From: Alphaproteobacteria bacterium
GTDB taxonomy: Bacteria > Pseudomonadota > Alphaproteobacteria > Micropepsales > Micropepsaceae
Length of the DNA stretch: 64,000 nucleotides
Assembly (NCBI GenBank): GCA_947475445.1
Contig: CANJLC010000001.1
Coordinates: 1-64,000, forward strand
Direction of reading: 5' to 3'
Shown here: positions 1-64,000 of the stretch, piece after piece
Position numbering within the stretch: position 1 is the first letter of the stretch
Layout of the letters: each line of letters begins with the position of its first letter
Notes under the pieces: generated by a model
What the model was told of the DNA's origin: nothing
The model's database searches: none
The model's input: only the letters and a program-made list of their open reading frames with translations
Position numbers and translations under genes: made by a program

Positions 1-63
1 GCGGCGAATGTCCTTCAGGACCCGTTCCGCAGGCGCTTTGGGACTTGGGGATCTCGTTCTCAT
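1..63 (-). CDS. IS3-family transposase OrfA, N-terminal fragment (runs off the left edge)
   Basis: Only 21 codons are visible. The ATG is at 63-61 and a Shine-Dalgarno-like AAGGACG lies just upstream on the minus strand. The peptide contains KAPAERVLKDIRR, which matches the beginning of many IS3-family OrfA proteins, helix-turn-helix proteins that bind the IS ends and are joined to the DDE catalytic OrfB by programmed frameshifting. Neither the helix-turn-helix nor OrfB is in the window. The call rests on this short motif and on the mobile surroundings. Confidence 0.6.
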   Translation of the reverse strand, partial: MRTRSPSPKAPAERVLKDIRR

Positions 64-129
64 CGGTCGTCCTTTCTCAGAGCGATGAGACCAAATTCCT
101 CCCTTAGCTAAAACCCCAATTCTGTCTCA
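1..129 (-). mobile_element. End of an IS3-family insertion sequence (partial)
   Basis: The region holds the first codons of an IS3-type OrfA, reading leftward out of the window, preceded by about 65 bases of non-coding IS end. On the minus strand the proposed tip begins TGAGAC at 129, and ATGAGAC (85-91) is repeated inverted as GTCTCAT (124-130). IS3-family tips usually begin with TG. The exact boundary is inferred, because the other IS end and any target duplication lie outside the window. The TGA that ends the neighbouring small gene coincides with the first bases of this tip, which suggests the IS interrupted that gene. Confidence 0.55.
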
Positions 130-513
130 TAGGCTCTGACGGCGTACAGTCTGGCCTTTTTTGGATTTCGCGCCTCGGGGCCTACCGCGCTTATTGCTGG
201 AACGGCTCAAATTAACTCGATCGGAAGGCCGCACGCGGGCTGCCTGAATCTCCAGCGACGCGATCAAGTCATACAGGCTTTCTAGAAGGCAAGTCTCAGC
301 AAGGCTGGTGTCACCCTCATCGAGGGCTTGGAGGCCGCGTTGCGAATGTTCAAAAGCTTGTTTCCAGGAGGTCCTGCCAGATTTCAAATCTGCGAAAACG
401 GCTTGCTTTCCCGCCTTATCCCCATCCCACCAGGCTGCGGGCTTTAGGTGCTGCGCACTGTTGGTCCTATCCCGAACCGCTTGAAGTCGCCGCCGGATAG
501 AATCCGGGTCCAT
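127..513 (-). CDS. Hypothetical protein next to the integrase, probably truncated by the IS
   Basis: The protein has 128 residues and no family I recognise. The N-terminal half is charged and possibly helical, and the C-terminal 25 residues are very basic (KRGRPRGAKSKKG, resembling an AT-hook GRP motif), so DNA binding is possible but unproven. Its ATG overlaps the integrase stop by one base (TAATG), so the two genes are probably co-transcribed. The TGA stop at 129-127 lies at the presumed IS3 tip, so the original C-terminus may be missing. It could be an excisionase-like or cargo protein of the integrated element. Confidence 0.5.
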   Translation of the reverse strand: MDPDSIRRRLQAVRDRTNSAQHLKPAAWWDGDKAGKQAVFADLKSGRTSWKQAFEHSQRGLQALDEGDTSLAETCLLESLYDLIASLEIQAARVRPSDRVNLSRSSNKRGRPRGAKSKKGQTVRRQSL

Positions 514-1763
514 TATTGGCCGCCCTTTGCGGCTGAAGCCAATCCGGCCAGGGCGGGTGCCGCGGCGCGTTCCGCCACAGAGGCGCGAGCGGCTTCTGCA
601 AAATGGATATAGCGCTGGGAGCTGCTGAGATTTCTGTGCCCGAGCGCCGCCATCACCTGGCTGGCCTGAGCGCCCGTCATTGCGAACAGCGTGGCGAGGC
701 TATGGCGCAACCCGTGGATGCCAAGGCCTTCCGGCAGCTTCGCCTTGGCATGCAAGGCTTTCCACGGCTTCTTAAGCGAGAGCGGCCCTTCGCCTTTCGA
801 TGGCGTGAACACAAAATCGTCAGCGCCGCCTGCAGGCTGGTCCGCGATGATCTCCTGGGCGGCGCCGGGAAGGTAGATGATGCGCGGCTTGCCGGTCTTG
901 CGCCCGGTTTTGTGAGACGCGGGCGGTAGAATAATGCGGCCGGCCTGGGCATCAATATGCTGCCAGCGCAGCGCGGTGATTTCACTGAGGCGCGCGCCGG
1001 TCATAGCGATGACGCGGATAACAGCCGCGACGTTGGCCCGGATGCGCTTCTGCTGTTCCATCGCGGCCAGGGCCTGGAATAGGCGGGCATAGCCGTCTAG
1101 GTCGAGCACGATGTCGCGCTCGCCATCGCTGCCCACCTCGACGCCTTCGGTGGGATTTATGCTCACCAGCCGCTCGGCGCGGCCCCAGGCATAGATCGCC
1201 GCCAGGAGCAGGATACTCTTGCGGGCCGCCCCTTCGCCGCCCCTGACGCGCGCCAGGCCACGCTTGCGGGTCTTCTCGACCAAGGCAGTTTTGCCATCCC
1301 GGATCGCCGCAAAGGCCCGGCGAACGTCCTCGGGCATGAGCTTGTCGGCATGGCGATGGCCGAGCAGCGGCCGCAGGTGGCGTTTGATGCGCCCTTCGTC
1401 AGTGCGCCGCGTGCTCTCCGCTTTGGCCTTGAAGGCTTGGGAAGCCAGATAGGCATCGAATAACTGGCCCGCGGTGAGGGCATTTCGTGCCGCCGATCTC
1501 GCGTCTAGCGGGTCGCCGCCCGCCTTGACCTGGGCCGACATTGCTTCGGCTGCCGAGCGTGCTTGTTCGGGCGTCAAGGCGCCAACCTTGGCAATGGTGG
1601 CGCGCCGGGAACGGCCCTCAGAGTTCCGATATTGGAAGATGTAGCTCTTTGCGCTCGTGGGCAGCACCAGCAACCCAAAGCCGGGCAGCGTCGCATCCCA
1701 GATGAATGCCCGCTTGGGGCTTGGTGCGGCCGCATCGACAGTGCGCTTGGATATCTTCGCCAT
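513..1763 (-). CDS. Tyrosine recombinase / site-specific integrase (DUF4102 type)
   Basis: This 416-residue integrase has the layout of P4-type island integrases: an N-terminal DUF4102 arm-binding domain (about 1-90, with LPGFGLLV), a core-binding SAM-like domain (about 95-200) and a C-terminal catalytic domain. The catalytic residues are visible: R258 (TGARLSEI), K285, H350 and R353 (HGLRH), H376 (LGHRN) and nucleophile Y385 (RYIHF). The ATG at 1763 was chosen because the family begins MAKISKRTVDAA; the frame is open 24 codons further upstream, but those codons do not fit the family. The gene points away from a tRNA-Asp 3' fragment about 160 bases upstream, as expected for an island integrated at a tRNA. 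The enzyme looks intact. Confidence 0.93.
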   Translation of the reverse strand: MAKISKRTVDAAAPSPKRAFIWDATLPGFGLLVLPTSAKSYIFQYRNSEGRSRRATIAKVGALTPEQARSAAEAMSAQVKAGGDPLDARSAARNALTAGQLFDAYLASQAFKAKAESTRRTDEGRIKRHLRPLLGHRHADKLMPEDVRRAFAAIRDGKTALVEKTRKRGLARVRGGEGAARKSILLLAAIYAWGRAERLVSINPTEGVEVGSDGERDIVLDLDGYARLFQALAAMEQQKRIRANVAAVIRVIAMTGARLSEITALRWQHIDAQAGRIILPPASHKTGRKTGKPRIIYLPGAAQEIIADQPAGGADDFVFTPSKGEGPLSLKKPWKALHAKAKLPEGLGIHGLRHSLATLFAMTGAQASQVMAALGHRNLSSSQRYIHFAEAARASVAERAAAPALAGLASAAKGGQ

Positions 1764-1918
1764 CAGTCCGTGTAAGCACTGTGTAAGCAGTTGAGGGTAA
1801 GTCGGGGTAATTTCTGCCCTGACCTGTGCCGTCAAAGTAAGCGAAAAATCCGCGCAACAGAAGGGAAAGTAAGATGTTATCCACTGCGAGTAAGCATGGG
1901 TAAAAGGGCGGCCGCTGC

Positions 1919-1965
1919 CCTGTCACGCCGAAGGTCGCGGGTTCGAGCCCCGTCGCTCCCGCCAT
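1919..1965 (+). repeat. Attachment-site copy: 3' half of a tRNA-Asp gene (not a complete tRNA)
   Basis: The sequence from the anticodon loop (CTGTCAC, anticodon GTC) through the T arm (GCGGG TTCGAGC CCCGT), the acceptor 3' strand CGCTCCC, discriminator G and CCA matches the 3' half of tRNA-Asp. The bases upstream do not form the matching anticodon, D or acceptor 5' strands, so no functional tRNA is encoded here. The last 24 bases (1942-1965) recur exactly at 2663-2686. This is the usual signature of integration into a tRNA 3' end. The intact tRNA-Asp would lie beyond the left edge. The rest of 1764-2102 shows no gene. Confidence 0.8.
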
Positions 1966-1981
1966 AAGTCCTTGGACTTAT
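1964..1981. repeat. Perfect inverted repeat directly after the first tRNA fragment
   Basis: ATAAGTCC and GGACTTAT flank a 2-base centre (TT), starting at the final A of the CCA end. Outside it, GCC (1961-1963) can pair with a downstream GGC after one unpaired T. The second attachment copy carries a palindrome of different sequence at the same place. No T-run follows, so it is not a standard terminator. A recombination core or a 3'-processing hairpin is possible. Confidence 0.5.
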
Positions 1982-2060
1982 TGGCTAATTTTGTTGCTTG
2001 GGCCAGTTCGTGGTCCAGATCGAAAAAGCTAAGTAACTGTTTTCGTTACATCTGATTTTA

Positions 2061-2095
2061 GGCGCGGGTTTTAATCCCGTCGCTCTGCGTCCCAT
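2061..2095 (+). repeat. Possible degenerate third copy of the tRNA-Asp 3' end
   Basis: GCGGGTT (2064-2070) and CCCGTCGCTC (2076-2085) match the T-arm and acceptor portion of the first copy at identical spacing, with the T loop diverged. By eye 18 of 22 positions agree across 2064-2085, and the match then decays before CCCAT. It may be an older, decayed attachment site or a chance T-arm-like sequence. Confidence 0.3.
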
Positions 2096-2102
2096 AGTTT
2101 TC

Positions 2103-2453
2103 CTAGGGCTGTACCGGGGGCGGTTTGGGCAGAAACAAAATGCGCCTCACAATCTCGTTTCTGGAAATCGCATCCCGAGGTTGTTCGTAGGTGCGCAGGC
2201 CGCGCGCTCTGCGATCTTCAATCCAAAGCCTGCGTTGCCTTACTGCAATGGCTAATTTCACAAGAAAATAACTCACCGTTCCTAACGCCGCACAACCTGC
2301 ACCAAAAGCCAGTACTGTCTCGTACCCCCGCAATCTTGGATAAAGGCGCAAATATGCGCTCGCAATAACAAGAAGTAGCCAAAGGAGAAGAAGCCAACGG
2401 CTATCTAGAAAGAACCGCAGAAGAGGGGCTCGCTTAGGCCGTTTCTTGCTCAT
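2103..2453 (-). CDS. Putative small membrane protein of the integrated element
   Basis: The protein has 116 residues: a basic N-terminus (MSKKRPKR), a first hydrophobic segment (about 20-36, WLLLLWLLLVIASAY), a second (about 48-70) and a basic cytosolic-looking tail ending in a proline-rich stretch. No family is recognised. It stands alone between the two tRNA-Asp repeats, in sequence that looks less GC-rich than the chromosome around it. I see no clear ribosome-binding site. It is probably cargo of a small integrated element, but a chance open frame cannot be excluded. Confidence 0.4.
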   Translation of the reverse strand: MSKKRPKRAPLLRFFLDSRWLLLLWLLLVIASAYLRLYPRLRGYETVLAFGAGCAALGTVSYFLVKLAIAVRQRRLWIEDRRARGLRTYEQPRDAISRNEIVRRILFLPKPPPVQP

Positions 2454-2662
2454 CCAGGTGCAGCTTCGCGTAGCTTCACGATATTGCCAATTTTTGAGAC
2501 GACCCGTTGGTCCGCAAGATTGATAGTGATCGTGGGTTGGATCATGCCATGGGCCAATTCGTGGGCCAATTGAGGGTAATTAGGGGGACTGTAGGGGATC
2601 AAGAACGGCGCAAATCCTGACATTCTTCCCCTGGCCGCCCCCACGTTCCCCCACCTAGCAGT

Positions 2663-2686
2663 TTCGAGCCCCGTCGCTCCCGCCAT
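2663..2686 (+). repeat. Second attachment-site copy (24-bp tRNA-Asp 3' end)
   Basis: This is an exact copy of 1942-1965, from TTCGAGC of the T loop through the CCA end plus T. The bases just upstream (CCACCTAGCAG) are unrelated to tRNA-Asp, so the copied block is only the 3' terminal 24 bases. It marks the right boundary of the mobile patch. Everything downstream is the conserved nuo region. The rest of 2454-2928 holds no gene I can support. Confidence 0.75.
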
Positions 2687-2703
2687 TTCTTCCAAGAAAT
2701 GGC
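2682..2703. repeat. Perfect inverted repeat directly after the second tRNA fragment
   Basis: GCCATTTCTT and AAGAAATGGC are exact complements around a CC centre, 22 bases in all, starting inside the GCCA end of the tRNA fragment. It has the same placement and size class as the palindrome at 1964-1981 but a different sequence. No T-run follows. Confidence 0.5.
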
Positions 2704-2721
2704 TTCCTAGTTAAGAGTGAA

Positions 2722-2737
2722 TCGCAACTATTTGCGA
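2722..2737. promoter_or_regulatory. Inverted repeat upstream of nuoA (possible operator)
   Basis: TCGCAA and TTGCGA flank a CTAT spacer, about 190 bases before nuoA and about 90 bases before the predicted promoter. It could bind a dimeric regulator. There is no further support. Confidence 0.25.
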
Positions 2738-2829
2738 GATGTCACCCTTCGCGCACAGCTGTGCCGCGACCCCATGTCCATCATGAAAAATTCCTGTTCT
2801 TCCGCGGCGAATCTTCCGTTAAACCCGCG

Positions 2830-2857
2830 TTGCGTGGCGACAGTGCCTGCCTATACT
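2830..2857 (+). promoter_or_regulatory. Predicted promoter of the nuo operon
   Basis: TTGCGT (2830-2835) and TATACT (2852-2857) are separated by 16 bases, about 70 bases before the nuoA ATG. This is the best sigma-70-type match in the gap. It is a prediction from hexamer similarity only. Confidence 0.4.
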
Positions 2858-2928
2858 GCGCCCGCGAAATAAGAATTGTCGGCCTGTGGGGGGCGTCTGT
2901 CTGCGCCGGCCGCGCTTGGGGTTTGAGT

Positions 2929-3294
2929 ATGGAAAGTCTGCTGCTGGAGTATCTTCCCATCCTGATTTTCATCGGGCTGGCGGCTGTTCTGGGCGGCGTG
3001 CTTATCGTTGTTCCTTTCCTCATCGCCCCTTCCAAGCCCGACCCTGAAAAACTGTCCGCTTATGAATGCGGCTTTCCCGCCTTTGGCGACGCGCGCATGA
3101 AGTTCGATGTGCGCTTCTACCTGGTCGCCATCCTGTTCATCATCTTCGACCTGGAAGTGGCCTTCCTGTTCCCCTGGGCCATCACCCTGGGCAAGACGGG
3201 CGTCTTTGCCTTCTGGTCGATGATGGGGTTCCTGGGCGTGCTGACGGTCGGCTTTATATATGAGTGGAAGAAGGGAGCGCTCGAATGGGAGTGA
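2929..3294 (+). CDS. nuoA: NADH:quinone oxidoreductase subunit A
   Basis: A 121-residue membrane subunit of respiratory complex I with three predicted membrane segments. The hallmark [20 protein letters not shown] segment carries the conserved loop cysteine near the quinone cavity, followed by [16 protein letters not shown]. The ATG at 2929 gives the normal family length (about 120); the frame is open further upstream without family similarity. It is the first gene of a 14-subunit operon and overlaps nuoB by 10 bases. Confidence 0.96.
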
Positions 3295-3854
3295 TCCTGA
3301 CCCCGCACGGCACCGCCGCGCGTTCCGGCGTGGAAGGCGGCGCCGCCTCCATCACCGACAATGACCCCTATTTCAAGGCCATGCAGGCCGAGATGGCCGA
3401 CAAGGGCTTCCTGGTCACCAGCGCCGACAGCCTGGTCAACTGGGCCCGCACCGGCTCGCTGATGTGGATGACCTTTGGCCTGGCCTGCTGCGCCGTCGAG
3501 ATGATGCAGGCGTCCATGCCGCGCTATGACCTTGAGCGTTTCGGCATCGCGCCGCGTGCTTCACCGCGCCAGAGCGACGTGATGATCGTCGCCGGCACCC
3601 TGACCAACAAGATGGCTCCCGCGCTGCGCAAGGTTTACGACCAGATGCCGGAACCGCGCTATGTGATCTCGATGGGCAGCTGCGCCAATGGCGGCGGCTA
3701 TTACCATTATTCCTATGCCGTGGTGCGCGGTTGCGACCGCATCGTGCCGGTGGACATTTATGTGCCGGGCTGCCCGCCCACCGCCGAGGCTTTGGTCTAT
3801 GGCATCCTGCTTTTGCAGCGGAAGATCCGCCGCACCGGAACGATTGAGCGCTGA
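3285..3854 (+). CDS. nuoB: NADH:quinone oxidoreductase subunit B (N2 cluster subunit)
   Basis: A 189-residue peripheral-arm subunit that binds the terminal 4Fe-4S cluster N2, which hands electrons to quinone. The four ligands are visible: the tandem pair C68-C69 ([10 protein letters not shown]), C133 ([10 protein letters not shown]) and C163 ([11 protein letters not shown]). The start ATG at 3285 lies inside the end of nuoA. An in-frame upstream ATG at 3264 would add seven residues and seems less likely. The stop overlaps the nuoC start (TGATG). Confidence 0.96.
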
Positions 3855-4486
3855 TGTCCGATCTGGCTGCCCTTGCTGAACAGGTTTCCGGCGCGTCGCA
3901 AGGCGCGGTGACGGACACGAAAATCACGGTCGGCGAATTGACGCTGACGGTGGAAGCCTCGCGCATCCTCGATGTGCTGGCCTGGCTGCAGGGCCCCGGC
4001 GAATTCAGGATTCTCGTCGATATCTGCGGCGTGGACTGGCCGCAGCGTCCCAAGCGCTTCGACGTGGTCTATCATTTGCTGTCGCTGACGAAGAATGTGC
4101 GCATCCGCCTCAAGGCGCAGGTGGGCGAGGGCGAGTCCATCAAATCTGCCATCCCCGTCTATCCCGCCGCCAACTGGTTCGAGCGCGAAGCCTTCGACAT
4201 GTATGGCATCGCCTTTGACGACCATCCCGACATGCGCCGCATCCTCACCGATTACGGCTTTTCCGGCTATCCGCTGCGCAAGGATTTCCCGCTCACCGGC
4301 CATGTCGAGCTGCGCTATGACGACGAACTCAAGCGCGTGGTCTACCAGCCCGTCCACCTGGTGCAGGAATTCCGCGATTTCGATTTCATGAGTCCCTGGG
4401 AAGGCGCGCCCCACATTCTTCCGGGCGACGAGAAGGCCGCCATGGCCCCCAACGCCACATCCGGCGATCCGGGGAAAAAGCCATGA
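3854..4486 (+). CDS. nuoC: NADH:quinone oxidoreductase subunit C (30 kDa)
   Basis: A 210-residue peripheral subunit of the complex I connecting module. The 30-kDa subunit signature is present: [19 protein letters not shown] followed by [19 protein letters not shown] and a conserved [13 protein letters not shown] tail. It is separate from nuoD, as in alphaproteobacteria, not fused as in enterobacteria. It overlaps nuoB by one base and nuoD by four (ATGA), which points to translational coupling. Confidence 0.96.
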
Positions 4487-5682
4487 GCAGCGTGACGCTT
4501 GAGAATATTCCCGTCGAGGAACAGCAGCTGACGCTGAATTTCGGTCCCCAGCATCCGGCCGCCCATGGCGTGCTGCGCATGATCCTGGATCTGGACGGCG
4601 AAATCGTCACCCGGGTCGATCCGCATATCGGCCTGCTGCATCGCGGTACCGAGAAGCTGATCGAACACAAGACCTACCTGCAGGCGCTGCCTTACTTCGA
4701 TCGCCTGGATTATGTCGCGCCGATGAACCAGGAGCATGCCTGGTGCCTGGCGATCGAAAAGTTGCTGGGTCTCAGCGTCCCGGCGCGCGGCCAGTATATC
4801 CGCGTGCTCTATTCCGAAATCGGCCGCATCCTCAACCACCTGCTCAACGTCACCACCCAGGCGATGGACGTGGGTGCGCTGACGCCGCCGCTGTGGGGCT
4901 TCGAGGCGCGCGAAAAACTGATGGTGTTCTATGAGCGCGCTTCGGGCTCGCGCATGCATGCCGCCTATTTCCGCACCGGCGGCGTGCACCAGGACCTGCC
5001 GCCCGGCCTGATCGAGGACATCTACAAATTCTGCGAAACTTTCCCCAGGCTGCTGGATGATATCGAAGGCCTGCTGACGGAAAACCGCATCTTCAAGCAG
5101 CGCAATGTCGATATCGGCGTCCTCAACCGCGAGCAGGCCGAAATGTGGGGCATGTCCGGCGTGATGCTGCGCTCCACCGGCGTGAAATGGGACCTGCGCC
5201 GCAGCCAGCCCTATGAGTGCTACAACGACCTCGACTTCAAGATTCCGGTCGGCAAGAACGGCGACAATTACGACCGCTACATCATGCGCATGGAAGAAAT
5301 GCGCGAAGCCACCAAGATCATGCAGCAATGCATCCAGAAGATGCCGTCAGGCCCGGTGGTGTCGCAGGACAACAAGATCACCCCGCCCCGCCGCGGAGAG
5401 ATGAAGACTTCGATGGAGGCCCTGATCCATCATTTCAAGCTTTATACCGAGGGCTATCACGTGCCCGCCGGCGAATCCTACGCCGCCGTCGAAGCGCCCA
5501 AGGGCGAGTTCGGCGTCTACCTGGTGGCCGACGGCTCCAACAAGCCCTATCGCTGCAAGATCCGCGCGCCCAGCTTCGTCCATCTGCAGGCGATGGATTA
5601 CATGGGCCGGGGCCACATGCTGGCCGACGTCTCCGCCGTGCTGGGCTCGCTCGACATCGTGTTCGGGGAGGTGGACCGGTGA
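4483..5682 (+). CDS. nuoD: NADH:quinone oxidoreductase subunit D (49 kDa)
   Basis: A 399-residue subunit homologous to the large subunit of NiFe hydrogenases, forming most of the quinone-binding cavity with NuoB. The N-terminal [15 protein letters not shown] motif contains the conserved quinone-head-binding histidine region, with further motifs [12 protein letters not shown] and [13 protein letters not shown]. The length is typical of stand-alone NuoD. The stop overlaps a GTG start of an NTF2-like gene that is not part of the canonical operon. Confidence 0.96.
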
Positions 5683-6029
5683 GCCTCACTTCCAACATCC
5701 ATAACATTGATGTCGCCCAGAAGCAGCTCGACGCCTACAACGCGCAGGATCTGGACAAATACGTCTCCTATTTCGCGGAAGACTGCGTCGTGTCCGGCCT
5801 GAACGGCACCCCCACGGAAATTAGCCGCGCCGCCATCAAGGCGCGCTATGCCAAGGCCTTTGAAACTTTCCCGGAAAACAAGGCCGACCTGCTGAACCGC
5901 ATTGCCGTCGGCAACACCGTCGTGGATCACGAGCTGGTGATCCGCAAGCCGGGCGGCGAGCAGTTTGAAATTATCGCGATCTACACCTTCAAAGACGGGC
6001 TGATCAGCCGCGTCGATTTCGCAAAGTAA
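5679..6029 (+). CDS. NTF2-like / SnoaL-like protein inserted in the nuo operon
   Basis: A 116-residue protein with the cone-shaped NTF2-like fold pattern: helix [19 protein letters not shown], strand ECVV-like DCVVSG, and a final strand pair [19 protein letters not shown], typical of ketosteroid isomerase/SnoaL relatives. The start is the GTG at 5679, which overlaps the nuoD stop. The gene lies five bases before nuoE in the same transcript. No catalytic role can be assigned. It could be an enzyme, a ligand-binding protein or a complex I accessory factor; the position is the only link to complex I. Confidence 0.8.
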
Positions 6030-6034
6030 CCGCC

Positions 6035-6721
6035 ATGTCGCTCCGCCGCCTTGCCCCGCCCGATGTCCAGCCCGCCAGCTTCGCCTTCAACAGCGACAAT
6101 GCGAAATGGGCTGAGGCGACGATCGCGAAATACCCGGCGGGCCGCCAGGCCTCCGCCGTGATCCCGCTTCTGTGGCGCGGCCAGGAGCAGGAGGGCTGGG
6201 TCACCCATCCCATGATCGAAAGCATCGCCAGGATGCTGGGCATGCCGTTCATCCGCGTGCTGGAAGTGGCGACGTTCTACACCATGTTCAATCTCGAGCC
6301 GGTGGGCGACCATCTGGTGCAGGTCTGCACCACCACGCCCTGCTGGCTGCGCGGCTCCGATGCCGTGGTCGAGGCGTGCAAGAAGCACATCCATCCGCAC
6401 CAGAAGACAGTTTCCGCCGACGGCAAGCTCAGCTGGATGGAAGTCGAATGCCTGGGCGCCTGCGCCAATGCGCCGATGCTGCAAATCGGCAGCGACTATT
6501 ATGAAGACCTGACCGGTCCTGCCACCGAACAGATGATCGCGGACCTGCGCGCCGGCAAGCCGGTCAAGCCCGGCCCGATCAATGGCCGCCGTTCCTCCGA
6601 GCCGGAAGGCGGTGCGCTGACCCTGACCGAAAAATCACTCTATGACGGTTCCATCGTGGGCAAGCACAAGCCGGTGCCGCCGCCGCCCCCGCCTGAATCC
6701 AAGAAACCGGGAGCCGCCTGA
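6035..6721 (+). CDS. nuoE: NADH:quinone oxidoreductase subunit E (24 kDa)
   Basis: A 228-residue thioredoxin-fold subunit of the NADH-oxidising module carrying the 2Fe-2S cluster N1a. Ligands are C98 and C103 (VCTTTPCW) and C139 and C143 (CLGACANAP). The C-terminus carries a long low-complexity tail with a proline run ([14 protein letters not shown]), which makes the protein longer than the roughly 165-residue enterobacterial form. The stop overlaps the nuoF ATG. Confidence 0.96.
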
Positions 6722-7998
6722 TGCTCGCCGACAAGGACCGCATTTTCACAAATCTCTACGGCCTGCAGGACCCCGGTCTTGAAGCCGCGAAAAAGCGCGG
6801 CCAGTGGGATAACACCAAGGCCATCCTGGCGATGGGCCCGGAGGCCATTGTCGACATCATGAAGCGCTCCGGCCTGCGTGGCCGCGGCGGCGCGGGTTTC
6901 CCCACCGGCCTGAAATGGTCCTTCATGCCCAAGGAAGTGAAGGAGCGTCCGCATTACCTGGTGGTCAATGCCGACGAATCCGAACCGGGCACCTGCAAGG
7001 ATCGCGACATCATGCGCCACGATCCGCATACGCTGGTCGAGGGCTGCCTTGTCGCCAGCTTCGCGATGCGCGCCAACGCCTGCTACATCTATGTGCGCGG
7101 CGAATTCATCCGCGAGCGCGAGGCGCTGCAGCGCGCCGTCGACGAAGCCTATGCCGCCAAGCTGATCGGCAAGAACAACATCCATGGCTGGGATTTCGAT
7201 CTCTATGTCCATCATGGCGCCGGCGCCTATATCTGCGGCGAGGAAACCGCCCTGCTGGAATCGCTGGAAGGCAAGAAGGGCCAGCCCCGCCTCAAGCCGC
7301 CATTCCCCGCCAATGTCGGGCTCTATGGCTGCCCCACCACCGTCAACAATGTCGAAAGCATCGCGGTGGCGCCCACCATCATCCGCCGCGGCGCGGACTG
7401 GTTTGCCGCCATCGGCCGTCCCAACAATACCGGCACCAAGGTCTTTTCCATCTCGGGCCATGTGAACAAGCCCTGCAATGTCGAAGAGGAAATGGGCATT
7501 CCGCTGCGCGAGCTGATCGACAAGCATTGCGGCGGCGTCCGCGGCGGATGGGACAATCTTCTGGCCGTGATTCCTGGCGGCGCCTCGGTGCCGCTGATCC
7601 CGAAAAATATCTGCGACGACATCCTGATGGATTTCGACTCGCTGAAGGCGCAGCAGACCGGCCTTGGCACCGCCGCCGTGATCGTGATGGACAAGTCCAC
7701 CGACGTGGTGAAGGCGATCCAGCGCCTGTCCTATTTCTACAAGCATGAAAGCTGCGGCCAGTGCACGCCCTGCCGCGAAGGCACCGGCTGGATGTGGCGT
7801 GTCCTCACCCGCATGGTGAAGGGCAATTCCACCTCGGCGGAAATCGATTTGCTGCAGGAAGTGTCCAAGGAAATCGAAGGCCACACCATTTGCGCCCTGG
7901 GCGATGCGGCGGCCTGGCCGGTGCAGGGCCTGATCCGGCATTTCCGGCCGGAAATCGAACGGCGCATTGCCGAGTTCAATAAAGTGGCGGCGGAGTAG
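6721..7998 (+). CDS. nuoF: NADH:quinone oxidoreductase subunit F (NADH/FMN-binding)
   Basis: A 425-residue catalytic subunit where NADH reduces FMN. The glycine-rich FMN-binding motif [13 protein letters not shown] is at about 54-66, and the NADH-contacting [14 protein letters not shown] segment follows. The 4Fe-4S cluster N3 is ligated by C345, C348 and C351 ([11 protein letters not shown]) and C391 ([12 protein letters not shown]). Length and motifs are complete. The gene follows nuoE without a gap and precedes nuoG by three bases. Confidence 0.97.
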
Positions 7999-8001
7999 AT
8001 C

Positions 8002-10128
8002 ATGGCCACGCGCAAGCTCATTGTTGACGGCAGGGAAGTGGATGCGGAAGAAACGCTGACGCTGCTGCAGGCCTGCGAGCAGGCCGGCGCGGAAATTCCG
8101 CGCTTCTGCTTCCATGAACGCCTGTCGGTCGCCGGCAATTGCCGCATGTGCCTGGTCGAATGGGTCGGCGCGCCCAAGCCGCAGGCCTCCTGCGCGTTGC
8201 AGGTGAAGGACATCTTCCCCAACAAGGACGGCACGCCCGCCAGGATCAACACCACCAGCCCTTACGCCCGCAAGGCGCGCGAAGGGGTGATGGAATTCCT
8301 GCTGATCAACCACCCGCTGGATTGCCCGATCTGCGACCAGGGCGGCGAGTGTGATTTGCAGGATCAGGCGATGGGCTATGGCCGCGCCGCCTTCCACCGC
8401 TTCAACGAGAACAAGCGCGCCGTCGAAGACAAATATATGGGCCCGCTGGTCAAGACCATCATGACCCGCTGCATCCAGTGCACCCGCTGCGTGCGCTTCG
8501 CCACCGAAGTGGCGGGGGTGCCCGATCTTGGCGCCACCGGCCGCGGCGAAGACATGGAAATCACCACCTATCTGGAAAAGGCGTTCGAATCCGAACTGTC
8601 CGGCAATGTCGTGGATTTGTGCCCGGTGGGCGCGCTGACCTCCAAGCCCTACGCCTTCAATGCGCGTCCCTGGGAGCTGCGCAAGACCGAAAGCATCGAC
8701 GTGATGGATGCGCAAGGCTGCAACATTCGCGTCGATACCCGCGGGCCGCAGGTGATGCGCGTGCTGCCGCGCCTGAATGAAGACGTGAACGAGGAATGGA
8801 TTTCCGACAAGGCGCGCCATGCCTGTGACGGCCTTTCGCGCCAGCGTCTTGACCGTCCCTATATCCGCGTGGGCGGCAAGCTCAAGCCCGCCAGTTGGGC
8901 CGAAGCTTTCGCCGCCATCGCCGCAAAAGTGAAATCCACCACCCCGGACAAGATGGCCGCCATTGTCGGCGACCTGGCCGCGGCGGAAGAAATCAAGGCG
9001 CTGAAGGATTTGATGGGCGGCTTGCGCGTCAAGAATATCGATTGCCGCCAGGATGGCGCGAAACTCTCCGGCAAGCGCCAGACCTATCTCTTCAACAGCG
9101 GCATCGCCGGCGTCGAAGCCGCAGACGCCATCCTGCTGGTCGGCGCCAACCCGCGCTGGGATGCGCCGGTGCTCAATGCCCGCATCCGCAAGGCTTGGCT
9201 CGCCAGCCCGCTCAAGGTCGCCAATATCGGTCCCGTGGTGGACCTGACCTATCCCGTCGAGCAGCTGGGCGCCGATATCACCACGCTGGAAGCCATCGCC
9301 AATGGCAGCCATGCTTTCGCCAAGACACTGAAAGACGCCAAGCGCCCCATGATCATCCTGGGCTCCGGCGCGATCACCCGCGCCGACGGCGCGGCGGTGA
9401 TGGCGCTGGCGGCGAAGATCGCCCGCGACAGCGGCATGATCGGTCCGGCCGGCAGCCATGCCGATGGCGGCTGGAATGGTTTCAACATCCTGCACACGGC
9501 GGCCAGCCGCGTGGCCGCGCTCGACCTGGGCTTCGTGCCGGGGCAGGGCGGGCGTGACGTTGCCGGCATTGTCGACGGCGCGCAAAAGGGCGAGATCGAC
9601 TTTATCTACCTGCTGGGCGCCGACGAATTCGATGTCGCCCATCTTGGCCGCGCTTTCATCGTCTACCAGGGCAGCCATGGCGATGCCGGCGCACATCATG
9701 CCGATGTCATTCTTCCGGGCGCCGCCTACACGGAAAAGGCCGGCACCTACGTCAATTTCGAAGGCCGCGTGCAGCAGGCCAGCCGGGCCGCCTTCCCGCC
9801 GGGCGAAGCCAAGGAAGACTGGGCCATCCTGCGTGCGCTGTCCGATGTGCTGGGCGCCAGGCTCCCCTATGACGACCGCGCTGCGCTGCTCAAGGCACTG
9901 GTGGGCGATGTGACCCATTTCTCCGACGTGGGCACCGCCCCGCTGCATGCCGACACTTCGGCTGCGACCTGGGAAAGCATCGGCACCTCCGGTCCGCTGG
10001 ACGCCCGCACCCCGGTCGGCCACGCCATCGCCGATTATTACCTGACCAACGCCGTTGCCCGCGCCAGCGAGACCATGGCGGCCTGCTCGCGCGAATTCGT
10101 CACCAGCTCGAAGATGGCGGCGGAATAA
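8002..10128 (+). CDS. nuoG: NADH:quinone oxidoreductase subunit G
   Basis: A 708-residue peripheral subunit that wires electrons from NuoF towards NuoI. Cluster ligands are in order: 2Fe-2S N1b at C36, C47, C50 and C64; 4Fe-4S N5 with the unusual histidine H104 plus C108, C111 and C117 ([14 protein letters not shown]); 4Fe-4S N4 at C157, C160, C163 and C207. The remaining 500 residues are the molybdopterin-oxidoreductase-like domain, which has lost its cofactor in this family. The extra N7 cluster motif of E. coli-type NuoG is not evident, consistent with the short alphaproteobacterial form. Confidence 0.96.
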
Positions 10129-10130
10129 AC

Positions 10131-11180
10131 ATGCTTTTCACAAACCTCTTCACTGGCCTTGGCATGAACCACTCCCTGGCGTGGTTCATCAGCCAGGCCC
10201 TGTCGATCCTGATCTTCGACGTGGTGCTGCTGGTGATGATCGCCTATCTGCTGCTGGCCGACCGCAAGATCTGGGCGGCCGTGCAGATGCGCCGCGGCCC
10301 CAACGTGGTGGGTCCGTTCGGCCTGCTGCAGACCTTTGCCGATTTGACCAAGTTCCTGCTCAAGGAAGTCATCATTCCGGCCGGTTCGAACAAGGTGATC
10401 TTCATGATCGCCCCGCTGGTCACCGTGATCCTGGCCTTTGCCGGCTGGGCCGTGGTGCCGCTGAACAAGGGCTGGGTGATCTCCGACATCAATGTCGGCA
10501 TCCTCTATCTATTCGCCATGTCGTCGCTGGGCGTCTATGGCATCATCATGGCGGGCTGGGCCTCCAACTCGAAATATCCCTTCCTTTCGGCGCTGCGTGC
10601 CGCCGCCCAGATGGTGTCCTACGAAGTCTCGATCGGCTTTGTCATCATCACCGTGCTGCTGTTCGCCGGCTCGCTGAACCTGTCGCGCATCGTGGAAGCC
10701 CAGGCCGGTTCGCTGGGCATGCTGAACTGGAATGTCTTCTCCATCCTGTTCCCCATGCTGCCGATCTTCTTCGTCTCGGCGCTGGCCGAAACCAACCGCC
10801 CGCCCTTCGACCTGGTGGAAGCGGAATCCGAACTGGTGGCGGGCTTTTTCGTGGAATATTCCTCCACGCCCTTCCTGCTGTTCTTCCTGGGCGAATATCT
10901 CTCCATCGTGCTGATGTGCGCCATGTGCTCCATCCTGTTCCTGGGGGGCTGGCTCTCGCCGGTCAACATCTGGCCGCTGAACATCCCGGAGCTGGGCATT
11001 TTCTGGTTCCTGGCGAAAATCTGCTTCTTCTTCTTCATGTTCGCGATGGTGAAGGCCATGGTGCCGCGCTACCGCTATGACCAGCTCATGCGCTTGGGCT
11101 GGAAAGTCTTTCTTCCGACATCCCTGTTGTGGGTGGTGCTGACGGCGGGCTGGGTGCTCTTCGTCCGCCCACATCTGTGA
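10131..11180 (+). CDS. nuoH: NADH:quinone oxidoreductase subunit H
   Basis: A 349-residue integral membrane subunit with about eight membrane segments, forming the membrane side of the quinone chamber. Family hallmarks are visible: [19 protein letters not shown] near the N-terminus, the charged loop [21 protein letters not shown], and [15 protein letters not shown]. Start and length are standard. It is followed seven bases later by nuoI. Confidence 0.96.
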
Positions 11181-11187
11181 GATTGCC

Positions 11188-11673
11188 ATGAGCTTTGACC
11201 GCACCGCACGGCAGATTTTCTTCTGGGAGTTCATCCAGAGCTTCATTCTTTCCATGCGCTATTTCTTCGCCCCCAAGGCGACGCTGAATTACCCCTTCGA
11301 AAAGGGTCCGCTCAGCCCGCGTTTCCGCGGCGAACATGCGCTGCGCCGCTATCCCAATGGCGAAGAACGCTGCATCGCCTGCAAGCTGTGCGAGGCGATC
11401 TGCCCGGCCCAGGCCATCACCATCGAAGCCGAACCGCGCGACGACGGCTCGCGCCGCACCACCCGCTACGACATCGACATGGTGAAGTGCATCTATTGCG
11501 GCTTCTGCCAGGAAGCCTGCCCGGTGGACGCCATCGTCGAAGGCCCGAATTTCGAATTCTCGACCGAGACACGCGAAGAACTCTATTACGACAAGGGCCG
11601 CTTGCTGGCGAATGGTGATCGCTGGGAACGGGAAATCGCCCGCAATCTGGAATTGGACGCTCCCTACCGGTAG
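11188..11673 (+). CDS. nuoI: NADH:quinone oxidoreductase subunit I (2x 4Fe-4S ferredoxin)
   Basis: A 161-residue ferredoxin-like subunit bridging NuoG and NuoB. Two 4Fe-4S motifs are complete: C62, C65, C68 and C72 ([12 protein letters not shown]), and C101, C104, C107 and C111 ([12 protein letters not shown]). The N-terminal amphipathic helix that lies on the membrane is present ([17 protein letters not shown]). Confidence 0.96.
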
Positions 11674-11688
11674 GGAGCAAGGAAACGC

Positions 11689-12303
11689 ATGTTTGAAGCA
11701 GTAGCCTTCTATTTCTTCTCGGCCATCCTCATCGCTTCGGCGGTGATGGTGATCGCTGCGCGCAATCCCGTGCATTCCGTACTGTTCCTGATCCTGGCCT
11801 TCTTCAACGCCGCGGGCCTGTTCGTGCTGCTGGGGGCGGAATTCCTCGGCATGATCCTGGTGGTGGTCTATGTCGGCGCCGTCGCGGTGCTGTTCCTGTT
11901 CGTGGTGATGATGCTGGATGTCGATTTTGCCGAGCTGAAACGCGGCACGCTCCAATATCTGCCCTTCGGCGCCCTGATCGGGGTGATCCTGGTGGCTGAA
12001 CTGGTGATGGCCGGCAGCGTCTGGGTCGCCAGGCCCAGTGCCCCGCTGGCCAGCGCCACGCCCGCCGGCCTCAGCAATACCGAAGCGCTGGGGATGATCC
12101 TCTATACCGACTACATCTATTACTTCCAGATCGCGGGCATGGTGCTGCTGGTTGCCATGATCGGCGCCATTGTCCTGACCCTGCGCTCGCGCCCCGGCGT
12201 GCGCCGCCAGGTGATCTCGGTCCAGAATGCGCGCACCGCCGCCATGGCGGTGGACATGCATGACCTCAAGCCGGGCCAAGGTTCGGAAGGGGAGAGGGCG
12301 TAA
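11689..12303 (+). CDS. nuoJ: NADH:quinone oxidoreductase subunit J
   Basis: A 204-residue membrane subunit with five predicted membrane segments. The conserved third segment is present as [25 protein letters not shown], containing the pi-bulge region that couples quinone reduction to proton pumping. The C-terminal 30 residues are a soluble tail. The nuoK ATG follows the stop by one base. Confidence 0.94.
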
Positions 12304-12304
12304 A

Positions 12305-12613
12305 ATGACCATCGGCCTTTACAATTACCTCACCGTCGCGGCGATCCTCTTCACCATCGGCGTGATGGGCATTTTCCTCAACCGCAAGAACATCATCATC
12401 ATCCTGATGTCGGTCGAGCTGATCCTGCTGGCGGTCAACATCAATTTTGTCGCTTTCTCCTCCTACCTGGGCGACCTGGTGGGGCAGGTGTTCGCGCTGT
12501 TCGTCCTGACCGTGGCCGCGGCCGAAGCCGCCATCGGCCTGGCCATCCTGGTCGTTTATTTCCGCAACCGCGGCACCATCGCGGTTGAGGACGTCAATCT
12601 GATGAAGGGCTGA
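12305..12613 (+). CDS. nuoK: NADH:quinone oxidoreductase subunit K
   Basis: A 102-residue subunit with three membrane segments. Two membrane glutamates of the proton path are in place, one in [16 protein letters not shown] and one in [14 protein letters not shown]. The ATG at 12305 gives the exact family length; the frame is open upstream but would add an unrelated extension. Confidence 0.96.
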
Positions 12614-12614
12614 G

Positions 12615-14621
12615 ATGTACGCGGCAATCGTCCTCCTTCCCATTCTCGGCTCGGCCATCACCGGCCTGTTCGGCCGCCTGCTGGGCGCGCGCCTGTCGGA
12701 GATCATCACCACCGGCCTGCTGTTCTGCTCGGCGGCACTCTCGGTCGTGGCCTTCACGGATGTCGCGCTGGGCGACCATGAATATATCATCCAGCTGCTG
12801 CCCTGGATTCACTCGGGCGATTTCGCGGTCGACTGGACGGTCCGCGTGGACACCATCACCGCCGTGATGCTGGTGGTTGTGACCGGCGTCTCCAGCCTCG
12901 TGCATCTCTATACCATTGGCTACATGCACGAAGACCCGCATCGCGCGCGCTTCTTCTCCTATCTGTCGCTGTTCACCTTTGCCATGCTGATGCTGGTGAC
13001 GGCCAACAACTTCCTCCAGCTGTTCTTCGGCTGGGAAGGCGTGGGCCTGGCCTCCTATTTGCTGATCGGCTTCTGGTACCAGAAGCCTTCCGCCAACGCC
13101 GCCGCCATCAAGGCCTTCGTGGTCAACCGCGTGGGCGATTTCGGCTTCGCGCTGGGCATCTTCGGCATCTATTACGTCTTCAAGACCCTGGATTTCGACG
13201 CCGTGTTCGCCGCCGCCCCCTCCATGGTGGGCAAGAGCTTCGTTTTCGCCGGCCACAATGTGGATATCCTGACCACGCTGTGCCTGCTGCTGTTCGTGGG
13301 CGCCATGGGCAAGTCGGCCCAGCTTGGCCTGCACACCTGGCTGCCCGACGCGATGGAAGGCCCCACCCCGGTTTCCGCCCTGATCCATGCCGCCACCATG
13401 GTGACGGCGGGCGTGTTCCTGGTCTGCCGCTGCTCGCCCTTGTTCCAGCTGGCGCCGCATGCCGCCGAATTTGTGGTCTTTATCGGCGCCACCACGGCCT
13501 TCTTCGCCGCTTCGGTGGGCCTGTTCCAGAACGACATCAAGCGCGTCATCGCCTATTCGACCTGCTCGCAGCTGGGCTACATGTTCGCCGCTGCCGGCGT
13601 CGCTTCCTACAACGCCGCCATGTTCCACCTTTTCACCCATGCCTTCTTCAAGGCGCTGCTTTTCTTAAGCGCCGGTGCGGTGATCCATTCCATGCATCAC
13701 GAGCAGGACATGCGGAAGATGGGCGGGTTGTGGAAGGCCATTCCCTTCACCTGGGCCATGATGCTGATCGGCAATTTGGCGCTGACCGGCGTGGGCATTC
13801 CCTATCTGGGCATCGGCCTGGCGGGCTTCTATTCCAAGGACGCCATCATCAATTCGACCTTTGCCGCCCATTCCAGCATCGGCACCTATGCCTTTACGCT
13901 GCTGATCATTTCAGCCGGCATGACCAGCTTCTATTCCTGGCGCCAGTTCCTGATGACCTTCCATGGCCGTTATCGCGGCCTGGACCAGGATCATCACCAC
14001 GGGCATGCGCATGAAGAGCCTGCGGCCGACGACGATCACGGCCATCACCATGCCCCCAAGCTGGAAGAAATCCATGAATCGCCGCTGGTGATGCTGGTGC
14101 CGCTGGCGCTGCTGGCCCTGGGCGCGGTGTTCGCCGGCATGGCCTTCTTCCATTACTTCGTGGGCGAGGGCGCGCATGAATTCTGGCGCGCCTCGCTGGT
14201 CGTGGGTGAGGGCGAGGAAGGCCATCTGCCCGTCTGGGTCGAACTGGCGCCGCTCACCGTCACCATCATTGGCTTCGCCATCGCCTATTACTATTACATC
14301 CTGCATCCCACGCTGCCCAAGAAGCTGGCCGCGCGGCGCGGGCTTCTCTACCTCTTCCTGTTCAACAAGTGGTACTTCGACGAGCTCTACAATCTCATCT
14401 TCGTCCGCCCCGCTTTCTTCATTGGCCGCTTCCTGTGGAAGAAGGGTGACGGCGCGGTGATTGACGGTCTTGGCCCCGACGGCGTCTCGGCGCGGGTGCT
14501 GGATGCGGCGCGCGGCGCCGTCCGGCTCCAGACGGGCTATGTCTATCATTATGCCCTGGCGATGCTGCTGGGCGTGGTCGCACTTGCGACCTGGTTCATG
14601 GCCATGGGAGGTGCCCAATGA
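12615..14621 (+). CDS. nuoL: NADH:quinone oxidoreductase subunit L (proton-pumping)
   Basis: A 668-residue antiporter-like subunit, the most distal proton pump of complex I, with the long lateral helix at its C-terminal end. Typical core motifs are [19 protein letters not shown] (with the conserved glutamate), [20 protein letters not shown] and [13 protein letters not shown] soluble loop at about 457-482 is packed with nine histidines and several acidic residues (HHHGHAHEE, then [10 protein letters not shown]), a potential metal-binding patch. The stop overlaps nuoM by four bases. Confidence 0.96.
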
Positions 14622-16135
14622 GCGGCCTTCCCCTTCTTTCCCTGGTGACTTTCGTGCCCTTGCTGGGCGGGGCCCTGATCCTGGTCCTGCCGGGCGCCAG
14701 CAATGCGCGCTGGATTGCGCTGGGCACCACCATCGTCACCTTCGCCCTGTCGCTGATGGTCTGGGCATCGTTCGACAATTCCAATCCGGGCTTCCAGCTG
14801 GTCGAAAAGCTGAACTGGCTGGGTGGCGGAATTTCCTACCATATGGGCGTGGACGGCATTTCCATGCTGTTCGTGGTGCTGACGGCGGGCCTGATGCCCT
14901 TCTGCATCGCGGCCAGCTGGGAATCGGTGGAAAAGCGCGTCGCCGAATACATGATCGCCTTCCTGGTGCTGGAAACCATGATGATCGGCGTGTTCTGCGC
15001 GCTGGACCTGGTTCTCTTCTATGTGCTGTTCGAAGCCGGCCTGATCCCCATGTTCCTGATCATCGGCATCTGGGGCGGCAAGCGGCGCGTTTATGCCAGC
15101 TTCAAATTCTTCCTCTACACCTTTGTCGGCTCGGTGCTGATGCTGCTCGCGATCATGAGCATGTACTGGTACACCGGCACCACCGACATCGTGGCGCTGC
15201 TGGCCTCGCCGCATTTCCCGCCACAGATGCAGATATGGCTATGGCTGGCCTTCTTCGCCAGCTTCGCGGTCAAGATGCCGATGTGGCCTGTCCATACCTG
15301 GCTTCCCGACGCACACGTCGAAGCCCCCACCGCCGGCTCCGTCATCTTGGCCGGCATCCTGCTCAAGATGGGCGGCTACGGCTTCCTGCGTTTTTCGCTG
15401 CCCATGTTCCCCAGCGCCACCGAATTCTTCGGGCCGATGGTCTTCACCATGAGCGTGGTGGCGATCATCTACACCTCCCTGGTCGCCCTGGCGCAGGAAG
15501 ACATGAAGAAGCTGATCGCTTATTCCTCCGTGGCCCATATGGGCTTCGTCACCATGGGCATCTTCACCCTGACGCATCAGGGCGTGGAAGGCGGCATCTT
15601 CCAGATGCTGTCCCATGGCGTGGTCTCGGGCGCGCTCTTCCTTTGCGTCGGCGTGGTCTATGACCGCATCCATACCCGCGAGATCTCTGCGTATGGCGGC
15701 CTGGTCAACCGCATGCCGATATATGCCGCCTTTTTCCTGGTCTTCACCCTGGCCAATGTCGGGCTGCCTGGCACCAGCGGCTTCATCGGCGAATTCCTCA
15801 CCATGCTGGGCGCCTATATCCACAACAGCTGGATCGCGATTTTCTCCGCCACCGGCGTGATCCTGTCGGCCGCCTATGCGCTCTATCTCTACCGCCGCAT
15901 CATCTTCGGGACGCTGGTCAAGCCGGCCCTGATGACCATCCAGGACCTTACGGCCCGCGAAATCGCCATCTTGGCGCCGCTGGTGGTGATCACCATCGCG
16001 CTCGGCGTCTATCCGCAGCCGGTCTTCAACGTCACCACGCCTGCGGTGGCCAAGCTGATCCAGGATAACAAGACTTCACTGGCCTTCGACCATGCCAAAA
16101 AAGTGGCGATCATCCAGAAGGCGAACGCGCAATGA
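14618..16135 (+). CDS. nuoM: NADH:quinone oxidoreductase subunit M (proton-pumping)
   Basis: A 505-residue antiporter-like subunit with about 14 membrane segments. The family motifs [17 protein letters not shown] (conserved glutamate), [20 protein letters not shown] and [15 protein letters not shown] mark the proton channel. It overlaps nuoL and nuoN by four bases each, so the three pump subunits are translationally coupled. Confidence 0.96.
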
Positions 16136-17565
16136 GTCTTCAGGCTGACATTCTTGTCCTGCTGCCCGAACTGACGCTGGCAATCGGCGCCATGGTGCTG
16201 CTGCTCACGGGCGCCATCATGGGTGAAAAATCCGCCCCCGTGATCAGCTGGGCGGCCATCGCACTTCTGGCCGTGGCCGGCGCGCTGGTCGTGACCGGGC
16301 AGACCGGCGGCGCCTTCAACGGCGCCTTTGTTGCCGACGGTTTTTCCCGCTTCGCCAAGGTCCTGATCCTGATTGGCGCGGCGCTCTCCATCCTGCTGGC
16401 CGAGGAATTCTTCTCCACCATCAAGCTGTCGCGCTTTGAACTGCCGGTGCTGATGGTGATTGCCACCCTGGGCATGATGCTGATGGTCTCCGCCTCCAGC
16501 TTCCTGTCGCTGTACATGGGCCTGGAACTTCAGTCTTTGGCGCTTTACGTGCTGGCCTCCTTCAACCGCGACCATCTGCGCTCCACCGAGGCGGGCCTGA
16601 AATATTTCGTCCTGGGCGCGCTGTCCTCGGGCATGCTGCTCTACGGCATCTCGCTGATCTATGGCTTCACCGGCAGCGTCGAGTTCGGCCAGGTCGCCAC
16701 CGCGATCTTCGACAATGGCGTCAGCCTGGGCATTATCTTCGGCATGGTCTTCCTTGTGGCGGGCCTGGCCTTCAAGGTCTCTGCCGTGCCGTTCCACATG
16801 TGGACGCCCGATGTGTATGAGGGTGCCCCCACGCCGGTCACCGCCTATTTCGCCACCGCCGCCAAGGTTGCGGCGCTGTGCCTGTTCCTGCGCGCCATCC
16901 TGGTGCCGTTCCCGGACGCCATAAACCAGTGGCGCCAGATCATCATTTTCATCTCCATCCTCTCCATGGCGCTGGGCGCCGTCGCCGCGCTGGGCCAGAA
17001 GAACATCAAGCGCCTGATGGCCTACAGCTCCATCGGCCATATGGGCTATGCGCTGCTGGGCCTGGCGGCCGGCACCGCGCTGGGCGTGCGCGGCGTGCTG
17101 ATCTACCTGGCGATCTATGTCTTCACCAATCTTGGCGTCTTCGCCGCCATCCAGGCGATGCGACGCAGCGGCAAGGCGGTGGAAGAAATCGCCGACCTGG
17201 CAGGGCTTGCCCGCACCAGCCCCAAGCTGGCGCTGGTCTTTTCCATGCTGTTCCTCTCCCTGGCAGGACTGCCGCCGCTGGCCGGCTTCTTCGCCAAATT
17301 CTATGTCTTCCTCGCCGCCATCCAGGCTGGGCTGCTGTGGCCCGCCATCCTTGGCGTGATGGCGAGCGCCATAGGCCTGGTCTATTATCTGCGCCTGGTG
17401 AAGATCATGTATTTCGACGAGCCAGCGCCTGCCTTCGACGGTGAAATCGGCATCGGCTCGCGCGCCATCCTGGTGATCTCCGGCGTGTTCGCGCTGCTGT
17501 TCATCTTCGCGGCTTCGCCCATCATCACCGCCGCCGATACCGCCGCCAAGGCCCTGCTTCCTTGA
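16132..17565 (+). CDS. nuoN: NADH:quinone oxidoreductase subunit N (proton-pumping)
   Basis: A 477-residue antiporter-like subunit. Motifs include [19 protein letters not shown] (conserved glutamate), [20 protein letters not shown] and [18 protein letters not shown]. It is the last complex I gene. The stop overlaps the TTG start of birA, so the transcript appears to run on. Confidence 0.96.
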
Positions 17566-18284
17566 CCAACTGGCCGGATGGCTACGGCCTCAAGGCATTC
17601 GAGGAACTGGATTCCACCAACGAGGAAGCCCGAAGGCTGGCCGCCGCCGGTGAGCCGGGGCCGCTCTGGCTCACCACCACACGCCAGACATCGGGCCGCG
17701 GCCGCCGCGGCCGCAGTTGGGAGATGGTTGAGGGCAATCTCGCCGCCACGCTGCTGATCCGCCCGGCGCGCGACAGCCGCGAATGGCCGCAGCTGTCATT
17801 TGTTGCCGCCATCGCCGCCGCGGACATGGCGGCCCATTTTGCGCCCGGATCGCGCATTGCCGTCAAATGGCCCAATGACGTCCTGGCCGATGGCCGCAAG
17901 CTGGCGGGCATCCTGCTGGAAAGCGCGGGGGACGCCCTGGCCATCGGCATTGGCGTCAATTTGAAAGCCCACCCCATGGACACGGAATTTCCCGCAATTT
18001 CCCTGCCTGCGCTGGGCGCAAAGCCGCCATCCCCCGGCGACGCGCTGGGCCTTCTCGCCCGGGGCTTTGCCGGATGGTATGACACATGGTGCGCATCCGG
18101 CTTTTCCCCCGTGCGAGATGCCTGGCTGGCGCGCGCCGCCGGCTTGGGCGCCCGCATCCGGGCGCGCCTGCCGGATGCGGAACGGACGGGAATATTCGAA
18201 GGCATGGACGCGAATGGTGCGCTCCTGCTCAATGACGGCAACCAGACCCGCGCCATCACGGCGGGCGAAGTGTTTTTTGGATAA
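17562..18284 (+). CDS. birA: Biotin--[acetyl-CoA-carboxylase] ligase
   Basis: A 240-residue biotin protein ligase that attaches biotin to carrier proteins through biotinyl-AMP. The nucleotide loop GRGRRGR is at about 45-51, KWPNDVL at about 102-108, and the C-terminal SH3-like domain ends DGNQTRAITAGEVFFG. There is no N-terminal winged helix, so this is the monofunctional, non-repressor class. The start is a TTG overlapping the nuoN stop (TTGA). Confidence 0.93.
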   Translation: MTNWPDGYGLKAFEELDSTNEEARRLAAAGEPGPLWLTTTRQTSGRGRRGRSWEMVEGNLAATLLIRPARDSREWPQLSFVAAIAAADMAAHFAPGSRIAVKWPNDVLADGRKLAGILLESAGDALAIGIGVNLKAHPMDTEFPAISLPALGAKPPSPGDALGLLARGFAGWYDTWCASGFSPVRDAWLARAAGLGARIRARLPDAERTGIFEGMDANGALLLNDGNQTRAITAGEVFFG

Positions 18285-18287
18285 CCC

Positions 18288-19058
18288 ATGCTGTTAGCTA
18301 TCGACGCCGGCAACACCAACATCGTCTTCGCCGCCTGCGAGGGAGAAACCATTCGCGGCCAGTGGCGCGCCGTCACGCAAACCCCGCGCACCGCCGATGA
18401 ATATGCCGTGATGCTGGGCCCGCTGCTGGCGCTGGAAGGCCTGTCCTTCGCAGACCTGACCACCGCCATCGTCGCCACCGTGGTTCCGTCGGCCTTGTTC
18501 GATCTGCGCCTGTTCTGCCGCAAATACCTCAAATGCGAGCCGCTGGTGGTGAAAGATCCCAGTCTTGATCTGGGAATCGCCATCAATGTGGACCGTCCCA
18601 GCGCTGTGGGCGCCGACCGGCTGGTCAATTCCGTTGCGGGCCATGCCCGCTATCCCGGCGCCCTGATCGTGGTGGATTTCGGCACCGCCACCACGTTCGA
18701 TGTGGTGAGCGAAAGCGGCGCCTATGAAGGCGGCGTCATCGCGCCGGGGGTCAATCTTTCGGCCGAGGCGCTGCACCAGGCAGCAGCATTGCTGCCGCGC
18801 GTCGCCATCCAGCGCACCCAGACCGTCATCGGCAAGGACACGGTGCCCGCCATGCAGTCGGGCCTGTTCTGGGGCTATATCGGCCTGATCGAAACCATTG
18901 TGGCGCGCATCAAGGAAGAGTATGGCAAGCCCATGACCGTCATCGCCACCGGCGGCCTCGCCAACATCTTCTACAAGCAGACCCCGGCGATCGAGCATCT
19001 GGATCCCGACCTCACCATCCGCGGGCTGGCGCTCATTCACGCCCGCGCCACCCGATAA
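18288..19058 (+). CDS. coaX: Type III pantothenate kinase
   Basis: A 256-residue enzyme for the first step of coenzyme A synthesis (pantothenate to 4'-phosphopantothenate). The acetate-kinase-like phosphate loop DAGNTN is at 6-11; the GADRLVNSVA segment and IVVDFGTATTFDVV follow, then PGVNLSAEALHQAAALLP. The gene sits between birA and rnj, the conserved alphaproteobacterial arrangement. The stop overlaps the rnj ATG by one base. Confidence 0.95.
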   Translation: MLLAIDAGNTNIVFAACEGETIRGQWRAVTQTPRTADEYAVMLGPLLALEGLSFADLTTAIVATVVPSALFDLRLFCRKYLKCEPLVVKDPSLDLGIAINVDRPSAVGADRLVNSVAGHARYPGALIVVDFGTATTFDVVSESGAYEGGVIAPGVNLSAEALHQAAALLPRVAIQRTQTVIGKDTVPAMQSGLFWGYIGLIETIVARIKEEYGKPMTVIATGGLANIFYKQTPAIEHLDPDLTIRGLALIHARATR

Positions 19059-20710
19059 TGCCCGCACCCAATTCGCGCGACGAACTGGTCTTCCTGCCGC
19101 TCGGCGGGTCGGGCGAGATCGGCATGAATTTCAACGCCTATGGTTTCGGCCCGCCCTCGCGGCGGCAATGGATCATTGTCGATTGCGGCGTGCTGTTCGG
19201 GCGCGAGGCGGCCACGCCCGGCGTGGATGTGATCATGCCCGATATCCGCTATCTGGCGGAACGCTCGCAGGATATCCTGGGCATCATCGCCACCCATGCC
19301 CATGAAGACCATATTGGCGCAATCGCGCCGCTCTGGCCCATGCTCAAATGCCCTGTCTATGCCACGCCCTTCACCGCCGCGCTGATCGAAGGCAAGCTGG
19401 AGGAGGCGGGCCTGCTGGGCCGGGTGAAACTGAAAACCGTCCCGGTTGGCGGTTCGCTGACCCTGGGGCCCTTCGCGATGGATTTCATTTCCATCACCCA
19501 TTCCATCCTCGAGCCCAATCTCATCGCCATCCGCACGCCGCTGGGCCTGATCGCCCATACCGGCGACTGGAAAATCGATCCCGAGCCGATGCTGGGCGAG
19601 GAAACCGACACCGCCCGCATCCGCGCGCTGGGCGATGAAGGCGTGCTGGCGCTGGTGTGCGATTCCACCAATGCGCTGCAGTCTGGCCATTCCGGCTCCG
19701 AAGCCAATGTCCGCACAAGCCTCACCGATCTTGTCGGCACCCTCAAAGGCCGGGTCGCGGTCACGGCCTTTGCCTCCAACGTCGCGCGCCTGACAACCGT
19801 GGCCCATGCCGCCAAGACCCATGGCCGCAAGCTGGCGCTGGTGGGCCGCTCCATGCACAAGATCGTCCAGGCGGCGCGCGACACCGGCTATCTCAAGGAT
19901 TTCCCCGCCACGCTGGACGCGGCGGAAGCCGCCGAGCTTCCCGCCCGCAAGGTGCTGTATCTTTGCACCGGCAGCCAGGGCGAACCGCGCGCCGCATTGG
20001 CCCGCATCGCCGAAGGCAACCATCCCCATGTCGCGCTGGGCAAGGGTGATGCGGTGATCTTTTCCTCGCGCATCATTCCCGGCAACGAGATTCCCATTTT
20101 CGAGCTGCACAACAAGCTTTGCGCCCTGGGGGTCGAGGTCCTGACCGAGCAGGATCATTTCGTCCATGTCAGCGGCCACCCGGCCCGCGATGAGCTGGCC
20201 CAGATGTATGCCTGGACGCGGCCGCGCATCGCCGTGCCGGTGCATGGCGAACTGCGCCACATGGCCGAACATGCCCGCCTGGCGAAATCGCTGCAGGTGC
20301 CCGAAGCGCTGGTTCCCGCCAACGGCCAGCTTTATCGCCTGGCGCCCGGTCCGGCCGAACTGATTGATGAAGTCCCATCGGGGCGGATGCATCTGGATGG
20401 CCGCGTTCTGGTGGCGGAAGGCGAGGGCCTCACCAAATCACGCCGCGCCATGGCCTATGCCGGGCTGATCGCCATCACCCTGATCGTGGACGGCAAGGGC
20501 CGCGTGGCCGCCGATCCCGCCATCCTGACCGAAGGCATTCCCGAGCCGGTGGAAGAAGCCATTTTCAACGCCGTGGACGAAACCACCCGCCGCCACCCCA
20601 AGGGCGATCCCGATGCGCTGGCCGAAGCGGTGCGCCGTTCCGCCCGCCGGGCTGCGAATGAAGCTTGGGGAAAGAAGCCCGTCACCCGTGTTACAATCGT
20701 GGAAATATGA
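19058..20710 (+). CDS. rnj: Ribonuclease J
   Basis: A 550-residue beta-CASP metallo-beta-lactamase ribonuclease with endonuclease and 5'-to-3' exonuclease activity in RNA maturation and decay. The metal motif HAHEDH is at about 80-85; the beta-CASP region follows, including SRIIPGNEIPIFELHNKL and HVSGHPARDELAQMY. The C-terminal dimerisation domain is present. It overlaps coaX by one base and mce by four. Confidence 0.95.
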   Translation: MPAPNSRDELVFLPLGGSGEIGMNFNAYGFGPPSRRQWIIVDCGVLFGREAATPGVDVIMPDIRYLAERSQDILGIIATHAHEDHIGAIAPLWPMLKCPVYATPFTAALIEGKLEEAGLLGRVKLKTVPVGGSLTLGPFAMDFISITHSILEPNLIAIRTPLGLIAHTGDWKIDPEPMLGEETDTARIRALGDEGVLALVCDSTNALQSGHSGSEANVRTSLTDLVGTLKGRVAVTAFASNVARLTTVAHAAKTHGRKLALVGRSMHKIVQAARDTGYLKDFPATLDAAEAAELPARKVLYLCTGSQGEPRAALARIAEGNHPHVALGKGDAVIFSSRIIPGNEIPIFELHNKLCALGVEVLTEQDHFVHVSGHPARDELAQMYAWTRPRIAVPVHGELRHMAEHARLAKSLQVPEALVPANGQLYRLAPGPAELIDEVPSGRMHLDGRVLVAEGEGLTKSRRAMAYAGLIAITLIVDGKGRVAADPAILTEGIPEPVEEAIFNAVDETTRRHPKGDPDALAEAVRRSARRAANEAWGKKPVTRVTIVEI

Positions 20711-21105
20711 TCGGCAAATTGAACCATGTGGCGATCGCCACAACCGACCTCGAAAAGGCCGCCTTGGTCTATCGCCAGACCCTGGGTGCGAAAGTCTCGG
20801 CGCCGGTTGACCAGCCCGAGCATGGCGTCACCACCATTTTCGTGGAATTGCCCGGCAGCAAGGTGGAGCTTCTGAGCCCGCTGGGCGCCAACTCCCCCCT
20901 CGCCAACTTCCTCGCCCGCAATCCCGGCGGCGGCGTGCACCATCTGTGTTTCGAGGTCCAGGACATCCACGCGGCCCGCGACCGGCTGCTGGGCGAGGGC
21001 GCCCGCGTGCTGGGCGAGGTCAAGACTGGCGCTCATGGCAAGCCCGTGCTGTTTCTTCATCCCAAGGATTTTGGCGGCGTATTGATCGAACTGGAGCAGG
21101 CATGA
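20707..21105 (+). CDS. mce: Methylmalonyl-CoA epimerase (VOC family)
   Basis: A 132-residue vicinal-oxygen-chelate protein that interconverts (2R)- and (2S)-methylmalonyl-CoA in propionate breakdown. Two VOC repeats are visible. Likely metal ligands are H7 (LNHVAI), H79 (GVHHLCFEV) and E128 (GGVLIELEQ). The ATG at 20707 overlaps the rnj stop; the frame is open upstream, inside rnj, and the extra residues would not fit the family. Confidence 0.92.
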   Translation: MIGKLNHVAIATTDLEKAALVYRQTLGAKVSAPVDQPEHGVTTIFVELPGSKVELLSPLGANSPLANFLARNPGGGVHHLCFEVQDIHAARDRLLGEGARVLGEVKTGAHGKPVLFLHPKDFGGVLIELEQA

Positions 21106-21344
21106 GCGGCTTGATGGTCAACTTGGCCGTGCATTATGCGGTGCTGGTCAGCGCCTATGTGGTGCTGTGGTTCCTTTGCCTGTTCTGCCTGCTGCCGGTG
21201 GGGCTGGGGTCCGAGCGCGACCCGGACTCCGGTGCGCCGCTCAATCCCATGCTGGGCAGGAAGGCGCTGATGGCCACCGGGCTGGCGGCTTTTTTCTGGT
21301 TGCTGTTCTACGCCGTCATCGCCTTCGGCCTGCTGGACCTTTAG
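21102..21344 (+). CDS. DUF1467 family membrane protein
   Basis: An 80-residue protein with two membrane segments (about 7-28 and 55-78) and a short polar loop (GSERDPDSGAPLNPMLGRKA), the pattern of DUF1467. The family is usually found right after mce and before proS in alphaproteobacteria, as here; its function is unknown. It overlaps mce by four bases and is the last gene before a strong terminator. Confidence 0.85.
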   Translation: MSGLMVNLAVHYAVLVSAYVVLWFLCLFCLLPVGLGSERDPDSGAPLNPMLGRKALMATGLAAFFWLLFYAVIAFGLLDL

Positions 21345-21400
21345 TCCGGAAGGACTTTCAGCGCGAAGGCCCCCGCGTTCATATGAGCTCTCGACAAGAG

Positions 21401-21430
21401 AAAAGGCCGGAGCGAACTCCGGCCTTTTTT
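21401..21430 (+). terminator. Rho-independent terminator ending the nuo-to-DUF1467 transcript
   Basis: A 12-bp stem (AAAAGGCCGGAG with CTCCGGCCTTTT) encloses a CGAA loop and is followed by further Ts. It lies 57 bases after the DUF1467 stop. The stem is near-symmetric and could also act leftward, but no reverse-strand gene ends here. Confidence 0.88.
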
Positions 21431-21556
21431 CCGAACTTATGTCGTCCCCGAACTTGGCCGCTTCTGGCGACTCTCCGCTTCGTTGGCGGTATTTTTATTG
21501 ATTGGGTTGATAATGGACTTTCCAGCAGGTGTCACGACATATTTGGGGGTACTGCG

Positions 21557-21922
21557 GTGCAACAAGCGCAAGAAAATTACCGGAAGATTGCCTTGGGCGC
21601 CCTGCTTGTCTTGGGGCTGCTTTTGGCCGTCAAACCCGCTGTTTCTGCCGATGCCCCCACCCACCCCAGCCCCCGCCCTGATATCCTCACCGATGCCCCG
21701 GCCGGCCCCTGCGACCCCCAGTCCGGCCAGGCCGACCTGGTGCCTGGCACCGACGTGAACGGCAACCCCGTGGCCCCGGCCGACCTTGCCTCCGGGCCGA
21801 TTCCCAACCCCGGCCAGATCGCTGTTCCCCTGCGCGCCCGGCGCGGCCGCGACCCAGCCTATGTCACGGTGGACGGCAACAAGCTGGGCCCGCTGCTGGA
21901 CCCCAGTCCCTCCTGCCATTAA
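21557..21922 (+). CDS. Small secreted protein of unknown function
   Basis: A 121-residue protein from a GTG start, preceded by a GGGGG ribosome-binding-like run. Residues 10-31 form a signal peptide (IALGALLVLGLLLAVKPAVSA, one cut expected before DAPT). The mature part is proline- and glycine-rich with two cysteines (GPCDPQSG and the C-terminal SCH) that could form a disulfide. An in-frame upstream ATG would place the start before the terminator hairpin, so the GTG is preferred. No family is recognised. It lies 54 bases ahead of another secreted-protein gene. Confidence 0.6.
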   Translation: MQQAQENYRKIALGALLVLGLLLAVKPAVSADAPTHPSPRPDILTDAPAGPCDPQSGQADLVPGTDVNGNPVAPADLASGPIPNPGQIAVPLRARRGRDPAYVTVDGNKLGPLLDPSPSCH

Positions 21923-21976
21923 CCAGCCCGGCTGGTCCTGCGGTCCTGCTGTCCCAATTCGGGCTAGGCTTGGGCC

Positions 21977-23548
21977 ATGCGCGTCTTCCTGCTGGCCCTT
22001 GTTCTGACCCTGCTGGCTGCCGCCCCGGCGGCGGCTTCTCCATGGCGGATCACCAAGGATCATTGGGACGCGCGCGACGAGCAGGGCTTTGGCCGCTTCG
22101 TCATGGCGCTGGGGGAATCGGGCTGTTCCTCCTCGCAATCCTGTTTGCGTTCCCGGGCCAACCCCTGGGCCTCGAACGAAGACCGCGATTTCCTCGATGT
22201 GGATGTGGACTGCGCCAAGCTGCCCTATTTGCTGCGCGCCTATTACGCCTGGAAGACCGGCCTGCCTTTCACCTATGCCGACGGCGTCGCCGGTTCGCGC
22301 TTTTCCGCCACCAGCAATCGCGTGGTCAGCCGCAGCGATATCGTGGACCGGGGCGGCGGCATTGATGGCGCGGCCGCCATCCGCACCCTGCTCGACAATG
22401 TCTATTCCGGCACCTTCCGCGTCAGCGCCGACAGCGCCGAGGGCATGCCGTCGGATTTCTACTCCCCCGCCATCCAGCCCGGCAGCATCCGTCCCGGCAC
22501 CGTGATCTACGACACCAACGCCCATGTCGGCATTGTCTGGAAGGTGGATGAGGCAGGCCGCGTCTATTACATGGACGCCCATCCCGATTTCACCATCACC
22601 CGCAGCGTCTATGGCGCGCAGTTTGGCCGCAGCCCGGCATCGCTGGGCGGTGGCCTCAAGAACTGGCGGCCCTTCCGGCTCGTCGGCGCGCGGATGCAGG
22701 ATGGCGCGCTGGTGGGCGGCCACATGGTGATGACGCGCCAGCGCGACATCCCCGACTTTTCCCTGGTGCAATATTTCGGCACCGAGCCCAATGCCAGCGG
22801 CGCGGTGCGCGATTCACGCTTTTCCTATAATGGCGTGCCGCTGGGCTTCTATGAATATGTGCGGGTGGCGGTGTCGGGCGGCCGCACCGATTTCAATCCG
22901 GTCTATGAACTGCAATCCACCATGCGCACCCTCTGCAATGACCTGGAAGACCGGCGCCAGGCCGTGGATCTGGCGGTGAAGGATGGCGTCACCGCCCGCA
23001 ATCATCCCGGCGAAATCCCGGCCAACATCTATCTCTCGGACGACAATGCCTGGGAAAGCTATGCCACGCCGGCGCGCGATGCGCGGCTGCGCGCCGCCTT
23101 TGTCCAGTTCCGCCGCGACCTGGGCGAAATGATCAATCTGTGGGTCGACCGCGATCCGCGCATTGTCTATGACGGGCTTTTCCTCAGGGACGATTTGCTG
23201 CGCGCCTATGACACCGAAAGCCGCCGCTGCACCATCACCTACCTCTCCAGCGACAAGAGGCCGGTGGCGCTCAGCTTCGACGACGTCACCCGCCGACTGC
23301 TGGCCATGTCCTTTGATCCCTACAATTGCGTGGAGCTGCGCTGGGGCGATGACCGCCCCTCATGCCCGGACCAGGCCGCCAAGCGGCGCTGGTATCAGAG
23401 CGAGCAGCCGGCGCGGGGCGAAATCGGCCGCGACCAGCAGGGTGTCGAGCCTGTCAGCGCGCGCGACGTGGACATCCGTGGCCTGATCGCGACCATGCCC
23501 GAACGAACGCCTTATGTGCAGTACATGCCGGGCCAGCAGACGCGTTAG
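21977..23548 (+). CDS. Secreted protein with a possible papain-like (NlpC/P60-type) N-terminal half
   Basis: A 523-residue protein with a clear signal peptide (1-20, cut after PAAA). Within the mature part, C79 begins a helix (DCAKLPYLLRAYYAWKTGL), followed by IRPGTVIYDTNAHVGIVWKV with H183 and then YYMDAHPDF with D200 and H202. This Cys-helix, His-strand, acidic/His order is that of NlpC/P60 and CHAP peptidases, but I do not recognise a named family. The C-terminal 280 residues have no known domain. The stop codon overlaps the convergent proS stop. Confidence 0.75.
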   Translation: MRVFLLALVLTLLAAAPAAASPWRITKDHWDARDEQGFGRFVMALGESGCSSSQSCLRSRANPWASNEDRDFLDVDVDCAKLPYLLRAYYAWKTGLPFTYADGVAGSRFSATSNRVVSRSDIVDRGGGIDGAAAIRTLLDNVYSGTFRVSADSAEGMPSDFYSPAIQPGSIRPGTVIYDTNAHVGIVWKVDEAGRVYYMDAHPDFTITRSVYGAQFGRSPASLGGGLKNWRPFRLVGARMQDGALVGGHMVMTRQRDIPDFSLVQYFGTEPNASGAVRDSRFSYNGVPLGFYEYVRVAVSGGRTDFNPVYELQSTMRTLCNDLEDRRQAVDLAVKDGVTARNHPGEIPANIYLSDDNAWESYATPARDARLRAAFVQFRRDLGEMINLWVDRDPRIVYDGLFLRDDLLRAYDTESRRCTITYLSSDKRPVALSFDDVTRRLLAMSFDPYNCVELRWGDDRPSCPDQAAKRRWYQSEQPARGEIGRDQQGVEPVSARDVDIRGLIATMPERTPYVQYMPGQQTR

Positions 23549-25071
23549 TACGCCCTGCCGATCAAAATCTCCTCAACCCCTGGATTGCCGGAGAAAATAC
23601 ACGTTCCAAATTCCGCAGGCTGGTCACCCGGCGCATTGCGGATGGTGAGCTTGAGTGTCTTGAGCTTCGCGCCCACCGCTTCCAGTTCGGCGCCACTCGG
23701 CTTGCCCCAGGGCGCACGCACCCAGCCCTTGAAGCTGCCATCATCTTCGCCGAAATAGGCCGCCAGCGCGTCGAAACTGGTGATGTCGCGCTTAATGTTG
23801 GCGTCCAGCCGCGCCTTGGCGTCGGCATAGAGCCCCGCCTGGATCTCGGTCAGCAATTGCACTGCGCCTTCCACGAAATCCACCCGCGGCTTGACGATGG
23901 ACTTGATCTTGTCGCCGTCACGCAGATCGTCGCGCCGCATATAGGTGACGTTGCCGCCCGCCGCGTCGCGCGGCCCCACTTCCACGATGAGGGGCGCGCC
24001 GCGGCGCACCCAGTTCCAGCGTTTCTCCGCCGACTTGATCTGCTTGGTGTCCAGCAGCACGCGCACGGGCTGGCCGAACGCCGTCATGCCCGACAGGGCC
24101 TTCACCAGGTTTTCGCAATAGGACAGCACTTCGGCATCTTCCGGCTTGTCGCGCAGCATCGGCACCACCACGATTTGCCGGGGCGCAATGGCCGGCGGCA
24201 GGCGCAAGCCGTCGTCATCGCCATGGGTCATGATCACGCCGCCGATCAGGCGGGTGGAAACACCCCAGCTGGTGGTGTTGCAGAAATCCATGCCGCCGGC
24301 GTCGTTCTGGAACTTGATGTTCTGGGCTTCGGCAAAATGCGTGCCCAGGAAATGCGAGGTGCCCGCCTGCAACGCCTTGCCGTCCTGCATCATGGCTTCG
24401 ATGGAATAGGTGTTCACCGCGCCGGGGAAGCGTTCATTCTCCGGCTTCTCGCCCGCGATCACCGGCATCGCCAGCACGTCTTCGGAAAAGGCGCGATAGA
24501 CCTCCAGCATCTTGAGGGTCTCTTCGACCGCTTCGCCGGCGGTGGCATGGGCGGTGTGGCCTTCCTGCCAGAGGAATTCGGTGGTGCGCAGGAACAAGCG
24601 CGGGCGCATTTCCCAGCGCACGACATTGGCCCACTGGTTGATCAGCAAGGGCAGGTCGCGATGGCTTCTCACCCAGCGCGAAAAGGCGTCGCCGATAATG
24701 GTCTCGGAGGTGGGCCGCACCACCAGCGGTTCTTCCAGCTTGGCCTCCGGGTCGGGCACCAGCTTGCCGTCGATGGTCTTCAGCCGGTGATGGGTGACCA
24801 CCGCCATCTCCTTGGCGAAGCCTTCGACATGCTCGGCTTCCTTGGCGATGAAGGAGAGGGGAATGAACAGGGGGAAATAGCAATTCTCATGGCCGGTCGC
24901 CTTGATCCGGCGATCCAGTTCGGCCTGGATCTGCTCCCACACGCCCCAGCCCCAGGGCTTGATGACCATGGCGCCCCGGACCGGGCTGGTCTCTGCCATG
25001 TCGGCGTCGCGCACCACGGCCTGGTACCAGTCGGCGAATCGCTCACGGGAAACATTCAGGGCGCGCTGCAT
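23545..25071 (-). CDS. proS: Proline--tRNA ligase, archaeal/eukaryotic-type (type 3)
   Basis: A 508-residue class II synthetase that charges tRNA-Pro. Motif 2 reads FLRTTEFLWQEGHTAHA (about 160-176), RPTSET is at 119-124 and QAGTSHFLG follows. No editing insertion lies between motifs 2 and 3, the C-terminus carries the extra domain of this class, and the protein ends in the characteristic tyrosine (IGRAY). Most alphaproteobacteria have a shorter bacterial-type ProRS of about 440 residues at this locus. Here the gene is on the opposite strand, divergent from lolC, which suggests replacement by transfer. Confidence 0.92.
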   Translation of the reverse strand: MQRALNVSRERFADWYQAVVRDADMAETSPVRGAMVIKPWGWGVWEQIQAELDRRIKATGHENCYFPLFIPLSFIAKEAEHVEGFAKEMAVVTHHRLKTIDGKLVPDPEAKLEEPLVVRPTSETIIGDAFSRWVRSHRDLPLLINQWANVVRWEMRPRLFLRTTEFLWQEGHTAHATAGEAVEETLKMLEVYRAFSEDVLAMPVIAGEKPENERFPGAVNTYSIEAMMQDGKALQAGTSHFLGTHFAEAQNIKFQNDAGGMDFCNTTSWGVSTRLIGGVIMTHGDDDGLRLPPAIAPRQIVVVPMLRDKPEDAEVLSYCENLVKALSGMTAFGQPVRVLLDTKQIKSAEKRWNWVRRGAPLIVEVGPRDAAGGNVTYMRRDDLRDGDKIKSIVKPRVDFVEGAVQLLTEIQAGLYADAKARLDANIKRDITSFDALAAYFGEDDGSFKGWVRAPWGKPSGAELEAVGAKLKTLKLTIRNAPGDQPAEFGTCIFSGNPGVEEILIGRAY

Positions 25072-25176
25072 AATTGGCTCCAGACCGGGTAAAAAGCGCC
25101 ATTTGCGCGAGCCCCGGGGTAGCGTAGAAGTAGCCGAAGCGATTTCGAAACCAAAGCCCCCTAAGGTCGCGCCTCA

Positions 25177-26460
25177 ATGTCCCAAACCGCACCCGCGACC
25201 CCGTCTTCGACCAGGGTTTTTGCCGCCTTCGAGTGGATGATTGCCCTGCGCTATCTGCGGGCCAAGCGGCGGGAAAGCTTTGTCTCGGTGATTTCGGGCT
25301 TTTCGCTGGTGGGCATCGCCCTGGGCGTGGCGACCCTGATTATCGTCATGTCGGTGATGGGCGGTTTCCGCAAGGAATTCCTCGCCTCCATCCTGGGCTT
25401 CAACGGCCATGTCACCGTCGCCGCCGCAGCCGGCCCGCTGCCCAATTACGACGCCATGGAAGCGCGGCTGAAAGCCGTGCCCGGCATCACCCGCGCTGCC
25501 CCCATCGTGGACGGCCAGGTGATGGCCACCCAGAATGGCGCCAACAGCGGCGTGCTGGTGCGCGGCATGCGCGAGGCCGACCTCGCCAGCCTGACCTCGG
25601 TCGCCCATAGCCTTGCGCCCGGCGTGCTGGCCGCTTTCAGCGGGGAAGACACCGTGATTATCGGCGATGGCCTGGCCCGCAAGCTTGGCATCACGCGCGG
25701 CGGCTCCATCACGCTGATCGCGCCCAAGGGAGCCGTCACGCCCTTCGGCACCACGCCGCGCATCAAGACCTACCTGGTGGCGGGCACCTTCAAGATCGGC
25801 AACAGCGCCTATGACGGCGCCTATGTCTTTATGCCTTTGGAAGAAGCGCAGCTCTTCTTTGACACTGGCGAAGGCGTCACCGGCATCGAATTGATGGTGG
25901 CAAAGCCCGACGATGATCTCGCCATGCTGCCGGACATCGCCAAGGCCGCCGGTCCCGGCGTGCGGCTGGTCCCGTGGCAGGACGTCAACACCGCTTTCTT
26001 CGAGGCCATCCAGGTCGAAAGCAATGTGATGTTCCTGATCCTCACTTTGATCATTCTCGTGGCGGCCCTGAACATCGTCTCGGGCCTGATCATGCTGGTG
26101 AAGGACAAGTCCGCCGATATCGCCATCCTGCGCACCATGGGCGCCACGCGCGGCGCCGTCATGCGGGTATTCCTGATCGCCGGCATGAGCATTGGCGTCA
26201 CCGGCACCCTGCTGGGCTTTGTCCTGGGCGTGCTGTTCTGCTGGAATATTGAAAGCATCCGCCAGGGCCTGCAAAACCTGACCGGCACGCCTCTGTTCGA
26301 TCCCACCATCTATTTCCTGTCCAAGATTCCCGCCGAGCTGGATGTCTGGCAGGTGACCTCCGTGGTGGTCATGACGCTTGTGCTGACATTCCTGGCCACG
26401 CTCTATCCCAGCTGGCGCGCCGCAAGGCTCGATCCCGTCGAGGCCCTGCGTTATGGCTGA
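25177..26460 (+). CDS. lolC: Lipoprotein-releasing ABC transporter permease LolC/E
   Basis: A 427-residue inner-membrane subunit of the Lol system, which extracts outer-membrane lipoproteins and hands them to LolA. The layout is one N-terminal membrane segment (about 40-65, [19 protein letters not shown]), a long periplasmic domain and three C-terminal membrane segments (about 285-415). The alphaproteobacterial single-permease type (LolF-like homodimer) is likely, since only one permease gene lies beside lolD. The ATG follows a 105-bp divergent gap with proS. Confidence 0.93.
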
Positions 26461-27151
26461 TATACTGCGCCTCGATAATATCACCCGCCGCTTCAAGGAA
26501 GGTGAGGGCCAGCTGGAAGTGTTCAGCGGCCTCAACATGACGCTTGCCCCGGGCGAGATCGTGGCCTTGGTCGGCCCCTCCGGTGTGGGCAAATCCTCGC
26601 TGCTGCATATCGCGGGACTGCTGGAAGCGCCCACCAGCGGCGAGATCCATATCAATGGCCGCGCAGTCTCGGGCTTGCCCGAGCATGAGCGCACCCGCAT
26701 CCGCCGCGACATGATCGGCTTTGTCTACCAGGCGCATCACTTGCTGCCGGAATTCGACGCACTGGAAAATGTCATCCTGCCCCAGATGATCGCGGGCAAA
26801 TCCCGCGCCGACGCGGCGGTGGAAGCGACACGCCTGCTGGGCAGCCTGGGCCTGGCGCAACGCCTCAGCCATCGTCCCGCGCAACTGTCGGGCGGCGAGC
26901 AGCAGCGCGTCGCCATTGCCCGCGCCCTGGCCAACAAGCCCCGCATCCTCCTGGCGGATGAGCCCACCGGCAATCTTGATCCCAAAACCTCCGGCGGGGT
27001 GTTCGACGCCCTGATCGCTTTAGTGCGGGCGGAAGGGCTGGCGGCCCTGATCGCCACCCACAATTTCGACCTCGCCGCCCGCATGGACCGCGCCCTGCTG
27101 CTGCACCAGGGCAAGCTGATTGCCGGTGCCGACCTGCCCAAGGCGGGGTAG
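26453..27151 (+). CDS. lolD: Lipoprotein-releasing ABC transporter ATP-binding protein
   Basis: A 232-residue ATPase of the Lol complex. Walker [10 protein letters not shown] is at about 41-49, the signature LSGGEQQ at about 145-151, Walker B ILLADE at about 165-170, and the H-loop ATHN near 200. It overlaps lolC by eight bases, so the two are co-translated. Confidence 0.95.
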
Positions 27152-27157
27152 GGCGAA

Positions 27158-27186
27158 ACCAAACAGCCGCTAAGCGGTTGTTTGGT
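27158..27186 (+). terminator. Hairpin after lolD (possible terminator)
   Basis: ACCAAACAGCCGC pairs with GCGGTTGTTTGGT (one G-U pair) around a TAA loop, seven bases after the lolD stop. It lacks a T-run, so termination would be weak or need Rho. A 3'-stabilising hairpin is an alternative. Confidence 0.45.
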
Positions 27187-27258
27187 CATGAGTTATCCAC
27201 AGCCCCGGTTCGACAGGCGCCCTGCCGCCCAAAAGGCGGTTTCGATCACCTTTTGTTC

Positions 27259-27287
27259 TTGCCTTCCAGATAGAACGGAACTAGAAC
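27259..27287 (+). promoter_or_regulatory. Promoter with overlapping LexA (SOS) box for the 33-residue microprotein
   Basis: GAAC (27273-27276) and GAAC (27284-27287) are seven bases apart, the inverse of the alphaproteobacterial SOS box GTTC-N7-GTTC. A sigma-70-type promoter fits over it: TTGCCT (27259-27264), 17 bases, TAGAAC (27282-27287), so the downstream half-site is part of the -10. The lexA promoter in this window has the same geometry, 17-base spacing and TAGAAC -10. LexA binding would block polymerase. Confidence 0.8.
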
Positions 27288-27316
27288 AAATCCCATCAAA
27301 GAGGGAGATCGCGGTC

Positions 27317-27418
27317 ATGTGGATCAAGGATGCAGCAGCAGGCGCCGGCCTTATCATTTTCATGGTCTCGTCCTTCGTCCTGGCCAGCGGCGCTCACACC
27401 GTCCTCCAGGCCATCTGA
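27317..27418 (+). CDS. sidA: SOS-induced small membrane protein, probable SidA-type cell division inhibitor
   Basis: A 33-residue protein beginning MWIKDAAAGAG, with one membrane span (about 9-28) and a short C-terminal tail. A GAGGGAGAT ribosome-binding site precedes the ATG. It lies 29 bases after a LexA box and just before dnaE. In Caulobacter the SOS-induced SidA is a 29-residue single-span inner-membrane protein that blocks division through FtsW. From memory, unverified, it also lies beside dnaE. Size, topology, SOS control and location all fit. The sequence relation has not been tested, so the function is inferred. An in-frame upstream ATG exists, but its reading would run across the promoter. 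Confidence 0.65.
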   Translation: MWIKDAAAGAGLIIFMVSSFVLASGAHTVLQAI

Positions 27419-27477
27419 CTTGTGGATAGGCGGTCCAGGCAGGGCCGCACGCGCCCGGGCTTAGGCGATACTTCGTC

Positions 27478-30400
27478 ATGGCTGAGACTCAAAAACCGGC
27501 GACGTTCATCCACCTGCGGGTGAAAAGCGCCTATTCGCTGCTGGAAGGCGCCGTGCGCCCCGGCGAGCTGGCCGAGCTGGCGCGGGCCAACACTATGCCC
27601 GCCGTGGCCGTCACCGACACCAACAACATGTTCGGGATCTACGAGATCACCGAAAAACTCACCCAGCGCTCCAAGGAACTCAAAAGCGGCCAGAAGCTGC
27701 CGCTCAGTCCCATCCAGCCCATCATCGGCACCTTGCTGTCGGTGGAGCTGGGTCCGGCCTCCACCGCGCCCGGCAGCAAGAAGAAGCCGCCGCATCTGCC
27801 GCTGCTGGCGCAGAATGAAATTGGCTACCGCAATCTCACCAAGCTGCTCAGCGCCGCCTATCTCCAGGTGGAACCCGGCGACTGGCCGCATGTCACGGGT
27901 GAGATGCTGGCCAGGCACAGCGAAGGCCTGATCTGCCTCACCGGCGGTCCCGGCGGTCCCATCAATGCCGCGCTGCTGGACGGCCAGCCCGAACACGCCG
28001 CCGTCCTGCTGGACAAATTGTCGGTCCTGTTCGGCGACCGGCTCTATGTTGAATTGCAGCGTCATGGCTTGCCCGAGGAACGCGCCGTCGAGCCTGGCCT
28101 GCTCGACCTGGCCTATTCAAAAGACATTCCCATCGTCGCCACCAATGACGTGCATTTCGGCGGCGCCGACATGTATGAGGCCCATGATGCGCTGCTCTGC
28201 ATTGCCGATGGCGCCTTCGTCTCCCAGGATGACCGCCGCCGCCTGACCCGCGAGCATCGCTTCAAGTCGCCGGCGGAAATGGCGGCCCAGTTTGCCGACC
28301 TGCCCGAGGCGCTGGAAAACACCATCGAGATCGCCCGCCGCTGCGCCTTCATGCCCAAGAAGCGCTCGCCCATTTTGCCGGTCTTTGTGCCCGAGTCCGG
28401 CCGCACCCCGGAAGAAGAACTGAAAGTTCAGGCTGTCGAAGGCCTGGAGCGCCGGCTCGAAGGCCACACGCTTTCCGCGGAGCGCAAGGTCTATGACGAA
28501 CGCCTGGCCTATGAGCTGGGCATCATCAACCGCATGGGCTTTCCCGGCTACTTCCTGATCGTGTCCGATTTCATGAAATGGACGCGCGGGCAGGGCATCC
28601 CCGTCGGCGTGCGCGGCTCCGGCGCCTCCTCGCTGGTGGCCTGGGCGCTCTACATCACCAACCTTGATCCCCTCCAGTTCGACCTGTTCTTCGAGCGTTT
28701 CCTCAATCCCGAACGTATCTCGATGCCGGACTTCGATATCGATTTCTGCCAGGAGCGGCGCGACGAAGTCATTCGCTATGTCCGCGACAAGTACGGCGCC
28801 GACAAGGTCGCCAACATCATCGCGCTGGGTTCGCTGCAGGCCCGCGCCGCCGTGCGCGACGCCGGCCGCGTGCTGCAGATGCCGCTGGGCCTGGTGGATC
28901 GCATCGCCAAGCTGATCCCCAATCCGCCAGGCAAGCCCGTGACGCTGCAACAGGCGATTGAAAGCGAACCGCGCCTGCAACAGATCGCCGAGCAGGAACC
29001 CATCGCCAAGCGCCTGTTCGAAATCACCTCCAAGATTGAAGGCCTGTACCGCCACGCCTCCACCCATCCGGCAGGTGTGGTGATTGGCGACCGGCCGCTG
29101 GATGAAATCCTGCCGCTTTACCGCGATCCGCGCGCCGACATGCAGGTCACGCAGTTCGACTATGAGGATGCGGAAAAGGCCGGGCTGGTAAAGTTCGACT
29201 TTCTCGGTCTCAAGACCCTGACGGTGATTTCCAAGGCGCAGGACCTCTTGCGCGCGCGCGGCATCGTCATCGACACACAGACCATAGCCTTCACCGACAG
29301 CGCCGCCTTCGAAATGCTGTCGCGCGGCGACAGCGTCGGCGTCTTCCAGCTGGAAGGCTCGGGCATGCGCGACCTGCTGCGCAAGATGAAGCCCGACCAC
29401 ATCAACGATCTTGTCGCGCTTGTCGCCCTTTACCGCCCGGGCCCGATGGAAGCCATTCCGCGCTACATCGCCTGCAAGAACGGCAAGGAAGCTCCCGAAT
29501 ATCTGCATCCCCTTCTGGAACCGATCCTGAAGGAAACCTATGGCGTCATGACATATCAGGACGATGTCATGCGCATCGCCCGCGAACTGGGCGGCTACAC
29601 CATGGGCGAGGCCGACCTGCTGCGCCGCGCCATGGGCAAGAAGATCGCGTCGGAAATGATTCCGCACCGCGAGAAATTCATGAAGGGCGCGGGTGAGCGC
29701 GGCATCATCCCGTCCATCGCCGAACAGATTTTCGAACAGGCCGAAAAATTCGCCGGCTATGGCTTCAACAAGGGCCATGCCGCCGCCTATGCCCAGGTCG
29801 CCTACCAGACCGCCTTCCTCAAGGCGAATTATCCGGTCGAATTCCTCGCCGCCTCCATGACGCTGGATATCGGCAACACTGACCGCCTCAACATCTTCCG
29901 CCAGGAAGCCGCACGGCTTGGCGTCAAGCTCTTGGCGCCCGACATCAACCGCTCGCAATCGGTGTTCTCCTGCGATGCCGATGCCGGCGAAGTCTTTTAC
30001 GCGCTGGCCGCCGTCAAGGGTGTGGGCAAGCAGGCGATGGACCATGTGGTGGAAATCCGCACCAAGGACGGCCCGTTCAAGAGCATCAGCGATTTCGCCC
30101 GCCGGGTCGATCCCCGGCAGGTCAACAAGCGTGCCTTTGAAAATCTGGTGCGGGCAGGGGCCTTCGACAGTCTCAACAAGAACCGCCGCCAGCTGGTGGA
30201 AAATTCCGACTGCATCCTGGGCGGCGCCCAGGCGGCGGCGCGCGAACGCGAAAGCGGCCAGGCCAACATGTTCGGTGGCAGCGCGGTTGAGGAATTGCGC
30301 CTCAGCAATATTCCCGACTGGCCGGCGCATGAAAGGCTGGCGGAGGAATTCGCCGCCATGGGTTTCTACCTCTCCGGCCACCCGCTCGATGCCTATGGTC

Positions 30401-30939
30401 CCGCCCTCAAGCGGCTGGGCGCCACCACCTATGCCAGCCTGACAGAAGACCGCCGTGCCGGGTTCAAGGCGCGGCTGGCCGGCACCATGATCAAGAAGTC
30501 GGAACGGCGCGGCCGCAACGACCAGATGTACGCCTTTGTTTCCTTCTCCGATCCCACCGGCATGTATGAAGTGATGCTGTTTCCCGAAGTGCTGGCCACC
30601 AGCCGCGCCTTGCTGGAGTCCGGCAAATCGCTGCTGATCACGGCCAGCGCGGACTGGGACGGCGATGAACTCAAGCTTCGCGCCGCCTCGATCGCCGACC
30701 TGGACCAGGCCGCCGCCAATGCCGGCGAAGGCATGGTGGTGAGGCTGGACAGCGTGGCGCCGCTCGGCGCCGTGGCGGCGCAGCTATCCGGTGCGGGCAA
30801 GGGGCTGGTGAGTTTCATCGTCCCGGGCGGCCCGGGCGAGGAAGTCGAGATCGCCCTCAGCAAACGCCATGCGGTAACCGCATCGCTGCGCAACGTGATC
30901 GCGGCTATTCCCGGCGTGGTATCGGTCGAGGCTGTTTAG
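27478..30939 (+). CDS. dnaE: DNA polymerase III subunit alpha
   Basis: A 1153-residue replicative polymerase. An N-terminal PHP domain starts HLRVKSAYSLLEGAV. The polymerase core contains GVRGSGASSLVAW and the metal-binding aspartates in PDFDIDF (D418, D420), and a tandem HhH and OB-fold region lies near the C-terminus. The full-length layout and the place after lolD indicate the essential DnaE1, not the mutagenic DnaE2. No terminator follows; the next gene, rpsB, has its own promoter. Confidence 0.96.
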   Translation: MAETQKPATFIHLRVKSAYSLLEGAVRPGELAELARANTMPAVAVTDTNNMFGIYEITEKLTQRSKELKSGQKLPLSPIQPIIGTLLSVELGPASTAPGSKKKPPHLPLLAQNEIGYRNLTKLLSAAYLQVEPGDWPHVTGEMLARHSEGLICLTGGPGGPINAALLDGQPEHAAVLLDKLSVLFGDRLYVELQRHGLPEERAVEPGLLDLAYSKDIPIVATNDVHFGGADMYEAHDALLCIADGAFVSQDDRRRLTREHRFKSPAEMAAQFADLPEALENTIEIARRCAFMPKKRSPILPVFVPESGRTPEEELKVQAVEGLERRLEGHTLSAERKVYDERLAYELGIINRMGFPGYFLIVSDFMKWTRGQGIPVGVRGSGASSLVAWALYITNLDPLQFDLFFERFLNPERISMPDFDIDFCQERRDEVIRYVRDKYGADKVANIIALGSLQARAAVRDAGRVLQMPLGLVDRIAKLIPNPPGKPVTLQQAIESEPRLQQIAEQEPIAKRLFEITSKIEGLYRHASTHPAGVVIGDRPLDEILPLYRDPRADMQVTQFDYEDAEKAGLVKFDFLGLKTLTVISKAQDLLRARGIVIDTQTIAFTDSAAFEMLSRGDSVGVFQLEGSGMRDLLRKMKPDHINDLVALVALYRPGPMEAIPRYIACKNGKEAPEYLHPLLEPILKETYGVMTYQDDVMRIARELGGYTMGEADLLRRAMGKKIASEMIPHREKFMKGAGERGIIPSIAEQIFEQAEKFAGYGFNKGHAAAYAQVAYQTAFLKANYPVEFLAASMTLDIGNTDRLNIFRQEAARLGVKLLAPDINRSQSVFSCDADAGEVFYALAAVKGVGKQAMDHVVEIRTKDGPFKSISDFARRVDPRQVNKRAFENLVRAGAFDSLNKNRRQLVENSDCILGGAQAAARERESGQANMFGGSAVEELRLSNIPDWPAHERLAEEFAAMGFYLSGHPLDAYGPALKRLGATTYASLTEDRRAGFKARLAGTMIKKSERRGRNDQMYAFVSFSDPTGMYEVMLFPEVLATSRALLESGKSLLITASADWDGDELKLRAASIADLDQAAANAGEGMVVRLDSVAPLGAVAAQLSGAGKGLVSFIVPGGPGEEVEIALSKRHAVTASLRNVIAAIPGVVSVEAV

Positions 30940-31011
30940 GCTTTTTTGCCGGCGAGTTCCGCTAAGTCCTTGGTGTCAGCGCAAAATCCCTGAAATCCTG
31001 CCGTTTTCAGC

Positions 31012-31040
31012 TTGATTTGCCAGATATAGGGTCCTATAAG
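31012..31040 (+). promoter_or_regulatory. Predicted rpsB-tsf promoter
   Basis: TTGATT (31012-31017), 17 bases, TATAAG (31035-31040). It leaves a GC-rich leader of about 110 bases before rpsB. Ribosomal protein leaders often carry autoregulatory structures; none is identified here. Confidence 0.65.
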
Positions 31041-31155
31041 CCCGCCATCTCGCATGTGCGGGTGGCTTTCAGCGGGTGTTCCGCCGTCGCCGTCCGGTGT
31101 CTCCTTCAGGGGGATAACCCGCGCATCTGGCCAACCGGTAAAGGAGACTGAATCA

Positions 31156-31935
31156 ATGGCTTTGCCAGAATTTTCCATGCGCCAGCTTCTCGAAGCCGGC
31201 GCCCATTTCGGTCATCGCAGCCAGCGCTGGAACCCGAAAATGGCGTCCTACATTTATGGCGCACGCAACGACATCCACATTCTCGACCTGACCCAGACCG
31301 TGCCCCTGCTGCACCAGGCCCTTGTGACCTTGCGCGAAGTGGCGGCCGGCGGTGGCCGCATCCTGTTCGTGGGCACCAAGCGCCAGGCCTCCGAGCCCAT
31401 CGCTGCCGCGGCCAAGCGCTGCGCCCAGTATTATGTGAACCATCGCTGGCTGGGCGGCACGCTCACCAACTGGCAGACCATCAGCCACTCCATCCGCCGC
31501 CTGCGCACCATCGAGGAAACCCTCACCAGCGCCGGCGAATCCGGCCTGACCAAGAAGGAATTGCTGGGCCTGCTGCGCGAACAGGACAAGCTGGAACGCG
31601 CCCTGGGCGGCATCAAGGAAATGGGCGGCGTTCCCAACATGCTGTTCGTGATCGACACCAACAAGGAAGCCATCGCCATCGCCGAAGCCAAGAAGCTGGG
31701 CATCCCGGTCATGGCGATCCTGGATTCCAACTGCGATCCCGACGGCATCGCCTATCCGATCCCGGGCAATGACGACGCGGCCCGCGCCATCGCGCTCTAT
31801 TGCGACCTGGCTGCCCGCGCCATCATTGACGGCCTGGGCCAGCAGCAGATCGAGGCGGGCGTGGACATCGGTGCAGCTTCGGAAATCGAAGACATCGCTT
31901 CCCATGTCGAACCGGCAGAAGCCGCCACCGTTTAA
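31156..31935 (+). CDS. rpsB: 30S ribosomal protein uS2
   Basis: A 259-residue protein of the small ribosomal subunit. The family starts [20 protein letters not shown], and [10 protein letters not shown] and the nucleotide-binding-like [16 protein letters not shown] are also present. The ATG at 31156 is preceded by AAGGAGA. It is the first gene of the rpsB-tsf-pyrH-frr translation cluster. Confidence 0.97.
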
Positions 31936-31946
31936 TTTCTGAAATA

Positions 31947-31976
31947 CGCCCGCGTGTCATCATCGGCGCGCGGGCG
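31947..31976 (+). promoter_or_regulatory. GC hairpin between rpsB and tsf
   Basis: CGCCCGCG (31947-31954) and CGCGGGCG (31969-31976) are perfect complements around a 14-base loop, 19 bases before the tsf ATG. No T-run follows. It may protect the upstream message or tune read-through from rpsB to tsf. Confidence 0.45.
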
Positions 31977-31994
31977 CGATGAATGGAGATTCCT

Positions 31995-32918
31995 ATGACC
32001 AACATCACGGCCGGTATGGTGAAAGACCTGCGCGACAAGACCGGCGCAGGCATGATGGATTGCAAGAACGCGCTCAATGAAACGGCAGGCGACATGGAAG
32101 CCGCCATCGACTGGCTGCGCAAGAAGGGCATTTCCAAGGCCGCCAAGAAGGCCGGCCGCGCTGCCGCCGAAGGCCTGGTGGGCGTCGCCGTGTCCGGCAA
32201 TACCGGCGCGCTGGTGGAAGTGAACGCCGAAACCGATTTCGTCGCCCGCAATGAAGAGTTCAAGAGCTTCGTCAAGAGCGCCTCGGAAATCGCCCTCAAG
32301 GAAGGCGGCGACCTGGAAAAGCTGCTGGGCGCCAAGCATGGCGGCTCAACCGTGCAGCAGACCCTCACCGAAATGGTCGCCAAGATCGGCGAGAACATGT
32401 CGGTGCGCCGCGCCTACGCGCTGAGCGTCAATCCCGGCGCCGTGGCCGCCTATGTCCACAACGCCTCCTCGCCCGAACTGGGCAAGATCGGCGTGCTGGT
32501 GGCGCTCAAATCCACCGCCGACCAGGGCAAGCTCGCGGCGCTGGCCAAGCAGATCGCCATGCATGTCGCCGCCGCTTCGCCGCTGGCGATCACGCCGGAA
32601 CATTTGTCCAAGGATGTCGTGGACCGCGAACGCGCCGTGCAGACCGAAATCGCCCGCCAGTCGGGCAAGCCCGATGCCGTCATCGAAAAGATGATGGAAG
32701 GGCGCATGCGCAAATTCTACGAAGAAACCGTCCTGCTTTCACAGACCTTCGTGATCGACGGCGAAACCCAGGTCTCCAAGGTGATCGAGAACGCTGCCAA
32801 GGACCTTGGCGCGCCGATCACCGTCGAAGGCTTTGTCCGCTTCCAGGTGGGCGAGGGCATTGAAAAGGCCGAAAGCGACTTCGCCGACGAAGTCGCCCAG
32901 ATGGCAGGCACGCGCTGA
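31995..32918 (+). CDS. tsf: Elongation factor Ts
   Basis: A 307-residue guanine-nucleotide exchange factor for EF-Tu. The N-terminal UBA-like domain has [19 protein letters not shown], followed by the core motif [14 protein letters not shown], whose TDFV contacts EF-Tu. The ATG at 31995 follows GGAGAT; an ATG four codons upstream is less well placed. Confidence 0.97.
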
Positions 32919-32935
32919 CCCGATAGGACCGACCC

Positions 32936-33658
32936 ATGCCCCCAACGCCGAAATACCGCCGGGTTCTGCTCAAGGTCTCGGGCGAGGCGTTGATGGGCGA
33001 TGCGGGTTACGGCATTGACGTCGCCACGGTGGACCGCATCGCCGGCGACGTGAAGGAAGCGGCCGACGCCGGCACCGAAATCTGCATGGTGGTCGGCGGC
33101 GGCAATATCTTCCGCGGCCTGGCCGGTGCGGCCAAGGGCATCGACCGCGCCACCGCCGACTATATGGGCATGCTGGCGACCGTGATGAACGCGCTGGCGA
33201 TGCAGGCCTCGCTGGAGCGGGCAGGGGTCCCTTGCCGGGTCCAGTCGGCCATCACCATGAACAATGTCTGCGAGCCCTATGTCCGCCGCCGCGCGATTCG
33301 GCACATGGAAAAGGGCCGGGTGGTGATTTTCGCCGCCGGCACCGGCAATCCCTTCTTCACCACGGACACCACGGCGGCCCTTCGGGCGGCCGAAATGACT
33401 TGCGACGCCATGCTCAAGGCCACTAATGTAGACGGCGTATACAGCGCCGACCCCAAGAAGGTGCCGGACGCTGTCCGATACGAATCCCTGAGTTATCACG
33501 AGGTGTTGGCGCAAAATCTTCAGGTAATGGATGCATCCGCCATTTCCCTGTCGCGGGAAAACAAGATCCCGATTTTGGTCTTTTCCCTCCACGACAAGGG
33601 CGCCCTCAGCCAGGTCCTGGCGGGCAAGGGCCGTGCGACCATAATCGAAGAAAAGTAA
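32936..33658 (+). CDS. pyrH: Uridylate kinase
   Basis: A 240-residue UMP kinase of the amino-acid-kinase fold, active as a hexamer in pyrimidine nucleotide synthesis. The phosphate-binding start is [25 protein letters not shown] and the [17 protein letters not shown] segment are also visible. The gene lies 17 bases after tsf in the conserved order. Confidence 0.96.
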
Positions 33659-33731
33659 GGCACGGACCTGGTTAGGTTTGGCCCCGCTTTGGGCTAGGCT
33701 TGGGACCGGGAGCGTTCAGGAAAAGACCGAC

Positions 33732-34292
33732 ATGGCAGACGTTTACAGCAAGGACGAGATGGCCCGCCGCATGGCCGGGTCTGTAACCGCCCTCAAGGGC
33801 GAACTGGGCGGACTTCGCACCGGCCGGGCCAGTGCGGCCCTGCTCGATCCGGTCAAGGTCGAGGCTTACGGCAATGTGGTGCCGTTGAACCAGGTGGGCT
33901 CCATCGCCACCCCCGAAGCGCGCATGATCACGGTGCAGGTGTGGGACAAGGGCCTGGCGAAGGCGGTGGACAAGGCCATCCGCGATGCGGGGCTGGGCCT
34001 CAACCCCCAGATGGACGGCCAGCTGCTGCGCATCCCCTTGCCGGAACTGAACCAGGAACGGCGCAAGGAGCTTTCCAAGCTCGCCTCCAAATATGCCGAA
34101 GCTGCCCGCGTTGCCGTGCGCAATGTCCGCCGTGACGGCATGGACATGCTCAAGCGCCTCGAAAAAGACCACAAGATCAGCGAAGACGACCATCGCACCA
34201 AGGGCGAGGAGCTGCAGAAGCTCACCGACCAGAACATCAAGGACATCGACGCCGCGCTCCATAATAAGGAGCAGGAAATCATGCAGGTCTGA
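33732..34292 (+). CDS. frr: Ribosome recycling factor
   Basis: A 186-residue, tRNA-shaped factor that splits post-termination ribosomes together with EF-G. Family motifs are [12 protein letters not shown] and the C-terminal [15 protein letters not shown]. The ATG at 33732 gives the standard 185-residue class length. It is followed five bases later by uppS. Confidence 0.96.
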
Positions 34293-34297
34293 TCCCG

Positions 34298-35025
<728 letters not shown>

Positions 35026-35029
<4 letters not shown>

Positions 35030-35889
35030 CGACACCCATTTCCTCCAACGACAACACGCCCTCTGCCTTCCGTCTGAATACGGACTGGGTTCCCCGTGTT
35101 CTCTCGGGCGTGTTGCTGGGTCTGTTTACCCTGGCTGTTGTCGCCCTCAGCCCGGCTGTTTTTGCCGTTGTGCTGGCGCTGGCGATGATCCTGGCCGCGC
35201 GCGAATGGCATCGCTGCGTCGGGGCAGGGCCGGTTTTCACCATCGAAGTGGCGATCACCGCAGCGACGGTGGCGCTTTCCGCCGCAGCGCTGCTGTTCAC
35301 CCAGAAATTCTGGCCCGGCGCCATGGTCGCTCTTGTGGGCGCCGTGGCGTCCTTTGTCGTGGCGCAGCGCCGCAACAGCCAACCGCTCTGGCATGCCTTC
35401 GGCACGCTTTATCTCTCGATCCCGGTCCTGGCGCTGGTAAGCCTGCGCGCCTTCCCGCCGCACGGCCCTTACATCGTCATCGGCCTGCTCTTCATCATCT
35501 GGGCAACCGATACGGGCGCGCTGATCTGCGGCAAGCTGATTGGCGGGCCACGCATGGCGCCAAAACTTTCTCCGGGCAAGACCTGGGCCGGCACCATCGG
35601 CGGCAGCATCATCGCCGCGCTGGTTTTCGCGGCCTATGTCGGTTCCTTGCTGGGCGGCAGCGCGCTGCTTGCGGGACTATTTGCCTTTTGCATCAGTTTT
35701 GTCGCCCATGGCGGCGATTTGTTTGAATCCTTCGTCAAGCGCCGCTTTGGCCTCAAGGATACCGGGACCGTCATTCCCGGCCATGGCGGCGTGTTGGACC
35801 GCATCGATTCCACCTTGGCGGCAGCGCCGGTGCTGGCGTTGCTGGTGTTTGTCGGGCACCTGGATCCGCTGTTCGGGGTGGCCGCATGA
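35026..35889 (+). CDS. cdsA: Phosphatidate cytidylyltransferase
   Basis: A 287-residue membrane enzyme making CDP-diacylglycerol from phosphatidic acid and CTP. It has about seven membrane segments and the C-terminal CDP-DAG synthase signature: SFVAHGGDLFESFVKRRFGL then KDTGTVIPGHGGVLDRIDS. It starts with a GTG that overlaps the uppS stop (GTGA). The dxr ATG overlaps its stop. Confidence 0.95.
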
Positions 35890-37124
35890 CCCCTATTGCC
35901 GCCACCAAGCTGTTTGAACACATGCCGGACATGGACCTGGTCCTGTCGCGCAAGGTCACGCTGCTCGGCTCCACCGGCTCCATCGGCGTCAATACCCTTG
36001 ATGTGATTGCCCATGCCCGCAAGACCTATGGCGAGCACGCCTTTCCCATTCTTGCGCTGACCGCGGGCGGCAATGTTGAAAAGCTGATCGAGCAGGCGCG
36101 CGCCTTCAAGCCGAAACGCGCCGTGATCGGAGACGAAAAATTGTTCGATACCCTCAAGCAGGGCCTTGCCGGGACCGGCATCGAAGTGGCCGCCGGCCGC
36201 GCCGCCGTGATCGAAGCCGCCACCATGCCGTCGGATTTCGTAATGGTCGCCATCATGGGCGCCGCCGCCATTGAACCGGCGCTGGCCGCCATTGCGCGCG
36301 GCGTCATCGTGGCGCTGGCCAACAAGGAATGCGTGGTTGCCGCCGGCAAGGTGTTCCATGACGCGCTGACGAAATCCGGCGCGCAGGTCATCCCGGTGGA
36401 CAGCGAACACAATGCCATCTTCCAGGTGCTGGGCTCAGGCGACGCCAGCGAGGTTGACCTGGTCACCATCACCGCCTCGGGCGGCCCGTTCCGCGAATGG
36501 CCGCTGGAGAAAATGCGCGCCGCCACGGTGGAGCAGGCCGTCGCCCATCCCAACTGGGCCATGGGCCGCAAGATTTCCCTCGACAGCGCCACGCTGATGA
36601 ACAAGGGACTTGAGCTGATCGAGGCCCATTTCCTTTTTGCCCTGCCGCCGGAAAAACTCAGCGTGCTGGTGCATCCCCAATCCATCGTGCACTGCCTGGT
36701 CAGTTACGATGACGGCACCACCATGGCGCATCTGTCGGCGCCGGACATGCGCACCCCCATCGCGCACGCCTTGGGCTGGCCGCGCCGCATTGCATCGCCC
36801 TCGCGCCGGCTCGACCTGGCCGCGCTGGGCTCGCTGGTGTTCCAGAACCCGGCGCATGACCGTTTCCCGGCCCTTAACCTCGCCATCGACTCCATGCGCT
36901 CCGGCGGCCTGGCCCCCACCATTCTCAACGCCGCCAACGAAATCGCGGTTCAGGCATTCCTGGATCGCCGCATAGGCTTCCTGGATATTTCCAAAGTGGT
37001 CGGCGCGACACTGGATGCCGACAGCGGCAGCAACGGCGTGGCGGGCGACCTCGTTACCGTGCTGGGCACCGATGCCCGCGCCCGCGTCCTCGCCGAAGAA
37101 ATTTGCCAGAGAGTGAGCGCCTGA
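35886..37124 (+). CDS. dxr: 1-Deoxy-D-xylulose 5-phosphate reductoisomerase
   Basis: A 412-residue NADPH enzyme of the MEP isoprenoid pathway, which feeds UppS upstream in the operon. The NADPH-binding loop GSTGSIG is at 28-34; ALANKECVVAAG and the metal/substrate loop PVDSEHNAIFQ follow. The N-terminus is about 20 residues longer than in many homologues, but the ATG overlapping cdsA (ATGA) makes it the likely start. Confidence 0.95.
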   Translation: MTPIAATKLFEHMPDMDLVLSRKVTLLGSTGSIGVNTLDVIAHARKTYGEHAFPILALTAGGNVEKLIEQARAFKPKRAVIGDEKLFDTLKQGLAGTGIEVAAGRAAVIEAATMPSDFVMVAIMGAAAIEPALAAIARGVIVALANKECVVAAGKVFHDALTKSGAQVIPVDSEHNAIFQVLGSGDASEVDLVTITASGGPFREWPLEKMRAATVEQAVAHPNWAMGRKISLDSATLMNKGLELIEAHFLFALPPEKLSVLVHPQSIVHCLVSYDDGTTMAHLSAPDMRTPIAHALGWPRRIASPSRRLDLAALGSLVFQNPAHDRFPALNLAIDSMRSGGLAPTILNAANEIAVQAFLDRRIGFLDISKVVGATLDADSGSNGVAGDLVTVLGTDARARVLAEEICQRVSA

Positions 37125-38263
37125 TGTTCGAAGCAATCCAGGGTCTCGCCATCTGGACGCCGCTGGGCGTGCCCGCCTTCCTGTTTGTCATCACCCTGGT
37201 GGTGTTTTTCCACGAGCTGGGTCATTTCGGCGTGGCGCGCGCCTGCGGCGTGAAGGTGGATATTTTCTCCGTCGGCTTCGGCAAGGAAATTTTCGGCTGG
37301 AACGACAGCAAGGGCACCCGCTGGCGCCTGTCCTGGATCCCGGTCGGCGGCTATGTGAAATTTGCCGGCGACGCCAACGCCGCCTCCATGCCCGACGCCA
37401 GGGCGGCCGAAGCGATGTCGGCTTCCGAACGCAGTGGCGTGCTGTTCTTCAAGCCGCTGTGGCAGCGCGCGGCCGTGGCCGCCGCCGGCCCAATCGCCAA
37501 TTTTATTCTCGCCATCGTGCTTTTGACCGGCCTCAATCTCTTTTACGGCCACAATGTCCTGCAGCCGGTGATCGGTTCGGTGGTCAAGGGCAGCCCGGCG
37601 GAAGCTGCCGGCATCAAGGCCGGCGACCGTGTCGCCGCCATCGATGGCAGCACCATCACCGATTTCGAGGAATTGCCGCAGATCATCTCGGTCAGCGGCG
37701 GCCAGACCCTGACCATCAGCCTGCTGCGCGCCGGTCAGCCCGTCAGCGTCCAGGTCGCCCCCAAATCCGCAAAAATCCGCGATGTCCTGGGCGATATGAG
37801 CACCTCGATGGTGATCGGGGTGCGCCAGTCCACCGACCCCAAATACTGGACCCACCAGAATTACGGCCTGGGCGGGGCCTTTGTGGCCGCCTGCACCCGC
37901 AGCTGGGATATCGGCAAGACCACGATCCAGGGCATCGGCCAGATGTTTAGGGGCTATGCCAGCGCCGACCAGTTCCGCGGACCGCTGGGGATCATGAAAA
38001 TGACCCGCCAGGTGGCCGTATTCGGCTTTTTGGCCCTGCTCAATCTGACGGCTGTACTTTCCGTAAGCATCGGTCTGGCCAACCTTTTTCCGATTCCGCT
38101 GCTCGACGGCGGGCATCTTCTATACTATGCATGCGAAGCTGTTTTGGGGCGTCCGCTCGGTGAGCGGGCCCAGGACGTCGGATTTCGCCTTGGGCTGGCT
38201 TTGGTGCTGGGGCTGATGCTCCTGACCACCTGGAACGACCTGGTTCGGCTGAATCTTTTCTGA
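37124..38263 (+). CDS. rseP: Site-2 protease RseP family zinc metalloprotease
   Basis: A 379-residue intramembrane protease. The first membrane segment holds the zinc motif HELGH (H30, E31, H34). One PDZ domain (about 130-205) contains SVVKGSPAEAAGIKAGDRV. The third segment motif NLFPIPLLDGGHLLYY completes the site. It cuts anti-sigma factors and remnant signal peptides. The ATG overlaps the dxr stop (TGATG). Only one PDZ is evident, against two in E. coli. Confidence 0.94.
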   Translation: MFEAIQGLAIWTPLGVPAFLFVITLVVFFHELGHFGVARACGVKVDIFSVGFGKEIFGWNDSKGTRWRLSWIPVGGYVKFAGDANAASMPDARAAEAMSASERSGVLFFKPLWQRAAVAAAGPIANFILAIVLLTGLNLFYGHNVLQPVIGSVVKGSPAEAAGIKAGDRVAAIDGSTITDFEELPQIISVSGGQTLTISLLRAGQPVSVQVAPKSAKIRDVLGDMSTSMVIGVRQSTDPKYWTHQNYGLGGAFVAACTRSWDIGKTTIQGIGQMFRGYASADQFRGPLGIMKMTRQVAVFGFLALLNLTAVLSVSIGLANLFPIPLLDGGHLLYYACEAVLGRPLGERAQDVGFRLGLALVLGLMLLTTWNDLVRLNLF

Positions 38264-38313
38264 AACTTGGGCGCGCCTGAGGCGGGCTCCGAAGGATAGT
38301 GCCGGACGGCAGA

Positions 38314-40731
38314 ATGCGGAACTTTGTCACCCCTCGGGGCGCCTTCAACAAGGCGCTTTTGCGCGCCACCTCGGCGACACTGGTCCTGGCGCTGTTCCTC
38401 AGCCCGGCCGAAGCGCAGCTGCGCGACGAGGGCGAGCGCAATCCGGCGGCAGGCTCCGCCGTGCCCGCGGCGCCCGCCGGCCCCCAGCGCACCATCCAGC
38501 ATGTCACGGTGACCGGCACCCAGCGTGTCGAAATCAGCACCGTCCTCACCTACATCCAGATTCGCGAAGGCGATCCCTACGATCCCGCCCAAATCGACCA
38601 GGCGCTCAAGACACTCCAGGGCACCGGCCTGTTCACCAGCGCCACCCGCATGAGCTTCGATCCGGTCACCTCCACGCTCAATATCAGCGTGGTCGAAAAC
38701 CCGGTCATCAACCAGGTGGTGTTCGAGGGCAACAGCAAGGTCTCCGACAAGGATCTCACCAAGGAAGTCGAGATCAAGCCGCGCGCCATCTTCACCCGCG
38801 CCAAGGTTCAGGCGGACGTGCAGCGCATCATCGAAATCTACCGCCGCAGCGGCAAGTTCGCCGCCCGTGTCGATCCCCAGATCATCCAGCGGCCCCAGAA
38901 CCGCGTGGACCTGATCTTCTCGATCAATGAAGGCGAAACCACCGGCATCGCCCGGATCAATTTTGTCGGCAACAAGGTGTTCGACAGCAATACGCTGAAA
39001 GCCAACATCGCGACCGAGGAAAGCGCCTGGTGGAAATTTCTCGCCAGCAACGACAATTACGATCCCGACCGCCTGGCCTTCGACCGCGAGCAGCTTCGCC
39101 GCTTCTATGCCAATAACGGCTATGCCGATTTCAAGGTTGTCAGCGCCGTGGCGCAGCTGTCCCCCAACCGCGAGGATTTCTACCTCACCTTCACGGTGGA
39201 TGAGGGCGTCCAGTACAATTTCGGCAAGATCCAGATTACGTCGAAGATCAAGGAATTGACGGAAAAGGAACTGCGCCCGCTGATCCCGGTCGAAACCGGC
39301 GATCTCTATGAAGGCGAAGTCGTCCAGAAGGCGATTGACGACCTGACCAATGCCGCCGGCACCAAGGGCTATGCTTTTGCCGAAGTGCATCCGCGCATCC
39401 AGCGCGACCGCGCCAACAAGAAGATCGACCTGATTTTCGACATCGTCCAGGGGCCGCGCGTTTACATCGAGCGCATCGACATCAACGGCAACGCCCGTAC
39501 CCTCGACAAGGTGATCCGGCGCGAATTCCGCCTGGTGGAAGGCGACGCCTTCAACCGCGTGCTGATCGACCGTTCGCGCACCCGCATCCGCAGCCTTGGT
39601 TTCTTCAAGGATGTGGACATCAAGAACACGGCGGGCACCCAGCCCGACCGCACCGCCGTCACCGTGGCGGTGACCGAGCAGTCCACCGGTTCGCTGCAAT
39701 TGGGGCTGGGCTATTCCTCGCAAAGCAGCCTGGTGGGCGAATTCAGCTATACCGAGCAGAATTTGTTCGGCCGCGGCCAGTTCCTCAAGGCGGCGGTGAC
39801 AATTTCCCAGATCAGCAAGGAATATACGGCGGCGTTCACCGAGCCCTATTTCCTCGATCGCCCGCTGGCGGCCGGCATCCAGATCTTCAAGTCCCAGACC
39901 GATTATGAGCAGGCGACCTACCAGAGCGACAATACCGGCGCGACCGTGTCGCTCAATTTCCCGGTTTCGGAATATTCCTATGTCGGCCTGAACTACACGT
40001 ATGAAATCGCCCAGGTGAATCCCTTTGGCGGCGCGCCGCTCACCATACTGCTGGCGGCGGGCAGCACCTATGGTTCGATCTTCGGCTACAGCTATGCCTA
40101 CAATACGCTGGATGACGCGCGCAAACCCACCAAGGGCGTGGCCGTCTCGCTGTCCCAGGGCTTTGCCGGCTTCGGCGGCAATCTGAAATTCATCAAGACC
40201 CAGGCGTCGTTCGGCGGTTACCAGTCGCTGTTTGCCGGCAACGTCATCAGTTCGCTGACGATCAATTCGGGCTATATCACCGGCTATGGCGGCGCCATTG
40301 TGCCCATCAACCAGCGCTTCTTTGAAGGCGGCGACACCTTCCGCGGCTTCAAGCTGGCGGGCATCGGCCCGCGCGACATTGATGCGCCCAAGGACCAGGG
40401 CGCGGTCGGCGGCAATGTCTTTGCCATCGGCACGCTCGCGGCCCGCCTGCCCACAATTCTTCCGGAAAGCTATGGCGTGAATCTCAGCCTGTTCACCGAT
40501 TTCGGCACCTTGGGCCGCATCGACAACGCCATCCGCGCCTGCACGCCCAACACGGCGACCACGCAGGGCACCTGCGTCAAGGACAATCTCGCCTTCCGCG
40601 CCACCGCAGGCATAAGCTTGCAGTGGCGTTCGCCCTTCGGTCCCATCCAGATCGACTTGGCTTTGCCCTATGTCAAAGCCCCCTATGACAGGCCCCAGAT
40701 CATCCACTTCTCGACCGCAACAGGATTGTAA
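38314..40731 (+). CDS. bamA: Outer membrane protein assembly factor BamA
   Basis: An 805-residue Omp85 protein that folds beta-barrels into the outer membrane. It has a signal peptide (1-30, cut after AEA), five POTRA repeats (about 45-385) and a C-terminal 16-strand barrel with the Omp85 motif region FFEGGDTFRGFKLAGIGPR. The ATG at 38314 was chosen; a GTG five codons upstream has its AAGGA only two bases away, too close to be favoured. The place between rseP and ompH is conserved. Confidence 0.95.
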   Translation: MRNFVTPRGAFNKALLRATSATLVLALFLSPAEAQLRDEGERNPAAGSAVPAAPAGPQRTIQHVTVTGTQRVEISTVLTYIQIREGDPYDPAQIDQALKTLQGTGLFTSATRMSFDPVTSTLNISVVENPVINQVVFEGNSKVSDKDLTKEVEIKPRAIFTRAKVQADVQRIIEIYRRSGKFAARVDPQIIQRPQNRVDLIFSINEGETTGIARINFVGNKVFDSNTLKANIATEESAWWKFLASNDNYDPDRLAFDREQLRRFYANNGYADFKVVSAVAQLSPNREDFYLTFTVDEGVQYNFGKIQITSKIKELTEKELRPLIPVETGDLYEGEVVQKAIDDLTNAAGTKGYAFAEVHPRIQRDRANKKIDLIFDIVQGPRVYIERIDINGNARTLDKVIRREFRLVEGDAFNRVLIDRSRTRIRSLGFFKDVDIKNTAGTQPDRTAVTVAVTEQSTGSLQLGLGYSSQSSLVGEFSYTEQNLFGRGQFLKAAVTISQISKEYTAAFTEPYFLDRPLAAGIQIFKSQTDYEQATYQSDNTGATVSLNFPVSEYSYVGLNYTYEIAQVNPFGGAPLTILLAAGSTYGSIFGYSYAYNTLDDARKPTKGVAVSLSQGFAGFGGNLKFIKTQASFGGYQSLFAGNVISSLTINSGYITGYGGAIVPINQRFFEGGDTFRGFKLAGIGPRDIDAPKDQGAVGGNVFAIGTLAARLPTILPESYGVNLSLFTDFGTLGRIDNAIRACTPNTATTQGTCVKDNLAFRATAGISLQWRSPFGPIQIDLALPYVKAPYDRPQIIHFSTATGL

Positions 40732-40734
40732 CCC

Positions 40735-41307
40735 ATGAACAAGACCCTCATCCTCGCACTTGCCTTCACCGCAATGGCCCTGCCGGCTTTCGCCGCCGGT
40801 CCGCCGGCCCCGCCTGCGCCCAAGATCGTGGTGATCAATCGTGGCGCCATCCTGCAATTCTCCAAGGTGGGCCAGGACATCGCCCGCCAGATCCAGGGCT
40901 TTGCCAACCAGGCCAAGGGTGAAGTCGCCGCCCAGGGCAAGGCGCTGCAGGCCGAAGGCCAGGCGCTGCAACAGCAGATCGCCATCCTTGCCCCGGATGC
41001 CAAGCAGAAGAAGATCGAGGCCTTCCAGGCCAAGGAAGCCAATCTCCAGGGCGCCGCCCAGCGCAAGGAGCAGGCGATCCAGGGTGGCCTGATGCGCGCG
41101 CAGCAGGCCGTGGAAGTGGTGCTCGGTCCGATCCTGCAGACCCTCATGCAGCAGCGCGGCGCCAACATGATCCTGGACAAGAATGCGGTGGTGTTCGTCA
41201 ACAACAACGCTTTCGACATCACGCCCCAGGCAATCGACATGCTGAACCAGAAAATGTCGTCCTACAAAGTGACGCTCGGCGCGCCGCCGGCCCCGCCGAA
41301 AAAATAA
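40735..41307 (+). CDS. skp: OmpH/Skp family periplasmic chaperone
   Basis: A 190-residue protein: signal peptide 1-21 (cut after AFAA), the beta-core KIVVINRGAILQFSKVGQDI, then a long glutamine-, lysine- and alanine-rich helical hairpin (about 50-145). Skp trimers hold unfolded outer-membrane proteins on the way to BamA. It starts three bases after bamA. The sequence is diverged from enterobacterial Skp, as is usual for alphaproteobacterial OmpH. Confidence 0.88.
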   Translation: MNKTLILALAFTAMALPAFAAGPPAPPAPKIVVINRGAILQFSKVGQDIARQIQGFANQAKGEVAAQGKALQAEGQALQQQIAILAPDAKQKKIEAFQAKEANLQGAAQRKEQAIQGGLMRAQQAVEVVLGPILQTLMQQRGANMILDKNAVVFVNNNAFDITPQAIDMLNQKMSSYKVTLGAPPAPPKK

Positions 41308-41315
41308 GGCGCGGC

Positions 41316-42167
41316 ATGGCCGATCCCCGCTTCTACGACAATCGCGGTCCTTTCACGCTGGCCGAGATTTGCGCGAAGGCGGGCATCGCCGTGCCGTCTG
41401 CCGGCGCGGCGCGCATATTCGACCTGGCGGGTCTCGACGGCGCCGGGCCACAGCATCTGAGTTTTTTTGACGGCAGCAACGAAGCCTGCCAGGCCTTTGC
41501 CCGTTCGGGCGCGGGCTTTTGCCTGGTGCCGGCATTGTCCGGCCATCCCGCACCGCCTTCGGGCATGGTGCTGTTGCCGTGTGTGTCGGTCAGCGATGTT
41601 TTTGCCGTAGCCACCGGCTTGTTCTACCCCCTCGCTGCACAGGTCCCCGAAAAACAGGCGCAGCCGGTTTCCCCGGATGCCAGGCTGGGGCGCGACGTGG
41701 TGCTCGGCTCCGATGTGGTGATTGGACCGGGTGCGGAAATCGGCCCGGCCACGAACGTCGGTGCCGGCAGCGTGATCGGTCCGGGCGTGGCCATCGGCCA
41801 GGCGTGCGAGATCGGCGCCAATGTCACCATCACCAACGCCTATCTGGGGGACCGCGTGACGATCCTGACGGATGCGCGGATCGGCCAGCCTGCGCAGGAA
41901 GGCGCGCCGCTGGGCCGCGTCATTGTCCAGGATGGCACGGTGATCGGTCCTGGCTGCGTCATTGATCGCGGTACGCTGGGCGACACTGTCATCGGTGAAG
42001 GCAGCCAGCTCGAGGCCAAAGTCCAGGTGGGCCACGATGCCCATATCGGCCGTCATTGCGTGCTGAAATCCGGGGTTGGGGCAGGTGCGCAGATCGGGGA
42101 TTTCGCGGTATGGGGCGGCCAGGATCATGGCCAGTCCCCGGCCAAACCTGTAATACAAGAGCTGTAA
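41316..42167 (+). CDS. lpxD: LpxD-like UDP-3-O-acylglucosamine N-acyltransferase, shortened
   Basis: A 283-residue left-handed beta-helix protein in the lpxD position of the lipid A cluster. The N-terminal uridine-binding domain (LAEICAKAG, QHLSFFDG) and hexapeptide repeats (about 120-265) are present, and H240 (VQVGHDAHIG) matches the catalytic histidine. Usual LpxD proteins have about 340 residues: here the DGFGF-type segment is reduced to IGQPAQEGAPLGRVIVQDG, and the final coils plus the C-terminal helices are replaced by 20 unrelated residues. Only 40 bases separate the stop from fabZ, so the missing end is not encoded nearby. Activity is uncertain. Confidence 0.8.
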   Translation: MADPRFYDNRGPFTLAEICAKAGIAVPSAGAARIFDLAGLDGAGPQHLSFFDGSNEACQAFARSGAGFCLVPALSGHPAPPSGMVLLPCVSVSDVFAVATGLFYPLAAQVPEKQAQPVSPDARLGRDVVLGSDVVIGPGAEIGPATNVGAGSVIGPGVAIGQACEIGANVTITNAYLGDRVTILTDARIGQPAQEGAPLGRVIVQDGTVIGPGCVIDRGTLGDTVIGEGSQLEAKVQVGHDAHIGRHCVLKSGVGAGAQIGDFAVWGGQDHGQSPAKPVIQEL

Positions 42168-42207
42168 GAGATTCACGCGCCTCCGCCGCGTGCCAAACAG
42201 GACGACA

Positions 42208-42663
42208 ATGGCTGACATTCTCGACATTGACCAAATCAAGAAATTGCTGCCGCACCGCGAACCCTTCCTGTTTGTGGAAAAGCTGACCGACATCGTGCCG
42301 AATGAAAGTGCGGTGGGCTGGAAAGAGGTGCGCGCCGATGAATATTACTTCAAGGGCCATTTTCCGGGATTCCCGGTGATGCCGGGCGTCCTGATCATCG
42401 AGGCGCTGGCCCAGACCGCCGGCGCCGCCGTGGTCCACGCCCTGGGCGAGCAGCAGGCCAACAACATCGTCTATTTCATGACCATCGAAAAAGCCCGCTT
42501 CCGCAAGCCGGTACAGCCCGGCGATACGCTGCGCATGCCGGTCAAGGCCATCCGCCGCCGCGGCCCGGTGTTCCGCTATTACGGCCAGGCCTTTGTCGGC
42601 GACACGCTGTGCGCCGAAGCGGAATTCAGCGCCATGATCGCCGTGAGCCCGGACAAGGAATGA
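42208..42663 (+). CDS. fabZ: 3-Hydroxyacyl-[acyl-carrier-protein] dehydratase FabZ
   Basis: A 151-residue hot-dog enzyme of fatty acid elongation. LPHREPFLFVEKL and the active-site helix FPGFPVMPGVLIIEALAQTAG, with the catalytic histidine (GHFPG) and glutamate, are present. AGGA lies five bases before the ATG at 42208. Embedded between lpxD and lpxA, it balances hydroxyacyl-ACP use between membrane lipid and lipid A. Confidence 0.96.
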   Translation: MADILDIDQIKKLLPHREPFLFVEKLTDIVPNESAVGWKEVRADEYYFKGHFPGFPVMPGVLIIEALAQTAGAAVVHALGEQQANNIVYFMTIEKARFRKPVQPGDTLRMPVKAIRRRGPVFRYYGQAFVGDTLCAEAEFSAMIAVSPDKE

Positions 42664-43469
42664 CGAAAATCCATCCCACGGCCCTGGTGGAAGACGGCGC
42701 CATTGTCGGCGCGGGCGTGGAAATTGGCCCGTTCTGCCATGTGGGCCCGCGCGTCACGCTGGATGACGGGGTGCGCCTTCTGTCCCATGTGACAATCGCC
42801 GGCATCACCCGCATCGGCGCACGCACCGTGGTGCATCCCCATGCTGCGCTGGGCGGCGAGGGCCAGGTGCGCGGCAATGATTTCACCGAAGGACGCCTTG
42901 AGATCGGCGAAGACTGCGTGCTGCGCGAAATGGTTTCCATGAATGTCGGCAGCCGCAAGGGCACCGGCCTGACGCAGGTCGGCGCGCGGGGCTATTACAT
43001 GGTGGGCGCACATGTCGGTCATGACTGCCGCATCGGCGACGACGTCACGATCGCCAACAACGCGGCGATCGGCGGGCATGCCGAGATTGGCAGCCGCGTG
43101 ATCTTCGGTGGCCTTGTGGCGGTCCAGCAATTCTGCCGGGTGGGGCCCGGCGCGATGGTGGGCGGCATGACAGGCGTCAATCGCGACATCATTCCTTATG
43201 CCATGGCGTTCGGCGACCATGTCGAGCTGGCGGGCCTGAATTTGATCGGACTGAAGCGGCGGGGCCTGTCGCGCGAGGCCATCAACGGCATGCGCGCCGC
43301 CTTTCGCGGGATTTTCTTCGGCAAGGATGGCAATATTGCCAGCCGCGCCCGCGCGGCGAAGGCCCAGTGGCCTGATATCGCGGAAGTGGGCGAGATCGTG
43401 GATTTCATCCTGGCCGACGCCCAGCAGCCGCTGTGCCTGGCGCGCCGTGGCCGCGGCGAGATGGAATAA
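42660..43469 (+). CDS. lpxA: UDP-N-acetylglucosamine acyltransferase LpxA
   Basis: A 269-residue left-handed beta-helix enzyme, the first step of lipid A synthesis. The catalytic histidine lies in VGAHVGHDCRIGDD (H121), and the C-terminal helices (GLSREAINGMRAAFRGIFF) are complete. It overlaps fabZ by four bases and lpxI by one. Confidence 0.96.
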   Translation: MTKIHPTALVEDGAIVGAGVEIGPFCHVGPRVTLDDGVRLLSHVTIAGITRIGARTVVHPHAALGGEGQVRGNDFTEGRLEIGEDCVLREMVSMNVGSRKGTGLTQVGARGYYMVGAHVGHDCRIGDDVTIANNAAIGGHAEIGSRVIFGGLVAVQQFCRVGPGAMVGGMTGVNRDIIPYAMAFGDHVELAGLNLIGLKRRGLSREAINGMRAAFRGIFFGKDGNIASRARAAKAQWPDIAEVGEIVDFILADAQQPLCLARRGRGEME

Positions 43470-44302
43470 TGGGCACGCTGGGAATCATCGCCGGCGGCGG
43501 GGAGTTGCCCCGCGCCATCGCGCAAAGCGTGACGGCGTCCGGTGGCAAGGTCCATATCCTGGGCATACTGGGCAGCACCGACAAGGATTGGCTGGAGGAC
43601 TTTGCCCATGACTGGATCGGCCTGGGCGAGTTGGGCCGTTCGGCCAAGCTCCTGTCAGCGGCTGGCGCGAGGGACATCCTTCTTGTCGGGCGCGTCGACC
43701 GGCCCACATTTTCCGAGATCAAGCTCGACGGCCGTGGCGTGATGATGCTGCCGTCGCTGCTGTCCGCCGCCCGCAAGGGCGACAACGCCCTGATGCAGGC
43801 CGTTTCGGATTTCTACGAAGGCGAGGGCTTTAACATCCTCAAAGCCTCGCAGGCGGCTCCCAACCTTGTCATGACGGAAGGACCCTTGGGAAAATTGACG
43901 CCGGGCGAAGACCACCAGCACGATATCGCCAGGGCTTTCGCCATCATCCGCGCCCTGGGGGCCGAAGATGTCGGCCAGGCGGCGATCGTCTGCGAAGGTC
44001 TGCCGCTCTGTGTCGAAGCCGCCGAAGGCACCGACGCCATGATTGCCCGCGTCAATACCTTGCGGAAAAACCTGCGCGGCACCCCGGACAAAAAGCGCGG
44101 CGTGCTGGCCAAGGCGCTCAAGCCGATCCAGGATGGCAAGACCGACCTGCCGGTGATTGGCATCCAGACGGTGCAAAATGCCCATGATGCAGGCCTGGCC
44201 GGCATTGCATTGCAGGCCGGCGCCTCCTTGATCGTGGGCAAGGATGATGTGGCCGCCGCTGCCGACCGGCTTGGCCTGTTCATTGTCGGCGTCAAGCCGT
44301 GA
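43469..44302 (+). CDS. lpxI: UDP-2,3-diacylglucosamine pyrophosphatase LpxI
   Basis: A 277-residue DUF1009-family enzyme (GTLGIIAGGGELP at the start; TEGPLGKLTPGEDHQHDI and LIVGKDDVAAAADR later) that makes lipid X. LpxI replaces the unrelated LpxH in alphaproteobacteria, and its place between lpxA and lpxB supports this. The ATG overlaps the lpxA stop (TAATG). Confidence 0.95.
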   Translation: MGTLGIIAGGGELPRAIAQSVTASGGKVHILGILGSTDKDWLEDFAHDWIGLGELGRSAKLLSAAGARDILLVGRVDRPTFSEIKLDGRGVMMLPSLLSAARKGDNALMQAVSDFYEGEGFNILKASQAAPNLVMTEGPLGKLTPGEDHQHDIARAFAIIRALGAEDVGQAAIVCEGLPLCVEAAEGTDAMIARVNTLRKNLRGTPDKKRGVLAKALKPIQDGKTDLPVIGIQTVQNAHDAGLAGIALQAGASLIVGKDDVAAAADRLGLFIVGVKP

Positions 44303-45453
44303 AACAGAAGACCCTGATGCTGATCTGCGGCGAGCCGTCCGGCGATCTGCTTGGCGCGCAATTGATGGCGGGCATCCGCGCCCTTGCGGGCGACAGCGTA
44401 AGGATCACCGGCGTTGGCGGCCTGGCGATGGCGCGCGAAGGGCTGGAAAGCCTTTTTCCCCTCGATGCCACGGCCGTGATGGGCCTGCGCGAGGTTGTTC
44501 CGGCGATCCCGGCCATATTGCGCCGGGTGCGGGAAGCCACGGCCTTCGCGCTCAAGACCCGGCCCGATGCCGTTGTGCTGATAGACAGCCCCGATTTCAC
44601 CCATCGCATCGCGCGCGCGATCAAACGCGCCGATCCCACCATCAAAACCGTCAATTATGTTGCGCCCCAGGTCTGGGCCAGCCGCGCCTACCGCGCCAAG
44701 GCGATGGCGCTCTATTTCGACCTGGTGCTGGCGCTGTTCCCTTTCGAGGTTTCCTTTTTCGAGCAATATGGATTGAAGGCCGCCTTTGTCGGCCATCCGG
44801 TGATTGAACGGCGCGCCCGCATGACAGGCGGCGAGGCGCTGCGCGCCCGCCTTGGCATCGGCCCGGATGCGCCGTTGCTGGCGCTTCTGCCCGGCAGCCG
44901 GACCAGCGAAATCCGCTTTATCTTGCCGCTGTTCCGCGCCGCCGTGGAAATATTGGCAAAGAAAATTCCCGGCCTGGTCACCGTCTTGCCCACCGTGCCG
45001 CATGTCGCGGCCAGGGTGCGCGCCGCGGCCGTGGACTGGCCGACGCCGCTGCATATCGTGGAAAACGAGAATGACAAATATGCGGCGTTCGACGCCGCCG
45101 ATGCCGCCCTGGCGGCCTCCGGCACGGTGACGGCCGAACTGGCGCTCTCGCGCACGCCCATGGTGGTGGCCTACAAGGTCGGCGCCATCACCTTTGCGCT
45201 GGCCAACTGGCTGATGACCTCGCCCTACATGACCTTGATGAATGTCCTGCTGCAGCGCCGCGCCGTGCCCGAGTTCAAGCAGGGCAAGGCCAGGCCCGAA
45301 ATTCTGGCAGCGGAAGTTGAAGCGCTTTTCGCGGACAATACCGCACGCGCGGTCCAGGTCACCGCCATGGACGAATTCGCGCGCGGCTTGGGCGAGGGCG
45401 GCGAAGCCCCCTCCCGTCGCGCCGCGCGCGTGCTGCTGGATTTTATCGCGTAA
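44299..45453 (+). CDS. lpxB: Lipid-A-disaccharide synthase
   Basis: A 384-residue GT19 glycosyltransferase joining lipid X and UDP-diacylglucosamine. Family motifs are LICGEPSGDLLGAQL at the N-terminus, NYVAPQVWASRAYRAK, and LLPGSRTSEI. It starts with a GTG overlapping the lpxI stop. It is the last gene of the rpsB-to-lpxB series; the convergent gltA stop is three bases away, with no room for a terminator between them. Confidence 0.95.
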   Translation: MKQKTLMLICGEPSGDLLGAQLMAGIRALAGDSVRITGVGGLAMAREGLESLFPLDATAVMGLREVVPAIPAILRRVREATAFALKTRPDAVVLIDSPDFTHRIARAIKRADPTIKTVNYVAPQVWASRAYRAKAMALYFDLVLALFPFEVSFFEQYGLKAAFVGHPVIERRARMTGGEALRARLGIGPDAPLLALLPGSRTSEIRFILPLFRAAVEILAKKIPGLVTVLPTVPHVAARVRAAAVDWPTPLHIVENENDKYAAFDAADAALAASGTVTAELALSRTPMVVAYKVGAITFALANWLMTSPYMTLMNVLLQRRAVPEFKQGKARPEILAAEVEALFADNTARAVQVTAMDEFARGLGEGGEAPSRRAARVLLDFIA

Positions 45454-45456
45454 CGA

Positions 45457-46767
45457 TTATTTGCGCTTGTCTACCGGCACATAGGCCCGTTCCGTCGCGC
45501 CGGTATAGATCTGGCGCGGCCGGCCGATTTTCTGGTGCGGGTCCTCCAGCATTTCCTTCCACTGCGCGATCCAGCCCACGGTGCGGGCCAGGGCGAACAG
45601 CACGGTGAACATGCTCTTGGGGAAGCCCAGCGCCTTCAGCGTGATGCCGGAATAGAAGTCGATGTTGGGATAAAGCTTCTTTTCAATGAAATAGGGGTCG
45701 GACAGCGCCACCTTTTCCAGCTCGATCGCCACTTTCAGCAGCGGATCGTCATGCAGGCCCAGCTCGTCCAGCACCGCATGGGCCTGGATCTGCATCGCCT
45801 TGGCGCGCGGATCGTAATTCTTGTAGACACGGTGGCCAAAACCCATCAGGCGGAAACCGCTGCTCTTGTCCTTGGCCTTGGCGACATATTCCGGAATGCG
45901 GTCGGCGGTGCCGATTTCTTCCAGCATCTTCAGCGCCGCTTCATTGGCGCCGCCATGCGCCGGGCCCCACAGGCAGGCGATGCCCGCCGCGATGCAGGCG
46001 AAAGGATTGGCGCCCGACGAACCGGCAAGGCGCACGGTCGAGGTCGAGGCATTCTGCTCATGGTCGGCATGCAGGATGAAAATGGTGTCCAGCGCCTTGG
46101 TCAGCACCGGATTGATCTTGTAGTCCTCCGCCGGCACCGAGAAGCACATGCGCATGAAGTTCTCGGTATAGCCCAGGTCGTTGCGCGGATACACGAAGGG
46201 CTGCCCGACATGATACTTGTACGCCATGGCCGCGATGGTCGGCATCTTGGCGATCAACCGGTGGCTGGCAATTTCGCGCTGCTTGGGATCGTTGATGTCT
46301 GTGCTGTCGTGATAGAAGGCCGCCATGGCGCCGACCACGCCGCACATGATCGCCATGGGGTGGGCGTCGCGGCGGAAGCCGCGGTAAAAGGTTGCCATCT
46401 GGTCATGCACCATGGTGTGGCGCGTGATTGCGGTGGTGAATTTTTCCAGCTGGCCCTTGTTGGGCAACTCGCCATGCAAAAGCAGGTAGCAGCTTTCCAG
46501 GAAGGTGGAATGCTCGGCCAGGTCCGCGATGGTATAGCCGCGATACTGCAGCACGCCCTTGTCGCCATCGATGAAGGTGATGTTGCTTTCGGTTGAAGCG
46601 GTCGAGGTGAAGCCGGGATCGTAGGTGAAGATATCGGCCTGGTCGTACAGCTTGCGGATATCCAGCACATGCGGGCCCTGCGTGCCGGCATAGACGGGGA
46701 ATTCGTAATCCTTGCCTTCGTATTTCAGGCTCGCCGAACCCGCAGGCTTGATCTTGCTCTCTCTCAT
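45457..46767 (-). CDS. gltA: Citrate synthase
   Basis: A 436-residue type II citrate synthase of the TCA cycle (oxaloacetate plus acetyl-CoA). The catalytic residues H271 (GPAHGGANE), H312 (GFGHRVYK) and D370 (YPNIDFYSG) are all present. The ATG at 46767 has a GAGGGGAG ribosome-binding site. The frame is open another 34 codons upstream without family similarity. Confidence 0.96.
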
Positions 46768-46815
46768 ACCGGTACTCCCCTCAATGCCCTTGCGGCGACG
46801 TTTATCTTGCGCCGC

Positions 46816-46845
46816 AATATAAGCGTGGTTTGCAGGCGGCGTCAC
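46816..46845 (-). promoter_or_regulatory. Possible gltA promoter
   Basis: On the minus strand GTGACG (46845-46840), 18 bases, TATATT (46821-46816), about 50 bases before the gltA ATG. The -35 is weak, and a TTGACA further upstream has no matching -10. Low certainty. Confidence 0.3.
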
Positions 46846-46875
46846 CTGACGAATTGGCGCCGCTGTCAACTTTCC

Positions 46876-48288
46876 TCAGGCAGTATAAGCCCTTAATCTG
46901 ATTAAGGATTCCTCTCGCCCGAGCGAGGCCATCATTTCGAACAAGGGGGGAGATGATGCCTTGCCTGTCAGGGCGGCGCGCAAGGGCTGCGCCACCTGGC
47001 CCAGCTTCAGGCCGCCGGCTTCGGCATGGGCACGGGCCGCGGCCTCCAAGGCCGGTCCGCACCAGTCCGTGGCCTCCAGCGCGGGCAGGGCGGCGGCCAG
47101 CAGGGCGCGCGCCTCGGGGCCCAGCAATTTGGCAGCGGCCTCGTCCAGCACCCGGACACCATCCGTATACAGAAATTCCGCACCCTGAATAAGTTCGAGG
47201 AGGGTCTTGGCGCGCTCTTTCACGCCCGGCATGGCCGCCAGCAGCCGCGCCCGCGCCTTGTCCGACAGGATGCGCGGCGGATTTTCCCGTTCCAGGAAGG
47301 CGACGGCTTCCGCCACCAGCGTCTCATCCGCCGTGATGCGGATATAATGGCCGTTCAGATTGTCCAGCTTCTTGAAATCCATCCGCGCCGCGCTCTTGCC
47401 GATGGACTCCAGGTTGAACCATTCGATCGCCTGCGCCGTGGGGATGATCTCGTCATCGCCATGGCTCCAGCCCAGCCGCAGCAGGTAATTGCGCATGGTC
47501 TCGGGCAGGTACCCCATGTCGCGATAGGCTTCCACCGCCAGCGCGCCATGACGCTTGGACAGCTTGGCGCCGTCCGGGCCGTTGATCAGGGGCAGGTGGC
47601 CATAGACCGGCACCGGCCAGCCCATGGCGTTGATGATCTGCAGCTGGCGGCCGGCATTGTTGAGGTGGTCGGCGCCGCGGATGACATGGGTGATCCCCAT
47701 GTCGAAATCATCCACCACCACCGCCAGCATATAGGTGGGCGAGCCATCCGAGCGCAGCAGCACCATGTCGTCCATCTGCGCATTGGCGAAGCGCACATCG
47801 CCCAGCACCTGGTCATGCACGATGGTTTCGCCCTCGGTGTCAGCGCGCAGCCGCACCACGAAAGGCGCGCCGTCCGGCGCCTCCCTGGGGTCGCGGTCAC
47901 GCCAGCGCCCGTCATAGCGCATCTGCTGGCCGGCCTTTTTCTGTTCCTCGCGCATGGCGGTCAGTTCTTCCGCCGTGGCGTAGCAGCGATAGGCGCGTCC
48001 CGCCGCCAGCAGCGCCTGCGCCACTTCCTGGTGACGCCCGGCGCGGGCGGCCTGGAACACCTCCCGCCCGTCCCAGTCCAGCCCCATCCAGCGCATGCCG
48101 TTCAGGATGGCCGCCACCGCTTCGGGGGTGGAACGCTCCTTGTCGGTATCCTCGATCCGCAGCAGGAAGGTGCCGCCGGTGTGGCGGGCATAGAGCCAGT
48201 TGAACAAGGCGGTGCGCGCGCCGCCGATATGCAGCATGCCTGTGGGCGAAGGCGCGAAGCGCAGGACGGGTTTTGCAGATTGCGTCAT
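46876..48288 (-). CDS. gltX: Glutamate--tRNA ligase
   Basis: A 470-residue class I synthetase. The HIGH-type signature is [16 protein letters not shown] (HIGG at 20-23) and the KMSKS-type loop is KLSKR starting at K242. The C-terminal anticodon-binding helical domain is present. The ATG at 48288 gives the usual N-terminus. It is divergent from comEC with only 28 bases between the starts. Alphaproteobacteria often have a second GltX-like enzyme for tRNA-Gln, so the exact tRNA specificity cannot be read from the sequence. Confidence 0.94.
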
Positions 48289-48316
48289 GGTGCGCTCGTT
48301 TAGCAGGCGATTTTGC

Positions 48317-50416
48317 ATGGCGATAGGCCTTCAGACCCTGTTGCGGCGTGATGCGGCATCCGGCCTTTCAGGACCAGGTTGGCCGTCATTCTGGACCCGT
48401 TTTTCGAAGCCTGCCCAGGCCGAGCGGCACCGCTGGCCGCTCTGGCTGGCTGTCATGCTGGGAACCGGGTCGGCGCTCTATTTCGCCCTTCCGCAAGAAC
48501 CTTGCCTGGCCACCGGCCTTGGTGCTTTGCTTCTGGCCTTCCTATCCGGGCTGGCTTCCGCCCTTGGCGGGCATGGCCGCATGGCGCTGGCCTTGCTGGC
48601 GGCGCTGGCGCTGGGTTTTGGCGCCGCCAAGCTGCGCGAAGTACAGGTGGCGGCTCCCGTCTTGCCCCAGGAACTCACCGCCCATTTTTCCGGCCGCGTG
48701 TTGTCAGTGGACCCTGCGGCCAGGGGCGTGCGGCTTGTGCTGGGTGACCTGCGATCCGGAGCATTCGCGGACGGGGTGCCGCAGCGCGCGCGCATTGCGG
48801 TGCGCGGCGCGGGCGCGGATTTCCATCCCGGCCAGGGCCTCAGCCTGACGGCCCGCCTGATGCCACCGCCCGGCCCCAGCACGATTGGCGACGGCGATTT
48901 CGGGCGGGGCGCATTTTTCCAAGGGGTCGGTGCGGTGGGATTTTCCTTTGGCGCACCCATTCCCGCGCCGCTGGCTGCCGATCCTGGCTGGGGTGATCGC
49001 CTCGCCGATTTCACGGAAAATCTTCGCGAGAGCATGACGGCACGCATCCAGCGGCAATTGCCGGGCGGCGAGGGTGCCATCGCCAGCGCCCTCATCACCG
49101 GCCAGCGCGGCGGCATCGATGATGCCGACGAAGCTGCGCTGCGCGATGCTGGTCTGGCCCACATGCTTTCCATCTCCGGCCTGCACATGGCGCTGGTGCG
49201 GTTTGGCCTGTTCTGGCTGGTGCGCGCAGTGCTGGTGGGTTTTCCGGTTCTGGCATTGAACCATCCCATCAAGAAATGGGCGGCGGTGGCAGCCTTGTTC
49301 AGCGCCGCATTCTATTTTGTGATCAGCGGGGCTTCGGCCTCGGCGGCGCGGGCCTTTGTCATGCTGGCGATGATGCTGGTGGCGATCCTGGCGGACCGGC
49401 CGGCGCTCTCGATGCGCAATCTCGCTTTGGCGGCCGCCATCCTGCTGCTGTGGCGGCCGGAATCCATCACCGATCCAGGCTTTCAAATGTCTTTCGCGGC
49501 CGTTGCCGGCCTGATCGCAATGGCCGAATGGGAGCAGAAGCGCCAACGCGCGTCGCCCCATGGCCTGGTCTATCGCTATCTGCGCGGCATCGTGCTGACC
49601 AGTCTCGTCGGCAGCCTCGCCACCATGCCCTTCGCCATTTTCTATTTCTCCCGCGCCACCCATTACGCGGTGCTGGGCAATCTGCTCGCCATGCCGGTGA
49701 TGGGCTTTTGGATCATGCCCATGGCGGCGGCTGGCGTGATCGCCATGCCGTTCGGGTTCGAAGCCCTGCCGCTCGAAGCGATGGGCAAGGGCATCGCGGC
49801 CATGATGCGCATGAGCCAGACTGTTTCCGGCCTGCCCGGTGCGGTGACGATCTTGCCCAGCTTTCCTGTTGCCACGCTGGTCCTGGTCACCTTGGGCGGC
49901 CTGTGGCTGACACTGTGGCGCGGCGACTGGCGCTGGTGGGGCGCTGTCCCCATGCTGGCGGGAATTTTCCTGGCGGCCACCACGCCAGGGCCGGACATGC
50001 TGGTGGCAAGCGATGCACGCACCATTGCCATCCGAAACGCCGACGGAGTGCTGGTTTTTCCCCACAAGGCCAAAGACAGTTTCGCGGCCTCGCGCTGGCT
50101 GGCACGGGAAGGCGATACGCGCAGCCCACGCGCTGCCATTGTTCCCGCCAAGTGCGATGCGCAAAGCTGTATCGCAATGGCGCCCGGTGGCGATCTGATC
50201 GCCATGCCTTTCCGCCCGGAAGCGCTGGCAGAGGACTGCGCCCGCGCTGATATCGTCATCAGCGCCGTGCCCGCCCAAAATTGCGCCGGCCCGAAGCTGT
50301 TTCTGGATTCAAGGCAAATTGCTGCCGGCGGCGGCTATGCCATCACAAACGGACAAGCGCGCAGCGTCAATGACTGGCGCGGCGCTCGTCCTTGGGTCGT
50401 CGCAAAAACTCAGTAG
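48317..50416 (+). CDS. comEC: ComEC/Rec2 family DNA-uptake channel protein
   Basis: A 699-residue polytopic membrane protein. An N-terminal DUF4131-like domain (about 35-210) precedes the competence domain with the motif [15 protein letters not shown]. About ten membrane segments follow. The last 120 residues are a soluble domain that lacks the HxHxDH motif of the metallo-beta-lactamase domain in classical ComEC, as is common in alphaproteobacteria. The ATG at 48317 was chosen because upstream in-frame starts lie inside gltX. The stop overlaps the convergent lexA end by seven bases. Confidence 0.88.
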
Positions 50417-51135
50417 CGGCGGATCAGGCCGACCAGCTTGCCCTGCACCTTGACGCGATCGGCACCATACAGGCGAGTCTCATAGGCCGGGTTGGCCGCT
50501 TCCAGGGCGATGGAATCGCCCCGGCGGCGCAGCCGCTTCAAGGTGGCTTCGGTATCATCCACCAGCGCCACCACGATCTCGCCGGTATTGGCGGTCGAGG
50601 CTTCCTGGATGATGACGGTGTCGCCGTCCAATATGCCGGCATTGATCATGGAATCCCCGGTCACTTCGAGGGCGTAATGATCGCCGCGCCCGATCATGCC
50701 GCTGGGCACGGGCACGTCATTGATGCGGTTCTGCAGCGCCTCGATGGGCGTGCCGGCCGCGATGCGTCCCACCAGCGGCACATTGACGGAATTCTCGCTG
50801 TCGCCCATCGCCTTGCGCGGGGTGGTGTGGCGCGGATCGGCGCTGCGGCCATGCCGGGCGGACGGCAAGATGCGCTGGCTCTGGCTGCGGGTGGCGGCCG
50901 GGCGCGCCGTCTCGGCCATATTGTCGGGCAGGCGGGTCACTTCCAGGGCGCGGGCGCGCTTTTCCATGCGGCGCAGGAAGCCGCGTTCTTCCAGGGCGGT
51001 GATCAGGCGGTGGATGCCGGATTTTGACTTCAGATCCAGCGCATCCTTCATCTCGTCAAAGGATGGTGGCACGCCGCTTTCGCGAATCCGCTCATGAATG
51101 AACATCAGCAATTCATATTGTTTGCGGGTCAGCAT
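50410..51135 (-). CDS. lexA: LexA SOS repressor
   Basis: A 241-residue repressor and self-cleaving protease. The winged helix-turn-helix is at 1-65 ([36 protein letters not shown]). The cleavage site A127-G128 (GRIAAGTP), the nucleophile S162 (GDSMINAG) and the lysine K200 are all present, so the protein should be cleavable on RecA activation. The linker (about 70-110) is long and basic, typical of alphaproteobacteria. The ATG at 51135 gives the family N-terminus. Its own SOS box lies about 90 bases upstream. Confidence 0.96.
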
Positions 51136-51222
51136 CGGCCATGTCCTTTTGCGCGGGGAACCCCGCATTTCCACCCGGTTTGCCCGCAAATCGGGGCGAA
51201 CAAAGCCGGTACATGGAGAATC

Positions 51223-51251
51223 GTTCTACTTTAGTTCTTTTGGGCCGTCAA
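51223..51251 (-). promoter_or_regulatory. lexA promoter with autoregulatory LexA box
   Basis: GTTC (51223-51226) and GTTC (51234-51237) are seven bases apart, the exact alphaproteobacterial SOS box. Read on the minus strand, TTGACG (51251-51246), 17 bases, TAGAAC (51228-51223) form a promoter whose -10 contains a box half-site. The arrangement is the same as at 27259-27287. Confidence 0.85.
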
Positions 51252-51280
51252 CGCCCGCAAAGGCGTTTGGCTGGCCGGGA

Positions 51281-51799
51281 TCAGCGGAACATGTCCTCGA
51301 CCCGCACATTGGCCGCGCGGGCCAGTTTCTCCGCCACGTCTTGCGGAAAACCGCGTGAGCGGCCCGTGAGAAAGCCAAGAATTTCGCCGCTGTTCACGCC
51401 CGCATCCTTGGCCCAGGTCGTGGGGCGCAAGCGATGGCTGGTCATGAAATTGCGAAAGGCCTCGCGCTTGTTGTCGGGCAGGGGCTTTGGCGCCGCCACT
51501 GCATCCATCAGTGTCTGGGGCCTGGGTTTGATCCCGCGCGAAACAAAAGCAGGCCCGCTTTTCTGCTCCCGCACCAGCTTGATGCCTTCAATGATGGCGC
51601 CGTCGTCTTTCAGCGCTGCGACCAGCGCCAGCGCCGCGTTCGAGGCAGCCGCCATCGCCGCCCCCGCCGAAGGCTGCTCTGCCGTCACAAGGTGAATGCT
51701 GCCGGGACGGAATTCACATTCCACTGCCAGGTCACGCGCCGCCGATTTGACGTCGGCCTTGGCCAGCCCGCGAAACAGGACAAAGGCCTCGGCCCTCAT
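51281..51799 (-). CDS. HTH-domain protein in the trp operon (function unknown)
   Basis: A 172-residue protein. The C-terminal part (about 111-172) looks like an XRE/repressor-type helix-turn-helix: [38 protein letters not shown], and [16 protein letters not shown]. The N-terminal 110 residues have no recognised family. Its ATG overlaps the trpC stop by four bases (ATGA), so it is co-translated with the trp genes, in the place where moaC and moeA stand in many relatives. It could be a regulator, but no target is evident. The lexA promoter starts just after its stop. Confidence 0.72.
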
Positions 51800-52599
51800 T
51801 GGCGAAAGCCGTCACCCAAAAGGTGCCGCGTTGCCGCCTCGACGTCCTTCTGCCGCATCAGGCTTTCGCCGATCAGCACGCTGGTGACATGCGCCCCCGC
51901 CAGCCGCTTGAGGTCCGCCGGCGCCGACAGGCCGCTTTCCGCCACCAGGTGCACCGATTTTGGCGCGTTGTGCGCCAGCCGCAGCGTCACGCCCAAATCG
52001 GTGACAAAGGTCTTCAGGTTGCGATTGTTCACCCCGATCAACTGCGCATCCAGGTCCAGGGCCCGGTCCATTTCGGCTTCGTCATGCACTTCCACCAGCG
52101 CATCCATGCCGAAGCGCGCGGCTTCGTCCATCAGGGCGCGCGCCACGCCGTCATCCACCATCGCCAGGATGACCAGGATGGCGTCTGCGCCCCAGCTGCG
52201 GGCCTCGGCCACCTGGTAGGGTTCCAGCATGAAATCCTTGCGCAGCACGGGAATGCGCACCGCCCCGCGCGCCGCCGTCAGATATTCCGGCGCCCCCTGG
52301 AAGGACGGCCCGTCGGTCAGCACCGAAAGACACGCCGCGCCGCCCGCTTCATAGGCTTCCGCCAGGTGCGGCGGGTCGAATTCGGCGCGGATCAGCCCCT
52401 TGGAGGGGCTGGCCTTCTTGATCTCCGCGATCAGGCCATATTCGCCGCGATCCTTCTTGTCTTCCAGCGCCGCCAGGAACCCGCGCACCGGTTCGGCCGC
52501 CAGGGCCAGCGCTTCAATGTCCTTTTGCGGCAGCTTTTTCTTTGCGGCCGCGATCTCGTCGCGCTTGTAGGCGACGATCTTGTCCAAAATGGTGTTCAT
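51796..52599 (-). CDS. trpC: Indole-3-glycerol phosphate synthase
   Basis: A 267-residue TIM-barrel enzyme of tryptophan synthesis. Motifs include [19 protein letters not shown] (catalytic lysine region), [25 protein letters not shown] and [11 protein letters not shown]. It overlaps trpD and the HTH gene by four bases each, showing a tightly coupled operon. Confidence 0.96.
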
Positions 52600-53603
52600 C
52601 GGTTCGACACTGCAACCAATTCGTTCAACTTGTCACGCGCCGCGCCGCTGTCCAGGCTGTGGGCGGCCAGTTCCATGCCCGCCATTATATCGCCGGCGCG
52701 CCCCGCAACCATCAGGGCGGCGGCGCTGTTCAGGAGCACGATGTCGCGGTAGGGGCCTTCTTCGCCGGCCAGCAGCGCGGTCAGGTGCGCCGCATTTTGC
52801 GCCGCATTGCCGCCCTTCAGCTGTCCCAAAGTGGCGCGTTTCAGGCCCGCATCCTCCGGCAGGATGGCGCCGCCAATGATCTCGCCGCCGTCCAGCGCCG
52901 CCACGATGGTGGCATCGGTGCTGGTCACTTCGTCCAGCCCGTCCTTGCCATGCACCACCAGCGCGCTTTGCGATCCCAGCGCCTTGAGCGCTTCGGCATA
53001 GGGCACCAGCCACTCCTCCGCGAACACGCCCACCAGCTGGTGCTTGACCTGCGCCGGACTGGCCAGCGGACCCAGCAGGTTGAAGATGGTGCGGCGCTTG
53101 ATCTGGGCCCGCACCGGTCCGACATGCCGCATCGAAGGATGATGGGTCTGGGCGAACAGGAAAACGATGCCCGTTTCCTCCAGCACCCGCGATGCGATCT
53201 CGGGCTCCAGGCCGATCTTGACGCCCAGCGCTTCCAGGATGTCGGCGGCGCCGCTCTTGGACGATGCCGCACGGTTGCCATGCTTGGCCACCGGCACGCC
53301 GGCGCCCGCAACCACGAATGACGCGGCGGTCGAGATATTCAGCGTGCCATGCCCGTCGCCGCCCGTGCCGCACAGGTCAATGGCGTCCGGGGGCGCATCC
53401 ACCGGCAGCATATGGTTGCGCATCGAGCGCGCCGCGCCGGTAATCTCCGCCACGGTAGGCTTGCGGTCTGCCGTCGCTTCCAGATAGGCACGCAGCTGCG
53501 CCTCGCTCAGGCCGCCCTCGAAAATCCGGTCGAACAGATGCTGGGTCTTGTCGGCGCTGAGCGGTTCTTCGCGGATCCGCAGCAGGTCAGGAAGGATGCT
53601 CAT
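52596..53603 (-). CDS. trpD: Anthranilate phosphoribosyltransferase
   Basis: A 335-residue enzyme transferring phosphoribose to anthranilate. The PRPP-binding motif [15 protein letters not shown] starts at 78, followed by [14 protein letters not shown] and the [10 protein letters not shown] segment. The ATG at 53603 overlaps the trpG stop (ATGA); the frame is open far upstream but only as an antisense-like extension through trpG. Confidence 0.95.
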
Positions 53604-54190
53604 GCGGGAACGCGGGCGAAATCGCGGGCGATGTCGAGGAAATTCTTCAGCAGGGCATGGCCGTTTTCCGACGCGATGCTTTCGGGGTGGAATTGCACGC
53701 CATGCACGGGATGGGTCTTGTGCATCACGCCCTGGATCACGCCGTCTTCGGATGTGGCTGTCACGTCCAGCACGCTTGGCATGCTTTCCGGCGCAATCGT
53801 CAGCGAGTGATAGCGCGTGGCGTTGAAGTCGTTGTTCAATCCGCGGAACACGCTCTTGCCGGTATGGTGGATCCTGCTCAGCTTGCCATGCATCGGCTCG
53901 GGGGCGCGCACGATTTTGCCGCCATAGGCCTGGCCGATGGATTGATGGCCCAGGCACACGCCCAGGATTGGCATCTTCCCCGCCGCCTTCTCGATGACCT
54001 CCAGGCAGATGCCCGCTTCATTGGGCGTGCAGGGCCCCGGCGACAGCACAATGCCTTCCGGCCGCAGGGCCAGCGCCTGCGCCGCCGTCAGCGCATCGTT
54101 GCGCTCAACCCGCACATCCGCGCCCAGCTCGCCCAGGAAGTGAAACAGATTGTAGGTGAAACTATCGTAATTATCGATCAGCAGGATCAT
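53600..54190 (-). CDS. trpG: Anthranilate synthase component II (glutamine amidotransferase)
   Basis: A 196-residue class I amidotransferase supplying ammonia to TrpE or, in shared enzymes, PabB. The nucleophile is C79 (GVCLGHQSIG), with H168 and E170 (VQFHPESI). The ATG at 54190 begins MILLIDNYDSFTYNL; an ATG six codons upstream is possible. No trpE precedes it; a divergent permease gene lies 167 bases away, so trpE must be elsewhere. Confidence 0.94.
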   Translation of the reverse strand: MILLIDNYDSFTYNLFHFLGELGADVRVERNDALTAAQALALRPEGIVLSPGPCTPNEAGICLEVIEKAAGKMPILGVCLGHQSIGQAYGGKIVRAPEPMHGKLSRIHHTGKSVFRGLNNDFNATRYHSLTIAPESMPSVLDVTATSEDGVIQGVMHKTHPVHGVQFHPESIASENGHALLKNFLDIARDFARVPA

Positions 54191-54357
54191 GGCAATGCTT
54201 TGAATCAATTGATGTTTCTAGTGCGGCGGCACCAGCATAGCGGATTATGCGCAAACAAGGAACGCGGATGCCAGACACGCGCCGCCTTGGCACGGCATGA
54301 ACGCGCAATTTCAAAAGGCTGCCATGCACAGCCTCGGCTTGTTCCCGTCACGCCAAA

Positions 54358-55116
54358 ATGCCATTCCCCTTGGTCATGGCGCTGGTGGTCCTTTTCATTG
54401 CCGCAACCTGGGCGGGTTTGCAGAACGCGCTGGCGGGCGGCGGCTCCTTTCTGACCCTGCCGTCGCTGATCCTCAGCGGCCTGGACCCGCGCGCCGCCAA
54501 TATCACCTCCACCGTCGCGCTGTTTCCGGCCCAGGTTGTGATCGGAATTACCGGCAAGCAGCATGTCACCGGCGCAGGCGGGCTGTCCGTCCGCCTCCTG
54601 GTTGGCATCAGCTTTGTCGGCGGCGCGCTGGGCGCGGTGCTGCTGCTGGTCACGCCATCCAGTTTTTTCGCGGCCCTGGTGCCCTGGCTGGTTCTGTTTG
54701 CCACCGCGATATTCGCCTATGGCAGCTTCATGCCGAAAAAGCCCGGCGCTGCGCCGCGGCTGGGCAAGAAAGGCGCGGCCCTGTCGCAATTGCTCATCTC
54801 CATCTATGGCGGCTATTTTGGTGGCGGTATCGGGTTCCTGATGCTGGCATCGCTCAGCGCTGCGGGCCTTGCCATCCGGGCCGCGGGCGCCACCAAGAAT
54901 CTGCTGGCGGCGGTGATGAATTGCTCCGCTGTTCTGGTCTTTGTCTTCTCGCCGGAAATACACTGGAAGCAGGCGGCCATCGTTTGCGCCGGCGCCACGG
55001 TGGGCGGCTATTGCGGTGGCATGATGGTCAACAAGGTCAACGAAAAAGCCCTGCGCCTGCTGGTGGTTGTGATCGGCGCCGCCCTGACGGTGGGCCTGTT
55101 CCTGCGCGCGCCCTAA
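54358..55116 (+). CDS. TauE/SafE (TSUP) family membrane transporter
   Basis: A 252-residue permease with about eight membrane segments in two repeats, each starting with a glycine-rich motif: AGLQNALAGGGSFLTLPSL and SIYGGYFGGGIGFLMLASL. The family exports sulfite, sulfoacetate or related organosulfur anions; the substrate here is unknown. The start lacks a clear ribosome-binding site, so the exact N-terminus is uncertain. Confidence 0.87.
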   Translation: MPFPLVMALVVLFIAATWAGLQNALAGGGSFLTLPSLILSGLDPRAANITSTVALFPAQVVIGITGKQHVTGAGGLSVRLLVGISFVGGALGAVLLLVTPSSFFAALVPWLVLFATAIFAYGSFMPKKPGAAPRLGKKGAALSQLLISIYGGYFGGGIGFLMLASLSAAGLAIRAAGATKNLLAAVMNCSAVLVFVFSPEIHWKQAAIVCAGATVGGYCGGMMVNKVNEKALRLLVVVIGAALTVGLFLRAP

Positions 55117-55162
55117 AAATTTTGCACCGCACCCTTCTCAAATCCGGACTTTCGCGCGTTTA

Positions 55163-55179
55163 ATGTTGCGTTGCAACAT
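55163..55179. promoter_or_regulatory. Inverted repeat ahead of the cupin gene (possible operator)
   Basis: ATGTTGC (55163-55169) and GCAACAT (55173-55179) are perfect complements with a 3-base spacer, ending 14 bases before the cupin ATG. It could be a dimer-binding operator or a small hairpin in the 5' leader that affects translation. Confidence 0.45.
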
Positions 55180-55193
55180 CGTGGAGAGCGCGG

Positions 55194-55619
55194 ATGGGCC
55201 AGGAACCGGGCACGAAATTCTCGCATGTGAAGCCGGGCGATACCGAATTCAAGGCCGATGGCCTGCGCGACTTCTTTCTCTATCGTGACCTCGGCGTGGC
55301 CGGCGCCACCAACGGCAAGGTGATCGCCCATCTGGTCAAGGCCAACAAGCCGCCGGTGGACGGCACCGGCTGGCATTATCACGTCTGCGATTTCCAGATC
55401 GTGGTGATGACCAGGGGCTGGGCCCGCTTCATGTATGAAGGCAAGGAAACCCTGGTCGAGGCCGGCGACGTCGTGCACCAGCGCCCGGGCATGGTGCATT
55501 ATCTCTTCGATTACTCGCCCGACATGGAATATCTGGAAATCGTCTCGCCGGCCGATTTCGGCACGGTGGACGCTGCAGCGCCCACCGATAAGGTTCCCCC
55601 TGTAACGCCCTGGAAATAG
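55194..55619 (+). CDS. Cupin-domain protein
   Basis: A 141-residue single-domain cupin. Motif 1 GTGWHYHVCDFQIVVMTRG supplies H61 and H63, with Q68 where many cupins have the metal-binding glutamate. Motif 2 GDVVHQRPGMVH supplies H102. A metal-dependent enzyme or small-molecule sensor is likely, but the substrate is unknown. A GGAGAG ribosome-binding site precedes the ATG. Confidence 0.85.
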   Translation: MGQEPGTKFSHVKPGDTEFKADGLRDFFLYRDLGVAGATNGKVIAHLVKANKPPVDGTGWHYHVCDFQIVVMTRGWARFMYEGKETLVEAGDVVHQRPGMVHYLFDYSPDMEYLEIVSPADFGTVDAAAPTDKVPPVTPWK

Positions 55620-55690
55620 GCCCTCGCGGTTCCACTGGAACGCATGGCGTCGTGGCCGGTTACATCTGCGTGGCCGCAAAAGGAATTTCC

Positions 55691-55846
55691 ATGGAAAAGA
55701 AGCAAGGCATGGGCTGCGACCCCGGTTCGGGCGGCGCCGACCAGGCCATCGCCACGGCCAAGCCGCATCCTCACCCGGCGAATGACCAGCCTGCCGGGCC
55801 GCAGCTGCCTTCGGCCGGCAAGCAGCCGGACAAACCCTCAGACTGA
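55691..55846 (+). CDS. Small hypothetical protein (51 residues)
   Basis: Begins MEKKQGMGCDPGSGG and is rich in proline, alanine and histidine, with no membrane span and one cysteine. AAGGA lies seven bases before the ATG at 55691. It may be intrinsically disordered. It follows the cupin gene by 71 bases in the same direction. No family is recognised. Confidence 0.42.
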   Translation: MEKKQGMGCDPGSGGADQAIATAKPHPHPANDQPAGPQLPSAGKQPDKPSD

Positions 55847-55995
55847 TGGCTTCCTTGGCGCGCGCGCCGGGCCCGGTTGCCGCTCCTTTTGCCCGTTTGG
55901 GCGCTATTTCGGCATCTTTGTTCATCTCGCAGTTTTGGCTGGAAACAGCCCGGCGGACCGCCTAGTGTCCCGCCGCTATTAACAGGAGAGTGTGA

Positions 55996-56142
55996 ATGGG
56001 TGCCCGTGGAATGAATGGACGCAAAAAGGACAAGCGCCGCCGTCACGCCAAGACGCGCAAGGCCAACGCCGAGGCCACCGCCGCCGCCCAGGAAAACCGC
56101 ACCCAGCAGCCCACCCGCCGCGCGCCCGCCGCCAAGGGCTGA
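55996..56142 (+). CDS. Very basic small protein (48 residues)
   Basis: Begins MGARGMNGRKKDKRRRHAKT; about a third of the residues are lysine, arginine or histidine, and the second half is alanine- and glutamine-rich. AACAGGAGAG precedes the ATG, and a strong rho-independent terminator starts 22 bases after the stop, so the gene has both a translation start signal and its own end. A nucleic-acid-binding role is plausible. No known family is recognised. Confidence 0.6.
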   Translation: MGARGMNGRKKDKRRRHAKTRKANAEATAAAQENRTQQPTRRAPAAKG

Positions 56143-56163
56143 TTGCCGTCAAATATCCAGGTG

Positions 56164-56200
56164 AAAATCCCGCCGGTGCGAACCGGCGGGATTTTCTTTT
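56164..56200 (+). terminator. Rho-independent terminator after the 48-residue protein
   Basis: A 13-bp perfect stem (AAAATCCCGCCGG with CCGGCGGGATTTT) encloses a TGCGAA loop and is followed by CTTTT. It is one of the two strongest terminators in the window. Confidence 0.9.
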
Positions 56201-56271
56201 ATGCGCCATTCCCTGCGGCTGGCGCCGATGCTTCTTGGCCTGCGCTTCACGATCGCAGCCGGCGCGCGCCA

Positions 56272-56460
56272 GGCATGGGCGGCGCCGGTCGTGAATATCC
56301 GGACCAGGCAGGTTGCGCGCATGCAATTTCTCCATGATGGTTGCGCGAGGGATCTCCACCGTCCCGGGTGAAATCCCAACTTCGTGCGCGACAATCTTGT
56401 TGGGATGCACCGGCGCAAACCGCCGCCGCGCCGGGCCGCCTTTCCCCCGTCAGGCCGGTC
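56272..56460 (-). pseudogene. Broken LuxR/FixJ-type HTH domain (frameshifted remnant)
   Basis: Read on the minus strand, three successive frames give pieces of one FixJ-like output domain: GLTGERRPGAAAVCAGAS (from about 56454), NKIVAHEVGISPGTVEIPRA then TIMEKLHARNL (from about 56401), and LVRIFTTGAA (from 56306). Joined, they follow the order of the family (LTxRE, NKxIAxELGISxRTVExHR, ARSLSELVR). At least two frame changes separate them. No receiver domain is seen upstream, where the rhodanese gene starts. The rest of 56143-56491 holds only the terminator. Confidence 0.6.
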
Positions 56461-56491
56461 GCATAGGATGGGAAAAACAGGGAGTCCCGCG

Positions 56492-56950
56492 ATGCGCCTT
56501 GCCCCATTCGTCTCGTTGCTGGCCGCTTTGTTGCTGGCCCCGCTGGCAGCAGGCGCCGCGCCCGGCGACGCCTTGACCATTCCCGCCGCGGTGCAGATGC
56601 AGCCCGCGGAACTGGCCACGCTGCTGAAATCCGCCAGCCCGCCGCCCATCTTCCAGATCGGCTTCAGCGTGCTGTACCAGCAGGCTCATATCCCCAATTC
56701 CCAATTTGCCGGACCGGGAAACAATGATGACGGCCTTCAAAACCTGAAGACCCATGTGCAGGGCCTAGCCCGCGACAAGCTGGTGGTGATCTATTGCGGC
56801 TGCTGCCCCTGGGACAAATGCCCCAACGTCGCCGCCGCTTATAAGCAGATGACGGCGCTGGGCTTCACCAAAGTGAAAGTGCTGTATCTCCCCGCCAATT
56901 TCGGCGCCGACTGGGTGGACAAGGGCTATCCCGTCACGCGGGGCGGCTGA
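56492..56950 (+). CDS. Secreted rhodanese-like protein with a cysteine-rich active loop
   Basis: A 152-residue protein with a signal peptide (1-23, cut after AGAA). The mature part has the rhodanese pattern: AELATLLKSASPPPIFQIG, QQAHIPNSQFAGPG, then the active loop YCGCCPWDKCPNVAAAYKQM with C102, C104, C105 and C110. Ordinary rhodaneses have one catalytic cysteine; four here suggest thiol redox or metal chemistry instead of, or as well as, sulfur transfer. AGGGAG precedes the ATG at 56492. It overlaps the next gene by one base. Confidence 0.82.
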   Translation: MRLAPFVSLLAALLLAPLAAGAAPGDALTIPAAVQMQPAELATLLKSASPPPIFQIGFSVLYQQAHIPNSQFAGPGNNDDGLQNLKTHVQGLARDKLVVIYCGCCPWDKCPNVAAAYKQMTALGFTKVKVLYLPANFGADWVDKGYPVTRGG

Positions 56951-57483
56951 TGCGGCGTGTGCTGGCAACCCTGTTCGTGATGCTGCTGGCGCTGCCGCCC
57001 GCAGCAACTGCCGCGCCCGCCACCGCGCCCATTAAAATTCCGGTCAAGCTGAAGGTGGGCGATGTTGCGCCGCTCTTTGCCAAAACAGATCTGCAAGGGC
57101 GCCCCTTCGACCTCAAGGCCCAGCGCGGCAAGATCGTGCTGGTGGATTTCTGGGCCAGCTGGTGCCCGCCTTGCCTGATCGCAATTCCCCATCTGGGCAA
57201 ATTGCAGAAGCAATATGGCGCACGCGGCCTGCAGGTGGTGGGCGTCTCGATGGACGAGTCCGCCGCCATCACCAAAGACACCATGCGCAAGATCCCATTC
57301 GCCTATCCGGTGGTGATGGGCGATGCGAAATTCGGCAATCTCTATGGCGGCGTGCTGGGCCTGCCGCTGCAATATCTGGTCGGCGCGGACGGAAAAATCC
57401 TGGCCATCTGGAGCGGCGAAACCCCGCTCTCCACCCTGGACAAGGGCATTGCTGCGGCAATGAAGAAGCTCAGGCCGGGCTGA
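56950..57483 (+). CDS. TlpA/ResA-like periplasmic thioredoxin
   Basis: A 177-residue protein with a signal peptide (1-22, cut after TAA), a thioredoxin fold with FWASWCPPCLIAIPHLGKL (C72, C75) and the cis-proline region LGLPLQYLVGADGKI. This class reduces disulfides in periplasmic proteins, for example cytochrome c apoproteins. The ATG overlaps the stop of the rhodanese gene, so the two are co-translated and probably work as a thiol pair. Confidence 0.88.
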   Translation: MRRVLATLFVMLLALPPAATAAPATAPIKIPVKLKVGDVAPLFAKTDLQGRPFDLKAQRGKIVLVDFWASWCPPCLIAIPHLGKLQKQYGARGLQVVGVSMDESAAITKDTMRKIPFAYPVVMGDAKFGNLYGGVLGLPLQYLVGADGKILAIWSGETPLSTLDKGIAAAMKKLRPG

Positions 57484-57504
57484 CGGCGCGAACCAACGGA
57501 TTTT

Positions 57505-58302
57505 TTATTGACGCGGCTTGCGGCTGAGAAAAAGCCCAGTCTCGATCCTAACCTCAAGGGCACCGCCGCCCGATCGAAAGGCGCGCGCGATATTGTCCCG
57601 GAAAGCCGTTAACTGGGCATCTGTGGCGCGGTCACCGGGCGGATAGGAGGTGAGGGCCAAATATATGTCGTCGGGATTTGTGACCCGCATGCGCGCCGGG
57701 TATCTGCGAAGCGCCACATTTCCGAACTGCGGCTGCATCAGTCGCCGGGCGGTGTCATAACCGAACAGGATCGCGGCGGGATCTTCCGCCTTCCCACCCA
57801 GCGCGACGGACAGTTCGAAAAGTTCACGCTTGTTGCCGGTATCGTTGGTGGTGACGGCCAGCCATCCGCCGGGCTTCAGCACCCGAAACATCTCCGCGAT
57901 GGCCGTCGCCGGATCGGGTACATGATAAAGCATGTGCATGGCGGTGACTTTATCGAAGCTGCTGTCCGGGAAAGGCAGCTCCGGCGCTTTCACCGTTTGT
58001 CCGGCGACTGACGTGAAGGGCAGGCCTTTGCAGCGCTGCACAGCTTCCTCGACCATGCCGGGCGAGGCGTCCGTCAGGGTCAGCTCCAGTCCCGGCGGCA
58101 ACGCCTTCGCGGCCTCCGCCCAGAACCAGGCCGGGCCGCAGCCCACATCCAGCACCGTCTCGCCGCCTTCAAGGCCAAGCTGCTGCGCCACCCACACAAA
58201 CCAGGGAACGTGCGAAATCACATAATCCCGGTTCAGGCGCGCCCGCGCCGCCAGCTTCTGGCTGTCGGCATATTGTTGCGCCAGGTCGTCCGTATTTGCC
58301 AA
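57505..58302 (-). CDS. SAM-dependent class I methyltransferase
   Basis: A 265-residue methyltransferase. Motif I is ETVLDVGCGPAWFWAEAA, the acidic residue after beta-2 is in LTLTDASPGMVEEA, and the LPFPDSSFDKVTAMHMLYHV and FRVLKPGGWLAVTT motifs follow, a UbiE/Methyltransf_11 layout. The start is probably a TTG at 58302, six bases after the peroxiredoxin stop, since no ATG or GTG precedes the conserved N-terminal helix. The substrate is unknown. It is likely co-transcribed with the peroxiredoxin. Confidence 0.83.
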   Translation of the reverse strand: MANTDDLAQQYADSQKLAARARLNRDYVISHVPWFVWVAQQLGLEGGETVLDVGCGPAWFWAEAAKALPPGLELTLTDASPGMVEEAVQRCKGLPFTSVAGQTVKAPELPFPDSSFDKVTAMHMLYHVPDPATAIAEMFRVLKPGGWLAVTTNDTGNKRELFELSVALGGKAEDPAAILFGYDTARRLMQPQFGNVALRRYPARMRVTNPDDIYLALTSYPPGDRATDAQLTAFRDNIARAFRSGGGALEVRIETGLFLSRKPRQ

Positions 58303-58307
58303 ACGAC

Positions 58308-58964
58308 TTACTTCGGCTGGCCGGTGGTGCGCAGATACGGCTTGTGCGTCTTGTAGCCGGGGAACAGCGTCTTGGCCTCGTCGTCGCTCACCGCGCCGGT
58401 GATGATCACGTCGCCGCCCTGTTTCCAGTCGGCGGGCGTGGCCACCCTGTGCTTGGCCGTCAGCTGCATGGAATCGATCACGCGCAAGATCTCGTCGAAA
58501 TTGCGCCCCGTGGTCATGGGGTACACCAGCACCAGCTTGACGCGCTTGTCCGGCCCGATGATGAAGACATTGCGCACCGTGGCGTTGTTCGCGGGCGTGC
58601 GGCCTTCCGACGTTCCCGCCGTGTCGGCGGGCAGCATGCCATACAGCTTCGACACCGCCAGGTCCGTGTCGCCGATCATGGGATAGTTGGGGCCCATGCC
58701 CTGCGTCTCGGCAATGTCCGCCGACCATTTGGTGTGGTTCTCCACCGGGTCCACCGACAGGCCCAGCACCTTGACGCCGCGCTTGTCGAATTCCGGCTTC
58801 AGTTTCGCCACCGCGCCCAGCTCCGTGGTGCAGACCGGCGTGAAATCCTTGGGGTGCGAAAAGAACAGCACCCAATTGTCCCCGGCCCACTCATAAAAGT
58901 GCAGCTTGCCTTCGGTGGAGGCGGCGGTGAAATCTGGGGCGATATCGTTGATCGAAAGCGGCAT
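58308..58964 (-). CDS. 1-Cys peroxiredoxin (Prx6 type)
   Basis: A 218-residue peroxidase. The active motif FSHPKDFTPVCTTELG has the peroxidatic C45, and the C-terminal Prx6 extension (IDSMQLTAKHRVATPADWK, GGDVIIT) is present without a resolving cysteine. It reduces peroxides using an external thiol. The ATG at 58964 begins MPLSINDIAPDF; an upstream in-frame ATG at 59108 would run into the riboswitch. It is divergent from the btu operon. Confidence 0.93.
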   Translation of the reverse strand: MPLSINDIAPDFTAASTEGKLHFYEWAGDNWVLFFSHPKDFTPVCTTELGAVAKLKPEFDKRGVKVLGLSVDPVENHTKWSADIAETQGMGPNYPMIGDTDLAVSKLYGMLPADTAGTSEGRTPANNATVRNVFIIGPDKRVKLVLVYPMTTGRNFDEILRVIDSMQLTAKHRVATPADWKQGGDVIITGAVSDDEAKTLFPGYKTHKPYLRTTGQPK

Positions 58965-59084
58965 GGACCTGATCCTCTGGCGATATTGGGCCGCGAACCT
59001 TAGCCCAATCGCACACCCTGCGGTAGCACCGCCATTCCACAGGAGATGGACCGGAGATTTGCGGTTGACGCCGCCTGCGTCCGG

Positions 59085-59280
59085 GGGCAAAACGCCGCTC
59101 AGGTGCAAGGTCTAGGGAATACGGTTCAACACCGTAGCTGCCCCCGCAACTGTAACCGGCGAGTGATCGTCCAGTAAGCCACTGAATTTCTGAAGGGGTT
59201 TTTTCCTCTTCAAGATTTGGGAAGGCGGACGAGAGCAAAAACCCGGGAGCCAGGAAACCTGCCTCGCACTGTCGTCCAAT
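59085..59280 (+). promoter_or_regulatory. Cobalamin (B12) riboswitch
   Basis: Conserved elements of the class occur in order: AGGGAA (59114-59119), GCTGCCCCCGCAACTGTAA (59137-59155), CCACTG (59179-59184), GGGAAGGCG near 59219, and the B12 box AGCCAGGAAACCTGCC (59248-59263). It sits in the leader of btuB, where adenosylcobalamin binding normally lowers expression of B12 uptake genes. The outer boundaries are approximate. Confidence 0.93.
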
Positions 59281-59324
59281 GTTCGGCCGGGGATGGCCGA
59301 AGATTCGCGGGGTAAACCGTCGCG

Positions 59325-59390
59325 GCGACAATGTTGGAGTTGTCGCGCGAAACACACATCACAGGCGCGTGACAACTCTTGAACCTGTCA
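59325..59390 (+). promoter_or_regulatory. Probable expression platform of the riboswitch (competing hairpins)
   Basis: GCGACAA (59325-59331) can pair with TTGTCGC (59340-59346). The overlapping GTTGTCGCGCG (59339-59349) can instead pair with CGCGTGACAAC (59366-59376) with one G-U pair. TGACA (59370-59374) can in turn pair with TGTCA (59386-59390), directly before the GGAG ribosome-binding site of btuB. The three stems exclude one another in sequence. There is no T-run, so control is more likely at translation than termination. Confidence 0.5.
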
Positions 59391-59399
59391 GGAGAAGTC

Positions 59400-61250
59400 A
59401 TGTTGAAATCCATCTTGCTGTCCTCCGTCGCGCTGGCGGCGGCGTCTGTGCCGGCCTTGGCGCAGGCCGAACGCATCATCGTCTCCGCTACCCGTACCCC
59501 GACCGCTGCCGATGCCGTCGCCAGTTCGGTGAGCGTTGTTACCGCCGCTGACATCGAAGCCCGCCAGCAACTGTCGCTGCCCGACGTGCTGCGGGACGTG
59601 CCCGGCCTCAATATCGTGCGGGCTGGCGGCCAGGGCAGCCAGACCTCCGTCTTCACGCGCGGCGCCAATTCCAACCACACCAAGGTCCTGGTGGACGGCA
59701 TCGACGTGGCCGACAGTTCCACCCCCAACGGCGCCTTTGACCTGGGAAAATACAACGCTGCCGACATCGCCCAGCTCGAAGTGCTGCGCGGCCCAAGCTC
59801 AGGTCTTTATGGTTCCGATGCCATCGGCGGCGTCATCGCCATCATCACCAGAAGCGGTGAGGGCCCCGGCACCCTCGCGGCCCGCGCCGAAGGCGGCAGC
59901 TTCGGCACCTTCAACCAGGAGATCGGCCTCGGCGGCGAGAAGGACGGCCTGCATTACCGTTTCACGGCGGCGCACCAGCATTCCGGCAACACGCCGGTCA
60001 CGCCCAAATCCATCCTGCTCCCGGGTGAGCGCGCCATCGGCGATTTTTATGACAGCTCCAGCCTCTCCACCAGGCTAGGCTATGATGTCAGCGAGACGTT
60101 CGGCATCACATTTGTGGGCCGCAGCCAATATTCCCTGAACAAATACACCGGCGACGGTTTCGACCTGAAAACCTTCCTGGGCTTTCCCGCCTTCACCCAG
60201 AACCGCTCTTCCTCCAGCCAGAACCACGGGCGGCTCTCGGCCCATCTTGTCCTGGGCGGCTTCGACCAGACGCTTGGCGCGGCCTATTCCAGCACCGTGA
60301 CGGCGGTTGCCGATCCCAATCTCGGCAATGCCCGCAATGTCGGCGACCGCGTCAAGCTCGACTGGCAGGGCAGCAGGGACATGGGCTACGGCCAGACCCT
60401 GGTGCTGGGCGCAGAAACGGCGCGCGACGCCATTCACCGGCCCTTGTCGGCGGGCGTCACCACCAATGCCGGCTTTGCCGAACTGCAATCCGCTATCGGC
60501 GCTCTCAACAGCGCCGTCTCGGTCCGCTATGACGATAACAGCCGTTTCGGCAACAAGCTCACCTGGCGGATCGCGCCCAGCATTCGCATCGACGCTACCG
60601 CCACGCGGGTGAAAGCCAGCTACGGCACCGGTTTCAAGGCGCCCTCGCTGCAGAACCTGTTTGGACCTTTCGGCCACAATGTGAACCTGAAACCGGAAAC
60701 CAGCACCGGCTATGATATCGGCCTGGACCAGGCGCTTGGCGCGGATTTCACCGCCGGCATCACCTGGTTTCACAATGACATCAGCAACCTGATTGATTTC
60801 GGCCCGCCGCCCTTGTTCAACCCGGTCAATATCGGCAAGGCCCGCACGCAGGGCGTGGAAAGCTACGTGGAATGGAAAGCGTCGCAGATGTTCAAATTCC
60901 GCGCCGACTATACCTATACCGAAGCCAGGGACGCGCGCTTCGGGACCGAACTGCTGCGCCGGCCCAGGAACAAGGTCAGCGCCACGGCCGATGTGCAGTT
61001 TACACCGGCCCTGTCTTTCGCCGCCACGCTTCTCTATGTCACCGGCGGTTCCGACCTTGACCGCATCGCTTTCTCGCCGGTGAAGTCCGGCAATTACATG
61101 ACCCTGGATATCGCGGCGCGTTACGCGCTTTCCGATACGATCAGCCTGTTTGGCCGGATCGACAACCTGTCGGATACCAATTATCAAAGCCCGAGCGGCT
61201 TCCTGCAGCCTGGCCGAGGTGTCTATGCCGGTATCAAGGCGACGCTGTAA
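59400..61250 (+). CDS. btuB: TonB-dependent cobalamin receptor BtuB
   Basis: A 616-residue outer-membrane receptor: signal peptide 1-22 (cut after LAQA), a TonB-box-like ERIIVSATRTP at the mature N-terminus, the plug domain with VLRDVPGLNIVRAGGQG and LRGPSSGLYGSDAIGGVI, and a 22-strand barrel. The protein ends ...YAGIKATL with leucine, not the usual aromatic residue. AGGAG precedes the ATG at 59400. The riboswitch and the btuFCD genes behind it make cobalamin the likely substrate. Confidence 0.93.
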   Translation: MLKSILLSSVALAAASVPALAQAERIIVSATRTPTAADAVASSVSVVTAADIEARQQLSLPDVLRDVPGLNIVRAGGQGSQTSVFTRGANSNHTKVLVDGIDVADSSTPNGAFDLGKYNAADIAQLEVLRGPSSGLYGSDAIGGVIAIITRSGEGPGTLAARAEGGSFGTFNQEIGLGGEKDGLHYRFTAAHQHSGNTPVTPKSILLPGERAIGDFYDSSSLSTRLGYDVSETFGITFVGRSQYSLNKYTGDGFDLKTFLGFPAFTQNRSSSSQNHGRLSAHLVLGGFDQTLGAAYSSTVTAVADPNLGNARNVGDRVKLDWQGSRDMGYGQTLVLGAETARDAIHRPLSAGVTTNAGFAELQSAIGALNSAVSVRYDDNSRFGNKLTWRIAPSIRIDATATRVKASYGTGFKAPSLQNLFGPFGHNVNLKPETSTGYDIGLDQALGADFTAGITWFHNDISNLIDFGPPPLFNPVNIGKARTQGVESYVEWKASQMFKFRADYTYTEARDARFGTELLRRPRNKVSATADVQFTPALSFAATLLYVTGGSDLDRIAFSPVKSGNYMTLDIAARYALSDTISLFGRIDNLSDTNYQSPSGFLQPGRGVYAGIKATL

Positions 61251-61251
61251 C

Positions 61252-62067
61252 GTGAAAAAACTGCTGGCCACGGCGATCCTTCTGCTTGCCACAAGCGGGC
61301 AGGGGATCGCCGCGCCGCAACGCATAATGTCTTTGAAGCTCTGCACCGATCAGGTGCTGATGGATCTGGTTCCGGCTTCGCGCATCGCGTCCATCTCCTT
61401 TCTCTCCCGCGAAAGCGCCGCCTTGAAAGCCTGGCCCCAGGCTGCCGCCATTCCCATCAACCACAATACGGCGGAAGAAGTGCTGGCGGTGCATCCTGAT
61501 CTGGTGCTGACCGACAATTTCACCGCCCCGGCCATGCGCGCCGTGCTGGCCCGCAGCGGCGCGAAAATCCTCGAAGTGCCCGAGGCGCGCAATTTCGGCG
61601 AGATACGCGCCGTCATGCGGCTTGTCGGTGATGCGGTGGGCGCGCGTCCCAAAGCCGAAGCGCTGATCGCCCGCATGGATGAAACATTGCGCCGCCTTGC
61701 CGCCACTGTGCCGGCACGGCCCATCCGCGTTGCCGGATGGGGCGGGGGCGGCTTTGTCCCGGGCCGTGACGGCCTCTTCAACACCATCCTCGCAGCGGCG
61801 GGCGCTGTCAGCGTCGCGCCCGGTGGCGGCGGCTATTATGATGTGGAAAGCCTGATCGCCGCCAAGCCCGACGTGCTGGCCTATGGCGACAATTACAGTG
61901 ACATGCCCACCCTGCGCGCCGACCAGAATGACCATCCCGCGCTGCTCAAGCTCTATGGCAAGCGCCGTGTCAGCTATCCGTCGCCTTTCTATGGCTGCGG
62001 CCTGCCGCAAAGCGCCGATGCGGCCGCTGCCCTGCGCCTCCAGTTGCAGCAGGCGATGCAGCCATGA
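61252..62067 (+). CDS. btuF: Periplasmic cobalamin-binding protein BtuF
   Basis: A 271-residue substrate-binding protein of the helical-backbone type (PF01497): signal peptide 1-20, QRIMSLKLCTDQVLMDL at the first lobe, a VLAVHPDLVLTDN motif, and the second lobe VESLIAAKPDVLAYGDNYSD. The start is a GTG one base after the btuB stop. It would deliver B12 to BtuCD. Confidence 0.9.
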   Translation: MKKLLATAILLLATSGQGIAAPQRIMSLKLCTDQVLMDLVPASRIASISFLSRESAALKAWPQAAAIPINHNTAEEVLAVHPDLVLTDNFTAPAMRAVLARSGAKILEVPEARNFGEIRAVMRLVGDAVGARPKAEALIARMDETLRRLAATVPARPIRVAGWGGGGFVPGRDGLFNTILAAAGAVSVAPGGGGYYDVESLIAAKPDVLAYGDNYSDMPTLRADQNDHPALLKLYGKRRVSYPSPFYGCGLPQSADAAAALRLQLQQAMQP

Positions 62068-63029
62068 CAAAAATAATCCTTGTACTGACTATTTTGGTGG
62101 CGGCCGCCTTTGCCGCCTCTCTCCTGGCGGGCCGCATCTGGCTGCCCCCCGCCGACATACTGTCGGGCAAAAGCGGGCTCACCTCCTTGATCGTGATGGA
62201 TATTCGCCTGCCGCGCACCATCCTCGCCCTGCTGACCGGACTGACGCTGGGCCTCAGTGGCGCCGTGCTGCAAGGCCTGACGCGCAACCCGCTGGCCGAG
62301 CCGGGCCTGCTGGGCGTCTCCACTGGCGCCGCATTGGGCGCAGTGATCGCGATCTATTTTGGCGTCACCGCCATTTCTTCACTTGCGGGCCCGCTGTTCG
62401 GTCTCGCCGGAGCCTTTCTCGCTTGCACACTGACCTTCGCGCTTGGCCGCGGCGGCACCATCGCGCTGATCCTCGCAGGTGCCGCCGTCTCGAGCCTTAC
62501 GGCTGCTGGCATTGCGCTGGCGCTCAACTTCGCGCCCAACCCCTATGCCGCCTATGAAATCATGAGCTGGCTGCTGGGCTCGCTGGCCGACAAGAGCTGG
62601 GACCAGGTCCTTCTCGCGGCGCCCTTTATCATCCTGGGCGGCTTTCTTCTCTCCACCACCGGCCGCGCTCTCGACGCTCTGTCCCTGGGCGAAGCACAGG
62701 CGCAAAGCCTCGGCATCCAAATGAACCGGTTGCAGCTGACGGTTATTCTCGGCACCGCGCTGGCCGTGGGCGCCGCCGTTTCGGTGACTGGCGCCATCGG
62801 ATTCATCGGATTGGTCGCGCCGCATCTGGTGCGGCCTTTCGTGGGTCATCAGCCCAGCCGCATTCTCGCGCCCTCAGCCTTGGGCGGCGCGCTTCTTCTC
62901 CTGCTGGCGGATATCGCGGTGCGCGAAATCCATCTGGGTCCTGAAATCAAGCTGGGTGTTTTCACCAGCCTGATCGGCGCGCCCTTTTTCTTCTGGCTTG
63001 TGCTGCGCCTGCCGGGGAAATCGCCATGA
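62064..63029 (+). CDS. btuC: Cobalamin ABC transporter permease BtuC
   Basis: A 321-residue FecCD-family permease with about ten membrane segments. Motifs are RLPRTILALLTGLTLGLSGA, QGLTRNPLAEPGLLGVSTGA, and the coupling loop VTGAIGFIGLVAPHLVR. It overlaps btuF and btuD by four bases each. Confidence 0.92.
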   Translation: MTKIILVLTILVAAAFAASLLAGRIWLPPADILSGKSGLTSLIVMDIRLPRTILALLTGLTLGLSGAVLQGLTRNPLAEPGLLGVSTGAALGAVIAIYFGVTAISSLAGPLFGLAGAFLACTLTFALGRGGTIALILAGAAVSSLTAAGIALALNFAPNPYAAYEIMSWLLGSLADKSWDQVLLAAPFIILGGFLLSTTGRALDALSLGEAQAQSLGIQMNRLQLTVILGTALAVGAAVSVTGAIGFIGLVAPHLVRPFVGHQPSRILAPSALGGALLLLLADIAVREIHLGPEIKLGVFTSLIGAPFFFWLVLRLPGKSP

Positions 63030-63781
63030 CGTTTCTCATGGCCGAACATGTCAGCGTGACGCGGGGCGGGCACCCCATCCTGCAGGACGTTTGCTTTGAG
63101 GCGGGCGCCGGCGATTTTATTGCCGTGATCGGACCCAACGGCGCGGGCAAATCCACTTTGCTGTCGGCGCTGGCGGGCCTGATCCAGCCGTCCAAAGGCG
63201 ATGTCAGCCTGGACGGCATCAATCTCGCGCGCATCCCGCTCAAGGCACTGGCACAGCGCCGCGCCTACCTGCCGCAAAATCCCATTTGTGAATGGCCGCT
63301 TTCGGTGGAGCGGCTTGTGGCGCTGGGCCTGACGCCGCAATTGCCGGCCTTCGGCGGCCTGCCGGACGCCTTCGAACCCGCCATCACCAAAGCCCTGCAA
63401 TCCTGTGATCTCACGGATCGCCGCCTCCAGCCGGTGAACACCCTGTCGGGCGGTGAATTGTCCCGCGCCATGCTGGCCCGCGCTTTGGTGGGTGAACCGG
63501 AAATACTGATCGTGGATGAGCCGGTGACGGGACTTGATCCCCGCCATGCCCTGGACTGCGCCCGGCGGCTGGCGGCCTATGCCGCGGAAGGAAAGCTGGT
63601 GATTGCCTCGCTGCATGACCTCACCCTGGCCGCGCGTTTTGCCCACCGCATCGTCGCCCTCAAGGGCGGCCGGGTAGCGGGCGAGGGGGCACTCACCTCC
63701 GGCCTGATCGGGCAGGTCTTTGACGTGGAAGCCCACATCTATGGCGCGGGCGCTGATGCCACCGTCGCCATATTGCGCTAG
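63026..63781 (+). CDS. btuD: Cobalamin ABC transporter ATP-binding protein BtuD
   Basis: A 251-residue ATPase. Walker A GPNGAGKST is at 36-44, the signature is LSGGELSRAMLARAL, Walker B is ILIVDEPVTGLD, and the H-loop is SLHD. An ATG four codons inside (MAEHVS) is an alternative start. It completes the btuBFCD uptake set. Confidence 0.92.
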   Translation: MTFLMAEHVSVTRGGHPILQDVCFEAGAGDFIAVIGPNGAGKSTLLSALAGLIQPSKGDVSLDGINLARIPLKALAQRRAYLPQNPICEWPLSVERLVALGLTPQLPAFGGLPDAFEPAITKALQSCDLTDRRLQPVNTLSGGELSRAMLARALVGEPEILIVDEPVTGLDPRHALDCARRLAAYAAEGKLVIASLHDLTLAARFAHRIVALKGGRVAGEGALTSGLIGQVFDVEAHIYGAGADATVAILR

Positions 63782-63790
63782 TCTGGCGCC

Positions 63791-64000
63791 ATGATGCTTC
63801 TGCGACCGGCCCTGATCCTGCTGCTGAGCGCCACGGCGGCTCATGCGGATTACTTCATGTATGGCCGCTATATCCCCATGGAGGGAAAAGTTGGCCAGGC
63901 TTTAATGTCCGATGCCACCTTCAGCGTGGAAGACATGCCGGAGCGCTGCGTGCCCGAGTGGAAAAGCATCAGCATCGCGGGCGTGCTGCCGCCTGGTCTG
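63791..64000 (+). CDS. Secreted protein, N-terminal part only (runs off the right edge)
   Basis: Seventy codons are visible from the ATG at 63791, nine bases after btuD. Residues 1-19 form a signal peptide (MMLLRPALILLLSATAAHA), then DYFMYGRYIPMEGKVGQALM and a single cysteine in ERCVPEWKS. No family is recognised. The spacing suggests it belongs to the btu transcript, so a role in cobalamin uptake or the envelope is possible. Confidence 0.65.
   Translation, partial: MMLLRPALILLLSATAAHADYFMYGRYIPMEGKVGQALMSDATFSVEDMPERCVPEWKSISIAGVLPPGL

Follow-up and report, generated by a model that had tools for sequence, protein, structure and literature searches.

SidA of Caulobacter crescentus (locus tag CCNA_02004; PMC10769358) is described as a LexA-controlled inner-membrane protein of 29 amino acids, which inhibits division through FtsW and acts on the FtsW/I/N complex (PMC4211646), and low-confidence models place it on TM7 of FtsW (PMC13396833). 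Caulobacter also has DidA, which is likewise a damage-induced single-span division inhibitor, but comprises 71 amino acids, is driven by DriD instead of LexA and binds FtsN (PMC4211646). YneA of Bacillus, SosA of Staphylococcus, ChiZ of Mycobacterium and DivS of Corynebacterium are damage-induced division inhibitors as well; YneA, SosA and ChiZ are described as small membrane proteins that act late, in the case of YneA on FtsW (PMC13396833). These four proteins belong to other phyla and, like DidA, were compared with the protein studied here by their descriptions.

TisB is a LexA-controlled short hydrophobic peptide whose helix core bears charged residues. TisB/DinQ-type systems are antisense-controlled, and they combine an antisense RNA with a long structured leader. 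DinQ of Escherichia coli is an SOS-regulated, single-span and LexA-controlled short hydrophobic peptide, which is described as acting on membrane-dependent activities (PMC3567139). In the portions of the literature available to us, we found no report of SidA outside the relatives of Caulobacter or of a rule that ties it to the dnaE locus; the original 2011 SidA paper lay outside the search and may say more. To our knowledge, SidA has so far been treated as a Caulobacter protein. The stretch of DNA analyzed here, referred to as the window, comprises 64,000 nucleotides in total and comes from a soil- or water-dwelling member of the Rhizomicrobium group.

The microprotein locus in the window

An unannotated ORF lies between dnaE and an upstream gene which, from its sequence, we take to be of the lolD type. 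It is translated into a product of 33 amino acids (MWIKDAAAGAGLIIFMVSSFVLASGAHTVLQAI), and the surrounding features are listed in Table 1. The first-pass annotation had described a perfect GAAC-N7-GAAC box that reaches with its second half into the -10 of a 17-bp-spaced promoter, with a ribosome-binding site and a single-span frame of 33 codons behind it, and all of these elements were recovered. The promoter was read in the sequence; a strict sigma-70 scan of 27150-27500 called none, the candidate -35 included, and the -35 of many relatives reads TTGACA or TTGACx. Terminator-like sites sought in the same interval were not found. A purine-rich stretch at the position of the ribosome-binding site is also visible in many relatives.

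Table 1. Positions in the window of the microprotein gene, its control elements and neighbours, and of the lexA box used for comparison
Feature	Position	Strand	Remarks
Gene for a presumed lolD-type ABC transporter ATPase, upstream	26453..27151	+	ORF list
Degenerate second operator-like site GATC-N7-GTTC	27244..27258	+	directly upstream of the -35
Candidate -35 TTGCCT	27259..27264	+	17 bp from TAGAAC
LexA-type box GAAC-N7-GAAC, GAACGGAACTAGAAC	27273..27287	+	perfect; second half overlaps the -10
Candidate -10 TAGAAC	27282-27287	+	read from sequence
Ribosome-binding site GAGGGAGAT	27301..27309	+	read from sequence
SidA-like 33-codon single-span microprotein ORF	27317..27418	+	ATG 27317, stop 27416-27418
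TGTGGATAG, possible DnaA-type box	27421..27429	+	between microprotein stop and dnaE
dnaE, encoding the alpha subunit of DNA polymerase III, downstream	27478..30939	+	TIGR00594, 1129.8 bits
LexA box of lexA (comparison), GAACTAAAGTAGAAC	51223..51237	-	sequence motif

AlphaFold2 predicts one helix for the microprotein, which spans residues 2-32 with a mean pLDDT of 95.5. With 33 residues and one predicted transmembrane helix, whose membrane insertion is suggested by hydropathy, the product falls into the size and topology class of SidA (about 29-33 amino acids). An alternative in-frame TTG at 27182 would yield a product of 78 amino acids, but aligned conservation begins at the ATG or at most two residues from it. 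No family match was obtained for the window protein in Pfam and NCBIfam, no match in PHROGs and the PDB, and none with the microprotein in a plasmid collection. Rfam returned for 27100-27600 a single match up to an E-value of 1, psRNA14 at 27154-27238, which was discarded because its score of 19.7 is far under the gathering score of 60.

The lexA promoter in the window (TTGACG-17-TAGAAC with box GAACTAAAGTAGAAC) has the same geometry as the microprotein promoter, in agreement with what had been claimed from the sequence alone. The genome carries two lexA genes, one in the window (50410-51189, minus strand) and one outside it (L235, G000:C21), which are 84.5% identical over 852 aligned bases and are both preceded by the identical box GAACTAAAGTAGAAC. 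The GAAC-N7-GAAC motif also precedes recA and ssb of this genome, as it does both lexA genes, and occurs beside a uvrD-like gene; recA, ssb and the second lexA were named by recognition of their translations. Of the 37 boxes in the genome, 35 lie outside the window, and 17 stretches outside it were read for context. Most of the 17 further boxes are located ahead of genes without known SOS control or inside ORFs.

By its number alone, the box carries no weight. The window contains 2 perfect boxes versus 1.10 expected, a count reached by 28 of 100 shuffles, and the genome of 2.17 Mb contains 37 versus 36 for the reversed pattern. Both counts are at chance level, and we therefore do not regard a perfect box as significant by itself. 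Its significance beyond chance follows instead from conservation, since a perfect box precedes the microprotein ORF in all 30 loci of the genus that were examined. As regards the LexA repression and SOS induction that characterize SidA, the finding here is a predicted operator kept in 30/30 genus loci. Measured from the first base of the box, the start codon follows after 44 nt in 16 of these loci, with a range of 41-70 nt. The upstream operator-like site reads G[AG]TC-N7-GTTC in 25/30 loci and is a perfect GTTC-N7-GTTC in 4/30, and TTTTGTTCTTG is found in 25/30.

Conservation and selection in Rhizomicrobium

A search with the 33 residues gave matches in 35 of 61 genomes, namely 35/37 of the genus and 0/24 others. 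Including two further genomes, the microprotein is present in 37/39 Rhizomicrobium genomes, and the remaining two, whose completeness is 67-74%, also miss the N-terminus of dnaE. Residues W2 and D5 are invariant in 30/30 genus sequences. In the microprotein frame, pN is smaller than pS in 431 of 435 pairs, with a median pN/pS of 0.44, while the other two forward frames have medians of 1.11 and 1.51 and the bias is gone. The substitution pattern indicates purifying selection in this frame only, and the earlier expectation that the frame is conserved in relatives was borne out.

The first aligned residue of dnaE follows the microprotein stop after 59-127 nt in 26/30 genus loci, and dnaE starts more than 500 nt further on in the remaining four (L016, L022, L024, L028). 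For many of the loci L031-L088, tblastn detected a lolD-type gene ahead of the microprotein. In L016, L022, L028 and L082, the microprotein and dnaE are separated by either one ORF or two, with lengths of about 135-173 amino acids.

SidA and its probable relatives at the dnaE locus

The LpxI protein of the window matches PDB entry 4ggm, and the sequence of this entry was used to select Caulobacteraceae genomes, two of which encode it with 100% and 99% identity. Of the 20 regions retrieved, dnaE was found in 19. All 19 contain a single-span ORF of 29-31 amino acids before dnaE, two of these ORFs having been read by eye, and in 17/19 the ORF is preceded by a perfect box. The Caulobacter ORF of 29 residues from genome G492 matches the curated SidA model NF033228 with 72.4 bits (cut-off 35) over all 29 positions, and the model match in this genome falls within the fetched region upstream of dnaE. 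Thus, SidA resides at the locus that is occupied by the microprotein ORF in the window. The position of SidA upstream of dnaE was observed here in Caulobacter, and we found no published criterion of this kind.

Across 50 genomes, NF033228 passed its cut-off in 10/16 Caulobacteraceae and 0/34 others; one of the 34 matched weakly and away from dnaE. The model matched none of five Rhizomicrobium genomes, and the window protein gave no match with it, versus the 72.4 bits of the Caulobacter control, which places the window protein outside the curated SidA family as defined by sequence. In one genome of the Caulobacter group, a second, weaker SidA-model match of 28.5 bits, below the cut-off, was observed at G439:C3:315102-315185, on a different contig from the first.

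A profile of the Rhizomicrobium microproteins matched 26 of 385 genomes of the class at E <= 0.05. Five of these belong to the genus, and three belong to one other family (f121), in which a related ORF of 32 residues with a perfect box is located between lolD and dnaE. For the remaining 18 matches, the stretch retrieved contained no dnaE, and we regarded them as noise. In addition, 120 regions upstream of dnaE from genomes of further families were inspected, which are the best-scoring among the matches listed of 320 genomes with a dnaE match. A box followed by a single-span hydrophobic ORF before dnaE was found in 15/120 of these regions in the sense direction versus 0/120 in antisense, a figure that is no estimate of prevalence, as several regions come from the same family and three are shortened by contig ends. 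With one mismatch allowed, the counts among the same regions were 18/120 and 1/120. The spacing and hydropathy thresholds of this rule were fixed after the first 40 of the 120 regions had been inspected, and the 15 do not include L095 and L195, where box and ORF are present outside the spacing rule.

The boxed ORFs were found without reference to SidA similarity. In an unselected test, in which the SidA profile of Caulobacteraceae was run on all 2305 small ORFs of the 120 regions, its top six hits (one ORF per region) were all LexA-boxed ORFs, with E-values of 8e-4, 0.002 and 0.016, followed by 0.07-0.25. On the same ORFs, the genus profile ranked boxed ORFs first and second, at E-values of 0.39 and 1.2. 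LexA-boxed microproteins are thus present at this locus in some other families. Some of the boxed ORFs look unlike, for example those of family f41, L123, L154 and L175. GTTC-type boxes near dnaE in L103, L165, L184, L187, L189, L216 and L223 are followed by no such ORF. Two f126 genomes (L263, L265) encode a microprotein of the W(M/L)KDTLAL type before a kinase-like gene, presumably NtrY-like, with a one-mismatch box-like site, and carry dnaE on another contig.

Homology to SidA was assessed with three alignments: the Rhizomicrobium set (A1), 16 of the 19 Caulobacteraceae ORFs after removal of three near-duplicates (A2), and two f121 ORFs plus 11 from other families (A3). The members of A3 are mutually similar boxed ORFs chosen by eye; the unlike boxed ORFs L105, L123, L154, L175, L195, L209 and L220 and the one-mismatch ORF L108 were left out. 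The proposed direct alignment with Caulobacter SidA failed to detect similarity: hhalign gave 0.4-0.5% for the Rhizomicrobium family against SidA, 39/100 column permutations being as good, the SidA model rose above background in 0/30 genus sequences and the reverse search in 0/16 Caulobacteraceae sequences. For f121 against SidA, hhalign gave 0.4%. The N-termini differ as well, with WxKDAxAG in the window family versus the start xxxARESLALxSV in SidA.

A connection exists through intermediates. In the hhalign chain, A1 aligns with f121 at 95.6%, where only the position and the box of f121 are independent of the genus profile that found it, f121 with the remainder of A3 at 94.4%, and this remainder with SidA at 94.1%. 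A1 against A3 without f121 gave 40%, with 1/100 permutations as good. A bridge set from which f121 was left out and to which two f126 ORFs were added reached 66% with A1 over 17 columns and 94.8% with SidA over 27 columns, with 0/200 column permutations as good in either comparison. On single Rhizomicrobium sequences, the bridge HMM reached at most 10.2 bits, less than the 12.5 bits of the highest-scoring background segment, and a mixed profile (A5) matched 20/385 genomes of the class and 0/5 of the genus (the own genome and four others). The graded intermediates share a WxKD / LALxSV core. Judged from these alignments, the window protein is probably a remote homologue and positional counterpart of SidA; it is not assigned to the curated family, because the link exists only via intermediates and both the bridge HMM and A5 miss the genus sequences. 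The earlier proposal of a SidA-type, LexA-controlled protein is partly supported, namely by position, operator conservation and selection, but neither by the curated model nor by direct homology.

A probable division brake and its alternatives

SidA and the window protein have in common a LexA-type box, a tiny single-span product (29 versus 33 residues) and a location immediately upstream of dnaE. The best explanation, which we consider probable from the combined analysis, is a functional SOS gene that encodes a diverged, positional SidA homologue, most likely blocking division at FtsW/FtsI/FtsN. We infer LexA binding, damage induction, membrane insertion, an FtsW-complex target and a division block, which would operate as follows. 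LexA on the box over the -10 would keep the promoter shut, and upon DNA damage RecA would trigger LexA cleavage and thereby open it. The resulting 33-residue inner-membrane helix would, similar to SidA, hold the septal wall synthase complex FtsW/FtsI/FtsN inactive, and division would be delayed until repair is done.

An SOS-induced, membrane-depolarizing toxin of the TisB/DinQ type, which would lower the proton-motive force and cause dormancy without a divisome target, shares the size class, the single predicted helix and the LexA-type control. We nevertheless regard it as unlikely, because the short distance from box to start codon in the genus leaves little room for a long structured leader, Rfam gives nothing near a gathering score around the gene, the charged residues of TisB are missing from the helix core and Caulobacter has SidA at this locus. 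Convergence, i.e. an unrelated SOS-induced single-span protein with another target at the same locus, would fit with the lack of direct similarity to SidA, with the unlike boxed ORFs of some other families, and with the mutual unrelatedness of SOS division inhibitors from other groups (PMC4211646). Position and operator design are, however, common to Rhizomicrobium, f121, Caulobacteraceae and further families, and the intermediates are graded around a shared core, which makes convergence very unlikely. It is highly improbable that the ORF is just a dnaE leader whose translation or LexA promoter tunes dnaE after damage while the peptide is functionless: it does precede dnaE immediately and in the same orientation, at short distance in most genus loci and with no terminator-like site detected in 27150-27500, but the selection on amino acids, the four loci with dnaE more than 500 nt away and the two f126 genomes with a related ORF before another gene argue that the microprotein is more than that.

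If the reading as a diverged SidA is correct, the microprotein would be a candidate checkpoint protein for bacteria in which the search for SulA (Pfam PF03846) came up empty; the model matched the E. coli control but 0/37 genomes, of which 23 belong to the genus. Its relatives would offer naturally occurring variants with which to map the contact to FtsW, and they would be a case in which the position and operator of a microprotein are better conserved than its sequence. A SidA-type brake may occur more widely than the annotation indicates, and the locus rule of a LexA box plus a single-span ORF ahead of dnaE detects likely relatives in other families where a SidA sequence search is weak or silent. 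Whether a LexA-controlled, fast-evolving brake of this type is ancestral to a large part of the Alphaproteobacteria and has been kept at the dnaE locus, possibly in one SOS transcription unit that couples a division block to the replicative polymerase gene, and nearly always unannotated outside Caulobacteraceae, is in our view evenly balanced.

Just past the microprotein stop, TGTGGATAG is a possible DnaA-type site ahead of dnaE, and TGTGGA occurs within 45 nt of the stop in 29/30 genus loci. In L021, L023, L029, L030, L145, L249 and L250, the microprotein is preceded by two or three perfect LexA-type boxes, which are arranged in tandem or point in both directions.
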